Assembly: GCF_001440345.1 (NCBI RefSeq)
Contig: NZ_LJYX01000016.1
Location: 62,001-126,000, forward strand
Length of the DNA: 64,000 nucleotides
Origin: Colwellia sp. TT2012
Lineage (GTDB): Bacteria; Pseudomonadota; Gammaproteobacteria; Enterobacterales; Alteromonadaceae
Direction: 5' to 3'
The notes beneath the pieces were generated by a model. The model was not told the origin of the DNA and did no database searches. It saw nothing but the letters and a program-made list of their open reading frames with translations. Of this stretch, positions 1-64,000 are shown piece after piece. Made by a program: the position numbers and the translations under genes. Numbering within the stretch: position 1 is the first letter of the stretch; each line of letters starts with the position of its first letter.

Positions 1-1866
1 GGAGCTTATCAATCGTTATTAGCTTTGCAAGGAAAAACACTTGCACCCAATTCATTAAACAGTGAATCGTTCAATATAAATCAATATTTCAATGATAATT
101 TCCATGCCCCTTCAATGGACATAGCCTTTTATACTTGTGCAACTCTTCGTTATGCTTACCTTATGAATGACAAAGTATTACAAGCGCAATGTCTTAAAAA
201 TATTGATATTGTCTGCACGTTTTTGCCAGACACGCCAATAATGACAGAAAGCTTGTTTTACCAGGCTTTAATTTTACTGGATGACACTAGTGCTAAAGAT
301 AACGCTAAAGGTGTTATTAAAAGTAAACAAAACGAAGAGAACCTAGTCAAAGCACAAAAAATTTGTGACCACTTTCAAACATGGTCAATAGATAGTAGCA
401 AAAACTATCAGCACAAATACCTGCTAATCGCAGCGGAAATAGCAAGAGTAAAAGGCCAAGATAGTTTAGCAACAGAGCTTTACACTAAAGCACTGGATGC
501 CGTTGAAATCGCCAATTTCATTCATTGTGAAGCCCTTATTAACGAACGTTACGCAAAATATTGGGCTGATTTAGGACAAAAACGTATCGCCGCACATTGT
601 ATAAAAGATGCATACTATCTTTATGCTCGTTGGGGAGCTACGGCAAAATGTAACCAGTTAGAAGTTCAATGGCCACAACAACGTTTCAATTTAATCAATG
701 GTACTTTTGGCTCTGGTGGTAGTTTACCATATTCAATACAAAGCACATTCGCTGAGCAGACTCGATCAATTGATTTAAACTCACTGCTAGAAGCTAATCA
801 ACTTTTATCTAAAGAAATTTATGTCCATTCTTTATTAGAAAAGATGATGTATGTACTGATGGAAAATGCCGGCGCACAGACAGGTGCGATTATTATTAAC
901 GAAGAAGAGCAGTTGCAGCTTGAAATAATTGGCTCTATCAAAGATTCTTCAGCCTGTATTGACAGCCAATTATATAATATTAACCTTGATGATGTTGATG
1001 CCGCAGAACAACCATTATTACCCGATACTATAATTCGTTATACGCAAAAAACGATGAAAACGCTGATCATAGATAACCCTGGCGCAGATCCTCGCTTTAT
1101 TAATAATCGTTACTTACGAATGAATAAGCCAAAATCGGTACTGTGCTTACCTATTACTGGCCAAGGTAGGTTAATCGCTATCGTTTATTTGGAAAACAAT
1201 CTCATAGAACACGCTTTTACTAAAAAACATAAAGATACCGTTGAGCTTATTTCAGCACAAGCCGCTGTTTCCTTAATTAATGCCAGACATTATGAAACGT
1301 TGGAAAATAAAGTCGCTCAACGTACTAAAGAATTACAAATGTTGGCGATTAAAGATGGTCTTACCGGTATTTTTAATCGCCGTGAATTTGATACCACCCT
1401 AGACAAAGAATGGGGTCGTGCTTCTCGAGAGTTTGGTTCATTATCATTGATGATGATTGATATAGATAACTTTAAAGCCTATAACGATAATTTCGGTCAT
1501 CTTGAGGGTGATACCTGTATAAAGTTAATTGCTCAAGCGTTAAGTTCAGTAGTCGCGCGTAAAAATGATTTTGTCGCTCGTTATGGTGGTGAAGAGTTTG
1601 TTATTTTAATGACAACATCAGATCAAAACGAGGTTGAAAATCTTGCTCAACGTTGTATGAAAAAAATTAGGGCTTTAGCCATTCCTCACCAGTTTTCAGA
1701 CACTGCCGAACATGTCACCATTAGTATTGGTATCGCGACGATAAATGTATTACCGGATGTACATGCCACTACGTTAATAAAACTAGCAGATTTAGCCTTG
1801 TACCAATCAAAAGAAAATGGTCGTGATCAATATAGCTTTTCTTCAGTACCATCAATGCTGGTTTAA
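1..1866 (+). CDS. GAF-GGDEF diguanylate cyclase, 5' end outside the window
   Basis: The reading frame is open from base 1, so the gene begins upstream; the TTG at 25 has no claim to be the start. What remains is an N-terminal helical, TPR-like stretch (to about base 690), a GAF domain (about 780-1300), a short coiled linker and a C-terminal GGDEF domain (about 1350-1845). The active-site motif is GGEEF (bases 1585-1599), compatible with synthesis of cyclic di-GMP from two GTP. An RxxD inhibitory site (RKND) lies exactly five residues before it, so product inhibition is probably intact. No transmembrane segment is visible in this part, suggesting a cytosolic sensor. Helical-repeat regions followed by GAF and GGDEF are known at the end of large Ser/Thr kinase-AAA ATPase signalling proteins; that the missing 5' part is such a module is a guess. 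Confidence 0.88.
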   Translation, partial: GAYQSLLALQGKTLAPNSLNSESFNINQYFNDNFHAPSMDIAFYTCATLRYAYLMNDKVLQAQCLKNIDIVCTFLPDTPIMTESLFYQALILLDDTSAKDNAKGVIKSKQNEENLVKAQKICDHFQTWSIDSSKNYQHKYLLIAAEIARVKGQDSLATELYTKALDAVEIANFIHCEALINERYAKYWADLGQKRIAAHCIKDAYYLYARWGATAKCNQLEVQWPQQRFNLINGTFGSGGSLPYSIQSTFAEQTRSIDLNSLLEANQLLSKEIYVHSLLEKMMYVLMENAGAQTGAIIINEEEQLQLEIIGSIKDSSACIDSQLYNINLDDVDAAEQPLLPDTIIRYTQKTMKTLIIDNPGADPRFINNRYLRMNKPKSVLCLPITGQGRLIAIVYLENNLIEHAFTKKHKDTVELISAQAAVSLINARHYETLENKVAQRTKELQMLAIKDGLTGIFNRREFDTTLDKEWGRASREFGSLSLMMIDIDNFKAYNDNFGHLEGDTCIKLIAQALSSVVARKNDFVARYGGEEFVILMTTSDQNEVENLAQRCMKKIRALAIPHQFSDTAEHVTISIGIATINVLPDVHATTLIKLADLALYQSKENGRDQYSFSSVPSMLV

Positions 1867-1938
1867 GCTGATTTTAGTTGCTAGTACTAAATAACCTGAA
1901 CTCTGGATAAGCAGCAGTAATCTAAGTTATTAAGCTTC

Positions 1939-1968
1939 TTTCTGCCAGTACCAAGGTGCTGGCAGAAA
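1939..1968. terminator. Hairpin behind the GGDEF gene
   Basis: A perfect 10-bp inverted repeat (TTTCTGCCAG/CTGGCAGAAA) encloses a loop that can itself pair (TACC/GGTG), making almost one continuous 13-14 bp stem. It lies about 70 bases after the GGDEF stop and between convergent genes. There is no good U tract on either strand, so it may be a factor-assisted terminator or an mRNA 3'-end stabiliser. Confidence 0.5.
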
Positions 1969-2024
1969 AATACAAATATATTAGTCGCATCCCAATAACC
2001 AGTGATAGCTCAATTGAGGTCCTT

Positions 2025-2077
2025 ATAGCAATTTGACTAACTAGATGATTATTCCTACTAATTAGTCAAGTTGCTAT
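2025..2077. repeat. Long inverted repeat downstream of the lipoxygenase gene
   Basis: Arms at 2025-2044 and 2058-2077 match at 18 of 20 positions (ATAGCAATTTGACTAACTAG on the left) around a 13-base loop. It sits 26 bases past the lipoxygenase stop and could end that transcript, although no U tract follows. The very long imperfect stem would also fit a decayed palindromic repeat unit. Confidence 0.5.
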
Positions 2078-2102
2078 TAAATACTTGTCCTACACACCAA
2101 GA

Positions 2103-4235
2103 CTAGATACTGGTACTATTTGGGATCATAGAGGGTAGCTGGAAAGTATAAGGCATTGCCCGCGTCTTATTACGTTTGCAGATCTCTATTTCAATACTTG
2201 CCAATTCGCACTGAAAATCTGCCACAGCCTCTGCCACGTTTATATCCTTAAAATAGGCAATCCGAGGATCTTCATTATATTTGCCAAACACATCATACTG
2301 GACACCGCTTAACAAGTATTCAAAAGACAAGGTATATAAAGCAATATCAAGCGGAGGACACCAGGCTAATAAGTCATCAGCCGTATTCATTTCAGTATCT
2401 TTACCTGGCGGCTTTTGGTAAAGACAGCCTGTGACACTTGGTGCAAAAGACATCAATGGATATTGAGCATAGTTTACTGCGGCGTGTTGAGGTCCAGCAA
2501 GGTAGATAATATGCGAAACCAACTCGACTAGGTAATCAAAACTATCAATTTTATAAGGCTGTTCGCTATTACCTGTGGCGGTTAAACCATCCAAACCTTT
2601 AAAGTTTGCGTACTTAGGAGAGACCAAGGCTGAAATAAATGCCTGTAACTCAGTATCATTGGCGACGGAGCTATCATCATTTTTATAATATACCGTTAAA
2701 TATTCACCAACAAAGTTCTTAATTGCTTTCCATAGAAGTAAGGTATCGTCACGGAATTCAAAGGCTGGCAAGCTGTTTTCATCAACACCACGGTCTTTAA
2801 ATAACTGTGCTGGACTTTGAGCATCCCAATGCCACGCTTTTCTTGCTTCAGCGATCATATCAAAAGATGACTCTGGCGTTAAACCAACATTACAAGCGGT
2901 AACGCCACCTGGAATAATTAAACTATGCAAAGCATCGTTATTAATATTAAGGGTAAAACGGAAATGTGGTATCAATAACGTTAGCAATGGATGCTGTTTT
3001 GATAATTCCCGATGAGCAGCAATAATAATGCTATCCATGATCAAATGACATGCGCCAAGGTGGGCAACATTTTCATGTTGTATGGCGCTACAAATATTAA
3101 CGATTTGTTTGGCTACCTGCCATTTAAGGCCATTTATGTCATTAACATCACTACAATCATTAGGGGTAAAAATAGGGGTATTTATCGTGTCATGTTTTTG
3201 GTCTAATTGAAGAGCGATGGGTCGCATAAAACCGTCAGTTTCAGGATAACCTTCGGCACTGGTATTACTCCAATAAAAAACAGCAATGGGTGCGGTTACG
3301 TAGCGCTGTTTACCGTGTAGTACATTACTTTTCTTGCCAATTAACATAGTATAATCACAGACGTACAGTCTTTTTTCTGCTACCGCAGTCTGTAAATTAA
3401 TGCTGCTATCACCTATTACTGACTGTAATATACTGTCAGTAAGTGGCATTTTTTCAACTAATGAGGTTAACGATATTGAACTTTTTGTCGGAGAGTTATC
3501 ATCACGTACCGCTATTAAATTAGTCGTATTAAAGCCTGCAGTTTGTAAATAACCAAAAAACCAATCTTGCTGGTAAGGCTCTTTATCACTTGCCATCCAA
3601 GGCTTATTTTTAATTGAAACCGTTAATGGCGGTGTTTCAAATGATTGATAAAGATCGCGATAATCCTCGATAGCGGTAGCTTCAAGGTGGTCGCGTTTCC
3701 CGCTCTTGTTTAATAATTCATACAAGGCAGATTTCAACAATGCGGTTGGCCCATCCACTTTAACCTGCTGCATAACCTCCTCTATGCCCTTGACCATTTT
3801 TATCAAGTCTTTAGGTATATTCACTGCTCCTTCTATGGCAACAGGCAATTTACTCAAACTGTGCATAAAACTTTTTAAGTTCTTATTATCTTGCTCAGGA
3901 TGAAAAACACTCATCTCTGTTTCTAACCTGGTATAACTTTCCTGTATTTCTTTAAAAACATCGGTATCAACATCACCAATTAATTCCTTTTCCAGCAGCT
4001 GGAGAACATTCGTTTTAAAGTTTTCCGTAAGTTTCAAAACAACCAATAACACACCTGCTGTATATTTAAGTGAAAATTCTTCACCCTTAGGAACATCAGC
4101 AGAAAGTGGTACGCCTTCAAGATATGAAGTCATATAATTATATTTAGTACGTGCTATAGAAAGTTGAAATTTTCGTTGCTCTTTTAACTCAAGTGAATCA
4201 TGTTGAGGTAGGCTAGGTAGGGTTAAAATCGACAT
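2103..4235 (-). CDS. Lipoxygenase (iron-dependent fatty-acid dioxygenase)
   Basis: This 710-residue protein has the full lipoxygenase iron site. H392 and H397 form the H-x4-H pair (HLGACH) in the central helix. H584 and N588 lie in the GPQHAAVN segment, the usual third histidine and asparagine. The chain ends exactly on isoleucine (I710, ...NSTSI), whose carboxylate is the fifth ligand. The PHFRFTLNIN segment after the first histidines is also typical. The family inserts O2 into polyunsaturated fatty acids to give hydroperoxides. No signal peptide is visible, so it is probably cytosolic. The N-terminal ~200 residues are helical and lack an obvious PLAT domain. It stands alone between a MITE-like element and a convergent cyclase gene. 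Substrate and positional specificity cannot be read from the sequence. Lipoxygenases occur in few bacteria; some marine gammaproteobacteria make polyunsaturated fatty acids, which would be an obvious substrate. Confidence 0.93.
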   Translation of the reverse strand: MSILTLPSLPQHDSLELKEQRKFQLSIARTKYNYMTSYLEGVPLSADVPKGEEFSLKYTAGVLLVVLKLTENFKTNVLQLLEKELIGDVDTDVFKEIQESYTRLETEMSVFHPEQDNKNLKSFMHSLSKLPVAIEGAVNIPKDLIKMVKGIEEVMQQVKVDGPTALLKSALYELLNKSGKRDHLEATAIEDYRDLYQSFETPPLTVSIKNKPWMASDKEPYQQDWFFGYLQTAGFNTTNLIAVRDDNSPTKSSISLTSLVEKMPLTDSILQSVIGDSSINLQTAVAEKRLYVCDYTMLIGKKSNVLHGKQRYVTAPIAVFYWSNTSAEGYPETDGFMRPIALQLDQKHDTINTPIFTPNDCSDVNDINGLKWQVAKQIVNICSAIQHENVAHLGACHLIMDSIIIAAHRELSKQHPLLTLLIPHFRFTLNINNDALHSLIIPGGVTACNVGLTPESSFDMIAEARKAWHWDAQSPAQLFKDRGVDENSLPAFEFRDDTLLLWKAIKNFVGEYLTVYYKNDDSSVANDTELQAFISALVSPKYANFKGLDGLTATGNSEQPYKIDSFDYLVELVSHIIYLAGPQHAAVNYAQYPLMSFAPSVTGCLYQKPPGKDTEMNTADDLLAWCPPLDIALYTLSFEYLLSGVQYDVFGKYNEDPRIAYFKDINVAEAVADFQCELASIEIEICKRNKTRAMPYTFQLPSMIPNSTSI

Positions 4236-4401
4236 TATGCATCCTTGTTTTTATTTTACTTTCGTTTTAGGTTTTAATCTGCACTATACAAATTATATGA
4301 ACTTTATGATAAAAACAAATATATTATGAGGTTGGCGGCATTAAGTCATTTAATATAAAGAAGTGACCACATAGAATGACATGGTCAAATTAAACTCATA
4401 T

Positions 4402-4757
4402 ATACCCGTTACCATTCAAAATGCAGGATTTTAGTGGCCATTAAAATGACTTTAGACAAGGAATATGATTTAAACAAAGTCATGCTATGCTTTGATTATT
4501 TAACGCCGTATAAAGTCATGGTAAACCCATCGAAGAAGGGGTTGAGCAACATCACTTTATCGTTGCTGTGATTTATAAGGACGCTACATGAATGGAGCCT
4601 ACTAGAGAATGCAGACGGTTCAGGAGGTACCTTATTAGATAATGCAGGAGCAATTATCCTGAGCATATTCTCCTGAATAACCATTATTTCATCACAGCGC
4701 CTTGAATTTAAATTGCTCAAGCACTCTGAAACATGCATATTGAATAGTAACGGGTAT
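4402..4757. mobile_element. MITE-like non-autonomous element with 24-bp inverted ends
   Basis: The ends at 4402-4425 and 4734-4757 are inverted repeats agreeing at 22 of 24 positions (left end starts ATACCCGTTACCATTCAA, right end finishes AACGGGTAT). The 356-bp interior codes for no recognisable protein; an 80-codon open frame at 4496-4738 has no features and probably is not a gene. TA dinucleotides occur at both outer ends, which would suit an IS630/Tc1-type TA target duplication. The right end stops three bases from the kdsB stop codon. The interior shares a block (GAGAATGCAG...TTCTCCTGAAT...TTTCATCAC) with the spacer at 24575-24630, so related material is scattered in this genome. An autonomous partner is not in the window. 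Confidence 0.7.
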
Positions 4758-4760
4758 CAG

Positions 4761-5597
4761 TTATGCCAAGCTAGCGGCATATGCCCGGGCTTTGGCTAAA
4801 TCATCTGGGGTATCAACACCCTCAACCGGTACATGGCTATTGGCTACCGCCACGTGAATTTTCTCCCCTTGATAAAGCACTCTAAGTTGCTCAAGGGCTT
4901 CAACTTGCTCCAATTCACTGGTTGGCCAATTAACATAATCCTTAATAAAACCGGCACGATAAGCATAGATACCGACATGTCTTAGATAAAAATCGCCGAT
5001 GGCACGAATGTTTTCCTCGGTACTGGCATTAGCCGTTAAAAAGCGCTCTCTATCATAAGGGATAGTTGCCCGCGAAAAGTATAAGGCATAGCCGTCTTTA
5101 TCAACTAGTACTTTAACCGCATTGGGGTTAAACGCTTCCTCAACGCTGTCAATCTTAATAGCCAAAGTCGACATACGAGCAACATGACGATTTTGTTGCT
5201 GGTTTGCTAAGTTATTGGCTACTTGGGCAATATTTTCTGGAGGAATAAAAGGTTCATCACCTTGCACATTGACGATGATTTCATCATCACTAAACTGGTA
5301 TTGTTGCATAACTTCAGCCAGGCGCTCAGTGCCCGATTGATGATCGGCACGTGTTTTACACACTTCACCACCAAAGCTGCGAACGACGGCAGCAACTTCA
5401 TCATTGTCCGTAGCAACAATTACCTTGCTGGCACCACTTAATTTTGCTTTTTCCACAACCCACTGGATCATAGGTTTACCATGAATATCCGCTAACACCT
5501 TGCCCGGTAAACGCGAAGATTGGTATCTGGCTGGAATGACCACGATAAAGTCAACCTTGGTTGGCGTATTGTGCGGTGAACCGTCACAAACAGACAT
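4761..5597 (-). CDS. kdsB: 3-deoxy-manno-octulosonate cytidylyltransferase (CMP-Kdo synthetase)
   Basis: KdsB activates Kdo with CTP to CMP-Kdo in the cytosol for attachment to lipid A. The nucleotidyltransferase signature [15 protein letters not shown] lies near residue 21, followed by the VATDND and VQGDEPF motifs that bind CTP and magnesium. At 278 residues it is slightly longer than the usual ~250 because of about 15 extra N-terminal residues; no later start codon fits better. It starts two bases after the stop of the Trm112-like gene, in the conserved order msbA-lpxK-ycaR-kdsB, so it is probably translated from the same mRNA. A MITE-like element begins immediately downstream. Confidence 0.97.
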
Positions 5598-5599
5598 GG

Positions 5600-5797
5600 C
5601 TAATTACCTTGCTCTGTTTGCTGGTCGGTTTTAATTTCGCGGGCTTCGCCTTCCAGTAGCACAGGGATATCTTTATCGATGCGATAAGCAAGTCGGTCAA
5701 AATGACAAATAAGCTCTTGCGCTGCTTTATCATAATCCAACTTACCTTTACACACTGGACAGGCAAGAATTTCCATTAATTTAGTATCAAAAGCCAT
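5600..5797 (-). CDS. Trm112-family small zinc-ribbon protein (YcaR-like)
   Basis: A 65-residue protein beginning [20 protein letters not shown], the usual N-terminus of the Trm112/YcaR family, with a CPVC pair. The second metal-binding pair is not complete here, as in many bacterial members. Eukaryotic Trm112 activates methyltransferases; the bacterial function is not established. It lies between lpxK and kdsB, as in most gammaproteobacteria, with 2 bp to kdsB. Confidence 0.9.
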
Positions 5798-5863
5798 GTT
5801 AATTTCTCTTTGGTTAATTATTTAATAGATGAACAACGCTTATAGTAGCGGCTATAGTAACGG

Positions 5864-6877
5864 CTATAATAGCGCTTTAATTTTATCGGTGAGCAAACCT
5901 CGGTCGACGTCACTAAAGGTGGCGTCAACAGGTAAATACCACCAATGACTCTGACAAAAACCTTGGCATTTAACCGCATCTTTTTCAGTCATTATTAGCG
6001 CTATAGTATCATCAAAGTCACTAAAGTCAGCTAGGCTAAAACTATGATGGTCAACAAAACCTTGCTGCTTGTTCACCTTGAACTCGTTTGTTTTTAGGGT
6101 ATCAAAAAAGCGTTGCGGCGAGCCAATGCCAGCAATAGCATTGACTATTGGATTTAACTTAATAAAATCTGACAAATTAATGCACTGGCCCGATTGCAAG
6201 TTACCAACTTCAGTGGCAGCCAAAGTCATTGCTAAGGCTTGATTAGTATTACCCTTTTTTCTTGCCGCCTTACCATTGTAAATAACTAAATCGCTTGTTG
6301 ATAAGCGCCACTGTCCTTCTCGTAAAGGACCTGCTGGTAATAATAAACCATTACCAAATAAGCGTTGGCCATCAACGACAATCAATTCAAGGTCACGGTC
6401 TAAGCGATAATGCTGCAAGCCATCATCACTAATAATAATATCGCAGCCTTGCGCAATAAGCAGCTCAGCACTGGCAATACGATCGCTCCCCACAGCTACA
6501 GCGACCTGACAACGTTGCTGAATAAGTACGGGCTCATCACCCGCCTCTAAGGCGGTTGACTCGGCGGTAACTAAATAAGGGTATTGTGGTGCCTGCCCGC
6601 CATAACCACGTGAGATAACCCCTGGGGTTAAACCCAATGAACGGGTAAGTTCAACCAAGTAAATAACCACTGGGGTTTTACCATTACCACCGACACCGAT
6701 ATTACCGACGACAATGACAGGTTTAGTTAATTTCACCGACTGAGTTAAGCCGACGTTAAAGCTAAGTCGTCTTAGCGTACTGAGTAACCAAAAAAGTCCG
6801 GATAAAGGCAGTAATAACGGCATCAGCAAGTACTTGGCGGGATGGTTGTTAAACCAAACCTTTTCAATTAAGCGCAT
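5864..6877 (-). CDS. lpxK: Tetraacyldisaccharide 4'-kinase
   Basis: LpxK phosphorylates the 4' position of the lipid A disaccharide at the inner membrane, using ATP. The 337-residue protein has an N-terminal hydrophobic anchor (PLLLPLSGLFWLL, residues ~20-32) followed by the P-loop VGNIGVGGNGKTPVV near residue 57. ISDDGLQHYRLDRDLELIVVD carries the conserved DDGLQ motif. Length matches the family. It begins 12 bp after the msbA stop, so msbA and lpxK are cotranscribed; a 66-bp gap separates it from the Trm112-like gene. Confidence 0.97.
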   Translation of the reverse strand: MRLIEKVWFNNHPAKYLLMPLLLPLSGLFWLLSTLRRLSFNVGLTQSVKLTKPVIVVGNIGVGGNGKTPVVIYLVELTRSLGLTPGVISRGYGGQAPQYPYLVTAESTALEAGDEPVLIQQRCQVAVAVGSDRIASAELLIAQGCDIIISDDGLQHYRLDRDLELIVVDGQRLFGNGLLLPAGPLREGQWRLSTSDLVIYNGKAARKKGNTNQALAMTLAATEVGNLQSGQCINLSDFIKLNPIVNAIAGIGSPQRFFDTLKTNEFKVNKQQGFVDHHSFSLADFSDFDDTIALIMTEKDAVKCQGFCQSHWWYLPVDATFSDVDRGLLTDKIKALL

Positions 6878-6889
6878 AACATACCGGCC

Positions 6890-8701
6890 CTACTCAAACT
6901 GAAAACTATGCAATTTCGCATAGGCACCTTTTTTCGCTATTAAGCTTTGATGATTACCTTGTTCAACAATTTGACCTTGCTCCATGACAATAATTTTATC
7001 GGCATTTTCAATGGTCGATAAACGATGGGCAATTACTATTGAGGTTCTGTTTTTCTGTAAAGCTTGTAAGGCATCTTGAATATGACGCTCAGATTCTGTA
7101 TCGAGAGCACTGGTCGCTTCATCCAAAATTAAAAAGGGTGCATCACACAACAAAGCACGAGCAATGGCTACGCGTTGTCTTTGCCCACCAGACAGTAAGG
7201 CACCATTTTCACCAATATTAGTATCAAGGCCATGTGCCATATGGTCAGCAAACTCCATCACATGAGCACTTTTTGCAGCCGCAATGATTTCAGCGGCACT
7301 TGCCTCAGGTTTACCATAAGCAATATTATTGGCCAAGGTATCATTAAACAAGACAACCTGTTGAGATACATAGGAAAACTGTTTACGTAAGTCCTTTAAT
7401 TTAAACTGTTCAATATTAGTATTATCTATTAAAATCTCACCACTAGTGGCATCATAGAAGCGTAATAATAATGCACTAGCTGTTGATTTTCCACTGCCTG
7501 AACGACCAACTAAGGCTAAGGTTTCCCCTGGAGCTAGGTCGAAGGTGAGATCGCTTAAGGCGAGTTTACTCTCTTGCCCTTTTTCACCACCACTTATACT
7601 GTGGTTATTGTCATAAGAAAAATCAACATGGCTAAAAGACAAGGAGCCTGAAGCTCTTATCAGCGTTTTATCACCATTGTCTTTTTCTTTTTCCTGATCG
7701 AGTATCGAAAAGATACTGACACAAGCTGCCATGCCTTGTTGAAATTCGCTATTGACATTTGTGAGCATTTTTAATGGTCTTAACAACATAGTCATATAGG
7801 CAATAACACTGACAAATGTACCTGGCGAGATAGTGTCACTTAAGCTATCAGAAGTGATGGCATAAAAGACAAAAGCTAAAGCAAAAGAAGCGATAACTTG
7901 AATAATGGGTACACTAGCCGATTTTGTCGCTTGCATTTTCATGCGTTGCTGACGATTATGTTTATTGATTTTGGCAAAACGAGCAAACTCCCGTTGCTGA
8001 CCACCAAAAGTTAATACCACTTTATGGCCATTAAAAGTTTGCTCTGCCACCGTGGTAACCTCCCCCATAGCGCCTTGTATATTTTTACTGACTTTACGAA
8101 AGCGTTTTGATACCACACTAACAATCACGGCAATAGCAGGGGTTATTAATAAAAATATCAAGGATAATTGCCAGCTCATATAAAACATCAAGCCCAATAA
8201 ACCCAGCACAAAAGCGCTTTGTTGCACCATAACTAAAATAGATTTACTAACAGAATTTAACACTTGCTCAGTATCAAAAGTTATTTTTGAAATTAACGAG
8301 CCGGTTGATTGTTTATCATGAAAAGCCACCGGCATAGCCATGATATGTTCAAAAAGTTGTTGCCTTAAATCAGCGACGACATTATTACCGACCCAAGCAA
8401 GGCAATAATTGGCAATAAAATGAGCGATACCACGAATAACAAAAGCGCAGACGATAAATAAAGGCGCCCACTTCATAAAATCAGCATTTTCCCCCGCAAG
8501 ACCTTCATCCACTAAGGGTTGTAATTTTGATAAAAAATAGACATCAATAGAGGCGTAAGCAAGCATACCAATAATCGCCACAACAAAACCGAGTTTATAA
8601 GGTTTAGCGTAACTAACCAGACGTTTAAAGTTTTGCCAAGTAGTGGCCTTGCTTGGTGCAATAGCTGAGGGTAAGGCACTTGTTTTTACAGATGATGGCA
8701 T
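6890..8701 (-). CDS. msbA: Lipid A export ABC transporter, permease/ATPase
   Basis: A fused half-transporter of 603 residues. Six transmembrane helices occupy roughly residues 35-330. The nucleotide-binding domain has Walker A GRSGSGKST, signature LSGGQRQRVAIARALL, Walker B FLILDEATSALD and switch histidine IVIAHRLS. MsbA homodimers flip core-lipid A across the inner membrane. It is followed by lpxK in the standard order. A 225-bp spacer separates it from comEC upstream and should hold the promoter, although none can be assigned with confidence. Confidence 0.97.
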   Translation of the reverse strand: MPSSVKTSALPSAIAPSKATTWQNFKRLVSYAKPYKLGFVVAIIGMLAYASIDVYFLSKLQPLVDEGLAGENADFMKWAPLFIVCAFVIRGIAHFIANYCLAWVGNNVVADLRQQLFEHIMAMPVAFHDKQSTGSLISKITFDTEQVLNSVSKSILVMVQQSAFVLGLLGLMFYMSWQLSLIFLLITPAIAVIVSVVSKRFRKVSKNIQGAMGEVTTVAEQTFNGHKVVLTFGGQQREFARFAKINKHNRQQRMKMQATKSASVPIIQVIASFALAFVFYAITSDSLSDTISPGTFVSVIAYMTMLLRPLKMLTNVNSEFQQGMAACVSIFSILDQEKEKDNGDKTLIRASGSLSFSHVDFSYDNNHSISGGEKGQESKLALSDLTFDLAPGETLALVGRSGSGKSTASALLLRFYDATSGEILIDNTNIEQFKLKDLRKQFSYVSQQVVLFNDTLANNIAYGKPEASAAEIIAAAKSAHVMEFADHMAHGLDTNIGENGALLSGGQRQRVAIARALLCDAPFLILDEATSALDTESERHIQDALQALQKNRTSIVIAHRLSTIENADKIIVMEQGQIVEQGNHQSLIAKKGAYAKLHSFQFE

Positions 8702-8926
8702 TAGTTCTTATTACTCGAGTAGGTTAATTGCCTAAAGGGAAAATTGATAAACATTAACCATAAATACTTCTGTCATACGTACATGGTCGATACTTACAGT
8801 GACGAAATAGTATTTTACCGTGAATCGACGTGACAACCAACAAAAACTATAGCCATAACAATAACAAAGTGAGTACGCAGGATATGACCAGACAGCTGAG
8901 CTAGTTAAAGTCGCGAGCTAACGACA

Positions 8927-11554
8927 TTAGTGGCTAAACCAAAATGGCCGTAAATCGTCAACATAGCTCTGTTTACTTATGCCTTGTTCATCGATGGTGA
9001 CAATGATCTGGCCTAAATCAGCGCTATTTAATAAGACAATATTGCCATCAAGATAACGTTGGCTAACACTCGCTACTGGCATATGCCAACGATTTAAGTA
9101 ACCGGCACTGACGAGGGCAATTTGTGGCGATAACTGATAAAGAAAGGCCTGACTCGATGACGTTTTAGAGCCGTGGTGCGGTACTTGTAATATATCAACC
9201 TTGAGCTGAGGATAAAGCTTAAGGAGTTGGCGCTCCACTTTTGCGGATATATCTCCAGTCAACAACAGTTTATTGCCGGTCGAATCCGTAATTAAAATGA
9301 CACAAGAATCATCATTTTTTTGCCTGCCAATATTTTTTTTGCCAGCCTTACTGGCGCCATCCGCAGAATACATCGGCGTAAGCGGCCATAAGATGTCAAA
9401 CGCTAAACCTTGCCAAGTAAAACTCTGACTTGGTTGGCACGGAATCAGTGGCGTATTGCTCAGGGTTGCCTTAGTGCTAGTTAGATTAATCGTAGCCGAG
9501 TTATTGGCAGTGGTAATAGCCAGAGTAGCCTTAATCATGCTGGCATCATTACTGATAACTTCATCAATCCTTATATTCTCTAGCAGATTTTTTAACCCAC
9601 CAGCATGATCGTTATCACTATGACTTAAGATGACTTTATCAAGTTTTTTAATAGCGACATATTGCAGATATGGCAGTATTACCGCTTCGCTGAGGGTAAA
9701 ACCACTGGGGTAAGCCGCGCCAGTATCATATAAAATGGCCCGTTTATTACGCTGTATTAACACCGACAATCCCTGACCGACATCAAAAAAAACCACTTGC
9801 CAGGGGGTGAAATTAGGGTTTTTAGGTAAGACAATGCCATTATCTTGGCCGCTTTGCTCTGCCAGTAAAAAGGGTACTTGTAACAGTGTATGACTTACCG
9901 AGTGTGATCTTAACATCGCTAAACTCAATACTAAAACAAGCACTGAAACAAGCACTATAGCTATGCCTTGCTTAACTCGCCTAGACCAATAAAAGCTTGA
10001 CAGGTAGATGATAAAAAAACCTAGCATAGCGAGTAACAAGATAAACATTTGTTGGGAAAATGATAAAGAAATAAGGGCATAAGGCTGCTTACTAAGCAGC
10101 TCAAGGTAAGACCAAAGCCAAGTTAATGACTGCAACGATATCATCATAAACCATAGTGACAATTGTTCACTTAATGGCATCAGCATTACCGATATAAGCG
10201 CACTAGGTATACTAAAAAGGCTCATCCAAGGCACGGCAATTATATTGGCCAGTAGACTCACCAATGATATCTGCTGAAAAAACAAAGCGCTAATGGGCAT
10301 TAACATAACCGTTAGGGCTAGTTGAATAACAAAGAGCCCTTTAAAAAAGCGCCACGGTGCTGTTCCCTTAGTTAGCCGCGATTTAAATCGCCATAGTGAG
10401 ACAAAAATAATAGCCACAGCATAAAAAGATAACCAGAAGCTGGCTGTGAATAAACTAAAGGGGCTGACAATCAACAGAACAAAAAGTGTGACTAACATTA
10501 GCCGTTTCGCCGATAATTTTATCCCAACTAAACGACTAAACCAGTACAGATTTAACATGATCAAAGCACGTTGTGTCGGCAAGGAAAAACCCGCCAAATA
10601 GGCATATATAGCCGCCAACAAGACACTCATGGCAATAGCAATATAGCGAATGTTTAGCCCTTGCCAACGAGAATGTTGCAAAGGCAGATAGTGAAAAAAA
10701 AACATCACTAGAAAAAAAGCGCTACCGGCGAGTAAGCCAATATGTAAACCAGAAATAGCAATAAGGTGACTGGTACCCGTCGCTTGTAACACCTGCCAAT
10801 GTTCGGGGTTGAGTAAACTTCGCTCACCAAAAGCTAATGCCAATAAAATAGGGGTGAGTTGATGTTTCGGCGTTAGACTTTGATATTGCTGAAATAGCTG
10901 TTGCCTGATAGTGACATCTTTCAAAACTAGCTGATTTTTAGTCGCGTTATTTAAACGCTTTATGCCGTTTTTGCTACTTTTTCTCGGCTTAACGACATAG
11001 CCGGTAGCAACAATATTGTTAGCTTTGAGCCAGCTTAAGTAATTAAATGTCCCTATATTGGCTAAACCATGAGCAGGTTTGAGCTTAACGTTAAGTATGA
11101 GCTTTTGTCCTTGAGCGACTGCTATAGTCGGTTTTTGCCAACTTAGCCGGATAATGAAGGGATCGCTAAGCTGCTGTTGATTTATTTTACTGACACGAAA
11201 ATTAAAGCGCGTAGTCAAAGCCGTTATTTGCTGAGTTGACGTTGCCGCTATCGTTTCATGCAGGTTTTCAGTGGTTTTAACCTGTAAAGTAAGCACTTGA
11301 CCCGCAACAACAAATAACTGTTTTTTTTGCATTTGCTCAATCAAATCGTTTGGTAACTGATGATGATAGAGGTAAGCTTGCCCCAAGAGCCAGCAAGCTC
11401 CAAACCATACTCCAGAGCTAGAACGTATTTTTTTTACGCTATAAAAGCCAATTGCGAGAAAAAGAAGTAAAAATAGCTGAAAAATATCTGGCACTTCCGG
11501 TAAAAATAGGGACAATATAGCACCAAGAAAAAATGTCAGTAGCCACCAATCCAT
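8927..11554 (-). CDS. comEC: DNA internalisation competence protein ComEC/Rec2
   Basis: The 875-residue protein has N-terminal hydrophobic helices and a DUF4131-like soluble region (to ~220), then the ComEC competence transmembrane domain (~225-510), with the typical TGTSHLIAISGLHIGLLAG segment. A C-terminal metallo-beta-lactamase-like domain (~600-870) carries SHSDNDHAGG and VPHHGSKTSS metal-site motifs. ComEC forms the inner-membrane channel for single-stranded DNA during natural transformation. The gene is intact and of normal length, so uptake may be functional if type IV pilus genes exist elsewhere. It lies upstream of msbA, a common arrangement in Alteromonadales and Vibrionales. Confidence 0.95.
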   Translation of the reverse strand: MDWWLLTFFLGAILSLFLPEVPDIFQLFLLLFLAIGFYSVKKIRSSSGVWFGACWLLGQAYLYHHQLPNDLIEQMQKKQLFVVAGQVLTLQVKTTENLHETIAATSTQQITALTTRFNFRVSKINQQQLSDPFIIRLSWQKPTIAVAQGQKLILNVKLKPAHGLANIGTFNYLSWLKANNIVATGYVVKPRKSSKNGIKRLNNATKNQLVLKDVTIRQQLFQQYQSLTPKHQLTPILLALAFGERSLLNPEHWQVLQATGTSHLIAISGLHIGLLAGSAFFLVMFFFHYLPLQHSRWQGLNIRYIAIAMSVLLAAIYAYLAGFSLPTQRALIMLNLYWFSRLVGIKLSAKRLMLVTLFVLLIVSPFSLFTASFWLSFYAVAIIFVSLWRFKSRLTKGTAPWRFFKGLFVIQLALTVMLMPISALFFQQISLVSLLANIIAVPWMSLFSIPSALISVMLMPLSEQLSLWFMMISLQSLTWLWSYLELLSKQPYALISLSFSQQMFILLLAMLGFFIIYLSSFYWSRRVKQGIAIVLVSVLVLVLSLAMLRSHSVSHTLLQVPFLLAEQSGQDNGIVLPKNPNFTPWQVVFFDVGQGLSVLIQRNKRAILYDTGAAYPSGFTLSEAVILPYLQYVAIKKLDKVILSHSDNDHAGGLKNLLENIRIDEVISNDASMIKATLAITTANNSATINLTSTKATLSNTPLIPCQPSQSFTWQGLAFDILWPLTPMYSADGASKAGKKNIGRQKNDDSCVILITDSTGNKLLLTGDISAKVERQLLKLYPQLKVDILQVPHHGSKTSSSQAFLYQLSPQIALVSAGYLNRWHMPVASVSQRYLDGNIVLLNSADLGQIIVTIDEQGISKQSYVDDLRPFWFSH

Positions 11555-11723
11555 AGTGATAAAAAATCCTTTTATGTTTTGCCGTTAAATCCTGGTGCTA
11601 ACGCCTTACTGACATTCGTGCTTGCTATACTTAGCCGTTAAAAAGTGTAGTGAACAGATTAACTAAACAGAGTAAATACATTATTTACCACACTACTTTT
11701 TAGTCAGGGACCTGTAGACGTAT

Positions 11724-12233
11724 ATGCCAAAAAAAACCATTAAACGTATGATGCCAGATCATCAAACGATCAAAGATAACAAATACCTAAAGATTTTTGG
11801 CAACTTACTGCACAATGCTAACCTTTGGCATTTAAATCGTCATTCAGTAGCCAAAGCCTTTGCTGTAGGTTTATTTTTTGCTTTTATCCCAGTACCTTTT
11901 CAAATGGTATTAGCAGCCGGTGCTGCCATTGTTGTTCATGCGAACTTGCCCTTAGCCATCGCTTTAGTATGGCTGACAAATCCTCTAACCATGCCATTTA
12001 TTTTTTATGCTTGTTACTTAGTGGGTACTTGGGTATTAGCCGAGCCTGAGCAGGCGTTTGCTTTTCAAGCAAATTGGCAATGGGTTATTGATAGTTTATC
12101 AACCATAGGGCCAGCTTTTTTAGTAGGCTGTGGTGTCCTTGCCGTTACTTTTTCTATTTTAGGCTATTTAGGTATTCAAGCCTTGTGGCGTTACCAAACT
12201 ATTAAAGCCTGGAAAAGTAGACCTCACCGTTAA
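11724..12233 (+). CDS. DUF2062 inner-membrane protein
   Basis: A 169-residue protein with two to three hydrophobic helices (around residues 45-65, 75-105 and 130-155), and the family segments SVAKAFAVGLFFAFIPVPFQ and LTNPLTMPFIFYACY. The DUF2062 family has no settled function. Divergent placement beside comEC is common in this group. It starts at the ATG at 11724, whose upstream GGGACCTGTAG is only a weak ribosome site. A shared bidirectional hairpin ends it and ruvB. Confidence 0.88.
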   Translation: MPKKTIKRMMPDHQTIKDNKYLKIFGNLLHNANLWHLNRHSVAKAFAVGLFFAFIPVPFQMVLAAGAAIVVHANLPLAIALVWLTNPLTMPFIFYACYLVGTWVLAEPEQAFAFQANWQWVIDSLSTIGPAFLVGCGVLAVTFSILGYLGIQALWRYQTIKAWKSRPHR

Positions 12234-12252
12234 TTAAGCCTATGGCTAATTA

Positions 12253-12281
12253 AAAAATGCCCGCTAGATGCTGGCATTTTT
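12253..12281. terminator. Bidirectional rho-independent terminator between DUF2062 gene and ruvB
   Basis: A 9-bp stem AAAAATGCC/GGCATTTTT with an 11-base loop. The A and T flanks of the stem give a U tract on both strands. It lies 20 bases past the DUF2062 stop and 31 bases past the convergent ruvB stop, so it can serve both. Confidence 0.85.
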
Positions 12282-12311
12282 AGGCGTGATATTTTATAGA
12301 TAAAAACAGCG

Positions 12312-13322
12312 CTACTCAACTGGCTCTTTGGTAAGGCCAAAGTGTTGATAGGCTCTATCAGTAACAATACGCCCGCGTGGTGTGCGCTGTAAAAAACCTT
12401 GCTGAATTAAAAAAGGCTCGATCACATCTTCAATGGTTTCCCGCTCTTCACCAATGGCAGCCGCTACATTATCTAAACCAACCGGCCCACCCATAAACTT
12501 ATCAATAATAGCGTGTAGTAGCTTTCTATCCATGATATCAAAGCCTTCACTGTCAACTTCGAGCATATCTAAGGCCGCCGCCGCAACGTCTTGGTTAACT
12601 ATACCGTGAGATTTGACATCGGCATAATCACGTACTCGGCGTAATAAACGGTTGGCAATACGTGGTGTGCCACGAGAGCGGCGCGCCACTTCAAATGCGC
12701 CTTGCTCGTCTATGGTTAAATTCAAAAAGTGTGCCGAACGCCGAACAATAGTTGCTAAGTCAGTAACATTATAAAACTCTAGTCGCTGGACAATGCCAAA
12801 CCGATCACGTAATGGTGAGGTTAATGCCCCTGCCCTAGTTGTCGCGCCTATCAGGGTAAATGCCGGTAAATCTAATTTAATTGAGCGAGCAGCTGGCCCT
12901 TCACCAATCATAATATCTAATTGGTAGTCTTCCATCGCTGGATACAGTATTTCTTCAACCACAGGGCTTAACCGGTGAATTTCATCAATAAACAGAATGT
13001 CATTTTCTTCTAGGTTAGTTAATAGCGCGGCTAAATCTCCGGCTTTTTCTAACACAGGTCCTGAGGTAGTACGTATATTCACGCCCATTTCATTGGCAAC
13101 GATATTGGCTAAGGTGGTTTTACCTAAACCTGGCGGGCCAAAAATAAGCAAATGATCTAAGGGCTCACCACGATTTTTAGCGGCCGGAATAAAGATTTCC
13201 ATTTGTGCTTTGATATGCTGTTGACCGGTATAGTCTTTTAGCATTTTAGGGCGAATAGCGCGATCACCCCTTTCATCTTCTACCGATGCAATGGGTTCAA
13301 TTAAGCGATCTGCTTCTATCAT
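12312..13322 (-). CDS. ruvB: Holliday junction branch-migration helicase subunit RuvB
   Basis: The 336-residue AAA+ motor has Walker [12 protein letters not shown], Walker B DEIHR, sensor 1 GATTRAG, the arginine-rich [13 protein letters not shown] region and a C-terminal winged helix ending in the TPRGR turn. Hexameric RuvB rings pump DNA through RuvA-bound Holliday junctions. It is the last gene of the ruvC-ruvA-ruvB series, 186 bp after ruvA, with a palindromic repeat in that gap. Confidence 0.98.
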
Positions 13323-13436
13323 AAGTTACCTAAGTTCTAAAGTGTATTAGCGCATCATTCAAATGCGCTAAAGCTAAAAGATGATCAATCTGCCGAGTAA
13401 ATCATTCTGCTAATCCTTGCTAGAAAGTACACATGG

Positions 13437-13462
13437 ATTCCCGACTAAACCATCACGGGAAT
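13437..13462. repeat. Dispersed intergenic palindrome, copy 1
   Basis: ATTCCCG and CGGGAAT arms at 13437-13443 and 13456-13462, preceded by ATGG and followed by GACG. The same core recurs at 16953, 24532 (half) and 33631, always between genes. It lies between ruvA and ruvB, where it would form a hairpin in the mRNA. Confidence 0.75.
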
Positions 13463-13508
13463 GACGCTAACACATATACACGGCAAACTGAGACATCACG
13501 GGCTAATG

Positions 13509-14159
13509 TTACACCATTGACTTCAACGCATCGCGAATAATATCTTCACTAGACATGCCGCGATTATATACCGATTTAACCGCTTTATCTGCTTGTACTT
13601 GTTTATAACCAAGCGATAACAAGGCATCAATAGCATCGCCTTTATTATCGCTAATAAAGGTAGTATCTTGGCTAAGATCAGCGGATAACTGCTCGGGTAT
13701 GACACCATCATTACTGACTAATTGCACCGGTTGTTGTGCCTGCCAATCTTTTAGACGGTCACGCATTTCAATGAGTAAACGTTCTGCTGTTTTTTTACCG
13801 ACACCAGGGATTTTTACAATGGCGGCAATATCATCATGACGAACACAAGCCACAAATTGATCCGCAGACATGTTAGACAATACCGCTAGCGCTAATTTTG
13901 GGCCAACACCATTAACTTTTATCAATAAACGAAATAATTTTCGCTCAACTTTATTGGTAAAACCATACAGTAATTGCGCATCTTCACGAACGACAAAATG
14001 AGTATAGATAATCGCTTGTTGCTCAAGTTCAGGTAAGGCATAAATACTGGTTATTGGCATGGTGACTTCATAACCGACACCAGCACATTCAATTAATATT
14101 TCAGGGGAATTTTTTTCGACAAGCATGCCACGTAAACGACCAATCACAGCAAGTACCAA
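13509..14159 (-). CDS. ruvA: Holliday junction DNA-binding subunit RuvA
   Basis: At 216 residues it is slightly longer than the usual ~203. The N-terminal OB fold (MIGRLRG-type start, here [16 protein letters not shown]) is followed by two helix-hairpin-helix motifs ([17 protein letters not shown] and [21 protein letters not shown]) and a C-terminal RuvB-contacting domain after an acidic linker. The start has four residues before the common MIGRLRG-type beginning; no ATG lies at that point. RuvA tetramers clamp four-way junctions and load RuvB. Confidence 0.97.
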
Positions 14160-14267
14160 GGACTATTATTAAGGAAATAAATAATACCACTATATATTTA
14201 TACAGTAAAGCATTCGCTAAGTGATAAAACGCCTTGGCCTTATTTGGCAAAACTCTTATAAAATCAT

Positions 14268-14795
14268 TTAGCGTAAACGTCCTCTCACTGTTTTACTGGC
14301 TTGGCCAGCTAATCTGGCAATAGTGGTATGACTATGAGCATGACATATAGCCACAGCTAAGGCATCAGCCGCATCGGCTTGTGGTGTCCCTGGCAGCTTT
14401 AACAGAGTTTTTACCATATGCTGTACTTGACTTTTATCTGCCGCACCTGTGCCCACTACCGCTTGCTTAATTTGCCTGGCTGAATATTCACTAATGGTTA
14501 AACCGGTATTGGTTGCGGCAACGATGGCGGCACCCCGTGCTTGGCCAAGTTTCAACGCGCCACCTGGGTTTACCCCCATAAAAACTTGCTCTATGGCAAA
14601 CATGTCTGGTTTAAATTGAATAATTATCTCAGAGATACCGGCAAATATAGTTTGTAGCCGTGAAGCTAACTCATCGCCCTGGCTGAGCGCCTTAATACAG
14701 CCACTGCCCAGATAAGTTAGCTGTCGATTTTCTTGTTTGATAACGCCATAGCCGGTAAAACGTGAACCGGGATCTATACCTAGAATAATGGTCAA
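14268..14795 (-). CDS. ruvC: Holliday junction resolvase RuvC
   Basis: A 175-residue endonuclease. The catalytic acidic residues are visible as ILGIDPGS (D7), AIEQVFM (E66 region) and [16 protein letters not shown] (last DxxD cluster). It cuts Holliday junctions symmetrically. ruvC leads the ruvCAB series, separated from aspS by a strong terminator, so it needs its own promoter in the 14796-14880 spacer. Confidence 0.98.
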
Positions 14796-14879
14796 TGGCT
14801 CGCCTCTTAATTAATATGTTTGTATGATTTTTTTATGAAGGTAATGTTACGATATTTTAACGTATACAGTTAATACCAT

Positions 14880-14915
14880 AAAAAATGCAGCTAAAACATA
14901 GGCTCTAGCTGCATT
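14880..14915 (-). terminator. Rho-independent terminator of aspS
   Basis: Stem arms AATGCAGCTA (14884-14893) and TAGCTGCATT (14906-14915) are perfectly complementary over 10 bp with a 12-base loop. Read on the minus strand, the stem is followed by six U residues (A's at 14880-14885). It lies 82 bases past the aspS stop. Confidence 0.88.
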
Positions 14916-14997
14916 GTTATAACGTTAACACACAAGTTAATTACCCTAGACGATAGTTGTTAGGTATCGAATGATAAATATTGCTAACGGCTAATGC

Positions 14998-16785
14998 TTA
15001 CTCTGCGTCTTTCTTTTCTTCAACAAGTGTGGCTATACCCAGCTCTTTAAGTTGCTCTGGATTTGCTTTACCGGGTGCATTGGTTAATGGACAAGCGGCG
15101 GTCGTGGTTTTAGGGAAAGCCATTACCTCACGGATTGAACTGGCACCTGTCATTAACATCACTAAGCGGTCTAAACCAAACGCTAAACCAGCATGTGGCG
15201 GCGCACCGTATTGTAACGCTTCAAGTAAGAAGCCGAATTTTTCTTGTGCTTCTTCATCACTAATACCTAAAATTCTAAAGACCGTTGCTTGCATATCTTG
15301 CTTATGAATACGTACCGAGCCACCGCCAAGTTCACAGCCATTCAATACCATGTCATAGGCATCTGATAATGCGTCGACTGGATTGGCTGCTAACTCTTCA
15401 GGAGTTAAGTTCATCGGTGCGGTAAATGGGTGATGAATAGCGTGCATTCCGCCATCTACTTCTTCAAACATGGGGAAGTCAACAACCCATAGTGGTTTCC
15501 ACTCACCTTGCAGTAAATCAAGCTCTTCACCCAGTTTAAGGCGAAGTGCACCTAAAGATTCAGTAACAACATTATACTTATCAGCACCGAAGAAGATGAT
15601 ATCGCCTGTTTTTGCGTTAACACGTTTTAATAGGGCGATGGCTACATCACTGGATAAGAATTTTAAAATCGGTGATTGTAAACCGTCAACACCCGTGGCA
15701 AGGGCAGCATCAATATCTTTAACTTTTAACCAAGGCATACCTTTTGCGCCGTAAATGCCAACAAATTTAGTTAAATCGTCAAGGCCCTTACGTGAGAACT
15801 TAGCTGCGCCTTGTGGTAAACAAATAACCGCCACACGTCCTTTTTCATCGTTAGCCGGTCCTGAGAATACTTTAAATTCAACATCTTTTAAAATATCAGC
15901 AACATCGATTAGCTCTAATGGATTACGTAAGTCAGGTTTATCACTACCAAAGCGAGTCATTGCTTCATGGTAAGACATACGTGGGAACTCACCTAAATCA
16001 ACATCTAACATGGTTTTAAATAAATCACGGATCAAAGTTTCGGCAATAGCCATTACCTGATCACTGCTCATAAATGAGGTTTCAATATCTATTTGAGTGA
16101 ATTCTGGTTGTCTATCAGCACGTAAATCTTCATCACGGAAACATTTAACGATTTGATAATAGCGTTCCATACCTGACATCATCAACAATTGTTTAAATAA
16201 TTGTGGTGATTGCGGCAGCGCAAAAAACTGACCTTTATGAGTCCGACTTGGTACTAAGTAGTCTCGAGCTCCTTCAGGGGTTGCGGCAGTTAAAATTGGC
16301 GTTTCAATATCTAAAAAGCCTTCGGCTTCTAATGAACTTCGTACTGCTGAGGTGACTTTGGCACGAAAACGTAACCGTTCGGTCATTTCAACACGACGTA
16401 AATCAAGATAACGATACTTCAATCGTAACTCTTCTGAGTTAACTTGATTGGCATCTAATGGCAATGGCGCAGACTTATTCAAAATAGTCAGCTCTAAACC
16501 CAATACTTCGATAGCACCAGTTTTCATGTCTTTATTCACTTGACCGTCAGGACGCGCGCGAACTTTACCTTTAATTTGTACACAAAATTCATTGCGTAAA
16601 GTATTGGCTTTTTTGATTACTTCAGGTAAATCAGGATCATAAACAACTTGCACTAAGCCTTCACGGTCACGTAAATCTATAAAGATCACCGCGCCTAAAT
16701 CACGACGTTTGTTAACCCAACCACATAAAGTTATTTCTTGCCCAATGTGAGACTCGTTTACTTCACCACAATAAATACTGCGCAT
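14998..16785 (-). CDS. aspS: Aspartyl-tRNA synthetase
   Basis: A 595-residue bacterial-type class II synthetase. It has an N-terminal OB-fold anticodon domain ([20 protein letters not shown]), class II motif 2 in [16 protein letters not shown], the bacterial GAD insertion domain (~residues 290-420) and motif 3 [13 protein letters not shown]. It charges tRNA-Asp in the cytosol. The transcript ends at its own terminator before ruvC. Confidence 0.98.
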
Positions 16786-16952
16786 GTATTTTGCCCTATA
16801 CCAATTCTATTAAATTTATTAACAAGCACTAACTAGCGATTGTCAGGATAATTTTTGGCATATTATAAAGCAAAGATTGTTAATGTCACCTAGAACAAGC
16901 AGAAGCGCTAATTAAAGGCACAACAAGCGTATTTTATCGTTAAACCTTATGG

Positions 16953-16977
16953 ATTCCCGACTAAACACGTCGGGAAT
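16953..16977. repeat. Dispersed intergenic palindrome, copy 2
   Basis: The best-preserved copy: ATTCCCGAC and GTCGGGAAT form a perfect 9-bp stem around TAAACAC. It sits in the 289-bp spacer between the sensor cyclase and aspS, with the same ATGG flank as copy 1. Confidence 0.8.
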
Positions 16978-17074
16978 AACGGTAGGGGTGGATTTGAGAT
17001 TGGAGTATCAATGAAATAAATGAATGAATATTTAAAAGGTGAACTCGTCATCATCGAAGTATCCCGTTGAAGAT

Positions 17075-19978
17075 CTATGAATTAAAAATATAGTGGCTTT
17101 TACCGGCCGCTTTTACCTTGTACATCATGGTATCAGCAATTTTCAGTAGCTCGGTATCGTTATCACCATCAGCGGGATACATGGCTATGCCTATGCTACA
17201 GCCGATAAATGCCTTGGTCTTTGATAGTTCAAACTCTTTTTGCATCAACCTTAATACTTTTTCAGCAACATAAGCGGCTTCATTGGGGCTATGCAAACCA
17301 GTGAGTAACAAGACAAATTCATCACCACCAAAGCGCACTACGGTATCGGAACTTCTCACACATCCTTGCAAACGCAGGGCAACTTGTTGCAACAGCTCAT
17401 CTCCGACATCATGGCCATGAGTATCATTAATATTTTTAAAGCCATCTAGATCGATAAATAACACCGCCATTTTCAACGACTGACGTTGATGAAATGCTAT
17501 TGCAGTGCTTAACCTATCTTTTAATAACACTCGATTAGCAAGACCCGTTAACTCATCATGGGTTGCCATATGCTTCATTATTTTTTCAAGCTGCTCACGA
17601 TGTTTAATTTCAACTTGCAAGCGTCTATTCCACATAACAATAACGCCAAGCACCAATAGAATGATAACACCTATTTGTGCAGCAACTTGTAAGACAACAT
17701 TTTTATCAAGGCCGGTTTTAATTGCTAACGTAAACCAATTGTCGTAAATGCTTTGTTTTTCTTTTTCAGTGATCGACAATAAACCTTTATTAATAATACT
17801 TTTCAATAAAGGCAACTCTTTGTTAATACCAAAATGACTTTTATCTAAGCTGACATCTTCCATCATAGATATCATCAAGGTAACTATATTTTCTTGCTTT
17901 AGTAAGTGTGTCGCCGAAGCCATAGTCGTGATAAAACCATTAACACGCTCTTGCTGAAGTGCAGCTAATGCTTGCTCCCTATTATCAACTAATTTAAAAG
18001 TGATTAAGGGGTGTTTCTTTCTCAACAGGGCTATTAAATAATAGCCCTTAACAATAGCCACTTGTTTGCCATAGAAATCCTCAAGTTTTGTTTGTCGACC
18101 ATAATATTGTGGATGCACCATGACCCAAGGCATTTGCCAGTAGCTTTCTGTAAATAACACCAGCTTTTCACGTTCTGCCGTGGGCGTAATACTGCCAAGC
18201 ATATCTATTTTATTCGTTAATAATGCTTTATATAATTTCTGCCAACTATCAAAAACCACGTAATTAAAATCAACCCCGGTTCTATCACTAATTAAGTTAA
18301 TAATATCGCTATTAATACCCGAAAAGTCTCCCTGTTCGTCAATAAACTCGACGGGTGATAAGTTCTTAACAATACCTAAGTTAATTTTTCCACGCGACGC
18401 TAAAAAGGCTAATTCATCATTATGCAAACTGATTTTTTGTGCTTGTTTTTTATAATAATATTCACCCGTATTACCGTTCAACCACCTTGCTTCAATTTGA
18501 ATAAGGCTATTAATATCTAATTCGTTGAAGCCTTTATTAATGATTTGCATTAACTTAGTATTTTTCTTATGGATGACCGGCGATAAATTCAAGGTGATAA
18601 CAGGGCTGTCTAGGCGATAGAAAAGCGCTTGCAAATTACTTTGCACTAACTTGGCATTAATTAAATCAACTAAGCCCACAATGCCAGATATTTCACCCTG
18701 ATCAGCGGCATTAAGCATAGTACTGAGACTACTAAAATAGCGGATATTTATCTGCGGGTATTGGGCAATAAATTGTTCTTTAAAAGTAGCACCTTGCCAA
18801 ATACCAATAATAGCTTGACTAAAATGTTGAGCAAATTGTTCGAGGGAATGTATCTTTTTACCTTCGCTATTTTTAAGGGCTTTATTAACAAATACTTGAA
18901 CATTTGATAAATATATAGGTTTGGCAAATAAAGTATGTTCCAGTGCCTTAACATGATCGGGATATACTAAAAGTATATCCGCTTTTTGCTCAGCAATAAG
19001 GTCTAACCCCTCGGCCATATCACGGGCGACAAATTCAACATTTATGCCAACACTTTTAGACCATAAACGCCACACATCTATCAGTAACCCTTGCGGTTCT
19101 CCCGACGGACTAACCCCCATGTAAGGTGGGTAATGTGATGAAAATGCAACAAGTAAGCTATCCTTTTGTTTATCTAAGCCTAGCCATTTACGCTCAATGG
19201 CAGCCCTTTCTTTTCTGGATATTTCCCTAAAACCTTGTTCGATAAAACTAAGTAAACTAGCGTTATTTTTAGCGACCGCAACACCGTAATCTCCTTGCTG
19301 ATAGCGTAAAACTTTATGCACAGGAAAGCGTTGCCGTAAACGTTCATAATCAGGAAAATTATCTGCTAGCTTCTCTAAACCGCTAAAAACTAAAATCTCG
19401 TTATTTAAAGCCGCTCGGTATAAGTCATGACGATTATCATAGGTTTTCAAGGCTAAATCAGGATAAAATTTTTGCAATTTTTCAATATGAGCGGAGCCGG
19501 TAACGACACCAATACTATAGGGTTTTAAATCGGCAAGGCTATCAACGCTATTAAGTTGCTGATGCACATAAAGATGGCTATAAACATGAAAAAGTGAGGC
19601 TGAAAAATCAAGAGTATCACGACGTGAATCTATAATACTTAAACCACCATGAATATCGACACTGCCTTTAGCGACTTGGCTAAGTGTTTCCAGCCATGGC
19701 AGCACAACAAACTGGATATCAACATGTTGTTTTTTTGCCCATAAACGCCACATATCAGCCATCAAACCAATGACATTGCCTTGTTCATCAATCGCATGAT
19801 AGGGGAAAGACGTTTCATTAATGGCAATCGTTAACGGTTGCTTAATCGACAAAGTCACCGGGGTTAACTTTTTTTCAAGCGCAATAACAGGCTTTGCTGC
19901 CAAGGTAGTTAGGCTAATAATGCTTAAGAAAAAGACAATAACAATGAAATGTCTGGTCTGTTGGTAAAAAAAATTCAA
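17075..19978 (-). CDS. Diguanylate cyclase with three tandem periplasmic solute-binding (SBP_bac_3) domains
   Basis: A 967-residue membrane sensor. Residues 1-33 form a signal peptide. Three successive HisJ/GlnH-type binding domains follow (about 45-270, 275-500 and 525-755), recognisable by repeated openings such as PLTIAINETSFPYHAIDEQG, DSLLVAFSSHYPPYMGVSP and KINLGIVKNLSPVEFIDEQG, each with an LMADMWRLW-like helix. One transmembrane helix (~775-795, GVIILLVLGVIVMW) leads to a cytoplasmic GGDEF domain with an exact GGDEF motif and an RxxD inhibitory site (RSSD) five residues before it. Ligand binding outside, probably amino-acid-like, would control cyclic di-GMP synthesis inside. Three binding modules in one chain is more than the one or two usually seen in BvgS-like sensors. 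It is monocistronic, divergent from cmoA. Confidence 0.92.
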   Translation of the reverse strand: MNFFYQQTRHFIVIVFFLSIISLTTLAAKPVIALEKKLTPVTLSIKQPLTIAINETSFPYHAIDEQGNVIGLMADMWRLWAKKQHVDIQFVVLPWLETLSQVAKGSVDIHGGLSIIDSRRDTLDFSASLFHVYSHLYVHQQLNSVDSLADLKPYSIGVVTGSAHIEKLQKFYPDLALKTYDNRHDLYRAALNNEILVFSGLEKLADNFPDYERLRQRFPVHKVLRYQQGDYGVAVAKNNASLLSFIEQGFREISRKERAAIERKWLGLDKQKDSLLVAFSSHYPPYMGVSPSGEPQGLLIDVWRLWSKSVGINVEFVARDMAEGLDLIAEQKADILLVYPDHVKALEHTLFAKPIYLSNVQVFVNKALKNSEGKKIHSLEQFAQHFSQAIIGIWQGATFKEQFIAQYPQINIRYFSSLSTMLNAADQGEISGIVGLVDLINAKLVQSNLQALFYRLDSPVITLNLSPVIHKKNTKLMQIINKGFNELDINSLIQIEARWLNGNTGEYYYKKQAQKISLHNDELAFLASRGKINLGIVKNLSPVEFIDEQGDFSGINSDIINLISDRTGVDFNYVVFDSWQKLYKALLTNKIDMLGSITPTAEREKLVLFTESYWQMPWVMVHPQYYGRQTKLEDFYGKQVAIVKGYYLIALLRKKHPLITFKLVDNREQALAALQQERVNGFITTMASATHLLKQENIVTLMISMMEDVSLDKSHFGINKELPLLKSIINKGLLSITEKEKQSIYDNWFTLAIKTGLDKNVVLQVAAQIGVIILLVLGVIVMWNRRLQVEIKHREQLEKIMKHMATHDELTGLANRVLLKDRLSTAIAFHQRQSLKMAVLFIDLDGFKNINDTHGHDVGDELLQQVALRLQGCVRSSDTVVRFGGDEFVLLLTGLHSPNEAAYVAEKVLRLMQKEFELSKTKAFIGCSIGIAMYPADGDNDTELLKIADTMMYKVKAAGKSHYIFNS

Positions 19979-20133
19979 AAAAATTCCCTATAAATATAGC
20001 GTTGCTAACGAGATCGGTTAAAATAAGCCTTTATTTACCCGCTAGTCATCAAGATACCTGTTGCAGAGTACTTTGACTGCTAACGAGTATAGATACTCAC
20101 AACCTTAACATAATAGAGAATATAGCAAAGCTA

Positions 20134-20868
20134 ATGCATAACTCTGATACCGATTTAATTTACTCACAAGCGCATAAGCACGTTAAAAACTTTACCTTTG
20201 ATGCTCAAGTCGTTGAAGTTTTCCCTGACATGATTTCTCGCTCTGTGCCAGGCTATAACACTATTATTGACACTATAGGCCGACTTAGCCAACAGTTTGT
20301 CCAAGAAAACAGTAATATTTATGATCTCGGTTGTTCTTTAGGGGCGGCTACCTTGGCGATGCGCAAAGCCATTACCGCTAAAGGGTGCAAAATCATTGGT
20401 GTCGATAATTCTAGCGACATGGTCAAACGCTGTAAAATGCATATTAATGCTTTTAAAGGCAATACTCCCGTTACTATTATTGAAGGGAATATTCAAGATA
20501 TGGTGATAGAAAATGCGTCCATGGTGGTATTGAATTTCACTTTACAATTTATAGAAAAATCACAGCGCCAAGCATTACTGAATAAAATTGCTCAAGGTTT
20601 AAAACCTGGCGGTTTATTGGTGCTTTCAGAAAAAATCAGCGCTGAAGACCCAGCCATTGATAAAGTGTTAATTGAGTTACACCATAGCTTCAAACGAGAT
20701 AATGGCTACAGTGAATTAGAAGTTGCCCAAAAGCGTAGCGCTTTAGAAAAAGTCATGTTAACCGACTCACTTGATGTACATAAACAGCGTTTAGATCAAG
20801 CCGGTTTTAGTCATAGTTCCTTGTGGTTTCAATGTTTTAATTTTAGCTCGATCATTGCCATCAAATAA
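20134..20868 (+). CDS. cmoA: Carboxy-S-adenosylmethionine synthase
   Basis: A 244-residue SAM-fold enzyme with motif [19 protein letters not shown] and the NFTLQFI segment typical of CmoA. It converts SAM and prephenate to carboxy-SAM, used by CmoB to make 5-carboxymethoxyuridine at tRNA position 34. It is followed at 38 bp by cmoB, the usual pair. Confidence 0.97.
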
Positions 20869-20906
20869 GCGAATACACCACCTTCAAAAATACTAATTAG
20901 AATCCT

Positions 20907-21875
20907 ATGAAACAGTTCAACCACTTTTACCAACAAATCGCCGCTAACCGTTTAAGCCATTGGTTAAATACCTTACCTGGACAATTAACGCATTGGCATG
21001 AAAATAATTTACACGGTGATTTCAAACATTGGCAAAAAACATTAGACGCCTTGCCAAGTGTTGAAGGTAAGTCAGCCATTGAGCTAATAAATAGTGTCAA
21101 GGTGGGTGAGCTAGGTGACTTAAATAACGGCGAATTTAAACGCCTTGAAAACTTAATGAAAAAATTTAAACCGTGGCGCAAAGGTCCCTACCATATTCAT
21201 GGTTTACATATAGATACCGAATGGCGCAGTGACTTTAAATGGGATAGATTAGCGCAGCATATCAGCGACTTATCAGGTAAGTATGTATTAGACATAGGTT
21301 GCGGTAGTGGCTATCACCTATGGAGGATGCGCGGCGCTGGTGCTAAATTTGTGGTGGGTATTGACCCTACGCAACTATTTTTAATGCAGTTTAATGCGAT
21401 AAAACACTTTATTAATGATGACCAGGTACATTTATTACCCTTAGGTGTTGAGCAACTACCCGAATTAAAGGCTTTTGATACCGTATTTGCTATGGGGGTA
21501 CTTTATCACCGTAGATCACCCATTGATTTCCTCTACCAATTAAAAGCACAACTGGTCAAAGGCGGTGAATTAGTGTTAGAAACGCTCATTGTTGATGGTG
21601 ATGAAAACACGGTATTGGTACCAGGTGAGCGTTATGCCAAAATGCGTAACGTGTGGTTTTTACCCAGTGAACAAGCCATGTGTGCCTGGTTAGAGCGTTG
21701 TGGTTTTAACAATGTTCGTGTGGTAAATACGGATATCACTGCCTTAGATGAACAAAGAAAAACCGAGTGGATAAATACTGAATCACTACAAGACTTTCTT
21801 GACCCTAATGATAGCAGCAAAACCATTGAGGGTTACCCAGCGCCAAAACGTGCCATATTTATTGCGAATGCCTAA
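20907..21875 (+). CDS. cmoB: tRNA U34 carboxymethyltransferase
   Basis: A 322-residue protein with the SAM motif [20 protein letters not shown], then [14 protein letters not shown] and [15 protein letters not shown], all characteristic of CmoB. It transfers the carboxymethyl group from carboxy-SAM to 5-hydroxyuridine in wobble-position tRNAs. It forms an operon with cmoA. Confidence 0.97.
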
Positions 21876-21981
21876 CTATTAATAGCTAACTAATTGGTGT
21901 AACTTATAAAAATAGCACTAAAGCTAAAGTGAGCAATAAAACTATAGCTATAATAAGTAATCAATTAAAGTAAGGCACACT

Positions 21982-23340
21982 ATGAATGATGTTTGGTTAG
22001 CAAGACGTCTGACAAAAGTTACCAACAGGCAGCAAGATCACCGAGACCCTTTTCAGCGCGATAGAGCTCGGGTATTACATTCTGCCTCTTTTCGTCGTTT
22101 GCAAGCTAAAACCCAAGTCATGGGCAGCGGAAAAAGTGATTTTTATCGCACGCGCTTAACCCATTCATTAGAAGCGGCGCAAATCGGCTCGGGCATAACG
22201 GCGCAGTTACGCGGAAAATACCCAGAGCTATGTGCAGCGCATTTTCCTAAAAGTGATAGTTTAATAGAAACAATTTGCTTAGCTCATGATATTGGCCATC
22301 CGCCCTTTGGCCATGGTGGTGAAACCGCGTTAAATTATATGATGCGAGATCATGGTGGTTTTGAAGGTAACGGCCAAACTCTCCGTATAGTGGCGCGCTT
22401 AGAAACCTTTAGTGAACACTTTGGGATGAATTTAACCAGAAGAACACTACTGGGTTTAATGAAATACCCACAGTTAATAAATAGCCTGAGCCGAAAAACC
22501 AAGCCAGAGTATGTTGAAAGTTTTCGACAACTCAAAGCCGATGACTGGCACCCTGCCAAGGGTTTATACAGCGACGATCAAGATATTATTGACTGGGTAC
22601 TTGAGCCACTATCAAGCGCTGATCGTACCTTATTCCAAAGTATGAGCGGTCAAAGCGAAAACATGCCCACTAATAACCAACATAATAAAACCCGTTTCAA
22701 ATCCCTAGATTGCTCCATTATGGAGCTAGCCGATGATATTGCTTACAGTATTCATGATCTCGAAGATGCCATAGTAACCAACGTGGTCAATCGCACTGAT
22801 TTTGACCGAGAAGTAATAGACAAGCTGCAACAAATTGACGACCCTTGGCTACAAGAATATAGCAAGACCTTAACGGATAAGCTTTTTAGTGATCACCATC
22901 ACTTACAAAAAGATGCCATTGGCGGTTTAGTCAATTATTTGATTACCGCGATAAAGCTAAGCGATTTAAATGAGCAAGATGAGTTGAATTTTGCTGAGCC
23001 GCTACTGCGCTATAATGCCACCTTACCGGCATCGACAGCACAAGCACTAAAGATATTTAAAGATTTTGTTTACTTTTATGTCATCAAATTAACTAGCTTG
23101 CAACGCCTAGAGTATAGAGGTCAACAAATAGTGATGGAGCTTTTTCAAGCGCTCTCATCAGACCCTATACGTTTACTACCAAGTAATAGCGCTAAGCGCT
23201 GGCAACTAGCCTTTGATAACAAGCAAAACCCACAGCGAGTGATTGCGGATTATATTGCTGGCATGACCGATGATTACGCCACTCGCCTTTATCAAACCCT
23301 GTTTAATGCCCATGGCGCGTCCGACTACCGGTTAAACTAA
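21982..23340 (+). CDS. dgt: dGTPase-like deoxynucleoside triphosphate triphosphohydrolase
   Basis: A 452-residue HD-domain enzyme. The N-terminal FRRLQAKTQVMGSGKSDFYRTRLTHSLEAAQIG segment contains the first metal histidine; the HD motif is in LAHDIGHPPFGHGGE. DDIAYSIHDLEDA supplies the later aspartate. The family splits dNTPs to deoxynucleoside and triphosphate, and some members restrict phage by draining dNTP pools. Length and motifs match the Dgt family of gammaproteobacteria; substrate preference is not readable. It starts 106 bp after cmoB and is followed at 39 bp by a patatin-like gene. Confidence 0.92.
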   Translation: MNDVWLARRLTKVTNRQQDHRDPFQRDRARVLHSASFRRLQAKTQVMGSGKSDFYRTRLTHSLEAAQIGSGITAQLRGKYPELCAAHFPKSDSLIETICLAHDIGHPPFGHGGETALNYMMRDHGGFEGNGQTLRIVARLETFSEHFGMNLTRRTLLGLMKYPQLINSLSRKTKPEYVESFRQLKADDWHPAKGLYSDDQDIIDWVLEPLSSADRTLFQSMSGQSENMPTNNQHNKTRFKSLDCSIMELADDIAYSIHDLEDAIVTNVVNRTDFDREVIDKLQQIDDPWLQEYSKTLTDKLFSDHHHLQKDAIGGLVNYLITAIKLSDLNEQDELNFAEPLLRYNATLPASTAQALKIFKDFVYFYVIKLTSLQRLEYRGQQIVMELFQALSSDPIRLLPSNSAKRWQLAFDNKQNPQRVIADYIAGMTDDYATRLYQTLFNAHGASDYRLN

Positions 23341-23379
23341 GGTGTTAGATAATTAACCAAACATGAGAATATTGCAGCA

Positions 23380-24504
23380 ATGCTAGAAATATACGCCGGA
23401 AAAAACGCCTTAAAGACCATACAAGAGCAAGGCTTTAAACAAGAACTTTTCACTAATTTCCTTGGCGCTAGTGGCGGCCCTAAATGGTTTACCCTGTTTG
23501 GTTTAGATAAATACCTTTTTGGTGAGTTTTTCAACGGCCGCAGCTCAGAGCTAAATCTAATCGGCTCTAGTGCCGGTGCCTTTCGCGCGGCATGTTTAAC
23601 CCAAAATAACCCGGTACAAGCCATAGAGCGTTTAGCACATAATTATGCCCATACTGTTTATTCAAAAAAACCGAGTGCCGAGGAAATAGCAAGTACAGCG
23701 GTGGACATAGTTGACCAGCTATTTTCGACTAATGGCGCCGTTGAGGTTATCAACAATAAAGTATTTAAAGCCCACTTTCTGGTATCTAAATGCCATGGCT
23801 TAACCGCTTTTGATAATAAGCTATTGCAAGGTGCTGGTTTAATTAAAAGTATCTTGCTAAATAAAGTAGCTAGAAGGTTACTTAACAAACAATACCAACG
23901 ATATATATTCAAACAGCCAAGCAGCACCTTAGCAATAAATGACCCGTATAATTTCAGTAATGTTTATCAAAACTTAACCCGCGATAACATTAAAAGTGCC
24001 CTACTCGCTTCCGGTTCAATCCCTATGGTGATGTCGGGCATCAAACATATTGCTGGTTCAGCTAAAGGCACCTACCGAGATGGTGGCATTATCGATTATC
24101 ACTTTGACTTTTCCTTGCGCAATGATACTCAAAATCATAATTCCGATAATTACAAGGTCGATAAAGACAGTCAAGAAGTTGTAATTGCTGGGAAAAACGA
24201 CGGTTTAACCCTATATCCGCACTTTTGCTCAGCACCAAAAGCGGGATGGTTTGATAAAAACTCAACTCGTCAGGTACTCACCAGCAGTTATGAAAATACT
24301 GTACTGTTAGCTCCTTCAGCGAAGTTTATACAATCACTGCCTTTTAAAAAGATCCCCGATAGAACTGACTTTACCGAACTAGACTCTTCAACTCGAATTA
24401 AGTATTGGTTAAAGGTATTAGAACAAACAGATAGGCTAGCAGAATGTTTTAATGAGTTTGTGATGAAGCAAGATATAACAAAGATAAAGGCATTTCAGCC
24501 ATAG
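23380..24504 (+). CDS. Patatin-like phospholipase/acylhydrolase
   Basis: A 374-residue protein with a patatin catalytic dyad. The oxyanion loop is ASGGPKW, the nucleophile serine is in GSSAGAF (GxSxG, near residue 65) and the aspartate is in RDGGIIDYHFD (DGG motif). There is no signal peptide or membrane helix, so it is probably cytosolic. The family hydrolyses lipid acyl esters; the substrate is unknown. It lies 39 bp after dgt on the same strand and may be cotranscribed. Confidence 0.85.
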   Translation: MLEIYAGKNALKTIQEQGFKQELFTNFLGASGGPKWFTLFGLDKYLFGEFFNGRSSELNLIGSSAGAFRAACLTQNNPVQAIERLAHNYAHTVYSKKPSAEEIASTAVDIVDQLFSTNGAVEVINNKVFKAHFLVSKCHGLTAFDNKLLQGAGLIKSILLNKVARRLLNKQYQRYIFKQPSSTLAINDPYNFSNVYQNLTRDNIKSALLASGSIPMVMSGIKHIAGSAKGTYRDGGIIDYHFDFSLRNDTQNHNSDNYKVDKDSQEVVIAGKNDGLTLYPHFCSAPKAGWFDKNSTRQVLTSSYENTVLLAPSAKFIQSLPFKKIPDRTDFTELDSSTRIKYWLKVLEQTDRLAECFNEFVMKQDITKIKAFQP

Positions 24505-24531
24505 TGAGCCGGTTCCTCATCCTTGAAATCG

Positions 24532-24640
24532 TCATTCCCGAAGTGTTTAGTCAGACGTGGCATGGATGCTACTTATTAGAGAATGCAGGACGCACATTCT
24601 CCTGAATCCATTACTTATTTCATCACTTAATCACCAGTCA
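24532..24640. repeat. Degenerate repeat block: half palindrome plus MITE-related segment
   Basis: CATTCCCGAAGTGTTTAGTC at 24532-24551 is one half of the dispersed ATTCCCGA palindrome in inverted orientation; the other arm has been lost. Directly after it, CTACTTATTAGAGAATGCAG and ATTCTCCTGAATCCATTA match the interior of the element at 4402-4757. The whole spacer 24505-24699 separates convergent genes and holds nothing else recognisable. Confidence 0.6.
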
Positions 24641-24699
24641 ATTCTCTGTGGTGAAAATTACTAGTGTCTTTAATACCAATGTCGCTGAAAACAGAAACC

Positions 24700-25599
24700 C
24701 TAACCTTTCACTATCTCTTGCAAATAAGCTCGAAAATCATCGCCCAACTCTGGATGACGTAAAGCGTACTCAACATTCGCCTTCATATAACCCAGCTTAG
24801 AACCGCAATCATGTGACTTACCCGTCATATGAAACGCTTCAACGGTTTCGATTTTCATTAAACTGGCAATAGCATCGGTCAATTGAATTTCATCACCGGC
24901 ACCAGGCGGCGTAAACTCGAGCATGTCCCAAATTTTCTCTGATAGCACATAACGACCAACCACAGCTAAATTTGACGGTGCTTCATCCATAGGTGGTTTC
25001 TCAACAATGGCAGTCATCGCTTTAGATTCACCGGCAGCAAGTTGGTGCCCTGCACAATCAGCTACACCATAATTACTGACCATGTCCATAGGAACAGGCT
25101 CAACCATTATTTGACTATGCCCTACTTCGTTATAACGCTTTAACATAGCCGCTAAGTTTTCAGTTTTTAAATCTGCTGACGCATCATCTAAAATAACATC
25201 AGGTAAAACCACCACAAAAGGCGAATCGCCAATAATAGGTCGCGCCTTTAGCACCGCATGACCTAAGCCTTTAGCTTCACCTTGACGGACATGCATGATA
25301 GTAACGCCTTTAGGGCAAATAGCCTGAATTTCTGCTAAAAGTTGACGCTTTACACGATTCTCTAAAGTAGTTTCAAGTTCAAAAGATTTATCAAAGTGAT
25401 TTTCTATAGCATTTTTAGACGAATGAGTTACCAGTACTATTTCTTTAATACCCGCAGCCACACACTCATCAATAATATATTGAATCATGGGTTTATCGAC
25501 TATTGGCAACATTTCTTTGGGTATGGCTTTTGTGGCAGGTAACATTCTTGTGCCTAAGCCTGCTACGGGGATCACTGCTTTTGTAATTTTATTATTCAA
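24700..25599 (-). CDS. galU: UTP-glucose-1-phosphate uridylyltransferase
   Basis: A 299-residue nucleotidyltransferase with the start motif [22 protein letters not shown] and [19 protein letters not shown]. It makes UDP-glucose for polysaccharide and lipopolysaccharide synthesis in the cytosol. It is the last gene of the minus-strand polysaccharide locus and starts 42 bp after ugd, supplying the substrate of Ugd. It is intact, unlike most neighbours upstream. Confidence 0.97.
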
Positions 25600-25641
25600 G
25601 ATTCACTTCCATTTATTATTTATATATTAATACTATTGCTA

Positions 25642-26808
25642 TTAGTCATTACCGAAAAGGTCACGGGTATAAACTTTATCAATTACATCTGCTAAATTAT
25701 CACACATACGGTTAGAAACAATGACATCAGATATCTCTTTAAACTCGGCCAAATCTGTAATTACGCGAGAATGGAAAAACTCAGCCTCATTAAGCTCAGG
25801 CTCATAAACAACAACTTCAATACCCTTAGCTTTAATACGCTTCATAATGCCTTGAATACTAGACGCCCTAAAATTATCTGAGCCACTTTTCATAATAAGA
25901 CGATAGACACCTACAATTTTTGGATTTTTCTTCACAATAGCCGCTGCTACGTGATCCTTGCGGGTAGTATTAGCATCAACAATCGCGCTAATTAACGAGT
26001 TAGGAACATCTTTATAGTTCGCTCGCAGTTGTTTTGTATCTTTAGGTAAACAATAACCACCATAACCAAACGAAGGGTTATTATAATGATTGCCAATACG
26101 AGGATCTAAGCCAACCCCTTCAATGATGTGTTTAGTATCTAAGCCATGAGTTTCAGCATAGGTGTCTAATTCATTAAAATAAGCGACCCGCATGGCTAAA
26201 TAAGTATTAGAGAAAAGTTTAACCGCTTCAGCTTCGGTAGAGTCAGTAAACAAAATATCAATATTTTCTTTAACCGCGCCCTGCGCTAATAAATTAGCGA
26301 ATACTTTGGCTCGTTCCGACTGCTCACCGACAATAATTCTTGAAGGATGCAAATTATCATAAAGCGCTTTGCCTTCACGTAAAAACTCGGGTGAAAAAAT
26401 GATGTTGTCACAGCTAAGTTCTTTTTTAATACGCTCAGTATAACCAACGGGTACGGTTGATTTAATTATCATAACCGCTGTCGGGTTAATTGCCATAACC
26501 GCTTTAATTACCGATTCTACTGACGAAGTATTAAAATAATTGGTGTCGGGATCGTAATCGGTTGGTGTTGCTATTATCACGTAATCAGCATTTGAGTATG
26601 CTAGTTTTTGATCAAGCGTCGCTGTTAGGTTAAGCGGCTTATTCACTAAAAAATCTTCGATTTCGCTATCAGCTACGGTTGATCTTTTATCGTTAATTAA
26701 ATTAACACGTTCTTCATTAATATCTACAGCTATGACTTCGTTATGTTGAGCTAGTAATACTGCGTTTGAAAGGCCAACGTAGCCTGTTCCTGCTATTGTG
26801 ATTTTCAT
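25642..26808 (-). CDS. ugd: UDP-glucose 6-dehydrogenase
   Basis: A 388-residue enzyme oxidising UDP-glucose twice to UDP-glucuronate with NAD. The Rossmann motif is [15 protein letters not shown]; the catalytic cysteine is C253 in [15 protein letters not shown]. The short form (~388) is typical of Ugd from gammaproteobacterial capsule or O-antigen loci. It is intact and probably cotranscribed with galU. The pseudogene directly upstream ends 21 bases before its start. Confidence 0.96.
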
Positions 26809-26829
26809 TTGTTATCCATTTACTATAAG

Positions 26830-27375
26830 TTAATTACTTTTAAATATAAACTGAGGGATTTTAGATAAATTTTCCCTCAAAATAGCTTTTACTAAGGGAA
26901 TTTTATTATTTGATAACGCATTTATATCTTCTTTGGTTTTTTGAATAATATTTTTAAAACTTCGGTTACTCACACCACCAACTGGCATTTTTATAAGCAC
27001 TTATGGTAAATAACTCATTTCTACTTTATTAGTCCAAAGATAACGTAGCAAAGAGTCGTAATCAGCGGCTATTGTAAAACTTAAATCAAACAAGCCATAT
27101 TTTTTATAGAGTTTGCGTTTCATATAAAAAGTGGGGTGTGGAGGCATCCAACCATTTTTAAGTTTTTGCTTTGAATAGTCGCCTGATTTCCATAATCGCA
27201 CAATATTATTAGTATTGTCTTTTGATACATATTCGATATCAGCATAAATCGCTTCACAGTTATTAGCGTTAAAAGTATCAACAATATCTTTGACTGCATC
27301 AGAGTAGGTAAATAAATCATCTGAATGTAAGAAACCAACAATATCACCTGTTGCGGTGATAATGCTAACTTTCAT
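26830..27375 (-). pseudogene. Family 2 glycosyltransferase with internal deletion and stop
   Basis: The frame starts MKVSIITAT, the normal GT2 opening, and jumps straight to GDIVGFLHSDDLF, which in intact relatives lies about 70-80 residues later (ATGDIVGFLNADD). An in-frame deletion has therefore removed most of the nucleotide-binding half, apparently between two GCAACA-like stretches. After SYLP the frame meets TAA at 27001-27003 but continues unbroken with VLIKMPVGGVSNRSFKNI to a natural stop at 26830-26832, so the TAA is a nonsense mutation in an otherwise readable tail. The protein cannot be active. Its ATG follows the epimerase stop by three bases, showing the original operon spacing. 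Confidence 0.85.
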
Positions 27376-27378
27376 TAT

Positions 27379-27590
27379 TCATGAACCTTTTTCATTTAAA
27401 AAATCAACTGTATTTTGCACACCCTGCTCTAACGATATATTATCAAAAATATTAATATCATTTACAGGTAATGGATCATAAACATTATTTGTCATCATAT
27501 TCTTTAACCTAAAAGAGGTTAAAGGAAATTTAACCCCTATTATTTTCAAAAAACCACCAAGAAACGCTGCCAATTTAATCGGTGTTTTTC
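27379..27590 (-). pseudogene. C-terminal remnant of an NAD-dependent sugar epimerase/dehydratase
   Basis: About 69 codons ending EQGVQNTVDFLNEKGS. The segments FPLTSFRLKNMMTNNVYD and SLEQGVQNTVDFL resemble the C-terminus of extended short-chain epimerases of O-antigen loci. The Rossmann half is missing: the frame runs into the end of the IS element at about 27587. Without the cofactor and catalytic domain it is a dead fragment. Confidence 0.7.
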
Positions 27591-27612
27591 AAGGTAGTTG
27601 TCGCCTAAATTG

Positions 27613-28656
27613 TTAAGCAGCTTCTTTGTATTGCTCTGGATTTAACTCCACAGCGCCTATTGGCTGCCAGTTTCTTTCACTTTTTGACCATCGTTCAGGA
27701 TGCTCATTTCTTTATGTCTGATATAACCCTTTTCGCTTCGCCAGTATCCCAACATCAAGACCATCGTGTCTCTGGCATGGCGTGACAAACTTGATCCTGC
27801 TATGGCGATGCTCATTGTTATACCAAGACACAAATTCTTTTACCTATTTTCGCGCTTCATCTAAGGGTTTAAAACCCTCCGAAGGCCAACGTGGATGGTA
27901 TTTCACCGTTCTGAACAGTGACTCTGAGTACGGTTTATCATTACTCACCCTGGGGCGATTGCGTGAGGTAACAACACCTAAATCAACCATTTTAGCTCGC
28001 ATGGTTAAGCTTTTCATCGGCGCTCCATTATCCGAGTGCAAGACTAACTCTGTTTTTGAGCATTTCTCTGTCCATACACTTCGCTCAAGTAACGCTGCCG
28101 CTTGCTCACCTGTTTCATTGTGGTGGACTTCCCAACCAACCACTTTTCGGCTGTAAATGTCTTCAATCATATACAGGTAATAGTGTTTTCCTATCACGGT
28201 TGTCGGCATGTAGCTGATATCCCAACGCCACACCTCATTCGCTTTTTTAGCCGTGTAGCTCGTCGGTTTTTTATGGGGATTTCTTGGCTTAGCTTTCCCT
28301 CTATGGTGCAGCATATTCTCAGCTTTTAATTGGCGATAAAAACTTGACTCAGAAGCAATATATTCACCTCTGTCTGCCAGTATTGGTACTATCTGGCTTG
28401 GTGGTAATGGGGAAAACTCTTCGCTGTTACAAACATCAATCACTGCTTGCCTTTCAGCTTTACCCAGTTTGTTCCCAGGCTCCGGCCTTGTTGCTCTTGG
28501 CCTTTTATCTGCGCCAATTTTCCCCGTCTATTCGCCAACGCTGTAAGGTTCTTGTTGAGAAACCAATAATCTCACAGGCCTTATCTTGCCTCGCACCTGA
28601 CTCGATTGCTGTGCTGACCAACTGTGCATGCTTCTGCCTATCGGTCAGAAAAATTA
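27613..28656 (-). pseudogene. IS3-family transposase orfB (DDE integrase), multiply broken
   Basis: The readable core at 27844-28443 contains the helix-turn-helix part (PPSQIVPILADRG) and the integrase core (WRWDISYMP, YLYMIEDIYSRKVVGW, LHSDNGAPM). The first aspartates (WD, HSDNG) are present. The frame stops at TAG 27844-27846 where a tryptophan is expected (EARK*VKEFVSWYNNEHRHS), has a second in-frame stop later (LYQT*RNEHPERWS), and ends ...EQYKEAA at 27613. The N-terminal part (KACEIIGFSTRTLQRWR, about 28500-28650) lies in another frame. It is inactive. Confidence 0.85.
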
Positions 28657-29147
28657 GCTGTCCTCTTTTTCCTTCCAATAGGCATCGAACTTTTTCCTAA
28701 TACAAGCAATGCGCGGTTTCTGCTAAGGCTTTGTCTTTTCGGCGCAGCTCTCGCTCTAATGCTTTTGTGCGTTGCTTGTCAGATTTTTGTTCTAGCGTTT
28801 GTTTTACTCTTTTTTCGGCTTTGTTGTGTTACCTGCGATACAAGCTAGTTCCCAAGATTCATCTGCTCTGGATATAAACCTTTAACTCGACAATACTCAC
28901 TTAACTCAACTTCCGACAATGTGGATGTTTCGAGCACAACAGCAAACTTCTCTTCACTTGACCACTCATCTGACGAACTAACTTTTGACACTTTTAAACC
29001 TGAGACATTGAATTGCTTTTGCCAACTATACAGGGTTGAAATATTTATACCTTCTTGCTCTACAAACTTTTTGACCGACAAGCCTCTTTGACTCAGTTTA
29101 TTTAATATTGCTTCTTTAAACTGGCTTGAATACCTTTGATAATCCAC
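28654..29147 (-). pseudogene. IS3-family orfA (HTH transposase subunit), frameshifted
   Basis: MDYQRYSSQFKEAILNKLSQ with VKKFVEQEGINISTLYSWQK is a typical IS3/IS911 orfA helix-turn-helix. The frame is lost around 28845, and later pieces (RELRRKDKALAET, then KKFDAYWKE-like sequence) appear in other frames down to a stop at 28654. Several indels separate them. Confidence 0.8.
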
Positions 29148-29210
29148 TAACTTAAACTTACCGCACCCTGTTTATTTATAAAATCAATTGAGGCGACAAC
29201 AACCCTGACA

Positions 29211-29407
29211 CAGGGGGTCGTTTCAAAACTAAACGGTTTAAATTCATCACTCAATTTTTAAAGTTCTGCACATAACCTTATATTGTATTGATGAATTAAC
29301 ATAACAACACTATGTTTGCTATTTTTTAGAACTCCATAAAGGTGTCATAAAAACATAATTTCATGACCACCAAATATTTTGGATTCATCAATATATAAAA
29401 CAGTCAT
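29211..29407 (-). pseudogene. N-terminal remnant of a family 4-type glycosyltransferase
   Basis: The frame opens MTVLYIDESKIFGGHEIMFL, close to the usual start of GT4 enzymes (...GGAEVMFL...). TGA follows at codon 21, then it continues in frame HLYGVLKNSKHSVVMLIHQYN, meets a further TAA and reaches the IS element after SFETTP. Its ATG overlaps the stop of the polymerase pseudogene (ATGA), an authentic operon junction. The IS removed the rest. Confidence 0.6.
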
Positions 29408-30577
29408 TTAGCTACTTCATGACTGTTTAAAACAAAAGAAATGGGGCTATTAAGTTGAGATCTAATTCGAAAGTATCCATAAATAACACAGGACATCATA
29501 AAGTAATGATATTTATAAAAATAAAGTAAGTTACTAAATAATCCTGTGAATACAAACCCTGAAAAAACAAATTTCCCATACCCTTTGAATTTGTATGTAA
29601 AAAATACTATAAATGATATAAACAATCATGGGAAAAAAGCCCAATTCTAAACCTATACTTAATACCGCATTATGTGCTGGATAAGATAACCCTGTAGCGC
29701 TTTGTAAAATGTTAGTCTGCTCCCCAATTCCATAACCAAATAAATCATCACCAATCAACGATATCGCGGCTGAATATATTGAGTACCTATTCGAAGATAA
29801 TTCAATTAAAAATTCAAAGTTACTAATAGCTAATAAAATCCCCCAGAAAACACAAAAGATGGAAGTAAAAATAAGAATTCCTTTCCGATGGATATTTCTT
29901 TTATAAAAAAACACAATCATTGAAATTAACAAAAGAGCTATTAATGCATTTTTCGCAATCAATAAAACTAATACCATTAAAGAAATACAAATAGAGATAC
30001 AGTACCTTTTTTTATTTGTATGCTGAAAAAGAAAATATGAAATTAATATTGACGACATTTGAATTACAGCAATGGAGTTAATATGGACTGAAAAGACCTC
30101 TTCATTGTGATACATAAAATAATCTTTCGCATGATATTGAAACGATAGCAAAAAATTACTAAATTCAAAATAACTAAGTAAATAATATAAAAAAAAAAGA
30201 GATAATAAAATGAACCTAACAGATATCCTTTAAAAACATCTAAACGAAACTGAACCATTCCTTTACACAAAACGATTATCAATGCGCATTGAACCACTCG
30301 CACAACAATTTTAATTTTTTCAGGACTAAAATCACTATTAAGCAATGAAAATAAAAAAACTTATAAGTGTTAAAGACATTAGAAGTGGTTTTGTTGCTAT
30401 TTTAGAGTCTTTTATATAAATAAGGCTAATAATTATCATTAACAATAAATCATCTATTTTCAGAAAACCCAGTTTAGGAAACATACCTAAAGGAAGTGCA
30501 AAGAAAGAAAGACCACAAAAAGACCAGTTTACGTATCAACATCTATTACATACCTGTATAAAACAAATATTAAACAT
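29404..30577 (-). pseudogene. O-antigen polymerase (Wzy-like) with at least four lesions
   Basis: Translated across frames, this is a hydrophobic multi-helix protein with O-antigen polymerase traits: FFALPLGMFPKLGFLKIDDLLL near the start, MYHNEEVFSVHINSIAV, and a late ISLIGDDLFGYGIGEQTN...YPAHNAVLSIGLELGFFPM segment, where the HN in a periplasmic loop is typical. The ATG at 30575-30577 directly follows the upstream stop. Lesions on the minus strand: TGA at codon 14; a frame change near the T7 run (30353-30359); a frame change at the T10 run (30189-30198), where one extra T restores reading; and a further shift around 29600-29630. It ends ...SHEVAK at 29404. It is inactive. Confidence 0.75.
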
Positions 30578-30764
30578 TTATTTCAATTCGGAATTAAGAT
30601 AAATGAGATTAAATAATTTTTTAATCTCAACTCTGTTTAAAATTAGGATGAAAAATAATAACAGAATCCACAGTAAAATAAATAATCCCGAATATTCATC
30701 ACCATAAACCATAAATCCAATAGCCAAAAGGAAATAGCGGTAGAGACTGCTGCTCCATATTTGG
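30578..30764 (-). pseudogene. C-terminal remnant of a membrane protein, possibly a flippase
   Basis: PKYGAAVSTAIS at the upper end resembles the late helix of polysaccharide flippases (...KYGAxGAAxATxIS). After a frame change, YGDEYSGLFILLWILLLFFILILN and a basic tail lead to a stop directly abutting the polymerase ATG. The rest of the gene is absent. Assignment to Wzx rests on this short motif and on position beside the wzy-like gene. Confidence 0.35.
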
Positions 30765-30863
30765 GTACTAGCAGTAATTACCTATAAGGTTAAATACAAA
30801 AGCCAACACCGATGCTAGCATGCTTAATTTACTGTTTCGGGTTATTACCTAAACCCACCATCG

Positions 30864-30941
30864 TTATTTCGGATGAAGTGCACGTGACAACGGCCATAAT
30901 CGCCTTCCGCTGCCACCAGACATAATTACTGGTAATATCAT
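30864..30941 (-). pseudogene. First 25 codons of a mannose-1-phosphate guanylyltransferase
   Basis: MILPVIMSGGSGRRLWPLSR followed by ALHPK and a stop is the signature N-terminus of ManC/AlgA-type enzymes (GGxGxRLWPLSR is the nucleotide-binding loop). A TAA stands where glutamine is expected after K25, and the sequence after it no longer resembles the family, so the rest has been deleted. It begins 44 bases after the wecA stop. Confidence 0.7.
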
Positions 30942-30985
30942 TAATAAACTCTTTAATTCAAAATTTAAAACATACTTTTATCGCA

Positions 30986-32026
30986 TTAAATTTTCTTTGT
31001 AATAACTCGGATAGTAGAAACATAAAGAAAAAACATCACTAAAAATCCTATCAGCATTACACTTTCAGCAACTTGAAAATACTCACCTGCCAATCCAATT
31101 ACCGACATAATGACAGCGATTGTTGATATAGCAACTAAGGTTTGACGTGAGGATAAACCAGCACGTTGTAATATATGATGTAGATGGTCTCTGTCAGGTT
31201 TAAACGGTGATTTACCATTTTTATAACGTCTAACTACAATGGCTAACATATCCATTAGTGGGATTGCACAAATCCACAGGGCTGTTATAGGACGAAATGA
31301 AGCTTGTTCACCTTGAGTACCCATGGTTAACAACCAAATAACACTTAGACCAACAAACATACTGCCCGCATCACCCATAAATATCTTTTTGGCTTTTTTA
31401 TTAAAAAACTTTTCAAAAAAACCCAAGTTATACATTAAATAAGGTACTGTTGCCGTTGCTAGTATCAAGGGGTAACTTAAATAATTTTTTTGTCCGCTCA
31501 TAATAAATAAAATGGCGATTGAAGTGAAAGTGTTAATACTTAGGCTACCAATCAGACCATCAATACCGTCAATCATGTTGTAAGCGTTGATAACGACGAT
31601 AATACCGACATAAGTGAAGATTATACCCAAGGGGCCTAACGTCACATCACCAAAACCAAAGATGTTACCTAAGTTTGAAATATAGCCACCAACACCATAG
31701 ATCATTAAACTGGCAATAATAATCTGGCCAACTATGCGTACACGTACACGTAGATCAAACTTATCATCAAGGGCGCCAATAAAGACCATCATTGCCGAAG
31801 CAATAAGGTACATACGCAGTTCTAATGTGTTAGGTAACCATAATAGGCTGGCAGCGAGTACCGCTATGAATATTGAAATACCACCAATAAGGGGAATATG
31901 TCCGGAGTGCTGTTTGCGCTCACAAGGCTTATCAACTAAGCCGATTTCTATTGCTACTGGGTTAAAAAATTTAATCGCTAAAAACGCAAAAATGAATGCG
32001 GTAGTAGCTGTAGCAAGAATATACAT
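30986..32026 (-). CDS. wecA: Undecaprenyl-phosphate N-acetylglucosaminyl 1-phosphate transferase
   Basis: A 346-residue polytopic inner-membrane protein (about 10-11 helices). Cytoplasmic motifs of the MraY/WecA family are intact: GALDDKFD, NAYNMIDGIDGL, FMGDAGSMFVG and DRDHLHHIL. It transfers a sugar phosphate, typically GlcNAc-1-P, to undecaprenyl phosphate, the first step of O-antigen or enterobacterial-common-antigen-type polymers. It is the only intact membrane-assembly gene in the locus. Survival may reflect use by another polymer pathway. Confidence 0.93.
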   Translation of the reverse strand: MYILATATTAFIFAFLAIKFFNPVAIEIGLVDKPCERKQHSGHIPLIGGISIFIAVLAASLLWLPNTLELRMYLIASAMMVFIGALDDKFDLRVRVRIVGQIIIASLMIYGVGGYISNLGNIFGFGDVTLGPLGIIFTYVGIIVVINAYNMIDGIDGLIGSLSINTFTSIAILFIMSGQKNYLSYPLILATATVPYLMYNLGFFEKFFNKKAKKIFMGDAGSMFVGLSVIWLLTMGTQGEQASFRPITALWICAIPLMDMLAIVVRRYKNGKSPFKPDRDHLHHILQRAGLSSRQTLVAISTIAVIMSVIGLAGEYFQVAESVMLIGFLVMFFLYVSTIRVITKKI

Positions 32027-32375
32027 AGTTAAGTTCCGATAGTATTAGCTAAAAATCGCCCTAAAGGCTCAAAGTAATTGAAAATTAATTTCAAAGGGGA
32101 TAAGAAAAAACAACAAAAGAATATAAAGCTATTGTTTATTAAATCAATCAACTACCTTGTTTTTATTTCATTATATATTAGTGAGTTTTCTAACGGGCAG
32201 AGTATACTTGAGTTAATACACTATTGCAGCAAGAAAGTGTTTATTATTGTAACCTTAATCTATACCCAAGGTTAATAATGAAACATTAACAGCCCAAGAT
32301 ATTTATTCCCCCTAGCTAGTTTAATTCTCTGCTATAAGCAATAATTACTGACCCTGCCCTTTAGGATTACATAAG
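32027..32375. other. 349-bp spacer between the wzz pseudogene and wecA
   Basis: AT-rich, with no convincing gene; a 65-codon plus-strand frame at 32078-32275 has no features. A minus-strand TATACT (32201-32206) with a weak CTGCAA 17 bases upstream could be the wecA promoter. No JUMPStart-like sequence was found. Confidence 0.4.
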
Positions 32376-33416
32376 TTACTTATCTTTTCGGCTAAAGTAT
32401 CGAATTAATACGATTAGTACTGATAGTATGCCACCAAGCATAGTACCTAATACCACAATTAACGCGCGTTTTGGTTTATCTTTGGTATCAGGGACTTGTG
32501 CAGGGTCTATAGTTTTAAGCACATATTCTTTTTTAACCATAGTTAACATCATGTTTTTTAGTTTGCTCTTCAATTAGCTGGTAAAACACCATTTCCATGG
32601 AGGCAATTTTAATATTAGCTAACTGATTAGTTAAATAATCAATGGACGCTTTTGTTTCAACTTTATCTTGCTCGCGCATATACTCATTAATATCTTTAAC
32701 CAACCACGTTAGCCACTGTTTTGCAAGTATCGGTGAATAGAATTCAATATCTATATTTACCATTGACGTACTTTTATCTTGAGCAACGGTTACTAATCCG
32801 GAGAATGCTTGATATGCTTCCCATGAATATGGCTGAGGCTTTTTCGGTACTTTAACAACTTTCAACCATTTTTTATTTACCGCATCATACATTTCTTCAT
32901 TTAAGATTAAAGTATCACTTGCCCTATCCCGTTTTTTGCTGCCATCAATGGCACCAATAACTCATGTTTACTGATAAATGCTTCAATAAATGAACGTGAC
33001 TTTAAGATCTCTAACGCTAACGCCGTTTTATCAACCCCAACGCCACCAAGGTTAATACCTGCAAAACTAGCTAAACCACCAAGTTGACCTGCCATTGCGT
33101 TAATTCCACCTCCGCCCTCACTGGATGCAGGAGCTAATATTGCGGATGCTTTATAAATGTCAGGTTTAGACAGGGCGAAGAAAACAGAAGCAACAGCAAA
33201 TATCATACTGATAGTAAAATTACCCTCCCAAATAGCGTGCCAAAGTTCAGCTAGATCAATTTCATCATCTTGGTTTTGAGTATTTTGTAGCAGTAGTTGT
33301 TGCTGAAGTAACTGCTATTGCAACAATTGCACATTGGCATCATTTGGCATTGCTTGAGAGTTTTTGATTGAACTTTCGACTGACTTATCTTCTGAATGAG
33401 CTACTGATTTTGACAC
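32376..33416 (-). pseudogene. O-antigen chain-length determinant (Wzz-like), three lesions
   Basis: Pieces in successive frames reconstruct a full Wzz-type protein: an N-terminal cytoplasmic part ending DDEIDLAELWHAIWEG, TM1 (TISMIFAVASVFFALSK), a periplasmic region with ILAPASSEGGG and a coiled C-terminal part, and TM2 (RALIVVLGTMLGGILSVLIVLIRYF). Lesions: TAG for a glutamine in VQLLQ*QLLQQQ; one base lost near 32930 (AAKN then RDRASDTLILNEE in another frame); and one extra A in the A6 run near 32560 (EEQTK then NMMLTMVKKEY). The apparent start is GTG at 33416, though an ATG ten bases upstream in another frame may be the ancestral one. Confidence 0.8.
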
Positions 33417-33735
33417 TTTTCACCATATCCACTTGGCATATATTACTCGTATTCGCTTTATTAGCTTAACGAACGACAATAAAATTTCACGCATTATGCG
33501 AAGAATCAAAACAAAGTCAAAGGGGGAAAGTGCTTGGTGTTGTTAATAATAAAAATTAAAAAACAACCAGAACAAACATTCCCACTACAGAGGACACCGA
33601 GGCTACGCTGCACCGAGCAACGAAAAATAGATTCCCGACCAATAACTTCGGGAATGACGGCAATGACGTAAACTTATTCACCTCTGAGGACACAGGGCCA
33701 TTTTTACTATACAGGAGAAGTGAGCTAAAGTTTTT
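33417..33735. other. Spacer upstream of the dead polysaccharide locus
   Basis: About 320 bp holding no gene. It contains palindrome copy 4 (33631-33655) and two similar short phrases (GAGGACACCGAGG near 33591 and GAGGACACAGGG near 33687). Any promoter of the former wzz transcript should be in its lower part, but none can be assigned. Confidence 0.5.
33631..33655. repeat. Dispersed intergenic palindrome, copy 4
   Basis: ATTCCCGA (33631-33638) and TCGGGAAT (33648-33655), loop CCAATAACT, followed by GACGG as in copy 1. It is another member of the family at 13437, 16953 and 24532. Confidence 0.75.
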
Positions 33736-34266
33736 TTATACCTTTTCCGCGCTTGTTAATAAATCAGCCAAACGCGCTATTTTAATATTACTCAGTTGAC
33801 GGTAATCAAAGTATGGACAAACAATAAGTTTATTCTGGCTATCAATAGCAAATTCATCATCTAACCACACTAAATTAGTCTTGAGTTTACCATTACTGAT
33901 TAACGCTTTGGCATGGCCTTTACCACAAATAATATGCACTATATCTTTGCTCGGCTCTATTTTCGGTGCCGAAAAGAGCAAGGCAGTTTTTCTTTGTGCT
34001 TGTAATAGGACTTTATCACGGTAGTCTTGCCAGGTTGGTGCTTGCGTTGAAAAGTTAAAATACTTTTTATCTAAAGCATAAAGCAACTTAGCATAGACAT
34101 TAAATACTTTGCGCCAGCCATTGCCACACGATTGGTTAATCGCATTAATTTCACCTTCAACCAGTGGCATAACTGCATTTAAGCGCTGATACTCAAGCAT
34201 ATTTGGCTTGTTTGCTATATAAACAGCAAAGTTAAAAGCACTATCACCAAACCCTATATTAGTCAT
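33736..34266 (-). CDS. Uncharacterised protein downstream of the helicase gene
   Basis: A 176-residue soluble protein that I do not recognise with certainty. It has no signal peptide, membrane helix or metal motif. Notable stretches are GFGDSAFNFAVYIANKP at the start, CGNGWRKVFNVYAKLLYAL in the middle, HIICGKGHAKAL, and VCPYFDYRQLSNIKIARLADLL at the end. The balanced composition and clear separation argue for a real gene. It follows the helicase gene by 50 bp on the same strand, with an in-between sequence rich in stops, and might be cotranscribed. Confidence 0.75.
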   Translation of the reverse strand: MTNIGFGDSAFNFAVYIANKPNMLEYQRLNAVMPLVEGEINAINQSCGNGWRKVFNVYAKLLYALDKKYFNFSTQAPTWQDYRDKVLLQAQRKTALLFSAPKIEPSKDIVHIICGKGHAKALISNGKLKTNLVWLDDEFAIDSQNKLIVCPYFDYRQLSNIKIARLADLLTSAEKV

Positions 34267-34316
34267 GTTTTCTGTTATCCCCTTTAATCATTTGGCTCAT
34301 TAATATTTTACCTGCT

Positions 34317-37300
34317 TTAATCAAGCAATTCTGGCCAATTTATTTTTGCATTATCTAAAGAATTTTTACAGCTCATTGGCTCATCACCCTGATAATTTTG
34401 ACAGCCCCAAAATTCACCATTTTTACTGGTACGAAAAACCATTTCAGCGTCACATTTATCACAAGTAGGGATCAGGCTTTTACATGAATAATTTAAGCAA
34501 AAGTTAAAGCCTGGATAACGTTTTCGTGTCATGGGGCTTGCACATTTTGCACAAGGTTTTTCTTTATGCTGACAACGAGGAAAGTGAGAGCAAGTATAGA
34601 AAACCCCATAGCGGCCGCTGCGTTTTTTTAATACGCCCGTATCACAAAGCTGACAATTTATATCCTCGACCACTGATTGACTAACCGTGCTGCAAAATTC
34701 ATCTAGTTCAATTTGATGTTCATCCATCAGCTCTTGCACAAAGGGGCTAGCCGTTGTCATATCGGCAATGATATAAACTCGGTTTTTGGCTCTGGTAAGC
34801 GCGACATAAAATAATCGTCGTTCTTCGGCATAAGCAAAGGTTTCTTTTTTCGCCAGTAGCGCATCAACAAATGCTGGGGTTATTTTTTCAGCAGGAAAAC
34901 CATGAGCCCCTTTTTTCAGCCCGACAATAATGACATAGTCTGCCTCTTGCCCTTTTGAGGCATGAAAAGATTGCGACGCTATCTTTAATAACGGGTATTG
35001 GCTATTCAATCGTTTAAGATCTATCTGGCTTGGCAAAAGAAACCCAAAACGCGCTAATAAGAACACGCTAACGGGCTGAGTTACTTTCCCTGAAATAGCC
35101 GCTAAAACATCATCAATGGCACCATTTGCCATTTCATCTGTGATATTTGATTTTTGTGAGCTGAAATTACTACTATCACGTTTGAGCAGTGATACCGCTG
35201 GCTCTTGCACTTGTTTCAACGATTTTATCGTTTTGGGTATTTGTGCAGGATTTTTACTGATAAAAGCTGTGGCGACTTCCCCTATTTTGTTATTAAATCT
35301 AAATGTCAGGTCTAATTCTGCTTGCGTGGTTTCGCCAAAGTAATGTGCAAACTCGGTAGTTAAGGTGATGTCAGCGCCACTAAAGCGATAAATCGCCTGC
35401 CAATCATCGCCTACTGCAAATACGGAACATGCTTTATTATTATCACGTAAAGCCTTGACTAAACGAGCCCGCGGCTCAGAGATATCTTGAAACTCATCTA
35501 CCATAATAAAACGCCATGGCGAATGAAACTTTCCCGTTTGAACATACACTAACGCTTTATTAATCATATCGTCAAAATCAATCTCACCGTGAGACTTTAA
35601 CTGCTGTTCATAAGCGCTTAAAATTGGCTTAAGTAACGCTAAAGCCTTTTCTGTCTGTTTTGGCTGCGCTGAGTTAGCGATAACTGTATCGGTTAAAGTG
35701 CGGTCTAAACCAGCCGCTTTATAGAGTCCAACAAGCTGAGCAAATGTTTTGGCAAGCTCGGCTATTCTGCCACTTTCTTTTAGCCTTGCCAGTATAAGCT
35801 CGGTTGATAATAATTCGAATTGAATTTTTTGAGCCGTCAATGACGTCATTAAGGCGCCAAGCAAGGTACCTTGTTTATGCTGAGCATAAGTAAACTCTAA
35901 ACATTGAGTGTTAAATTTTTCATGAGTATTTCGTCGCCATTTAATAGCCTGATGATATTCGTCTTTATCGATATACGCGGCGGTATCGCCATGCTCATCT
36001 AGCCCATAATATTCAATATAGTGATTTAGCTCAGGTAAGAAAAAAACTGGCTGATATTGTTTACCACCTAGCGTTTTCGCTTCATAAGCATAGTCAGCTT
36101 GATACTGATATTCGATACCATGAGAAAATAACCAATTGGCAATATTTAGCTCAGCAAAACTTTCCACCTGTTCGCCTTTAAAGGTGCGAATATCATTATC
36201 GGTTAAATATTGGTAATACTCGCCAAGGCTATCAAAATCAAAGTTGTTACGCTCAAGGTAATAATATTGACTGCAATATTCGAGCACAAGCTGGCGATAA
36301 TGGCCATATTCATTAATTAGCTGGTCAAAATAACGTTGAATCCATTGAAGCTTTGCTTTTTCATCTTGTGCAAATACAGATAATTTCGGTTTAGCTCCTT
36401 CGACCTGGGCGATAATACTCAGTCCTAAGCTATGAAAAGTAGTCGCACTGATTTTATCAGTCGATAACTTGTCTTTTATCCTTTCATCCATTTCATCAGC
36501 CGCTTTACGACCATAGGCTAATAATAATATTTCGCCCTTACCAGCCTGCTGGCTAGTTAATAAATAACCTGCGCGACCAACCATAACACTGGTTTTACCC
36601 GTGCCCGCGCCAGCTAGTAATAGATTATTATCATTATCGATAATACATGCCCGGCGCTGACGTGGTGTTAACGGATTAGACTCAACCGTATCAAAAAAAC
36701 GTTTATAGATTTGAAGTTGTTTATTGATATAACGTTCACGACACTCAGCTATGCCCTGCTCTGTCCAACATTGGTAATAAGATAACAGTTGCAGTTTTTC
36801 AGCAACCTCGACCATTGCTTTACTAGCATTACTTAACTGGCTTAACTTGCTTGAGTTAAGCCAAGGGAACCAACGTTTACCTTCTTCATGTGCCGATAAT
36901 TGCATACGTTCAATGCTTGATTGGCGTAAGTAGCGATTAGTAGTGATTTTTTTTATCGCCGTTAATAACGTGTCAACACGGTTAATATTGGCTAATGCCC
37001 ACAGCATTTCAACGTTACTCTTTTGCCTGCGCTTAGCATTATACGCAAGCATGGTAAACACATAGTTTTTGTTTGCCGTTTTAAAGGAAATAATTTGCCC
37101 GAAGAAACTCAGGTGAAATTCAGGGGGTACTAGCAACTCTTGCCATTGAATGGTGAGTAAGCGCTGGTCAACGTCAATAACTAAGCCACTTTCACTGATC
37201 TTTATTACCGTTGAGAGACCAATAAATCGGCCAAAAAAACTTGAAGAGATACATTTCATTGACAATAAAAACCCAAATACAAAAAGAGAAAACACCAGAA

Positions 37301-37391
37301 TGATTATTCTATCATTAGTGCTGTGTTCAGGTACAAATGAAGTGATAATCAAAGTAGATAGCCTTAATACACTCATTAAATTCATCATCAA
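34317..37391 (-). CDS. helD: UvrD/Rep-family DNA helicase IV-like protein with inserted nuclease-like domain and zinc ribbons
   Basis: A 1024-residue superfamily 1 helicase. Walker A is LLAGAGTGKTSVMVGRAG (~residue 257), Walker B IMVDEFQDIS, motif III FAVGDDWQAIYRF, motif IV-V region QSFHASKGQEADYVIIVG, and motif VI RRLFYVALTRAKN. Between motifs I and II is a PD-(D/E)XK-like insertion (~415-520: ESFAELNIANWLF, YQPVFFLP, HYIEYYGLD). Three topoisomerase-type zinc ribbons occupy the C-terminus (CQLCDTG, CAKCASP, CDKCDAE). E. coli HelD is only 684 residues. In the insertion the expected PD is PV (GTT at about 36038), so nuclease activity may be lost. The first ~44 residues are hydrophobic and unlike the family; M45 (37259) is an alternative start giving a normal N-terminus. 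Confidence 0.85.
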   Translation of the reverse strand: MMMNLMSVLRLSTLIITSFVPEHSTNDRIIILVFSLFVFGFLLSMKCISSSFFGRFIGLSTVIKISESGLVIDVDQRLLTIQWQELLVPPEFHLSFFGQIISFKTANKNYVFTMLAYNAKRRQKSNVEMLWALANINRVDTLLTAIKKITTNRYLRQSSIERMQLSAHEEGKRWFPWLNSSKLSQLSNASKAMVEVAEKLQLLSYYQCWTEQGIAECRERYINKQLQIYKRFFDTVESNPLTPRQRRACIIDNDNNLLLAGAGTGKTSVMVGRAGYLLTSQQAGKGEILLLAYGRKAADEMDERIKDKLSTDKISATTFHSLGLSIIAQVEGAKPKLSVFAQDEKAKLQWIQRYFDQLINEYGHYRQLVLEYCSQYYYLERNNFDFDSLGEYYQYLTDNDIRTFKGEQVESFAELNIANWLFSHGIEYQYQADYAYEAKTLGGKQYQPVFFLPELNHYIEYYGLDEHGDTAAYIDKDEYHQAIKWRRNTHEKFNTQCLEFTYAQHKQGTLLGALMTSLTAQKIQFELLSTELILARLKESGRIAELAKTFAQLVGLYKAAGLDRTLTDTVIANSAQPKQTEKALALLKPILSAYEQQLKSHGEIDFDDMINKALVYVQTGKFHSPWRFIMVDEFQDISEPRARLVKALRDNNKACSVFAVGDDWQAIYRFSGADITLTTEFAHYFGETTQAELDLTFRFNNKIGEVATAFISKNPAQIPKTIKSLKQVQEPAVSLLKRDSSNFSSQKSNITDEMANGAIDDVLAAISGKVTQPVSVFLLARFGFLLPSQIDLKRLNSQYPLLKIASQSFHASKGQEADYVIIVGLKKGAHGFPAEKITPAFVDALLAKKETFAYAEERRLFYVALTRAKNRVYIIADMTTASPFVQELMDEHQIELDEFCSTVSQSVVEDINCQLCDTGVLKKRSGRYGVFYTCSHFPRCQHKEKPCAKCASPMTRKRYPGFNFCLNYSCKSLIPTCDKCDAEMVFRTSKNGEFWGCQNYQGDEPMSCKNSLDNAKINWPELLD

Positions 37392-37535
37392 AAACAGAAA
37401 GTATTTATAAAGATGTCAGTTAGCACTTTTGGCTACTGTAAAAATTTAACTCTTAAGAATTAAATGCAAAATATTAAAACGCAACTAAGATTAGTTGTAT
37501 AAGTTTAAAAGGATAAAACAGATCAGGAGAAACAA

Positions 37536-37967
37536 ATGAAATCCATTAGAGTAGCGGATTACATGAACAAACACCCTGTAACCTTTAATATTAATATGTC
37601 AGTTGCAGAAGCTTCAGAAAAATTAATTCACTCCCCTCAAAACGGTGCACCGGTACTCGATGTTTACCAACATGTTATCGGTTTTGTATCAGAGCAAGAG
37701 TGCTTAATTCACCTGCTTGAAGATACCTATTTAAGTGAGCCCCACACGACTGTGGCAGATATGATGCGAACCGATGTCCTAACGGTAGGTTGTGAACACT
37801 CTGTTGTAGATTTAGCACAACAAATGACTAAAAACAAACCAAAGCTTTACCCTGTTGTTGATGAGAATAAACGCTTATTAGGCATAATTACCCGCAGTGA
37901 TATTTTAAACGCTATCGATATTCACCTTCGCTCATTTTATGAAAAAGGCCATGGTCGCTTGGTATAA
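37536..37967 (+). CDS. Tandem CBS-domain protein
   Basis: A 143-residue protein made of two CBS motifs (residues ~8-65 and ~75-132) and little else. ADYMNKHPVTFNINMSVAEAS and ADMMRTDVLTVGCEHSVVDLA are the two domain starts; GAPVLDVYQHVIGFVS and LYPVVDENKRLLGIITRSDIL the ends. CBS pairs bind adenosyl ligands such as AMP, ATP or SAM and regulate a partner. No partner domain is fused, so the target is unknown. AGGAGA nine bases before the ATG is a good ribosome site. It is monocistronic, before a strong terminator. Confidence 0.9.
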   Translation: MKSIRVADYMNKHPVTFNINMSVAEASEKLIHSPQNGAPVLDVYQHVIGFVSEQECLIHLLEDTYLSEPHTTVADMMRTDVLTVGCEHSVVDLAQQMTKNKPKLYPVVDENKRLLGIITRSDILNAIDIHLRSFYEKGHGRLV

Positions 37968-38097
37968 ATAGCGGCCAAAATACTTAAACACACTCGTTTT
38001 AGGTATCTAGATAAGTTATGGCTATAAAATTTTTACGCAAGTAAAAGTACGTTCAGTGCTGTGTTTACATGAATGTGCGATAGCGCAGTCTATATTT

Positions 38098-38150
38098 CCA
38101 ACAAATGCTCAATTCTGGCTTTATTTAAGCCTTATTTGTTGGGCCTTTTT
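38098..38150 (+). terminator. Strong terminator between the CBS gene and nuoA
   Basis: Outer stem CCAACAAAT (38098-38106) with ATTTGTTGG (38134-38142), an inner hairpin GGCTT/AAGCC, then GCC and a run of five T. It is 131 bases past the CBS stop. The 365-bp spacer 37968-38332 has no gene; its second half must hold the nuo promoter. A TATACT (38238-38243) is present, but no convincing -35 fits. Confidence 0.85.
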
Positions 38151-38332
38151 CTTTAAAAAAAGCACCTGTTTTAAAACAAAACACCGTTAAAAATTCATAG
38201 ATAAAAAACTTTATTCAGCCTTGGTTTGTGTAAAATATATACTATGCTTTTACCAAGTGCTGTAACTTCCTCATATTTAATTGATTTTCAGTTGATTTTA
38301 ACTAATAAAGAAAATAAAGGTTAAGGTGACTT

Positions 38333-38731
38333 ATGCTTTCAACCAGTTTTATAGTTTATTTTATCGCCACTATATTATTAACCATCACCATGTTATTGGT
38401 GTCTCATTTACTCAACCCTAAAGTAGCCACAAGAACCAATAATGAGCCCTTCGAGTCCGGCATCGTTGGTCAAGGAAGTACTGATATTCGATGGAATATA
38501 AATTACTTTTTAGTGGCTATCTCGTTTGTGATTTTTGATATAGAAGCAGTCTTTTTGTATGTTTGGTCAATCGTGGTGATGGAAGCTGGTTGGCATGGTT
38601 TTTTTATCACTTCTTTTTTTATATTCATATTACTAACCGCCCTACTCTATGAAATCAAACAAGGCGCCTTTCTCTGGGGTGAGAAAATTCCCGTTAAAAC
38701 TGTGCACAACCCGTTAAGTAGAGAGGCTTAA
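38333..38731 (+). CDS. nuoA: NADH-quinone oxidoreductase subunit A
   Basis: A 132-residue membrane subunit with three helices. The signature [42 protein letters not shown] includes the conserved cysteine-loop region, in which this protein has serine (PFESG) rather than PYECG. First gene of the complex I operon; AAGGTTAAGGTGA precedes the ATG. It helps form the quinone-site interface in the membrane arm. Confidence 0.96.
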
Positions 38732-38732
38732 A

Positions 38733-39377
38733 ATGCGTTGGCAATTAACTAAACCCGAGCAAGTAATCGATACTCAAGTTGCGGGTATTGAAGACCTCAC
38801 CGAGAAAAATTTACTTTTAGCTAAATTAGATGACTTAGTGGCTTGGGGTAGAGGAAATTCCCTTTGGCCTTTTAATTTTGGTTTATCCTGCTGTTACGTT
38901 GAAATGGCAACCTCTTTTACCAGTCGTCATGATATCGCCCGTTTTGGCTCCGAGGTAATACGTGCTACTCCTAGAGAAGCTGATTTAATTGTCATCTCTG
39001 GTACTGTTTTTTTAAAAATGGCCCCCGTTATACAATACCTTTATGAGCAAATGCTTGAGCCTAAATGGGTGATTTGCATGGGTTCATGTGCTAATTCTGG
39101 TGGCATGTATGATGTTTATAGTGTTGTACAAGGCGCAGATCGTTTTTTACCGGTTGATGTCTATGTACCTGGCTGCCCGCCTCGCCCTGAAGCCTTAATG
39201 TACGGCTTAACCTTATTACAACAAGCCATCAAGGAAGGTTACTCAAAACAAAAAAGGCCGCTTAATCGCATTATCACCGCTGAAGAAATTGAAAAATTTG
39301 CCACCCGTAATCTAAGAGATGAAAAAAACGCCTCTCGTATGGCCGTCACAACACTTCGAACTCCCGATGGGGTCTAG
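38733..39377 (+). CDS. nuoB: NADH-quinone oxidoreductase subunit B
   Basis: A 214-residue peripheral subunit carrying the N2 [4Fe-4S] cluster. The four cysteines are in [19 protein letters not shown] and [10 protein letters not shown]. It passes electrons to ubiquinone next to NuoD. It starts one base after the nuoA stop. Confidence 0.97.
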
Positions 39378-39380
39378 TTT

Positions 39381-41153
39381 ATGACATCAGAGCATAATAA
39401 TAAGATAACCGATGAGCTAATAGCGCAAATTCCTGAACTGTTTAAGCAATTCAATAAAGAGCATTTTGCCCCTCAAACTACCTGTGACGACATAGTGACT
39501 TTATGGGTTTCAAGTAAAAGGATAATTGCAATTTTATCCTTTATGAAAAGCATCACTGACCCCTTTGATATGTTATACGATTTATATGCTGTTGATGAAA
39601 GGCTACGTTTAGATAAACACCAGTACCCTATTTTAGATTTCACTGTGGTATATCAGCTGTTATCAATAAACAGAAATAAACACATTAGATTTAAAGTTGC
39701 CCTAGAGGAAGCACAGCTACACATACCAACCATCACGCACATATTTAAAAATGCCAACTGGTATGAAAGAGAAGCATGGGATCTGTTTGGCGTAACCTTC
39801 ATTGATCACCCACTGTTAACCCGAATTTTATTACCGCCAACATTTAAGGGCCATCCATTACGTAAAGAGTTTCCTTGTCGAGCAACAGAGCAAGACCCTT
39901 TTACTTTAGATGAACAAAAACTACAAAAGGAACAACAAGCACTAAAATTTATTCCTGAGCAATGGGGCATGAAAAAAAGTAACGATGATAACGACTATAT
40001 GTTCCTTAACTTAGGACCAAACCACCCGAGTGTTCATGGTGTCTTTCGCATCGCCTTACAGCTCGATGGTGAACGTGTTATCGATGCCGTACCCGATATT
40101 GGCTTTCATCATCGCGGCGCTGAAAAAATAGCAGAACGCCAAACCTGGCATGGTTTTATTCCCTACACAGATCGCATCGACTATTTAGGCGGAGTGATGA
40201 ATAACTTCCCTTATATTTTAGCCATTGAAAAATTAGCCGGTATTGAAGTCTCTGAGCGGGTTAAGTGCATTCGCGTAATGTTGTCTGAATGTTTTCGAAT
40301 ATTAAGTCATATGTTGTTTTTTGGTACCTTTGCCCAAGATATAGGTCAGTTGTCACCTATATTTTATTTATTTATCGATAGAGAAAAATTATTTGCCATT
40401 ATTGAAGCCATAACAGGGGCAAGAATGCACCCCAGCTGGTTTCGTATCGGCGGTTTAGCTCAAGACCTACCCCAAGGTTGGGATAAAATGATGCTTGAAT
40501 TCACTGATTATTTTCCAAAAAAGTTAGATGAATACGAGGTCATGGTGATGCAAAATAGCATTATTAAAAAACGTAGCATAGGTATAGGTCAATATACCAA
40601 AAAACAAGCCATTGACTGGGGTGTAACTGGGCCTGGTTTACGCGCGACCGGCTGTGATTATGACTTAAGAAAAGTATCGCCTTATAGCGGCTATGAAAAT
40701 TACGATTTTACCGTACCACTCGATGATCAAGGTGATGCCTATGCTCGCTGTAAACTTCGGGTAGAAGAAATGCGCCAGAGTATCCGTATTATTAAGCAAT
40801 GCATTAAACATATGCCTCAAGGTCCATATAAAGCCGAACACCCATGCACAACACCCCCGATGAATAACCTCAGTAAAAATGATATCGAAACACAAATTCA
40901 GCATTTTTTAAATACCAGTTGGGGTGCTGTTATGCCAAATGGTGAATCATCTTTTGCCGTTGAAGCCACTAAAGGTATCAACAGTTATAGCATTATCAGT
41001 GATGGTACCAGCTCAAGTTATCGTACGCGCATCAGAACCCCTTCTTTTCCACATTTACAAATGATCCCAGAAATATCAAAAGGTTTAATGCTTGCCGATT
41101 TAATCGTCATTATAGCCAGCATAGATTTTGTCATGGCTGATGTAGATAGATGA
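39381..41153 (+). CDS. nuoC: NADH-quinone oxidoreductase fused subunit C/D
   Basis: A 590-residue fusion as in E. coli and relatives. Residues ~1-190 are the 30-kDa subunit (Nuo[18 protein letters not shown]) and ~200-590 the 49-kDa subunit (Nuo[35 protein letters not shown] and the C-terminal MADVDR). It forms part of the quinone-binding cavity. It lies three bases after nuoB; a 39-bp gap follows before nuoE. Often named nuoCD. Confidence 0.97.
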
Positions 41154-41192
41154 TGTTGATATTTGAAGTAAAAATAGACTAGGAGATGCTCT

Positions 41193-41711
41193 ATGACATT
41201 AGCCAACGAGATCCCAACAAATGAAACCGTTGAGCTCAGTGATGTTGAAAAAGCCCAAATTGATACCTTGTTACTTAAAACTCCCTATGCCTCTGGGGCG
41301 AGTATTGATGCCTTAAAAATAATACAAAACCATCGCGGCTGGGTTAGCGATGCCAGCCTGTTAGCTTTAGCGCTTTATTTAAATTTACCCTTAGCCGATC
41401 TAGATTCCGTAGCCACTTTTTATAACCTTATTTTTCGCCAGCCGGTCGGAAAAGTTGTCTTGCATCCCTGTGATGGCATTAGTTGCGATCTTATGGGTGG
41501 CCAAAAAATCAGACAGTGCCTAAACAAACAGCTAAAAATATCCAATGGCCAAACCACAGATGATAATCAATTTACCCTGATCCCGCTGCCCTGTTTAGGT
41601 GCATGTGATAAAGCGCCAGTAATGATAGCCAATGAAACACTTTTTGAGCTAATACAAGCAGAAAATTTGCCCTTGATTTTAAATAACTTAATCGAGGAAA
41701 AGTCTACATGA
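41193..41711 (+). CDS. nuoE: NADH-quinone oxidoreductase subunit E
   Basis: A 172-residue thioredoxin-like subunit with the N1a [2Fe-2S] cluster; cysteines are seen in HPCDGISCDLMGG and CLGACDKAP. It has a clear AGGAG ribosome site and overlaps nuoF by four bases (ATGA), indicating translational coupling. Confidence 0.96.
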   Translation: MTLANEIPTNETVELSDVEKAQIDTLLLKTPYASGASIDALKIIQNHRGWVSDASLLALALYLNLPLADLDSVATFYNLIFRQPVGKVVLHPCDGISCDLMGGQKIRQCLNKQLKISNGQTTDDNQFTLIPLPCLGACDKAPVMIANETLFELIQAENLPLILNNLIEEKST

Positions 41712-43045
41712 ATACTGAGCAAAGTAGCGAGCAAAGTACTTATCCGAGCAAGCCTTTAACCCGTTTTATCACCGATAAGGCTAACTGCTGGCAGTTAAAA
41801 GAATATCAAGACTTAGGCGGTTATGATGGCTTTAAACGCGCTTTAACCGTATCGAGAGCCGCGGTACTAGATGAAATAAAGGCATCCAATCTCAGAGGCC
41901 GAGGCGGAGCGGGTTTTCCTACCGGATTAAAATGGAGTTTTGTGCCGCAAGGTGATGATGCCCCTCACCCAAAATACCTAATAGTTAATGCCGATGAAAT
42001 GGAACCCGGCGCATTTAAAGACAGATTATTATTAGAAAAAACACCACATCAAATCATAGAAGGCTTACTTATCGGGGGTTATACCTTAGATGCCGACATA
42101 GGCTATATTTTTATTCGAGGTGATTATTATAGCGCTATCCAACATATCGAAATAGCACTGCAAGAATGCTACGACAATAACCTCTTAGGTAAAGATATTC
42201 TTGGCAGTGGTTTTAATTTTGAAATACATATCCATACCAGTGCTGGACGCTATATTTGCGGCGAAGAAACCGCTTTAATCAATGCCCTTGAAGGCAAACG
42301 TGCCATCCCCAGAGCAAAACCGCCCTTTCCACAAGTGGCCGGTTTATGGGGTAAACCTACCATAGTAAATAATGTCGAAACTTTTTGTAATTTACCTCAT
42401 ATTTTAAATTTTGGAGCCGATTGGTTTAAATCTTTGGGACGGTTTAAAGATGCTGGAACAAAAATATTTGGTGTTAGTGGCAGGGTTAAAAACCCTGGCT
42501 TATGGGAGTTACCTATGGGTACACCCATTGGTGAAATTATTGAGCATTACGCCGGCGGAATGTCCGATGGTTATAAGTTAAAAGGCTATCTACCAGGAGG
42601 TGGTTCAACGGATTTTTTATTAGCGAAGCACTTCGATACCCCGATGGATTATGACGAAATAGGCAAACAAAGAAGCCGTATGGGCACAGGCACCATTATT
42701 GTCTTAGATGATAAGTACTGTCCTGTGGCTATGGTATTAAATTTAGTTAAATTTTTCGCTCAAGAATCCTGTGGTTGGTGCACGCCATGCAGGGATGGTT
42801 TACCTTGGGCTGCGGTATTACTTGAGAAAATTGAACAAGGTAAAGGTGAGTTAGCTGACATTAAGCAGCTGGAAGATTTATGTAAATTTGCCGCCCCCGG
42901 CAATACTTTTTGTGCCCTTGCCCCTGGTGCGGTTGAACCATTGCAAAGTGCCCTCAATTATTTTAGAGATGATTTTGAAAAACATATAACACAAAAGTCA
43001 TGTCCTTATTGCGAACCAATCCATTCGGAGACAACTCATGACTAA
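41708..43045 (+). CDS. nuoF: NADH-quinone oxidoreductase subunit F
   Basis: A 445-residue NADH- and FMN-binding subunit. RGRGGAGFPTGLKW is the NADH/FMN glycine-rich site; the N3 cluster cysteines are in ESCGWCTPCRDG and the later APGNTFCAL. It receives hydride from NADH. It overlaps nuoE by 4 and nuoG by 8 bases. Confidence 0.97.
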   Translation: MNTEQSSEQSTYPSKPLTRFITDKANCWQLKEYQDLGGYDGFKRALTVSRAAVLDEIKASNLRGRGGAGFPTGLKWSFVPQGDDAPHPKYLIVNADEMEPGAFKDRLLLEKTPHQIIEGLLIGGYTLDADIGYIFIRGDYYSAIQHIEIALQECYDNNLLGKDILGSGFNFEIHIHTSAGRYICGEETALINALEGKRAIPRAKPPFPQVAGLWGKPTIVNNVETFCNLPHILNFGADWFKSLGRFKDAGTKIFGVSGRVKNPGLWELPMGTPIGEIIEHYAGGMSDGYKLKGYLPGGGSTDFLLAKHFDTPMDYDEIGKQRSRMGTGTIIVLDDKYCPVAMVLNLVKFFAQESCGWCTPCRDGLPWAAVLLEKIEQGKGELADIKQLEDLCKFAAPGNTFCALAPGAVEPLQSALNYFRDDFEKHITQKSCPYCEPIHSETTHD

Positions 43046-45830
43046 CATGGTCACTATCTATATCGATAACTTAGCTCATCAAGTAGCTGATGATATTAAC
43101 TTGCTGCAAGCTTGTTTGAGTTTAAAGTTAGATATCCCCTATTTTTGTTGGCACCCTGCGATGGGCTCGGTCGGTGCTTGTCGACAATGTGCGGTTATGC
43201 AATATCAAAATGAAGCAGATACCCGAGGCCGATTAGTGATGTCTTGTATGACGCCTGTATCTGAGGGCATGCGCATATCATTTAACCATGAAAAAGCCGA
43301 AACTTTTCGTGCCACCAATATAGAAGCCATGATGACCAATCATCCTCATGATTGTCCGGTCTGTGAAGAGGGTGGCGACTGTCACTTACAAGATATGACG
43401 TTGCTCACTGGCCATATAACACGCCGTTATCCTGGCACAAAACGTACTCATAATAATCAATACCTAGGGCCTTTTTTAAACCATGAAATGAATCGCTGCA
43501 TAGGATGTTATCGCTGCGTACGATTTTACCGTGATTATTGTGGCGGTAATGATTTAAATGTTTTCTCTTCAAAAAACAACATTTTTTTTGGGCGTGCTGA
43601 ACCGGGGAATTTAGAAAATGAATTTAGTGGTAATTTGGCTGAAGTATGCCCAACAGGGGTATTTACCGATAAGCCGTTTAGCCAACACTACATTCGCAAA
43701 TGGGACCTTCAATCAGCACCGTCAATTTGTACTCATTGTAGTGTCGGCTGTAATACTTATGTCACTGAACGTGGCGGTATCATCCGCAAGATCAACAATC
43801 GATATAATGCAGCAATAAATGGTCATTTTTTATGTGACCGTGGCAGATTTGCTTATCAACATGTCAATCATGACAATAAATTAACCCAGGTATGGTCTCG
43901 TACTCAGCAAAACTCTCAACAAGAGAATCAACAAAAGAATCAAAGCCAAATAACTCATGTTTTGGATAATGAGCAAGCTCATAGTCAATTATCACAATGG
44001 CTCAATGAAACTGATGCACAAGTATTAGGCATTGGCTCTGCCCGCTCCTCCCTTGAAAATAATGCCGCATTACATAAGTTAGTTGGTGGCAATAATTTTT
44101 ATGCCGGCATAGCCAATAATGAATTAAAGCAACTGCAGTTATTAATTAAAACCTATCAAAGTAAGCAAGTGGCTTTAGTTTCTCTTAGCCAAATAGAACA
44201 AAGTGATGCGGTACTTTTAGTGGGTGAAGATGTAACACAAACTGCACCTAGATTAGCCTTATCGATAAGACAAATGACTAAAAATGCTGGCATTGCTAAA
44301 GCCGCTAAACTGGGGATAAAACCATGGCAAGATGAAGCCGTGAGAAATATAAGCCAAGAGAGTAAATCACCGCTTATTATTATCAATACTGATGAAACTA
44401 AATTAGCTGATGTGGCAAAATATAACCTAAACCTAGCCCCGAATAAACAGCTTGAGCTGCTTGTAGAGATTGAAGCTTATCTAACCTGTAAATATGCGCC
44501 AACACCTTCTGCTGAAACGTTTTCTGACCTCGCCATCGCTATCGCCGATGAATTACTTGCCGCAAATAACCCGGTACTGATCACTGGCACCCATAGTTTT
44601 GATATTGCCTTATTATCAGCATGCTTGAGGCTGAGTATTTTATTAAGAAAACATAAAAAAAACTCAGGTTTTTATTGTGCAACATCATCGATTAATGCCT
44701 TAGGACTGTCTTTATTAGCACAGCCTGAACATGATATTGACAATTTACTACGCTCGATAAAAGCTACCCCGCCGACCCTACTTATCATCATGGAAACGGA
44801 TTTATACCGGTATTGCGCCAATGAAAAACTAAGTGAATATTTAGATAACATTAAACACATTGTTGTTATTGAACAAATAATGAACGATACCGTAAAAATG
44901 GCAGATTTAGTATTGCCAGCGGCCTCTTTTGCTGAACAACATAGCAGCTGGTTAAATAATGAGGGTAGATTACAACGCGCTTATGCCGTTATGCCAGCAA
45001 GTGATATGAGACAAACGCCAGTGCAATGGCTAGCACAACATAATGCACTTGATGATGGACAAAACCTTTATCGCTACATGCAAACTATCACGCCTCTTTT
45101 ACAACCGATAATGCAACTTGTAACGACTGATAAAAGTGACTTTCCCGTCGCTCGCCAACCAATGCGTTCATCAGCTCGAACGGCTTTTTTTGCTAATATA
45201 GATGTTAAAGAATATGCGCCAAAACGTGATGAAAAATCCAATTTAACCTTTACTATGGAAGGCGTTGCTGGCTTTAGGCAACAAACACTCGATAATAGCC
45301 AGCATAAAATAACCACGCCAGTAACTGGTGTCTGGTCACCTAAATGGAATTCAAATCAAGCCCTGAGTAAAAGCTTAAGTAACACCTTAAATGACTCAAG
45401 CGTTCAAGATGAAGCGGACTCAAACTTAGGCTTAAAAATATTTGACCGTATCAATAGACAAGAGTTTACAGTGCCTGCTGCGCAAATATATTCACCAAGT
45501 CAGCCATTAAATAACCTAAGTATTTGTCCTCAACATCATATTTATAGCAATGACGAGCTTGCCGATTATTCGTCAAGCATTCAACAACTAAGACCTGAGC
45601 CGGTAATTTCACTTAATCAACAGCAAGCAAAACATTTATCCCTTAAATCAGGTGAAAATATCACTATCAGCTCTGATGATTATAATATCTCTTTGCCCTG
45701 TTTTATTAGCAAGACTCTAGCAGATCAAGTTGTTTTAGTACCCTTTACCGAGTTTCTTCGCTTAGGAACTAACATGCATGTTGCAACTAAGCACTCTGCT
45801 GGCAATGCTGATGGAGATGCCAATGAATAG
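43038..45830 (+). CDS. nuoG: NADH-quinone oxidoreductase subunit G
   Basis: A 930-residue iron-sulfur subunit. The N-terminal ferredoxin domain has cysteines in PYFCWHP and GACRQCAV; HPHDCPVCEEGGDCHLQDM gives the His-Cys3 cluster; CIGCYRCVRF, a further cysteine before PTG, and CTHCSVGCNTYV supply 4Fe-4S sites. The remainder is a molybdopterin-oxidoreductase-like fold without catalytic role. The stop TAG overlaps the first nuoH-like mini-ORF (ATGAATAG), part of the unusual repeat region that follows. Confidence 0.96.
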   Translation: MTNMVTIYIDNLAHQVADDINLLQACLSLKLDIPYFCWHPAMGSVGACRQCAVMQYQNEADTRGRLVMSCMTPVSEGMRISFNHEKAETFRATNIEAMMTNHPHDCPVCEEGGDCHLQDMTLLTGHITRRYPGTKRTHNNQYLGPFLNHEMNRCIGCYRCVRFYRDYCGGNDLNVFSSKNNIFFGRAEPGNLENEFSGNLAEVCPTGVFTDKPFSQHYIRKWDLQSAPSICTHCSVGCNTYVTERGGIIRKINNRYNAAINGHFLCDRGRFAYQHVNHDNKLTQVWSRTQQNSQQENQQKNQSQITHVLDNEQAHSQLSQWLNETDAQVLGIGSARSSLENNAALHKLVGGNNFYAGIANNELKQLQLLIKTYQSKQVALVSLSQIEQSDAVLLVGEDVTQTAPRLALSIRQMTKNAGIAKAAKLGIKPWQDEAVRNISQESKSPLIIINTDETKLADVAKYNLNLAPNKQLELLVEIEAYLTCKYAPTPSAETFSDLAIAIADELLAANNPVLITGTHSFDIALLSACLRLSILLRKHKKNSGFYCATSSINALGLSLLAQPEHDIDNLLRSIKATPPTLLIIMETDLYRYCANEKLSEYLDNIKHIVVIEQIMNDTVKMADLVLPAASFAEQHSSWLNNEGRLQRAYAVMPASDMRQTPVQWLAQHNALDDGQNLYRYMQTITPLLQPIMQLVTTDKSDFPVARQPMRSSARTAFFANIDVKEYAPKRDEKSNLTFTMEGVAGFRQQTLDNSQHKITTPVTGVWSPKWNSNQALSKSLSNTLNDSSVQDEADSNLGLKIFDRINRQEFTVPAAQIYSPSQPLNNLSICPQHHIYSNDELADYSSSIQQLRPEPVISLNQQQAKHLSLKSGENITISSDDYNISLPCFISKTLADQVVLVPFTEFLRLGTNMHVATKHSAGNADGDANE

Positions 45831-45981
45831 CAGTTCCCCCCCATTAATCATATTAATTGCTTGGCTCTTCATGTTAGCTGCTTGGTCTACATTGCTAGAA
45901 CGTAGAGTGCTGTCTTTCTGGCAAGTGACTAAACATATCCAGCTTTCGTTAAATAACCTTGATGGAGAATGTAATGACTAG
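45823..45981 (+). CDS. nuoH-like mini-ORF 1 (52 residues)
   Basis: It encodes a single-helix peptide (PLIILIAWLFMLAAWST) followed by LLERRVLSFWQ, which keeps the ERR motif of NuoH, and a soluble tail (KHIQLSLNNLDGECND). GGAG lies eight bases before the ATG; that ATG overlaps the nuoG stop. Its stop (45979-45981) overlaps the next mini-ORF. Whether a stable peptide is made is unknown. Confidence 0.45.
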   Translation: MNSSSPPLIILIAWLFMLAAWSTLLERRVLSFWQVTKHIQLSLNNLDGECND

Positions 45982-46132
45982 CTGGTTAACACCCTTAATC
46001 ATTTTAATCGTCTTGCTCTTCATGTTAGCTGCTTGGTCTACGCCGCTAGTGCATAGATTTATATCTTTATGGCAAGTGACTAAACATATCCAGCCTTCGT
46101 TAAATAACCTTGATGGAGAATGTAATGACTAG
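45974..46132 (+). CDS. nuoH-like mini-ORF 2 (52 residues)
   Basis: [21 protein letters not shown] is very close to the NuoH N-terminus with one extra residue in the helix, but the ERR motif has become PLVHRFISLWQ. GATGGAG precedes the ATG by six bases. The stop overlaps the start of mini-ORF 3 as ATGACTAG. Confidence 0.45.
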   Translation: MTSWLTPLIILIVLLFMLAAWSTPLVHRFISLWQVTKHIQPSLNNLDGECND

Positions 46133-46292
46133 CTGGTTAACACCATTGATCATTTTAATCGTCTTGCTCTTCATGTTAGCTGCTTGGTCTACGCCGCTAG
46201 TGCATAGATTTATATCCTTATGGCAAGCGACTAAAAATATCCAGCCTTCGTTAAATAACCTTGATGGAGATGCAAAATGGATAGCTGGTTAA
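46125..46292 (+). CDS. nuoH-like mini-ORF 3 (55 residues)
   Basis: Nearly identical to mini-ORF 2 (V35A and H38N, plus silent changes); its tail ends DGDAKWIAG and runs 16 bases into nuoH in another frame. Ribosomes terminating here would be placed to start nuoH at 46277, preserving coupling from nuoG. Confidence 0.45.
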   Translation: MTSWLTPLIILIVLLFMLAAWSTPLVHRFISLWQATKNIQPSLNNLDGDAKWIAG

Positions 46293-47221
46293 CACCCTTA
46301 ATCATATTAGTTGTACTGCTACTATTAGGAGCTTGGTCTATTTGGCTAGAACGCAGAGTGCTGGCTTTATGGCAAGACCGATTAGGACCAAATCGTGTTG
46401 GCCCCTTTGGTTTATTGCAAGTTGTTGCCGATATGATAAAGATTTTCACCAAAGAAGATTGGGTGCCACCCTTTGCTGATAAAGTGCTCTTTATCATCTC
46501 GCCTATGATAGTCATGATCATGACACTGTTAGGCTTTGCCATTATTCCCTTTGCGCCGAATATACAAATTGCCCAATTTGATCATGCCTTATTATTTTTA
46601 TTAGCCATCAGTTCATTATCTGTTTACAGCATCATGCTAGCGGGATTTTCATCTAATAGTAAATATGCGCTGTTAGGGGCTATGCGCACCGCAGCTCAAA
46701 TGATCAGCTATGAAGTATTTATGGGGTTAGCGTTAATGGGCGTGGTGATTTTAGCCGATGACTTTAGTTTATCAGCCATCGTTGCAGCACAAGCAGATGT
46801 TTGGTTTATTTGTTATCAGCCATTAGGCTTCGTGCTATTTTTCATTGCCGGTATAGCAGAAATTCATCGTGCGCCGTTTGATTTACCTGAAGCGGAAACA
46901 GAAATCGTCGCAGGTTTTCATACCGAGTATTCCAGTATGAAATTTGGCATGTTTTTCATCGGTGAATATTTAGGCGTGATATTAATTTCCAGCTTAATCA
47001 CTACCTTGTATTTTGGTGGCTGGCAAGGCCCTTTCTTACCGCCTTTATTATGGTTTATCTTAAAAACTGGATTTTTCATACTGTTCTTTATTCTTTTACG
47101 AGCGGCAATACCAAGACCTAGATACGACCAATTAATGGTATTCGCTTGGTATATTCTATTACCTTTGTCTTTACTGAACCTATTAGTCACAGGTGCGGTT
47201 AAGTTAAGTCTTTTAGGCTAA
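46277..47221 (+). CDS. nuoH: NADH-quinone oxidoreductase subunit H
   Basis: A 314-residue membrane subunit with eight helices, at the junction with the hydrophilic arm. [32 protein letters not shown] and [29 protein letters not shown] are the invariant quinone-channel loops. Complete and normal in length. It is preceded by three partial tandem copies of its own 5' end. Confidence 0.97.
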
Positions 47222-47235
47222 CAGGAGCATTTATT

Positions 47236-47751
47236 ATGATGAGCCAAATTAGAACCTTATTAAAAGTACTCAAACATACTTTTACTAAAGCTGACACGGT
47301 GCAATATCCAGAGCAACAGCCCTATTTATCGCCCAGGTATAGAGGTCGTATCGTGTTAACGCGCGATCCCAATGGCGATGAGCGCTGTGTCGCCTGTAAC
47401 TTGTGTTCAGTAGCCTGTCCTGTTGATTGTATTTTCGTTGAAAAAGATGAAACTCAAGGTGGCCGCTGGCAAGCAAAAACATTCAGAATCAATTTTTCAC
47501 GGTGCATTATGTGTGGCTTTTGTGAAGAAGCCTGCCCAACACACGCCATACAACTTACGCCTGATTTTGAAATGGCTGAATATGATAGGCAAAACCTAGT
47601 ATACGAAAAAGAACATTTATTGATTGACGGACCTGGAAAGTATCGTGATTACAATTTTTATCAGGTGTGTGGTAAAGCCATTGAAGGAAAAGCCAAAGGG
47701 CAAGCAAATAACGAAGCACCTCCGATAGATATTAAAAGTTTATTACCCTGA
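47236..47751 (+). CDS. nuoI: NADH-quinone oxidoreductase subunit I
   Basis: A 171-residue ferredoxin-like subunit with two [4Fe-4S] motifs, [15 protein letters not shown] and [15 protein letters not shown], carrying clusters N6a and N6b. AGGAG precedes the start, 14 bp after nuoH. Confidence 0.97.
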
Positions 47752-47770
47752 AATAAAAGGTTTACTTGTT

Positions 47771-48331
47771 ATGTTAGATGATATGTTAAACACCATTTTC
47801 ATTATTACTGCGGCCATCATTTTAATCAGTGCGCTGTTAACTATCACTGCGCATAACGTCGTACATGCCTTGTTATATTTAGTTGTCACTATGTTAGCCG
47901 TTTCTTTAATATTTTTTATTTTAGGCGCATCATTTGCCGCCGCTTTGCAAATTATTATCTATGCGGGTGCCATTATGGTGTTGTTCATCTTTGTCACCAT
48001 GATGCTGCATCAAGGCGAAAAGTCTTTAGCGCAAGAGCGACATTTATTTAACTTTTCCACCTCAATAACCGCTTTATTTTTATCTAGCATGTTATTTTTT
48101 GAATTGATTTTCATGTTGTTTTTAACGCCTGCTGATAGCGCTAACAGGTTGGTAACGGCGCCATCATCCGCAATTATCACCGTGAAAGATATAGGGACAC
48201 AATTGTATGGCCCGTATTCATTGCTCGTGGTGATCAGCGCTTTAATGCTGCTTAGTGCATTGATCACCGCCATTCATATCAGTAAAAGCCCAGTCACTAG
48301 TGAGATAAAAACAAAGGCAGATAATTTATGA
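47771..48331 (+). CDS. nuoJ: NADH-quinone oxidoreductase subunit J
   Basis: A 186-residue, five-helix membrane subunit. The HALLYLVVTMLAVSLIFFILGASFAAALQIIIYAGAIMVLFIFVTMML region contains the characteristic pi-bulge helix. It overlaps nuoK by four bases. Confidence 0.96.
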   Translation: MLDDMLNTIFIITAAIILISALLTITAHNVVHALLYLVVTMLAVSLIFFILGASFAAALQIIIYAGAIMVLFIFVTMMLHQGEKSLAQERHLFNFSTSITALFLSSMLFFELIFMLFLTPADSANRLVTAPSSAIITVKDIGTQLYGPYSLLVVISALMLLSALITAIHISKSPVTSEIKTKADNL

Positions 48332-48642
48332 TCCCTATTTCTTGGGTTTTCTTGCTCAGTTTAAGTTTATTTGTTATTGGACTTTTTGGCGTTCTTGCTA
48401 GACGAAACCTGTTATTTATATTGATTTCTTTAGAGTTAATGTTAAATGCGGTCGTCATCTTGTTTATTGCGGCCAGTCGCTATCACTCAGCGTCGATGGC
48501 AAATAGTGATGGCCAAATAATGTATTTGTTAATACTGACCTTAGCGGCATCTGAGATTGCCGTTGGATTAAGTCTAGTGGTCCATATGTACCGTCAACAT
48601 CATCACTTAGATATAGATAAACTCAATAAGTTAAGGGATTAA
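48328..48642 (+). CDS. nuoK: NADH-quinone oxidoreductase subunit K
   Basis: A 104-residue, three-helix subunit. LISLELMLNAVVILFI contains the conserved membrane glutamate of helix 2, and LAASEIAVGLSLVV that of helix 3. Both are proton-path residues. It starts by overlapping nuoJ and ends one base before nuoL. Confidence 0.97.
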   Translation: MIPISWVFLLSLSLFVIGLFGVLARRNLLFILISLELMLNAVVILFIAASRYHSASMANSDGQIMYLLILTLAASEIAVGLSLVVHMYRQHHHLDIDKLNKLRD

Positions 48643-48643
48643 T

Positions 48644-50494
48644 ATGACGGATTATTCAAGTTTATTAGCGCTTGTGCCACTGCTGCCACTTTTTAGTGCC
48701 CTTATTTTATTATTTTCCAAGTTACCTAAATTATGGATTTCAATTTTCGCGGTAGGCTCTGTTGCCAGCGTTGCTTTAATCAGCTTATTTTTAAATGTTA
48801 TATTTTGGCAACAAAGCGATTTTGTTCTTACCTCCAGTTTAGGCACTTGGATTAACCTTGCACAATTAAATATAAACTTTGGTTTATATTTAGATCCCTT
48901 ATCTTTGGTGATGATCACCATTGTATCGGGCGTGGGTGCATTAATACATCTGTATTCAACTGGATTTATGTACCAAGATAGTGATTTTAAACGCTATTTC
49001 ACTTATTTGAATTTATTTATTTCTGCCATGCTCTTTTTAGTACTCGCAGATAATCTTTTACTGCTGTATTTAGGTTGGGAAGGTGTTGGTTTATGTAGCT
49101 ACTTACTCATTGGCTTTTGGTATCAAGATCGAAAAAACAACTTAGCGGCCAATAAAGCCTTTTTAATGACAAGAATTGGCGATACCGCCATGGCTATTGG
49201 CTTATTTTTATTGTTCACGCAATTGGGTACATTAGATATACAAGAAATTCAAATTAAAGCGCACGCTGTTTGGTCACTTACTAATGATAATAATAACAAT
49301 ACAATGGCAAGCTTATGTTGCTTATTATTATTAGGTGGCGCGGTGGGCAAATCAGCGCAGTTACCTTTACAAAACTGGTTACCCGATGCGATGGCAGGCC
49401 CCACGCCTGTGAGTGCCTTGATCCATGCCGCCACTATGGTTACCGCCGGAATTTATTTGATAGCACGCAATAGTCAATTATTTCAACTGGCTCCCGATGT
49501 GCTTTATCTCGTTGCCCTTATTGGTACTTTCACTTTATTGCTCGGTGCCAGTGCCGCTATGGTGCAAACTGATTTAAAACGCATCTTAGCTTATTCAACC
49601 ATTAGTCAATTAGGCTATATGTTTTTAGCTTTAGGTGTTGGCGCGGGGGCCAGTGCCGTTTTTCACTTAATGACCCATGCGTTTTTTAAAGCCCTACTCT
49701 TTTTAGCCGCGGGCGCGCTTATTTATAGCCTACACCATGAACATAATATTTTTAAAATGGGCGGCTTGCTTAAAAAACTTCCTGTTGTAGCGGTGTCATT
49801 TGCCATTGGCTGTGCTGCATTGGCTTCATTACCCTTCACTGCCGGCTTTTTCAGTAAAGAATTAATCTTAGCGCAAGTAATTGCTTCCGGTCATAGCGGG
49901 TTATGGTGGGCGGCAATATTAGGTGCCTTTTTCACAGCATTTTACAGTGCCCGATTATTTTTTGTCGTATTTTTAGGTCCAACACAGTTATCGCCTAATG
50001 CAAAGCCAACAAAGTCGATGAGCCTAGCTTTGGTTATTTTATCGGTATTGTCATTATTTGGTGGCATACATCCTGAAGGCTTAAAAAACTTAATGCCGCA
50101 ACTAGATACTGACGGCTTAAGCACTTTACAACATTGGTTGCCTATTCTTTTACCCTTTATTGCTATTTCATTGGCGTGGTGGCTGTTCAAAACAAAGCGC
50201 TTTGGCAAACCAGTACCTACTTTTATGCAAGGTGTTCATCAGTTAGTTAAAAGTGGCTGGGCCTTTGATCACCTTTATCAAACAATTTTTGTCTCGCCTT
50301 TTAAATATTTATGCCAAGTAAACAAAGGTGATTTTATTGATTTATTTTATCGTTTAATAGAAAAAACCAGTGGTAGATTACATATGGCTTTTAGCCAATT
50401 TCAAAATGGACAATTAAGACGTTATAACGCCAGCCTGGTCATATTTTGTATTTTAGCTTTTGCCTGGTTTATCCGTGGGGAGTTAATGCTATGA
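48644..50494 (+). CDS. nuoL: NADH-quinone oxidoreductase subunit L
   Basis: A 616-residue antiporter-like subunit. YLGWEGVGLCSYLLIGFW holds the key glutamate of helix 5, and PLQNWLPDAMAGPTPVSALIHAATMVTAGIYLI the lysine/histidine helix region. A long C-terminal lateral helix follows. It is one of three proton-pumping modules and overlaps nuoM by four bases (ATGA). Confidence 0.97.
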   Translation: MTDYSSLLALVPLLPLFSALILLFSKLPKLWISIFAVGSVASVALISLFLNVIFWQQSDFVLTSSLGTWINLAQLNINFGLYLDPLSLVMITIVSGVGALIHLYSTGFMYQDSDFKRYFTYLNLFISAMLFLVLADNLLLLYLGWEGVGLCSYLLIGFWYQDRKNNLAANKAFLMTRIGDTAMAIGLFLLFTQLGTLDIQEIQIKAHAVWSLTNDNNNNTMASLCCLLLLGGAVGKSAQLPLQNWLPDAMAGPTPVSALIHAATMVTAGIYLIARNSQLFQLAPDVLYLVALIGTFTLLLGASAAMVQTDLKRILAYSTISQLGYMFLALGVGAGASAVFHLMTHAFFKALLFLAAGALIYSLHHEHNIFKMGGLLKKLPVVAVSFAIGCAALASLPFTAGFFSKELILAQVIASGHSGLWWAAILGAFFTAFYSARLFFVVFLGPTQLSPNAKPTKSMSLALVILSVLSLFGGIHPEGLKNLMPQLDTDGLSTLQHWLPILLPFIAISLAWWLFKTKRFGKPVPTFMQGVHQLVKSGWAFDHLYQTIFVSPFKYLCQVNKGDFIDLFYRLIEKTSGRLHMAFSQFQNGQLRRYNASLVIFCILAFAWFIRGELML

Positions 50495-51993
50495 CCTTAT
50501 TTATACTTTTATTAATGCCTTTATTGGGCGGACTACTTGCTTGGTATAGCGAAAGGTTTGACGCTGGTTTACCCAAAAAAATTGCTTTGCTATCTTTACT
50601 TCTGTGCTGGTTACCTTTAATTCCTTTACTTAGTAGCATGCCGTTTGATGCCAGTTCATTACCGAGATCACAGTGGCTTATAGATGAATCTTATCCTTGG
50701 ATACCATTCTTTAATATCAACGCCCATTTAGCACTAGATGGCCTAAGTTTATTATTAATTTTACTGACGCTGTTAATGGGCTTAGTCGCTCTGTCTTCAG
50801 CTTGGCATGAAATTACCAAGCGAACAGGGCTATTTTATTTAAACCTACTTTGGACCTTGGCCGGTGTCTTAGGGGTATTCTTAGCGATTGACCTGTTTCT
50901 GTTCTTTGTATTTTGGGAAGTCATGTTAGTACCTATGTACTTTTTGATCTCAATTTGGGGCTACGAACAGCGCCACTATGCGGCAGTTAAGTTTTTTATC
51001 TTCACTCAAGCGGGAGGACTATTAATGCTAATCAGCCTATGCGCATTAGTGGGTATTCACTACCAGCAAACCGGCATATTAACCTTTGACTATCTTATTT
51101 TAATACAAAACCCCATTAGCGGTGACTTAGCCTTTTGGGTCGCACTGGGCTTTACCATCGCATTCTTAGTAAAATTACCGGCATTACCTTTTCATTCTTG
51201 GTTAGCCGATGCCCATACTCAAGCCCCCACCGCCGCTAGCATCATACTCGCGGCGGTATTATTAAAAACCGGTGGTTATGGCATTATTCGATTTGTGCTG
51301 CCGTTATTTCCACAGGCATCGATACAACTAGCGCCCTTTATGATGTTGTTAGGCGTAATTGGCATCATCTATGGCGCTATGATGGCTTTTGTGCAAACTG
51401 ACTTAAAACGTTTAGTGGCCTATTCAAGTGTCAGTCATATGGGTTTTGTTTTATTAGGCTGTTTTGCTTTTAATATTTATGCCCTGCAAGGGGCTGTTAT
51501 GCAAATGTTAGCCCACGGCATCAGTACCTCGGCACTATTTGTTTTGGTTGGCATGATACAACATAGATACCACACCAGAGATCTCAATGAGTTAGGCGGC
51601 TTATGGCTTAATTTACCTAAACTCAGTGCTTTTGGCTTGTTTTTTGGTATTGCTTCTTTAGGTATGCCTGGTTTAGGTAACTTTGTCGCTGAATTCTTGA
51701 TATTAATTGGCAGTTTTGCACAATACCCTAAACTTACTATATTGGCGGCATCAGGTTTAATCTTAGCGGCGGTGTATTCATTATTATTAATTTATAAAAC
51801 CTTTTTTGGCCAAACAAAGCGTCCGCACGACAGTAAAATAGCAGACACCAATACCAAAGAGTGGTGCACCCTTATCTCTATGTGTTTTATTCTCATTTAT
51901 TTAGGCTTACACCCGCAACCATTTTTTGATTTGGTGCCGATTACCTTGATGAAACTGAGCTTTATAGCCGATGATATTGGAGCTTTATTATGA
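50491..51993 (+). CDS. nuoM: NADH-quinone oxidoreductase subunit M
   Basis: I place the start at the ATG 50491-50493, which overlaps the nuoL stop; this gives 500 residues beginning MTLFILLLMPLLGG, a normal NuoM start. A longer frame from 50446 would only read back through nuoL. FFVFWEVMLVPMYFLISIWG contains the helix 5 glutamate, and PFHSWLADAHTQAPTAASIILAAVLLKTGGYG the second conserved region. It is a proton-pumping module. Confidence 0.96.
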   Translation: MTLFILLLMPLLGGLLAWYSERFDAGLPKKIALLSLLLCWLPLIPLLSSMPFDASSLPRSQWLIDESYPWIPFFNINAHLALDGLSLLLILLTLLMGLVALSSAWHEITKRTGLFYLNLLWTLAGVLGVFLAIDLFLFFVFWEVMLVPMYFLISIWGYEQRHYAAVKFFIFTQAGGLLMLISLCALVGIHYQQTGILTFDYLILIQNPISGDLAFWVALGFTIAFLVKLPALPFHSWLADAHTQAPTAASIILAAVLLKTGGYGIIRFVLPLFPQASIQLAPFMMLLGVIGIIYGAMMAFVQTDLKRLVAYSSVSHMGFVLLGCFAFNIYALQGAVMQMLAHGISTSALFVLVGMIQHRYHTRDLNELGGLWLNLPKLSAFGLFFGIASLGMPGLGNFVAEFLILIGSFAQYPKLTILAASGLILAAVYSLLLIYKTFFGQTKRPHDSKIADTNTKEWCTLISMCFILIYLGLHPQPFFDLVPITLMKLSFIADDIGALL

Positions 51994-53417
51994 ATGTAAA
52001 TTATTACCCTGCATTCATTTTAATGTGTGGTGCCTTGATGATATTAATTCAGCTGTGCTTTAAAAGAAGCCATATCACCAGCTATTTAATTTCAGGACTC
52101 AGCTTATTTCTTGCCTTATTAACGCAGTTTTATTTACAAAACCATGCTGATACTAGCGATGTTTTATTTGTTTTGAATGCCCAAACAAGCTTTGTCTCGC
52201 TGTTATTATTAATGGTGGTCGGCTTAATTTGGGCGCAACTTTATCATTGGCTTAAAACCATAAACGAGCAAAAAGAGGAATATTATTTACTGTTTTTATT
52301 AACCACCATCGGTGGTTTGATCATGGTTTCGAGTCATCATTTTGCCAGTTTTTTTCTCGGCTTAGAATTAATGAGCCTGTCGTTTATTGGCTTAATTGCT
52401 TATTGTGGCCCTGATCAAAAAGCACAAGAAGCAGGCATTAAATATTTAATTTTATCAGCCCTCGCATCCGCCTTTATTTTAATGGGCGCGGCTATTTTAT
52501 ATCTTCAATTTGGCTCTTTATCTTTTTCAAACTTGCTGCCAAATACTTCGAGCCAAATTTTACCTCCGTGGGCTATTATAACGGCGATCATTTTTATTTT
52601 TACCGGGCTATTTTTTAAACTTTCATTAGTGCCCTGTCATTTATGGGTTGCTGACTTATTTGAAGGTGCACCGCTGGTGACTGCGGCTATGTTAGCAACT
52701 TTATCAAAGTTAGCGGCGTTCATTATATTATGGCGCTTAGTCACTTTAGGACATTGGCAACAATATCCACTCATTATAGATATTTTATCTATGGTAGCGA
52801 TTGCCTCTATGTTTATCGGTAACTTCTTAGGCTTATTACAAAAAAACCTATTACGTTTAATGGCTTACTCTTCTATCGCACACTTTGGTTATTTATTAAT
52901 AGTTTTGTTATTAATCAATAACAATGCCATTGAATTTTCCAGCCAAAGCTTTAATACCCAAACCCTATTTTTTTATTTAGTGGCCTATTTATTTACCCTA
53001 GTCGGTGTTTTTTCTATCTTTATGCAATTGCCAAAAATAAAAACACTCGATGATTTAGCCGGTTTATTCTGGCACCACCCAGTTATCGCCATCACGTTAA
53101 TGCTGTTAATGCTTTCATTAGCGGGTATCCCCTTAACCTTAGGTTTTATGGCGAAATTCTATTTGATCATGGCCGCCGTCAGTCAACAATTATGGCTGGT
53201 ATTATCTGCGTTAGTGCTCAGCAGTATTATTGGTTTATTCTATTATTTAAGAGTGATTATGGCGATGTTAAAAACACCCGCAGATGAATTGATATTTAAG
53301 GATATTAATTCATCTGGCAGTAGCCTATCACTTAATATACTTATATTATTTTTAGTGATAGGTTTCGGTGTATTCCCCTCTTCATTAAGCCAATTTATTC
53401 AACAAATATCAGGTTAA
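51990..53417 (+). CDS. nuoN: NADH-quinone oxidoreductase subunit N
   Basis: A 475-residue antiporter-like subunit, last of the operon. FFLGLELMSLSFIGLIAY has the helix 5 glutamate; VPCHLWVADLFEGAPLVTAAMLATLSKLAAF the central lysine region. The start overlaps the nuoM stop. A 207-bp spacer follows before sbcB, in which no clear terminator was found. Confidence 0.96.
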   Translation: MNVNYYPAFILMCGALMILIQLCFKRSHITSYLISGLSLFLALLTQFYLQNHADTSDVLFVLNAQTSFVSLLLLMVVGLIWAQLYHWLKTINEQKEEYYLLFLLTTIGGLIMVSSHHFASFFLGLELMSLSFIGLIAYCGPDQKAQEAGIKYLILSALASAFILMGAAILYLQFGSLSFSNLLPNTSSQILPPWAIITAIIFIFTGLFFKLSLVPCHLWVADLFEGAPLVTAAMLATLSKLAAFIILWRLVTLGHWQQYPLIIDILSMVAIASMFIGNFLGLLQKNLLRLMAYSSIAHFGYLLIVLLLINNNAIEFSSQSFNTQTLFFYLVAYLFTLVGVFSIFMQLPKIKTLDDLAGLFWHHPVIAITLMLLMLSLAGIPLTLGFMAKFYLIMAAVSQQLWLVLSALVLSSIIGLFYYLRVIMAMLKTPADELIFKDINSSGSSLSLNILILFLVIGFGVFPSSLSQFIQQISG

Positions 53418-53624
53418 AATGAATTAAAATCACAGCTGTAAGCGCGACTTTGCAAACGCTCACATGTTTGTTACCAGGAAATATCAGGATAACGTGCCAA
53501 TGCAATGCGAGATGGTTTATCATGGTAAAATATTGAAAAGTAATTGTTCCAAAATGCGTAAAACAACTAACAACAATACTAAACACTTTGATTAAAAGAA
53601 CTAAAAAGATAAGAGTTAACATTA

Positions 53625-55070
53625 ATGAACAACACCGAACAGCCCTCAATTTTTTGGCACGATTATGAAACCTGGGGTATATCACCAAAGTTTGATAAGC
53701 CTTCTCAATTTGCCGGCATTCGTACCGATCTCGATTTAAACATTATTGGCAAGCCAGAAATGTTTTATTGTCAACCGCCGGTTGATTATCTGCCGCACCC
53801 TGAAGCATGTTTAGTAACCGGTATAACGCCGCAAAAAGCACAACGTGAAGGGTTAACCGAAGCGGAATTTGCTGCGCGCATACATGAATTATTTTCAGCG
53901 CCTAATACTTGTGTCGCCGGCTATAACAATATTCGCTTTGACGATGAAGTTACTCGCTATTTATTTTACCGTAACTTTTACGACCCTTATGCGCGTGAAT
54001 GGCAAAATGGTAATAGCCGCTGGGATATTATCGATATGGTGCGGGCCACTTATGCCCTACGCCCTGAAGGTATTAACTGGCCAACCGTTGATCGCGACGG
54101 CGAAGAAGTTGTTAGTTTCCGCTTAGAGTTATTAACCAAAGCCAATGGAATTAGTCATGAGTCTGCCCATGACGCCATGAGTGATGTTTACGCCACTATT
54201 GCCATGGCAAAGTTGATCAAAGAAAAACAGCCGAAACTCTATGAGTTTATTTTTAACTTAAAAAATAAAAACCACGTTAAAGATTTGATTAATACTGCAG
54301 ACATGACCCCCATTGTGCATACCTCAAGTAAAATATCCTCGGCACACGGTTGTACCAGTTGGTTTGCGCCGATAATTTATCATCCCGTTAATAAAAATGC
54401 GGTAATTTGTGTCGATTTGGCCCAAGATATTTCACCATTATTGACACTTAGCAGTGAAGAAATAAAAGCGCGTTTATATACCCGTCATGATGAGTTAGCG
54501 CCGGACGAAAAGCCTATTCCGGTCAAGCTTATTCATGTAAATAAATGCCCGGTTATTGCGCCAGCAAAAACATTATTACCTGAAAACGCCAAGCGTTTGG
54601 CCATACCAAGGGATTTTTGTTTAGAGAATTTAGCGTTATTGAAAAAGCATGCTGATCTAAGAGATAAACTCAGTGATGTTTTTGCCACCTCTGATTTTGA
54701 TAATACTGACGTAGATGCCGAGCAAGCGTTATACGGTGGTAGTTTCTTTAGCCATAGCGATAAAGCGCAAATGGATATTTTACGTGATTTACCGCCAGAG
54801 CAATTAGGCAGTCATCCTTTTAAATTTCAAGACCAGCGTCTTGCAGTCATGCTTTTTCGATATCGAGCACGAAACTACCCACACACCTTAACGAGTGAAG
54901 AACAACAAAAGTGGCAGCAGTATTGTAGTAACAAATTACAAGATGGTGAAAAAGGGTTATTGAGCATTGAAGAGTATATGCAAAAAGTTGAAAATTTAGC
55001 TCATCAATATGAAAATAATGATGAAAAGATGAAGGTATTAAAAGCACTATATCTTTATGTTCAACCTTGA
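53625..55070 (+). CDS. sbcB: Exodeoxyribonuclease I
   Basis: A 481-residue 3'-5' single-strand exonuclease of the DnaQ (DEDD) class. FWHDYETWG holds the first Asp-Glu pair, CVAGYNNIRFDDEVTRYLFYRN the second Asp, and HDAMSDVYATI the last His and Asp. The rest matches the SH3-like and C-terminal domains of ExoI. It trims ssDNA in recombination and mismatch repair. Confidence 0.97.
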   Translation: MNNTEQPSIFWHDYETWGISPKFDKPSQFAGIRTDLDLNIIGKPEMFYCQPPVDYLPHPEACLVTGITPQKAQREGLTEAEFAARIHELFSAPNTCVAGYNNIRFDDEVTRYLFYRNFYDPYAREWQNGNSRWDIIDMVRATYALRPEGINWPTVDRDGEEVVSFRLELLTKANGISHESAHDAMSDVYATIAMAKLIKEKQPKLYEFIFNLKNKNHVKDLINTADMTPIVHTSSKISSAHGCTSWFAPIIYHPVNKNAVICVDLAQDISPLLTLSSEEIKARLYTRHDELAPDEKPIPVKLIHVNKCPVIAPAKTLLPENAKRLAIPRDFCLENLALLKKHADLRDKLSDVFATSDFDNTDVDAEQALYGGSFFSHSDKAQMDILRDLPPEQLGSHPFKFQDQRLAVMLFRYRARNYPHTLTSEEQQKWQQYCSNKLQDGEKGLLSIEEYMQKVENLAHQYENNDEKMKVLKALYLYVQP

Positions 55071-55162
55071 TTAATTTAACTACCTTAGCTCTTAAAATAA
55101 AAGGCTAACGTCAAATCAATTAACTTGCTAGACTTACTTTTTAAATTAAAGGAATAACGTCA

Positions 55163-55672
55163 ATGAAATTACCAGCGCTACTAATATCAAGCCTTTTTAT
55201 CGTTCAGGCTATGCCTGCACACGCTAATGACTTTACTAAATCATTAACCAGCCAATTACAAAAAAGTGATACTAAAAAAGTAGAATCAAATGCATTAGTT
55301 AGTTATGCAGCTAATCAATTAGGCATGTCTGAAGATACCGTTACCTCGGGTTTAGGCTCTCTTTTTAAAGTGGCTAAAGATAACTTGAGTAAAGATAATT
55401 TTGCGATGATCACTAAGGCTATTCCAAGCATTAATACTTATATAAACCAAGCGCCAAAATCTTCTAGCTCTTCTTTTACCTCATTATTAAGCAAAAGTAG
55501 TGATACCGGTAAAGCAGCTGTAGGCATGGATTATTTAAATTCTTCTTTTAAAAAATTAGGCATTTCTCCAGATAAACTTCCGGCCATGCTTAACTCAGTT
55601 ACTGGCTATTTAGATAAATATGGTTACGGTGAAGCATCCGGCTTACTTAAAAAAGGTTTGAGCTTTCTATAA
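55163..55672 (+). CDS. Exported DUF2780-family protein (VcgC/VcgE-like)
   Basis: A 169-residue protein with a signal peptide cleaved after the AHA region (MKLPALLISSLFIVQAMPAHA). The mature part has the helical DUF2780 pattern: NALVSYAANQLGMSEDTVTSGLGSLFKVAKD and SFKKLGISPDKLPAMLNSVTGYLDKYG. Function is unknown. AAGGAATAACGTC gives the ribosome site. It is monocistronic with a strong terminator behind it. Confidence 0.82.
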   Translation: MKLPALLISSLFIVQAMPAHANDFTKSLTSQLQKSDTKKVESNALVSYAANQLGMSEDTVTSGLGSLFKVAKDNLSKDNFAMITKAIPSINTYINQAPKSSSSSFTSLLSKSSDTGKAAVGMDYLNSSFKKLGISPDKLPAMLNSVTGYLDKYGYGEASGLLKKGLSFL

Positions 55673-55702
55673 ATAATATAGTGCTAACTTGCGATGAATA
55701 AT

Positions 55703-55735
55703 AAAAACCAAAGTCGTTCGATCTCTTTGGTTTTT
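55703..55735. terminator. Bidirectional terminator
   Basis: Perfect 11-bp stem AAAAACCAAAG/CTTTGGTTTTT around an 11-base loop, with T runs on both strands. It serves the DUF2780 gene (31 bases upstream) and the convergent dehydrogenase gene (40 bases). Confidence 0.9.
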
Positions 55736-55774
55736 AGCTTTTTATCCTTCGAACCTTTAATATAAATCAGTTTG

Positions 55775-56638
55775 TTAGTTTTTAAAACGTGATATCAAGC
55801 TTGAGGTATCCCAGCGGTTACCACCTTTTTCTTGAATTTCTTGATAAAAACCGTCCACCATTTTGGTCATAGGTAGGTCTACTTGTTTTTTCTTTGCTTC
55901 TTCAAAAGCAATAGCTAAGTCCTTACGCATCCAGTCAACGGCAAAGCCAAAGTCATACTCACCGGCAAACATAGTTTTATAGCGATTTTCCATTTGCCAA
56001 GAACCCGCAGCACCTTTGGCTATGGTTTCTACTAATGCTTCTGGATCTAAACCAACTTTTTCAGCAAAATTAAAGCCTTCCGCTAATCCTTGTACTATGC
56101 CGGCAATACAAATTTGATTGACCATTTTAGCTAATTGGCCACTGCCTACTGGCCCCATTAATTTACTAAATTTTGCATAGGCCGCAATTACCGAGGAAAT
56201 TTTTTCAAATTCCGCTTCATTACCCCCTAACATTACTGTTAATTGACCATTTTCAGCGCCCGCTTGGCCACCTGATACTGGCGCATCTAAAAAATATTTT
56301 CCTTGGCTATTAGCATTTTCTGCTAATTCACGAGCGACTTCTGCGGATGCCGTGGTATGGTCAACAAAAATAGCACCTGGAGGCAAACCGGCTAATATAC
56401 CATGTTCACCTAAAGATACTTGGCGGACATCATCATCATTACCGACACAACAAAAGACAATCTCACAATTTTGTGCAGCTTTAGCGGGTGTTTCAGCATA
56501 ACGTCCACCATATTCAGCTTGCCATTGCTCAGCTTTTGCTAAAGTACGGTTATAAACACAAACGTCAAATCCTGCTTTTTGTAAATGCCCGGCCATTGGG
56601 TAGCCCATGACACCTAGACCAATAAACGCTACTTTCAT
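55775..56638 (-). CDS. NAD(P)-dependent beta-hydroxyacid dehydrogenase (3-hydroxyisobutyrate dehydrogenase family)
   Basis: I place the start at the ATG at 56638 (MKVAFIGLGVMGYPMAGHL, 287 residues), which has AAAGG upstream; an ATG 18 bases earlier is less plausible. The Rossmann motif GLGVMG is followed by the substrate loop DAPVSGGQAGAENGQL and the catalytic lysine in GQLAKMVNQ. Members reduce small aldehydes or semialdehydes such as glyoxylate, succinic semialdehyde or tartronate semialdehyde, or oxidise hydroxyacids. The specific substrate cannot be decided. No pathway neighbours point to valine or glycerate metabolism. Confidence 0.88.
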   Translation of the reverse strand: MKVAFIGLGVMGYPMAGHLQKAGFDVCVYNRTLAKAEQWQAEYGGRYAETPAKAAQNCEIVFCCVGNDDDVRQVSLGEHGILAGLPPGAIFVDHTTASAEVARELAENANSQGKYFLDAPVSGGQAGAENGQLTVMLGGNEAEFEKISSVIAAYAKFSKLMGPVGSGQLAKMVNQICIAGIVQGLAEGFNFAEKVGLDPEALVETIAKGAAGSWQMENRYKTMFAGEYDFGFAVDWMRKDLAIAFEEAKKKQVDLPMTKMVDGFYQEIQEKGGNRWDTSSLISRFKN

Positions 56639-56858
56639 ATGCCAACCTTTTCTCATTAATTTGTTAATTCATTCAATAGCGTCAGTTTACGATAGTTTAC
56701 TATTTTGCTCTAGCAACTTTGCAAACCAGCAGTTTTTCATCTAGAATAACAAATGAGTTGTACACAATCAAATAGCGCAAAATTTAAATTGGCACTATAA
56801 TATCGACCGCTTGCTTAGTAAAACCAGCTTGCTATTTTATCTTTAGGAGATAACCAAT

Positions 56859-57359
56859 ATGAGTAATATTTATCAATTTTCAGTTGAGAACAATAAACAA
56901 GAAAAGACTGATTTAACTCAGTTTACCGATAAAGTATTACTTATCGTTAATACTGCCAGTCAATGTGGTTTTACCCCACAATATCAGGGTTTACAAACAC
57001 TGCATGATACTTTTAAAGCAAAGGGTTTTGAAGTTTTGGCCTTTCCTTGTAACCAATTTAAGCAACAAGAAAGTGGTAGCAATGAAGAAATTCAGCAGTT
57101 TTGTGATTTACACTTCAACATTAAATTTCCTTTATTTAATAAAATAGAGGTCAACGGTAATAACGCTCACCCACTGTTTAACTATTTAAAACAACAAGCG
57201 CCTGGCATCCTCGGCTCTACATCAATAAAATGGAACTTTACTAAATTTTTAGTTAATCGCCAAGGTGAAGTCGTACAACGTTATGCACCAACAACTAAAC
57301 CTGAAGCAATAACCGCTGATATTGAAAAGTTATTGTCAGTGCCGCTGAAAACCAATTGA
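56859..57359 (+). CDS. Glutathione peroxidase family thiol peroxidase
   Basis: A 166-residue thioredoxin-fold peroxidase. The active site is C36 in NTASQCGFTPQY, cysteine rather than selenocysteine. FPCNQFKQQESGS supplies the glutamine, and IKWNFTKFLVNR the tryptophan and asparagine of the tetrad. Such Cys-GPx enzymes usually take electrons from thioredoxin. A TATAAT (56796-56801) and the palindrome AATTTAAATT just before it (56781-56790) lie in the promoter region. An OhrR-like regulator follows 16 bp downstream, which suggests peroxide control of both. Confidence 0.93.
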   Translation: MSNIYQFSVENNKQEKTDLTQFTDKVLLIVNTASQCGFTPQYQGLQTLHDTFKAKGFEVLAFPCNQFKQQESGSNEEIQQFCDLHFNIKFPLFNKIEVNGNNAHPLFNYLKQQAPGILGSTSIKWNFTKFLVNRQGEVVQRYAPTTKPEAITADIEKLLSVPLKTN

Positions 57360-57375
57360 GAATAAGTAATTGAGA

Positions 57376-57807
57376 ATGAGTAATAATTTACAGCTAGAAA
57401 AGCAATTGTGTTTTCGCCTGTATAGTTTGAATAAATTAATGTGCCGCCTTTATGCTCCGCTATTAAAAGAGTTAGCGTTAACCTATCCGCAATATTTAGT
57501 CATGATGGTGTTATGGCAATATCAAGAGGGGATTTCGGTTAAAGACTTAGGTGGTCAGCTTGATTTAGATTCAGGCACCCTTTCGCCGTTATTAAAACGT
57601 ATGGAAAAGCAAGCGCTTATCAAGCGAGAACGTCAGACAAAAGATGAACGAGTAGTGCTTATCAAGCTCACTCAAGCAGGCATTAACTTGCAACAAAGCG
57701 CCGAACATATTCCCGCTAAAATGTTTGCTGTGACAGGCTTGTCTGCCGAAAATCTGCAAGCATTAAACCTGACACTTGATCAGCTTATTGAGAATATAGG
57801 TAATTAA
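57376..57807 (+). CDS. ohrR: MarR-family organic-peroxide-sensing repressor
   Basis: Start chosen at ATG 57376 (143 residues); TTG 57370 would add two. EKQLCFRLYSLNKLM near the N-terminus carries the cysteine that acts as peroxide sensor in OhrR proteins. LTYPQYLVMMVLW and the winged helix LDLDSGTLSPLLKRMEKQALIKRER match the family closely. OhrR represses peroxidase genes until its cysteine is oxidised. Here the likely target is the adjacent glutathione peroxidase gene, rather than ohr, which is not present. Confidence 0.85.
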   Translation: MSNNLQLEKQLCFRLYSLNKLMCRLYAPLLKELALTYPQYLVMMVLWQYQEGISVKDLGGQLDLDSGTLSPLLKRMEKQALIKRERQTKDERVVLIKLTQAGINLQQSAEHIPAKMFAVTGLSAENLQALNLTLDQLIENIGN

Positions 57808-57847
57808 ACGCTGAACATTTAAGTAATTAGGCGGGTTGCGCTATGTA

Positions 57848-57879
57848 TAGCCCAAGGCTGTTAACATAAGCTTGGGCTA
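57848..57879. terminator. Hairpin between convergent ohrR and lysC
   Basis: TAGCCCAAG and CTTGGGCTA form a 9-bp stem around 14 bases; an alternative register adds GCT/AGC with one bulge. No U tract on either strand, so terminator function is only suggested by its place between convergent genes. Confidence 0.5.
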
Positions 57880-57904
57880 ATATAAGGTGTTATTAATTTA
57901 TAGT

Positions 57905-59275
57905 TTAGGAAAATAAGCTGTTATGCAATTTCTCAACCACAGAGTTAGCATCAGCTTCAGCAACTAAAAAGCATATATTATTGGCACTAGCGCCATGGCA
58001 AATCAAACGAATATTGATATCATTTATCGTTTGAAAAATGCTTTGGCCTATCCCTTTCGCAGACGTTAAACCATTACCAATAACCGCAACAAGTGATAAA
58101 CCATGCTCGACAGTCACTTCACAAAGCTGTTCTAATTCAGTAACAACTGCATTGGTAATTAATGATTGTGTTGAGCCACTTGGGTTATCAAAGGTTAAAG
58201 CAACACTGATCTCACTGGTAGTGATTAAATCAACACTCAGATCATGTTTTGCTAACACAGTAAATACTTTCGCTAAAAAACCACTGGCATGTAACATAGC
58301 AGGACTTTTTACCGTCACTAAGGTTTGCTCACGTCGCAAAGCAATTGAGCGATAGGTAGGGTTTGAGTCGACTTTCTGCTTAATTTGGGTACCACCCTTT
58401 TCCGGCTCTTTACTTGAGCCGACAAAAACAGGGATATTACAACGCATTGCCGGAATAAGTGTCGCTGGATGTAATATTTTAGCGCCAAAAGTTGCCATTT
58501 CGGCCGCTTCACCAAAACTGATTTCTTTAATCGCTCGAGCTTGATCGGTAATACGTGGGTCGGTAGTAAAAATACCCTCTACATCGGTCCAAATAGACAA
58601 ATTATCGCCATTTATCGCTTCAGCCAGTAATGCGGCTGAATAATCTGAGCCGCCTCGCCCTAGCGTAGTGGTATGGCCTTGACTATCTTGACCAATAAAT
58701 CCTTGGGTCACAATAACTTTATCATGAAGTTTAGGGACTAATAATTGTGCACTTTGTGTTGCCAGCAGCTTGATATCAACTACAGCTTTACCATATAAGC
58801 TATTGGTTTTCATCACTTGTTGAACATTAAAATACTCAGCCGCTACGTTAATCGACTGGAGAACTTGGGTAAAAACACGTGAGCTTAATTGCTCGCCAAA
58901 GGCAAGGATCGCATCGGTAGTTTTACGACTAAATTGTAGTGATTGTGTTAAAGCCTGCTGGGTTAATGCATCAAGCAAGCTATTAATTTCTTGATTAAGC
59001 TCACTGGCAACGTCCTTGGCTAGGTGCTGGGTAATATTAACTTGAATGGTACGAATATTTTCCACAATGTTTTTTTGCTCATCAACAGCAACATTTTCCT
59101 GACTTAAGCGCACCAAATAGTTGGTTACGCCGGCACTGGCGGAAACAACCACTAAGCGATTACTGGTATCGTTTTTAATAATATTGGCGCAGCGCAGCAT
59201 GGCTTGGAAATCAGCGACACTGGTGCCGCCAAACTTGGCTACGGTTAATGATGATATAGATTGTACTGGATTCAC
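57905..59275 (-). CDS. lysC: Aspartate kinase III, lysine-sensitive type
   Basis: It phosphorylates aspartate as the first step to lysine, threonine and methionine. VAKFGGTSVADF near the N-terminus is the kinase signature; FIGQDSQGHTTTLGRGGSDYSAALLAEA and WTDVEGIFTTDPR follow; two ACT domains (~residues 305-450) bind the feedback inhibitor. Start chosen at GTG 59275 (456 residues), because TAGGGGAG lies seven bases upstream of it; the longer GTG start at 59296 lies before that ribosome site. A lysine riboswitch occupies the leader, agreeing with the LysC subtype. Confidence 0.95.
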   Translation of the reverse strand: MNPVQSISSLTVAKFGGTSVADFQAMLRCANIIKNDTSNRLVVVSASAGVTNYLVRLSQENVAVDEQKNIVENIRTIQVNITQHLAKDVASELNQEINSLLDALTQQALTQSLQFSRKTTDAILAFGEQLSSRVFTQVLQSINVAAEYFNVQQVMKTNSLYGKAVVDIKLLATQSAQLLVPKLHDKVIVTQGFIGQDSQGHTTTLGRGGSDYSAALLAEAINGDNLSIWTDVEGIFTTDPRITDQARAIKEISFGEAAEMATFGAKILHPATLIPAMRCNIPVFVGSSKEPEKGGTQIKQKVDSNPTYRSIALRREQTLVTVKSPAMLHASGFLAKVFTVLAKHDLSVDLITTSEISVALTFDNPSGSTQSLITNAVVTELEQLCEVTVEHGLSLVAVIGNGLTSAKGIGQSIFQTINDINIRLICHGASANNICFLVAEADANSVVEKLHNSLFS

Positions 59276-59298
59276 AAATTTCTCCCCTAAAAACACTA

Positions 59299-59355
59299 GC
59301 TAGTTACCGAGCTTTTGCGGAACTCTTTACTGAATTAATAATTGAGTAAACTAGC
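59299..59355 (-). promoter_or_regulatory. Hairpin between lysine riboswitch and lysC start
   Basis: GCTAGTT and AACTAGC arms close a 57-base structure with an inner TTTACT/AGTAAA hairpin, ending about ten bases before the AGGGGAG ribosome site. It is a candidate part of the expression platform; no intrinsic terminator with U tract was found between aptamer and gene, which hints at translational control. Confidence 0.4.
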
Positions 59356-59518
59356 GATTGGAAGAGCATGACTGAGTAGTTAGCGCATGGGTATTCTGCC
59401 TTGTTAGCAGACCCAGCTCATAAACGGCAAAAGAGACGAAACTTTTTCAGCCAGAAGCTCTCCACCCTTTTATTTAATGTTAATGATGCCTAATAAACTA
59501 GGCTATATTTAACAAATA

Positions 59519-59667
59519 CGTCAGGTGACAGCCATAAGGATTCAACCTTAGTGACCGAGTATTTAAGCCCACCATCAAATACTCTCGGCGATAACCTCCC
59601 TCAAAAACGGTCATAGGAAGTGTGGTTCCTCACGTTTTCTACCTAAGTTTCGCACCTCTTCTGGTGT
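59519..59667 (-). ncRNA. Lysine riboswitch (L box) aptamer
   Basis: On the minus strand the leader shows the conserved L-box blocks in order: AGAGGTGCG, GGTAG, GTGAGG, GAGGGAGGTTATCGCCGA, a GGTGGGC...CTCGGTC arm, and GGCTGTCACCTGACG at the 3' side. The order and spacing fit the five-helix lysine aptamer, and lysC is the next gene, about 245 bases on. Lysine binding is expected to lower LysC production. The long gap to lysC holds the expression platform. Confidence 0.9.
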
Positions 59668-59708
59668 ATTGAAATATAGAGTATTAACCCTAAACCACAA
59701 TAGGCTAT

Positions 59709-59737
59709 ATTAGACCCGATTTTGGCTATTATTGCAA
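59709..59737 (-). promoter_or_regulatory. Probable lysC promoter
   Basis: TTGCAA (59732-59737) and TCTAAT (59709-59714), read on the minus strand, are separated by 17 bases and would start transcription about 35-40 bases before the riboswitch. Matches to consensus are moderate. Confidence 0.45.
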
Positions 59738-59838
59738 CAGTTTTTTGTTTATCCAATTGACATTTTTCAACAAGCACTTTAGCAAAATACTTGATATAGT
59801 AGCTTTATATCAATGTTGTCGGTAAGTTAGCAAAAATT

Positions 59839-60603
59839 ATGGATTTATTTCTCCTTAAAAAGATCATCACTGTCTTAATCATGCCTATTAATATAGTGCT
59901 GTTATTACTTATTCTTGCCCTCTTTCTTCATGGGAGAAAGCCAAAAAAAAGCATAAAAAGCTTATCGGCGGCAATTTTCATCTTACTGATCAGCGCTTTT
60001 CCGCCCTTTTCTGATACTGTTATGACCGCGATTGAAAATGATTACCCAGCTTATGTTAACAGCAATGACAGTATCGATTATATTGTCGTGCTAGGTTGTC
60101 GCCATACTAACAATAGCAATTTACCGGTTACCAGCCAATTAGCAACGTGTTCATTACAGCGCATGGTTGAAGCCTTGCGACTATATCAATTACATCCTGA
60201 AGCAAGAATAATCACTTCAGGCTATGGTGGAAAAAACCTGATATCTAATGCTGAGATCGTCAAGCAATCATTGGTACTTTTAGGTGTGCCGGCACAAAAA
60301 ATCATTACGGAGAACTTCCCCAAAGATACTGAAGAAGAAGCTGAGCTGATTGCGCCTAGGGTGCAAGGTACAAAAATAATACTGGTGACCAATGCCGACC
60401 ATATGCCTAGAGCGATGAATTACTTTCAGGCACAAGGTATTTACCCTATTGCGGCACCCACAGGTTACTGGGTTAAAAATCCAGACAGTAGCAAAAACTG
60501 GGCACATTATGTACCCGACAGTAAAAAATTACAGCAGAGCACTATTGCCTGGTATGAAAGTTTAGGATTATTAGTGCAGTGGTTTAAGTCGCTGTTTAAT
60601 TAG
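59839..60603 (+). CDS. elyC: Envelope biogenesis factor ElyC (DUF218/YdcF family)
   Basis: A 254-residue inner-membrane protein with two N-terminal helices (residues ~8-30 and ~40-58) and a periplasmic DUF218 domain (IDYIVVLGCRH, ARIITSGYGGKN, FPKDTEEEAELI, ILVTNADHMPRAMNYF). Length and helix layout match ElyC of E. coli, which supports peptidoglycan assembly and lipid-carrier recycling at low temperature. The start at 59839 lacks a strong ribosome site. TTGACA at 59757-59762 could be its -35 box, but no good -10 follows at the right distance. Confidence 0.85.
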   Translation: MDLFLLKKIITVLIMPINIVLLLLILALFLHGRKPKKSIKSLSAAIFILLISAFPPFSDTVMTAIENDYPAYVNSNDSIDYIVVLGCRHTNNSNLPVTSQLATCSLQRMVEALRLYQLHPEARIITSGYGGKNLISNAEIVKQSLVLLGVPAQKIITENFPKDTEEEAELIAPRVQGTKIILVTNADHMPRAMNYFQAQGIYPIAAPTGYWVKNPDSSKNWAHYVPDSKKLQQSTIAWYESLGLLVQWFKSLFN

Positions 60604-60644
60604 CAAACTACATTAAAAAACGACCACTAGCTTTTTGTTAGTTA

Positions 60645-60818
60645 CTAAACCGGGTTATCAATATCAACAAAGAGCACTTCAAGACCGTGCTCTTTCGCCA
60701 AATGCTCGCCTAAAGCCTTTATGCCGTAACGCTCAGTAGCATGGTGACCGGCCGCAAAACAATGAATATCCATCTCATGAGCAATAATAGGACTAGTACG
60801 GCTGGTTTGCTCAGACAC
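60645..60818 (-). CDS. NIF3 C-terminal mini-ORF, copy 1 (57 residues)
   Basis: Starts at GTG 60818 after GAGGGGGAA and reads SEQTSRTSPIIAHEMDIHCF, then the NIF3 metal-site segment AGHHATERYG, and ends FVDIDNPV. No internal stop. It equals the last fifth of the intact protein. Expression is not shown. Confidence 0.4.
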   Translation of the reverse strand: MSEQTSRTSPIIAHEMDIHCFAAGHHATERYGIKALGEHLAKEHGLEVLFVDIDNPV

Positions 60819-60893
60819 TTCCCCCTCGTTAGATAGTTGCTTCTATTGAATTGAGTTGAGTTAAGCTAAGTTGAGTTGAGCCCAGCTTAAACC

Positions 60894-61067
60894 TTAAACG
60901 GGATTATCAATATCAACAAAGAGCACTTCAAGACCGTGCTCTTTCACCAAATGCTCACCTAAAGCCTTTATGCCGTAACGCTCAGTAGCATGGTGACCGG
61001 CCGTAAAAAAGTGAATATCCATCTCATGAGCAATAATATGACTAGTACGGCTGGTTTGCTCAGACAT
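60894..61067 (-). CDS. NIF3 C-terminal mini-ORF, copy 2 (57 residues)
   Basis: ATG at 61067 lies directly behind GGGGGGAA, so the ribosome site is very close. MSEQTSRTSHIIAHEMDIHF leads into TAGHHATERYGIKALGEHL and ends FVDIDNPV. Intact over 58 codons including the stop. Confidence 0.4.
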   Translation of the reverse strand: MSEQTSRTSHIIAHEMDIHFFTAGHHATERYGIKALGEHLVKEHGLEVLFVDIDNPV

Positions 61068-61141
61068 TTCCCCCCGTTAGATAGTTGCTTCTATTGAATT
61101 GAGTTGAGTTAAGCTAAGTTGAGTTGAGCCCAGCTTAAACC

Positions 61142-61315
61142 TTAAACGGGATTATCAATATCAACAAAGAGCACTTCAAGACCGTGCTCTTTCGCCAAAT
61201 GCTCACCTAAAGCCTTTATGCCGTAACGCTCAGTGGCATGGTGACCGGCCGCAAAAAAATGAATATCCATCTCATGAGCAATTATATGACTAGTACGGCT
61301 GGTTTGCTCAGACAT
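61142..61315 (-). CDS. NIF3 C-terminal mini-ORF, copy 3 (57 residues)
   Basis: ATG at 61315 with the same GGGGGGAA directly upstream. Differs from copy 2 by only two residues (T22A and V41A). Ends FVDIDNPV. The intact gene ends 84 bases upstream of its start, so it could be read from the same transcript. Confidence 0.4.
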   Translation of the reverse strand: MSEQTSRTSHIIAHEMDIHFFAAGHHATERYGIKALGEHLAKEHGLEVLFVDIDNPV

Positions 61316-61398
61316 TTCCCCCCGTTAGATAGTTGCTTCTATTGAATTGAGCCCAGCTAAGTTGAGTTGAGCCCAGCTTAAACCTTAAACCTTAAACC

Positions 61399-62157
61399 TT
61401 AAACAGGATTATCAATATCAATAAAGAGCACCTCAAGCCCATGCTCCTTGGCCAAATGCTCGCCTAACGCCTTTATGCCGTAACGCTCAGTAGCATGGTG
61501 ACCCGCCGCAAAAAAATGGATATCCATCTCATGTGCAATATGGGTGGTTTGTTCAGAAACCTCTCCCGTTAAAAAGGCATCAATACCTTGCTCAGCAGCA
61601 AGTTCGATATAACCTTGCCCGCCGCCAGAACACCAAGCAATGGTTTTTATCGGCTTATTACTCGGTGGGGCTATATGCAAACATTCACGCTCAAGGGTTG
61701 TGTTTATTAGCGTGGCAAAGTCTTCGCCACGCCACTCTTGTTTAAAGCAGCCCTGCATAGCCACACTTAATGGGTTGCCCAGCTCAAGTGGCGCGACATT
61801 TTCAATGTTAAATAACTTAGCAAGCTGGGCATTGTTACCCAAGGTAGGATGAATATCTAGCGGTAGGTGGTAAGCAAATAAGTTGATGTCATTGACCAAT
61901 AACGATTTGATGCGATCATGCTTCATGCCGCGAATAACATAGGACTCATTTTTCCAAAAATAGCCATGGTGAACCAGAATGGCATCGGCTTGTTCACTGA
62001 TTGCACGTTCAATAAGGGCTTTAGAGGCGGTAACCCCAGTGATCACTTTATTGATGTCTTTACACCCTTGAATTTGTAAACCATTAGGGGTGAAGTCTTT
62101 TATTTGCTCTGGCTTTAATAAAGCAGTTAAATAATCTTCTAAATCTTTACTTTGCAT
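61399..62157 (-). CDS. NIF3/YbgI-family dinuclear-metal protein
   Basis: A 252-residue protein of the Nif3-like (YbgI, DUF34) family. Metal ligands are visible in ILVHHGYFWKNE, FAYHLPLDIHPTLGNN and AAGHHATERYG. E. coli YbgI forms a hexameric ring; the family is proposed to act as a metal chaperone or GTP cyclohydrolase-like hydrolase, and the biochemical role is unsettled. Full length and intact. Its stop lies inside a CTTAAAC heptad array, directly followed by three partial copies of its own 3' end. Confidence 0.92.
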   Translation of the reverse strand: MQSKDLEDYLTALLKPEQIKDFTPNGLQIQGCKDINKVITGVTASKALIERAISEQADAILVHHGYFWKNESYVIRGMKHDRIKSLLVNDINLFAYHLPLDIHPTLGNNAQLAKLFNIENVAPLELGNPLSVAMQGCFKQEWRGEDFATLINTTLERECLHIAPPSNKPIKTIAWCSGGGQGYIELAAEQGIDAFLTGEVSEQTTHIAHEMDIHFFAAGHHATERYGIKALGEHLAKEHGLEVLFIDIDNPV

Positions 62158-62223
62158 AAGTCAGGTACTTTTTAAGTATGGGCAATAATGAATAGCTAAT
62201 CGTTCATTTCAAAAGATAAATAG

Positions 62224-63000
62224 CTATCTACTCTTAGGGATTTTTTTGTTATTTTCGACTGACTCTCTATGTGTATTCATAGTAGTCACTTTTACTGGAT
62301 TAAACTCAGGCCGTATTTGCCATTTAGGTTTAATGGGTGTTAGCGGTAACACGCGTTTTTTCGCTACAATCACATAAACAGAGCCCAAGGCAGGTAAATA
62401 GTTTTTAGCAAAATTATGCCAACTGCTATTTAAGGTGTCAGTGCTCAACTTCCCTGTTAATCCGGAATGTAAACAGCGTTGGTCGGCTAAAATTTCAAAG
62501 CCCATTAAGTGCAGCCAATCTTTGACTCGCATCGGTGAGAAAAAATGTTCATTCCATGGTGTTTTACTGCGCCGATAGGGTAATAGCCGATTTAAACCGA
62601 CCAGGCTTAACGGATTAAAGCCCGTTAACACTAAATAGCCATTAGGGATCAACACTCTATTAGCTTCACGTATGACATGATGAGGATCAAGAGAAAACTC
62701 TAAGGCATGACTCAACAAACAAACATCGACACTATGCTCTTGCAAGGGTAAATCATCAATATCTCCGAGCACATCCGCTAAATTACTTTTACCGCTGATG
62801 CTGACTTGATGGTTTATGGTGCAATTGCTTATCTCTATTTCACTACTTAAGGCACCCAGTTTAACCAAATGATAACCGAAGAATTTTTGCCACCAAGGAG
62901 CAAGCTCTTGCTCAATGGCTTTTTTAATGACCTCACCATTAGGTAAAGCCTGCCACGAGCTTGGATAATACGGTTGTCGAAAAGCTAACGCTGGTTTCAT
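62224..63000 (-). CDS. Class I SAM-dependent methyltransferase (YafS-like)
   Basis: Start chosen at ATG 63000 (MKPALAFRQPYYPSSWQALP, 258 residues) with AAAGAAG upstream; a frame 26 codons longer runs into the divergent gloB promoter region. It has a methyltransferase-11 type core: LGDIDDLPLQEHSVDVCLLSHALEFSLDPHHVIREANRVL and NGYLVLTGFNPLSL. The usual GxGxG motif I is replaced by weaker sequence (VSISGKSNLADVLGDI), so cofactor binding is less certain. YafS neighbours gloB in E. coli as here. Its substrate is unknown. Confidence 0.82.
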   Translation of the reverse strand: MKPALAFRQPYYPSSWQALPNGEVIKKAIEQELAPWWQKFFGYHLVKLGALSSEIEISNCTINHQVSISGKSNLADVLGDIDDLPLQEHSVDVCLLSHALEFSLDPHHVIREANRVLIPNGYLVLTGFNPLSLVGLNRLLPYRRSKTPWNEHFFSPMRVKDWLHLMGFEILADQRCLHSGLTGKLSTDTLNSSWHNFAKNYLPALGSVYVIVAKKRVLPLTPIKPKWQIRPEFNPVKVTTMNTHRESVENNKKIPKSR

Positions 63001-63128
63001 AGAGTCTTCTTTAGGCGTATAATGAGAAAAATTGTTGTGATGCCACAAATAGCGCCAATGTAAAAGCTTTATTTGCAAGTTAACACGGTAAACACTAAGT
63101 ATATAACGAACGAAAGGTAAAATCTCAT

Positions 63129-63926
63129 ATGTCTAATACTCATCATATTGTTAGCGCAATAAAGGCCTTTAACGATAATTATATTTGGGCGCTAGCAAGT
63201 GAAAATAGTGATAAAATTGCCCTAGTTGATCCCGGTGATGCCTTGGTATGTATTGAGTATTTACAAACGAATAAGTTAGTTTTATCAGCCATTTTGATCA
63301 CCCATCATCATCGCGATCATGTCGGTGGTATCGAAAAATTACTGGCTTATGCCAAAAATAATGCATGGCCGGTGACTGTTTATGGCCCAGCTAATGAAAA
63401 TATTGCTCAGCTCGATGTTACCCTTAAAGAAAACGATATTGTCACCTTAACAGAGCTCAATTGTCAGTTGCACATACTCGACCTTCCCGGTCATACTAGC
63501 GGCCATATTGCTTATTACAATAATGACCTGCTATTTTGTGGCGATACCTTATTTTCAGGTGGCTGTGGTCGGTTATTTGAAGGCACAGCGGAGCAAATGC
63601 ATAGTTCACTGACTAAATTAGCAAATTTACCCACAAATACCCTAATTTACTGTGCCCATGAATATACTCAAGCAAACTTAGCATTTGCCTTAGCTGTTGA
63701 GCCCAGTAACAGCGACCTGCATACCTATGCCGAGCAGGTAAATTTAAAACGTCAGCAAAACCAAACAACTCTGCCCAGTAATATAGCGTTAGAACGTCAA
63801 ATTAATCCTTTTTTACGTTGTCATAAAGCCAGCATTAAATTAGCAGCACAAGCTTATACTAACCAAAGTCAAAGTAGCGACAGTGAAGTTTTTGCCGCTA
63901 TTCGAGCGTGGAAAGATAATTTCTAG
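63129..63926 (+). CDS. gloB: Hydroxyacylglutathione hydrolase (glyoxalase II)
   Basis: A 265-residue metallo-beta-lactamase-fold enzyme. ITHHHRDHVGG is the THxHxDH metal motif; LPGHTSGHIAYY, LFCGDTLFSGGCGRLFEGT and YCAHEYTQANL give the remaining ligands and the glutathione site. It hydrolyses S-lactoylglutathione to lactate in methylglyoxal detoxification. Divergent from the YafS-like gene with about 128 bp between starts. The remaining 74 bases of the window after its stop hold no feature I can see. Confidence 0.97.
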   Translation: MSNTHHIVSAIKAFNDNYIWALASENSDKIALVDPGDALVCIEYLQTNKLVLSAILITHHHRDHVGGIEKLLAYAKNNAWPVTVYGPANENIAQLDVTLKENDIVTLTELNCQLHILDLPGHTSGHIAYYNNDLLFCGDTLFSGGCGRLFEGTAEQMHSSLTKLANLPTNTLIYCAHEYTQANLAFALAVEPSNSDLHTYAEQVNLKRQQNQTTLPSNIALERQINPFLRCHKASIKLAAQAYTNQSQSSDSEVFAAIRAWKDNF

Positions 63927-64000
63927 CAACTTAGCTTATATCGGAAGTTATTTACCGCCCAAGACTAGTTAGGTGAATTATGCTAATCTGCTAAATCATT

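Follow-up and report, generated by a model that had tools for sequence, protein, structure and literature searches.

How do three short open reading frames (ORFs), each of which starts like NuoH, come to lie between nuoG and nuoH, and what keeps them there? They were found in the window, i.e. the whole stretch of 64,000 nt of DNA that was analysed, which comes from Colwellia sp. TT2012 (G000 below; 4,420,600 bases in 223 contigs) and in which three extra units of 151 nt each are placed head-to-tail at the nuoG-nuoH junction of the complex I operon. A preliminary description, made from the letters of this stretch, had offered two readings: a tandem duplication that is tolerated because translational coupling from nuoG to nuoH survives, or small membrane peptides or a relay that tunes the output or assembly of NuoH. 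The first of these is the better supported by the results presented here.

Anatomy of the array between nuoG and nuoH

The junction comprises the following features:

43038..45830, + strand: nuoG, the upstream gene (NCBIfam TIGR01973 NuoG, above cutoff), whose tail is taken as the source of the copied SD-like site and stop
45810..45816, + strand: GATGGAG ahead of unit 1, read in the sequence and recurring at 45961, 46112 and 46263 (the last ahead of nuoH)
45823..45981, + strand: unit 1 mini-ORF, 52 aa, ERR motif kept (frame reading, direct repeat, overlap)
45974..46132, + strand: unit 2 mini-ORF, 52 aa (frame reading, direct repeat, overlap)
46125..46292, + strand: unit 3 mini-ORF, 55 aa, with its stop 16 nt inside nuoH owing to one extra base
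45844..46309, + strand: 151-nt tandem array (Tandem Repeats Finder)
46277..47221, + strand: nuoH, the downstream gene (PF00146 and NCBIfam NuoH, above cutoff), whose start and first helix are copied

Within the window, Tandem Repeats Finder gave 45844-46309 as an array with a period of 151 and 3.1 copies (score 730), and successive direct-repeat copies are spaced by 151, 151 and finally 149 or 152 nt, which bears out the three 151-bp tandem units described before. Also borne out were the uninterrupted ORFs of 52-55 codons with a NuoH-like first helix (here 52, 52 and 55 aa, counted from the ATGs chosen in that description; the program-made ORF list begins the frames further upstream), the GATGGAG that precedes each ATG, and the near identity of units 2 and 3, both of which lack the ERR motif present in unit 1. 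The mini-ORFs had been called nested, which is not an apt term, as they are tandem and each is a junction chimera with a NuoG-like tail.

The stop of every frame overlaps the next start, by 8 nt from nuoG to unit 1, from unit 1 to unit 2 and from unit 2 to unit 3, and by 16 nt from unit 3 to nuoH, so that the earlier statement on overlapping stops holds, with the last junction displaced by one base. The chain from nuoG through the units to nuoH thus has the stop/start overlaps of a translationally coupled gene chain, and from these overlaps we predict that translation of each downstream frame may depend on that of the frame before it. According to the accessible part of PMC12548453, spacings of -4, -1 and -8 nt are enriched and longer overlaps lower coupling; the 16-nt overlap of unit 3 with nuoH may therefore couple less well.

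Each unit consists of a NuoH-like start (about 33 codons with one hydrophobic stretch or helix) followed by a NuoG-like tail, and hence appears to be a chimera produced by a duplication across the nuoG-nuoH junction. In a Pfam search units 1 and 2 matched no family and unit 3 matched DUF5652 alone, below cutoff (E 0.012), a profile match to the NuoH family (PF00146) being absent in all three; the units contain about 33 of the 314 residues of NuoH. When the tail peptide of unit 2 was aligned with the NuoG C-terminus, none of 1000 shuffles was as good for G000 or for its relative G019, and 59 and 52 of 1000 were as good for two other relatives, G034 and G035, which is not significant. At the DNA level only the SD-like stretch of this tail aligns with nuoG (10, 105, 56 and 108 of 500 shuffles as good in G000, G019, G034 and G035, respectively), and a DNA search of the same genome with the whole array, for another source of the tail, returned the array and nuoH only. 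The simplest reading of these comparisons is that the unit is an old junction-spanning duplication whose tail has diverged. Its period equals 1 mod 3, the class in which reading in the nuoH frame leads to the stop of the nuoG frame, close to where the following copy starts.

Copy number in related genomes

The preliminary description had suggested comparing the nuoG-nuoH gap in relatives, and the comparison revealed that copy number varies among the four genomes that share this type of nuo operon, with three units in G000, one in G034 and none in G019 and G035. In the latter two the junction is one 8-nt overlap, relative to which the units are indeed an insertion, as had been stated. The G034 unit matches those of G000 in length and tail. 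A NuoH match was found in 12 of the 39 genomes of the genus that were searched, and the type with 98-100% identity is confined to the four genomes just named; among the matches listed, the named relatives with the most similar nuoH are Colwellia marinimaniae MTCD1, at 99%, and a pair of Colwellia MAGs, both at 98%. Among the other nuo loci examined at that stage, no further NuoH-like N-termini were seen directly upstream of nuoH outside G000 and G034. As reported in the accessible part of PMC7542103, of seven Colwellia strains compared there, only the three that are hadal piezophiles possess a nuo cluster. The nuoH of G019 is the most similar to that of G000 (99%) and the two genomes group together in a tree of lptG, yet G019 is devoid of nuo units, and therefore either its lineage has lost the units or there has been exchange of units between lineages.

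The same architecture at other gene pairs

We scanned 1,053,322 bases of G000 (845 ORFs of at least 110 aa, score of at least 62) for N-terminal copies of genes and obtained eight rows, two of which are nuoH and lptG. The latter lies in a gene pair identified as lptF and lptG by TIGR04407 and TIGR04408, both above cutoff:

L133, 3742-3870 and 3870-3998 (G000:C1), + strand: two LptG-like mini-ORFs between lptF and lptG, with the same architecture as the nuo units

The two mini-ORFs are 42 codons each, with an LptG-like start, an LptF-like end and TAATG overlaps. The other six rows (three in L108 and L213 minus, L213 plus, L209, L107 and the second L108 row) were set aside because their first residues, the only part inspected, pointed to repeats, probably spurious ORFs or similarity to an adjacent gene. 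In three other genomes the scan gave five rows (G034, one of them nuoH), one (G032) and two (G010), the remainder being set aside on first residues as well.

An LptG match was found in 38 of the 39 genomes of the genus, and 30 of these lptF-lptG junctions were read. Eight of the 30, including that of G000, contain one or two units each (12 units in total), and in the 22 unit-free junctions the spacing is -1 nt in 20, -4 in one and 0 in one. Colwellia marinimaniae has two lptFG units and no nuo units. Unit periods are 128 or 134, except for 127 in G001, whose unit is frameshifted and still ends 14 nt into lptG. Most lptFG units share an inserted motif that is absent from lptG, which suggests one origin; on the lptG tree their presence requires three changes, and all five genomes of the clade of G000 have units.

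A further scan covered 150 other loci (1,176,069 bases, 2001 ORFs; L226-L237 left out). Five of its 12 N-terminal rows were kept, namely L028 and L005 (the same place), L276, L272 and L267; L008, L011, L012, L013 and L014 were dropped as helix similarity of nuoJ and nuoK, L075 was dropped too, and L041 is an array at nuoL-nuoM. Of six C-terminal rows L038, L041 and L042 were kept, and L075 and two of L060 were dropped as compositional. In Shewanella benthica DSM 8812 the nuoG-nuoH junction contains two units of a different make, mostly nuoG tail; in S. benthica KT99 no unit was seen there. At nuoJ-nuoK, an Oceanospirillaceae MAG (L041) and an Osedax symbiont (L042) have one unit each, with ATGA overlaps on both sides, and L043 has no unit and a native spacing of -4. 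Native spacings are thus -8 for nuoGH, -1 for lptFG and -4 for nuoJK (in L043). The nuoL-nuoM array (L041 10256-10656, + strand, 137-nt period) has seemingly uncoupled frames, which by reading stop well before the next start, and it was left out as a fifth case.

Tandem repeats in the genomic background

The genome of G000 appears to be rich in tandem repeats: arrays with a period of at least 60 occupy 13 loci in the 653 kb scanned, versus 4 in 380 kb of G034, 2 in 400 kb of G032 and 6 in 400 kb of G010, the last all within one 20-kb stretch. These samples are mostly consecutive stretches rather than random ones, and several of the arrays are intragenic. Across 900 kb from 80 nuo loci belonging to other genomes, two arrays were found, L038 and L041, each at a junction of nuo genes. 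The window contains a second array, made of copies of the end of a gene of the YbgI/Nif3 kind:

60646-61540: array of period 248 (Tandem Repeats Finder)
60645-61315, - strand: three tandem 57-codon open frames, copies of the C-terminal end of the YbgI/Nif3-like gene (TIGR00486)
61399-62157, - strand: the YbgI/Nif3-like parent gene (TIGR00486)

These partial copies have no coupled neighbour, so that open copies of gene parts arise in this genome without coupling; this supports a mutational origin of such frames and cautions that a young copy may be open just by inheritance. Further G000 arrays with periods of 92-301 lie outside long ORFs (L111 15797-16956, L134 17578-18880, L138 15943-16358). 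Another locus of this genome, L135 2433-5854 on the + strand (G000:C1:180001-200000), has five tandem small ORFs of 58-66 aa ahead of two MvdC/MvdD-like ATP-grasp ORFs that score below curated cutoffs; the one small ORF that was scanned matches the microviridin/marinostatin precursor model NF033738, and the locus is a probable graspetide cluster.

The proposed stop/start relay: chance or filter

Across all loci found, every one of the 20 units overlaps the start of the following frame by 1-17 nt (unit overlaps were computed, and those between parent gene and first unit were read by eye). Random duplications simulated over six native junctions end overlapping the next start in 33-48% of cases. 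With the four junction families taken as independent founding events, the product is about 0.013 (0.326 x 0.325 x 0.364 x 0.329; a small number of events, with independence assumed), or 0.019 with the higher lptFG value, and the argument from frame hence reaches about 0.01-0.02 at best, with only four founding events, assumed independent, behind it. In a simulation of neutral drift the products for frames left open were 0.36, 0.28 and 0.27 for the lptFG sets and 0.05 for nuoGH, so openness alone is no proof of selection. The presence of lptFG units in all five genomes of one clade means that they have been kept longer than free loss might suggest.

The explanation that we consider probable, with ample room for doubt, is that recombination produces junction-spanning tandem duplications of variable copy number, which are tolerated or filtered because stop/start coupling survives them, and that no peptide function is needed. 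A tandem duplication would have spanned the overlapping nuoG-nuoH junction, the copied segment bringing along the nuoG tail, with its SD-like site and stop, and the start of nuoH. With a period of 1 mod 3 each copy would therefore form a frame that starts as NuoH, ends as NuoG and stops at the next start, and a ribosome leaving nuoG could hop via the three mini-frames to nuoH by repeated reinitiation. Recombination between copies may later have expanded or shrunk the array. Where the downstream gene encodes an important subunit, copies that disrupt the relay would be lost, and those that keep it would persist and vary in number, with selection mainly purging relay-breaking copies and not acting on the peptides. 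The corresponding reading in the preliminary description is strengthened by the copy numbers of 3, 1, 0 and 0, by recurrence elsewhere and by the overlap in all 20 units.

That same overlap, the variation of copy number at two loci (nuoGH 3, 1, 0, 0; lptFG 0, 1 or 2) and the occurrence of units throughout one lptG clade would also be expected if copy number itself were selected, each step of termination and reinitiation shifting the output of NuoH (or LptG) relative to the upstream subunit. We regard such a rheostat as rather unlikely, since an SD-like site on every unit may render initiation independent, and G019, a near sister with nearly the same NuoH, does without nuo units. In a broader form, which we put forward as a speculation that is probably wrong, junction repeats would be an evolvable device with several origins among marine gammaproteobacteria (two at nuoGH, others at lptFG and nuoJK), in which recombination adds or removes reinitiation steps and copy number sets the subunit ratio, both proteins remaining untouched.

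Possible selection on the unit peptides

If the units encoded small membrane peptides with a function, such as aiding the assembly of complex I or Lpt, their amino acid sequences should be under constraint. Pooled over the five lptFG units of 134 nt, pN/pS is 0.15 for codons 1-10 and 0.25 for codons 11-25 (the part most like lptG), which speaks for such peptides, and 1.08 for alignment codons 26-49 (the part least like lptG), which speaks against them. For 11 lptFG units (55 pairs), pooled pN/pS is 0.36 versus 0.06 for the lptG start, with the G001 unit excluded from the sets because of its frameshift. These units resemble the start of lptG in their own genome with a mean of 0.914 versus 0.867 when labels are shuffled (108 of 10000 shuffles reach 0.914), two G034 units going against this resemblance; low pN/pS in codons 1-25 can thus be due to exchange with the constrained lptG, or could reflect selective constraint on the N-terminal half of the peptide itself.

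At nuoGH, dN/dS of the G034 unit against G000 units 1, 2 and 3 is 0.76, 0.69 and 0.34, as opposed to a dN of 0.04 and a dS of 0.89 for codons 1-35 of nuoH between these two genomes; among the G000 units it is 0.42, 0.44 and 0.18. The comparison of synonymous and nonsynonymous change that had been suggested could accordingly be made for the nuo units (0.18-0.76 pairwise), and exchange with the parent gene confounds it. Hydrophobic stretches are in favour of membrane peptides, the maximum 19-residue hydropathy being 2.18-2.58 in the three nuo units tested, but it falls to 1.16 in the S. benthica units and 0.99 in the L042 unit, and presence is patchy. The notion of peptides or tuning is further weakened by near-neutral amino acid change where units are best separable from the parent gene, by the S. 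benthica and nuoJK units being mainly the tail of the upstream gene, and by the unit-free sister of G000. Judged from sequence, frames kept open with drifting content fit the nuo and lptFG data better than strongly selected peptides, and functional peptides appear improbable to us, more so than the rheostat.

Other explanations

It is very improbable that the repeat is an RNA structure or regulatory element between nuoG and nuoH. The unit 1 region folds better than shuffled sequences (z -2.61), but the regions of units 2 and 3 (z 0.25 and -0.07), the last junction (-1.27) and the controls (-1.16, 0.74 and 0.47) do not follow it, so that no stable fold shared by the nuo unit regions was found, only one of the three clearly beating its shuffles; the one Rfam match (E 1) is far below cutoff. 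On the z-scores and Rfam this was rejected as the main reading. An assembly artefact is hardly credible: repeats are easily misassembled and the number of units might be wrong, but their sequences differ from one another, they sit within a 212-kb contig, and a single unit of equal length with the same tail occurs independently in G034.

Relation to known systems

A duplicated overlapping junction would be a simple route to new short genes in operons, yielding a chain of coupled mini-ORFs in about one third of cases. Junctions that naturally hold anywhere from none to three units offer a means to measure serial stopping and restarting of bacterial ribosomes, and they are also a warning that junction ORFs may pass for small proteins though much of their sequence may drift freely. 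Each ingredient, coupling and tandem repeats, is known; no description of the repeated-junction relay was recognized among the open-licence papers listed.

Bacterial repeats of the variable-number type are head-to-tail copies whose number differs between relatives. The junction units are like them on both counts, at nuoGH and at lptFG, and differ in that the unit is a coding junction and that the periods found preserve the stop/start relay.

The accessible part of PMC8092293 gives an example of a short ORF in an operon gap that acts on the next gene. The frames described here are similarly short, lie in operon gaps and could affect the next gene; unlike that example, as far as this part of the source goes, they originate as copies of the flanking genes and have no shared RNA structure that was found.

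The closest parallel is the translational coupling of overlapping gene pairs by termination-reinitiation, as treated in the accessible parts of PMC12548453, PMC6728339 and PMC10666635. The native junctions resemble such pairs, with overlaps of -8, -1 and -4 nt and SD-like sites. Unlike in the pairs covered by those parts, here the overlap itself is repeated, so that one gene is linked to the next through a series of two to four overlaps separated by short chimeric frames.
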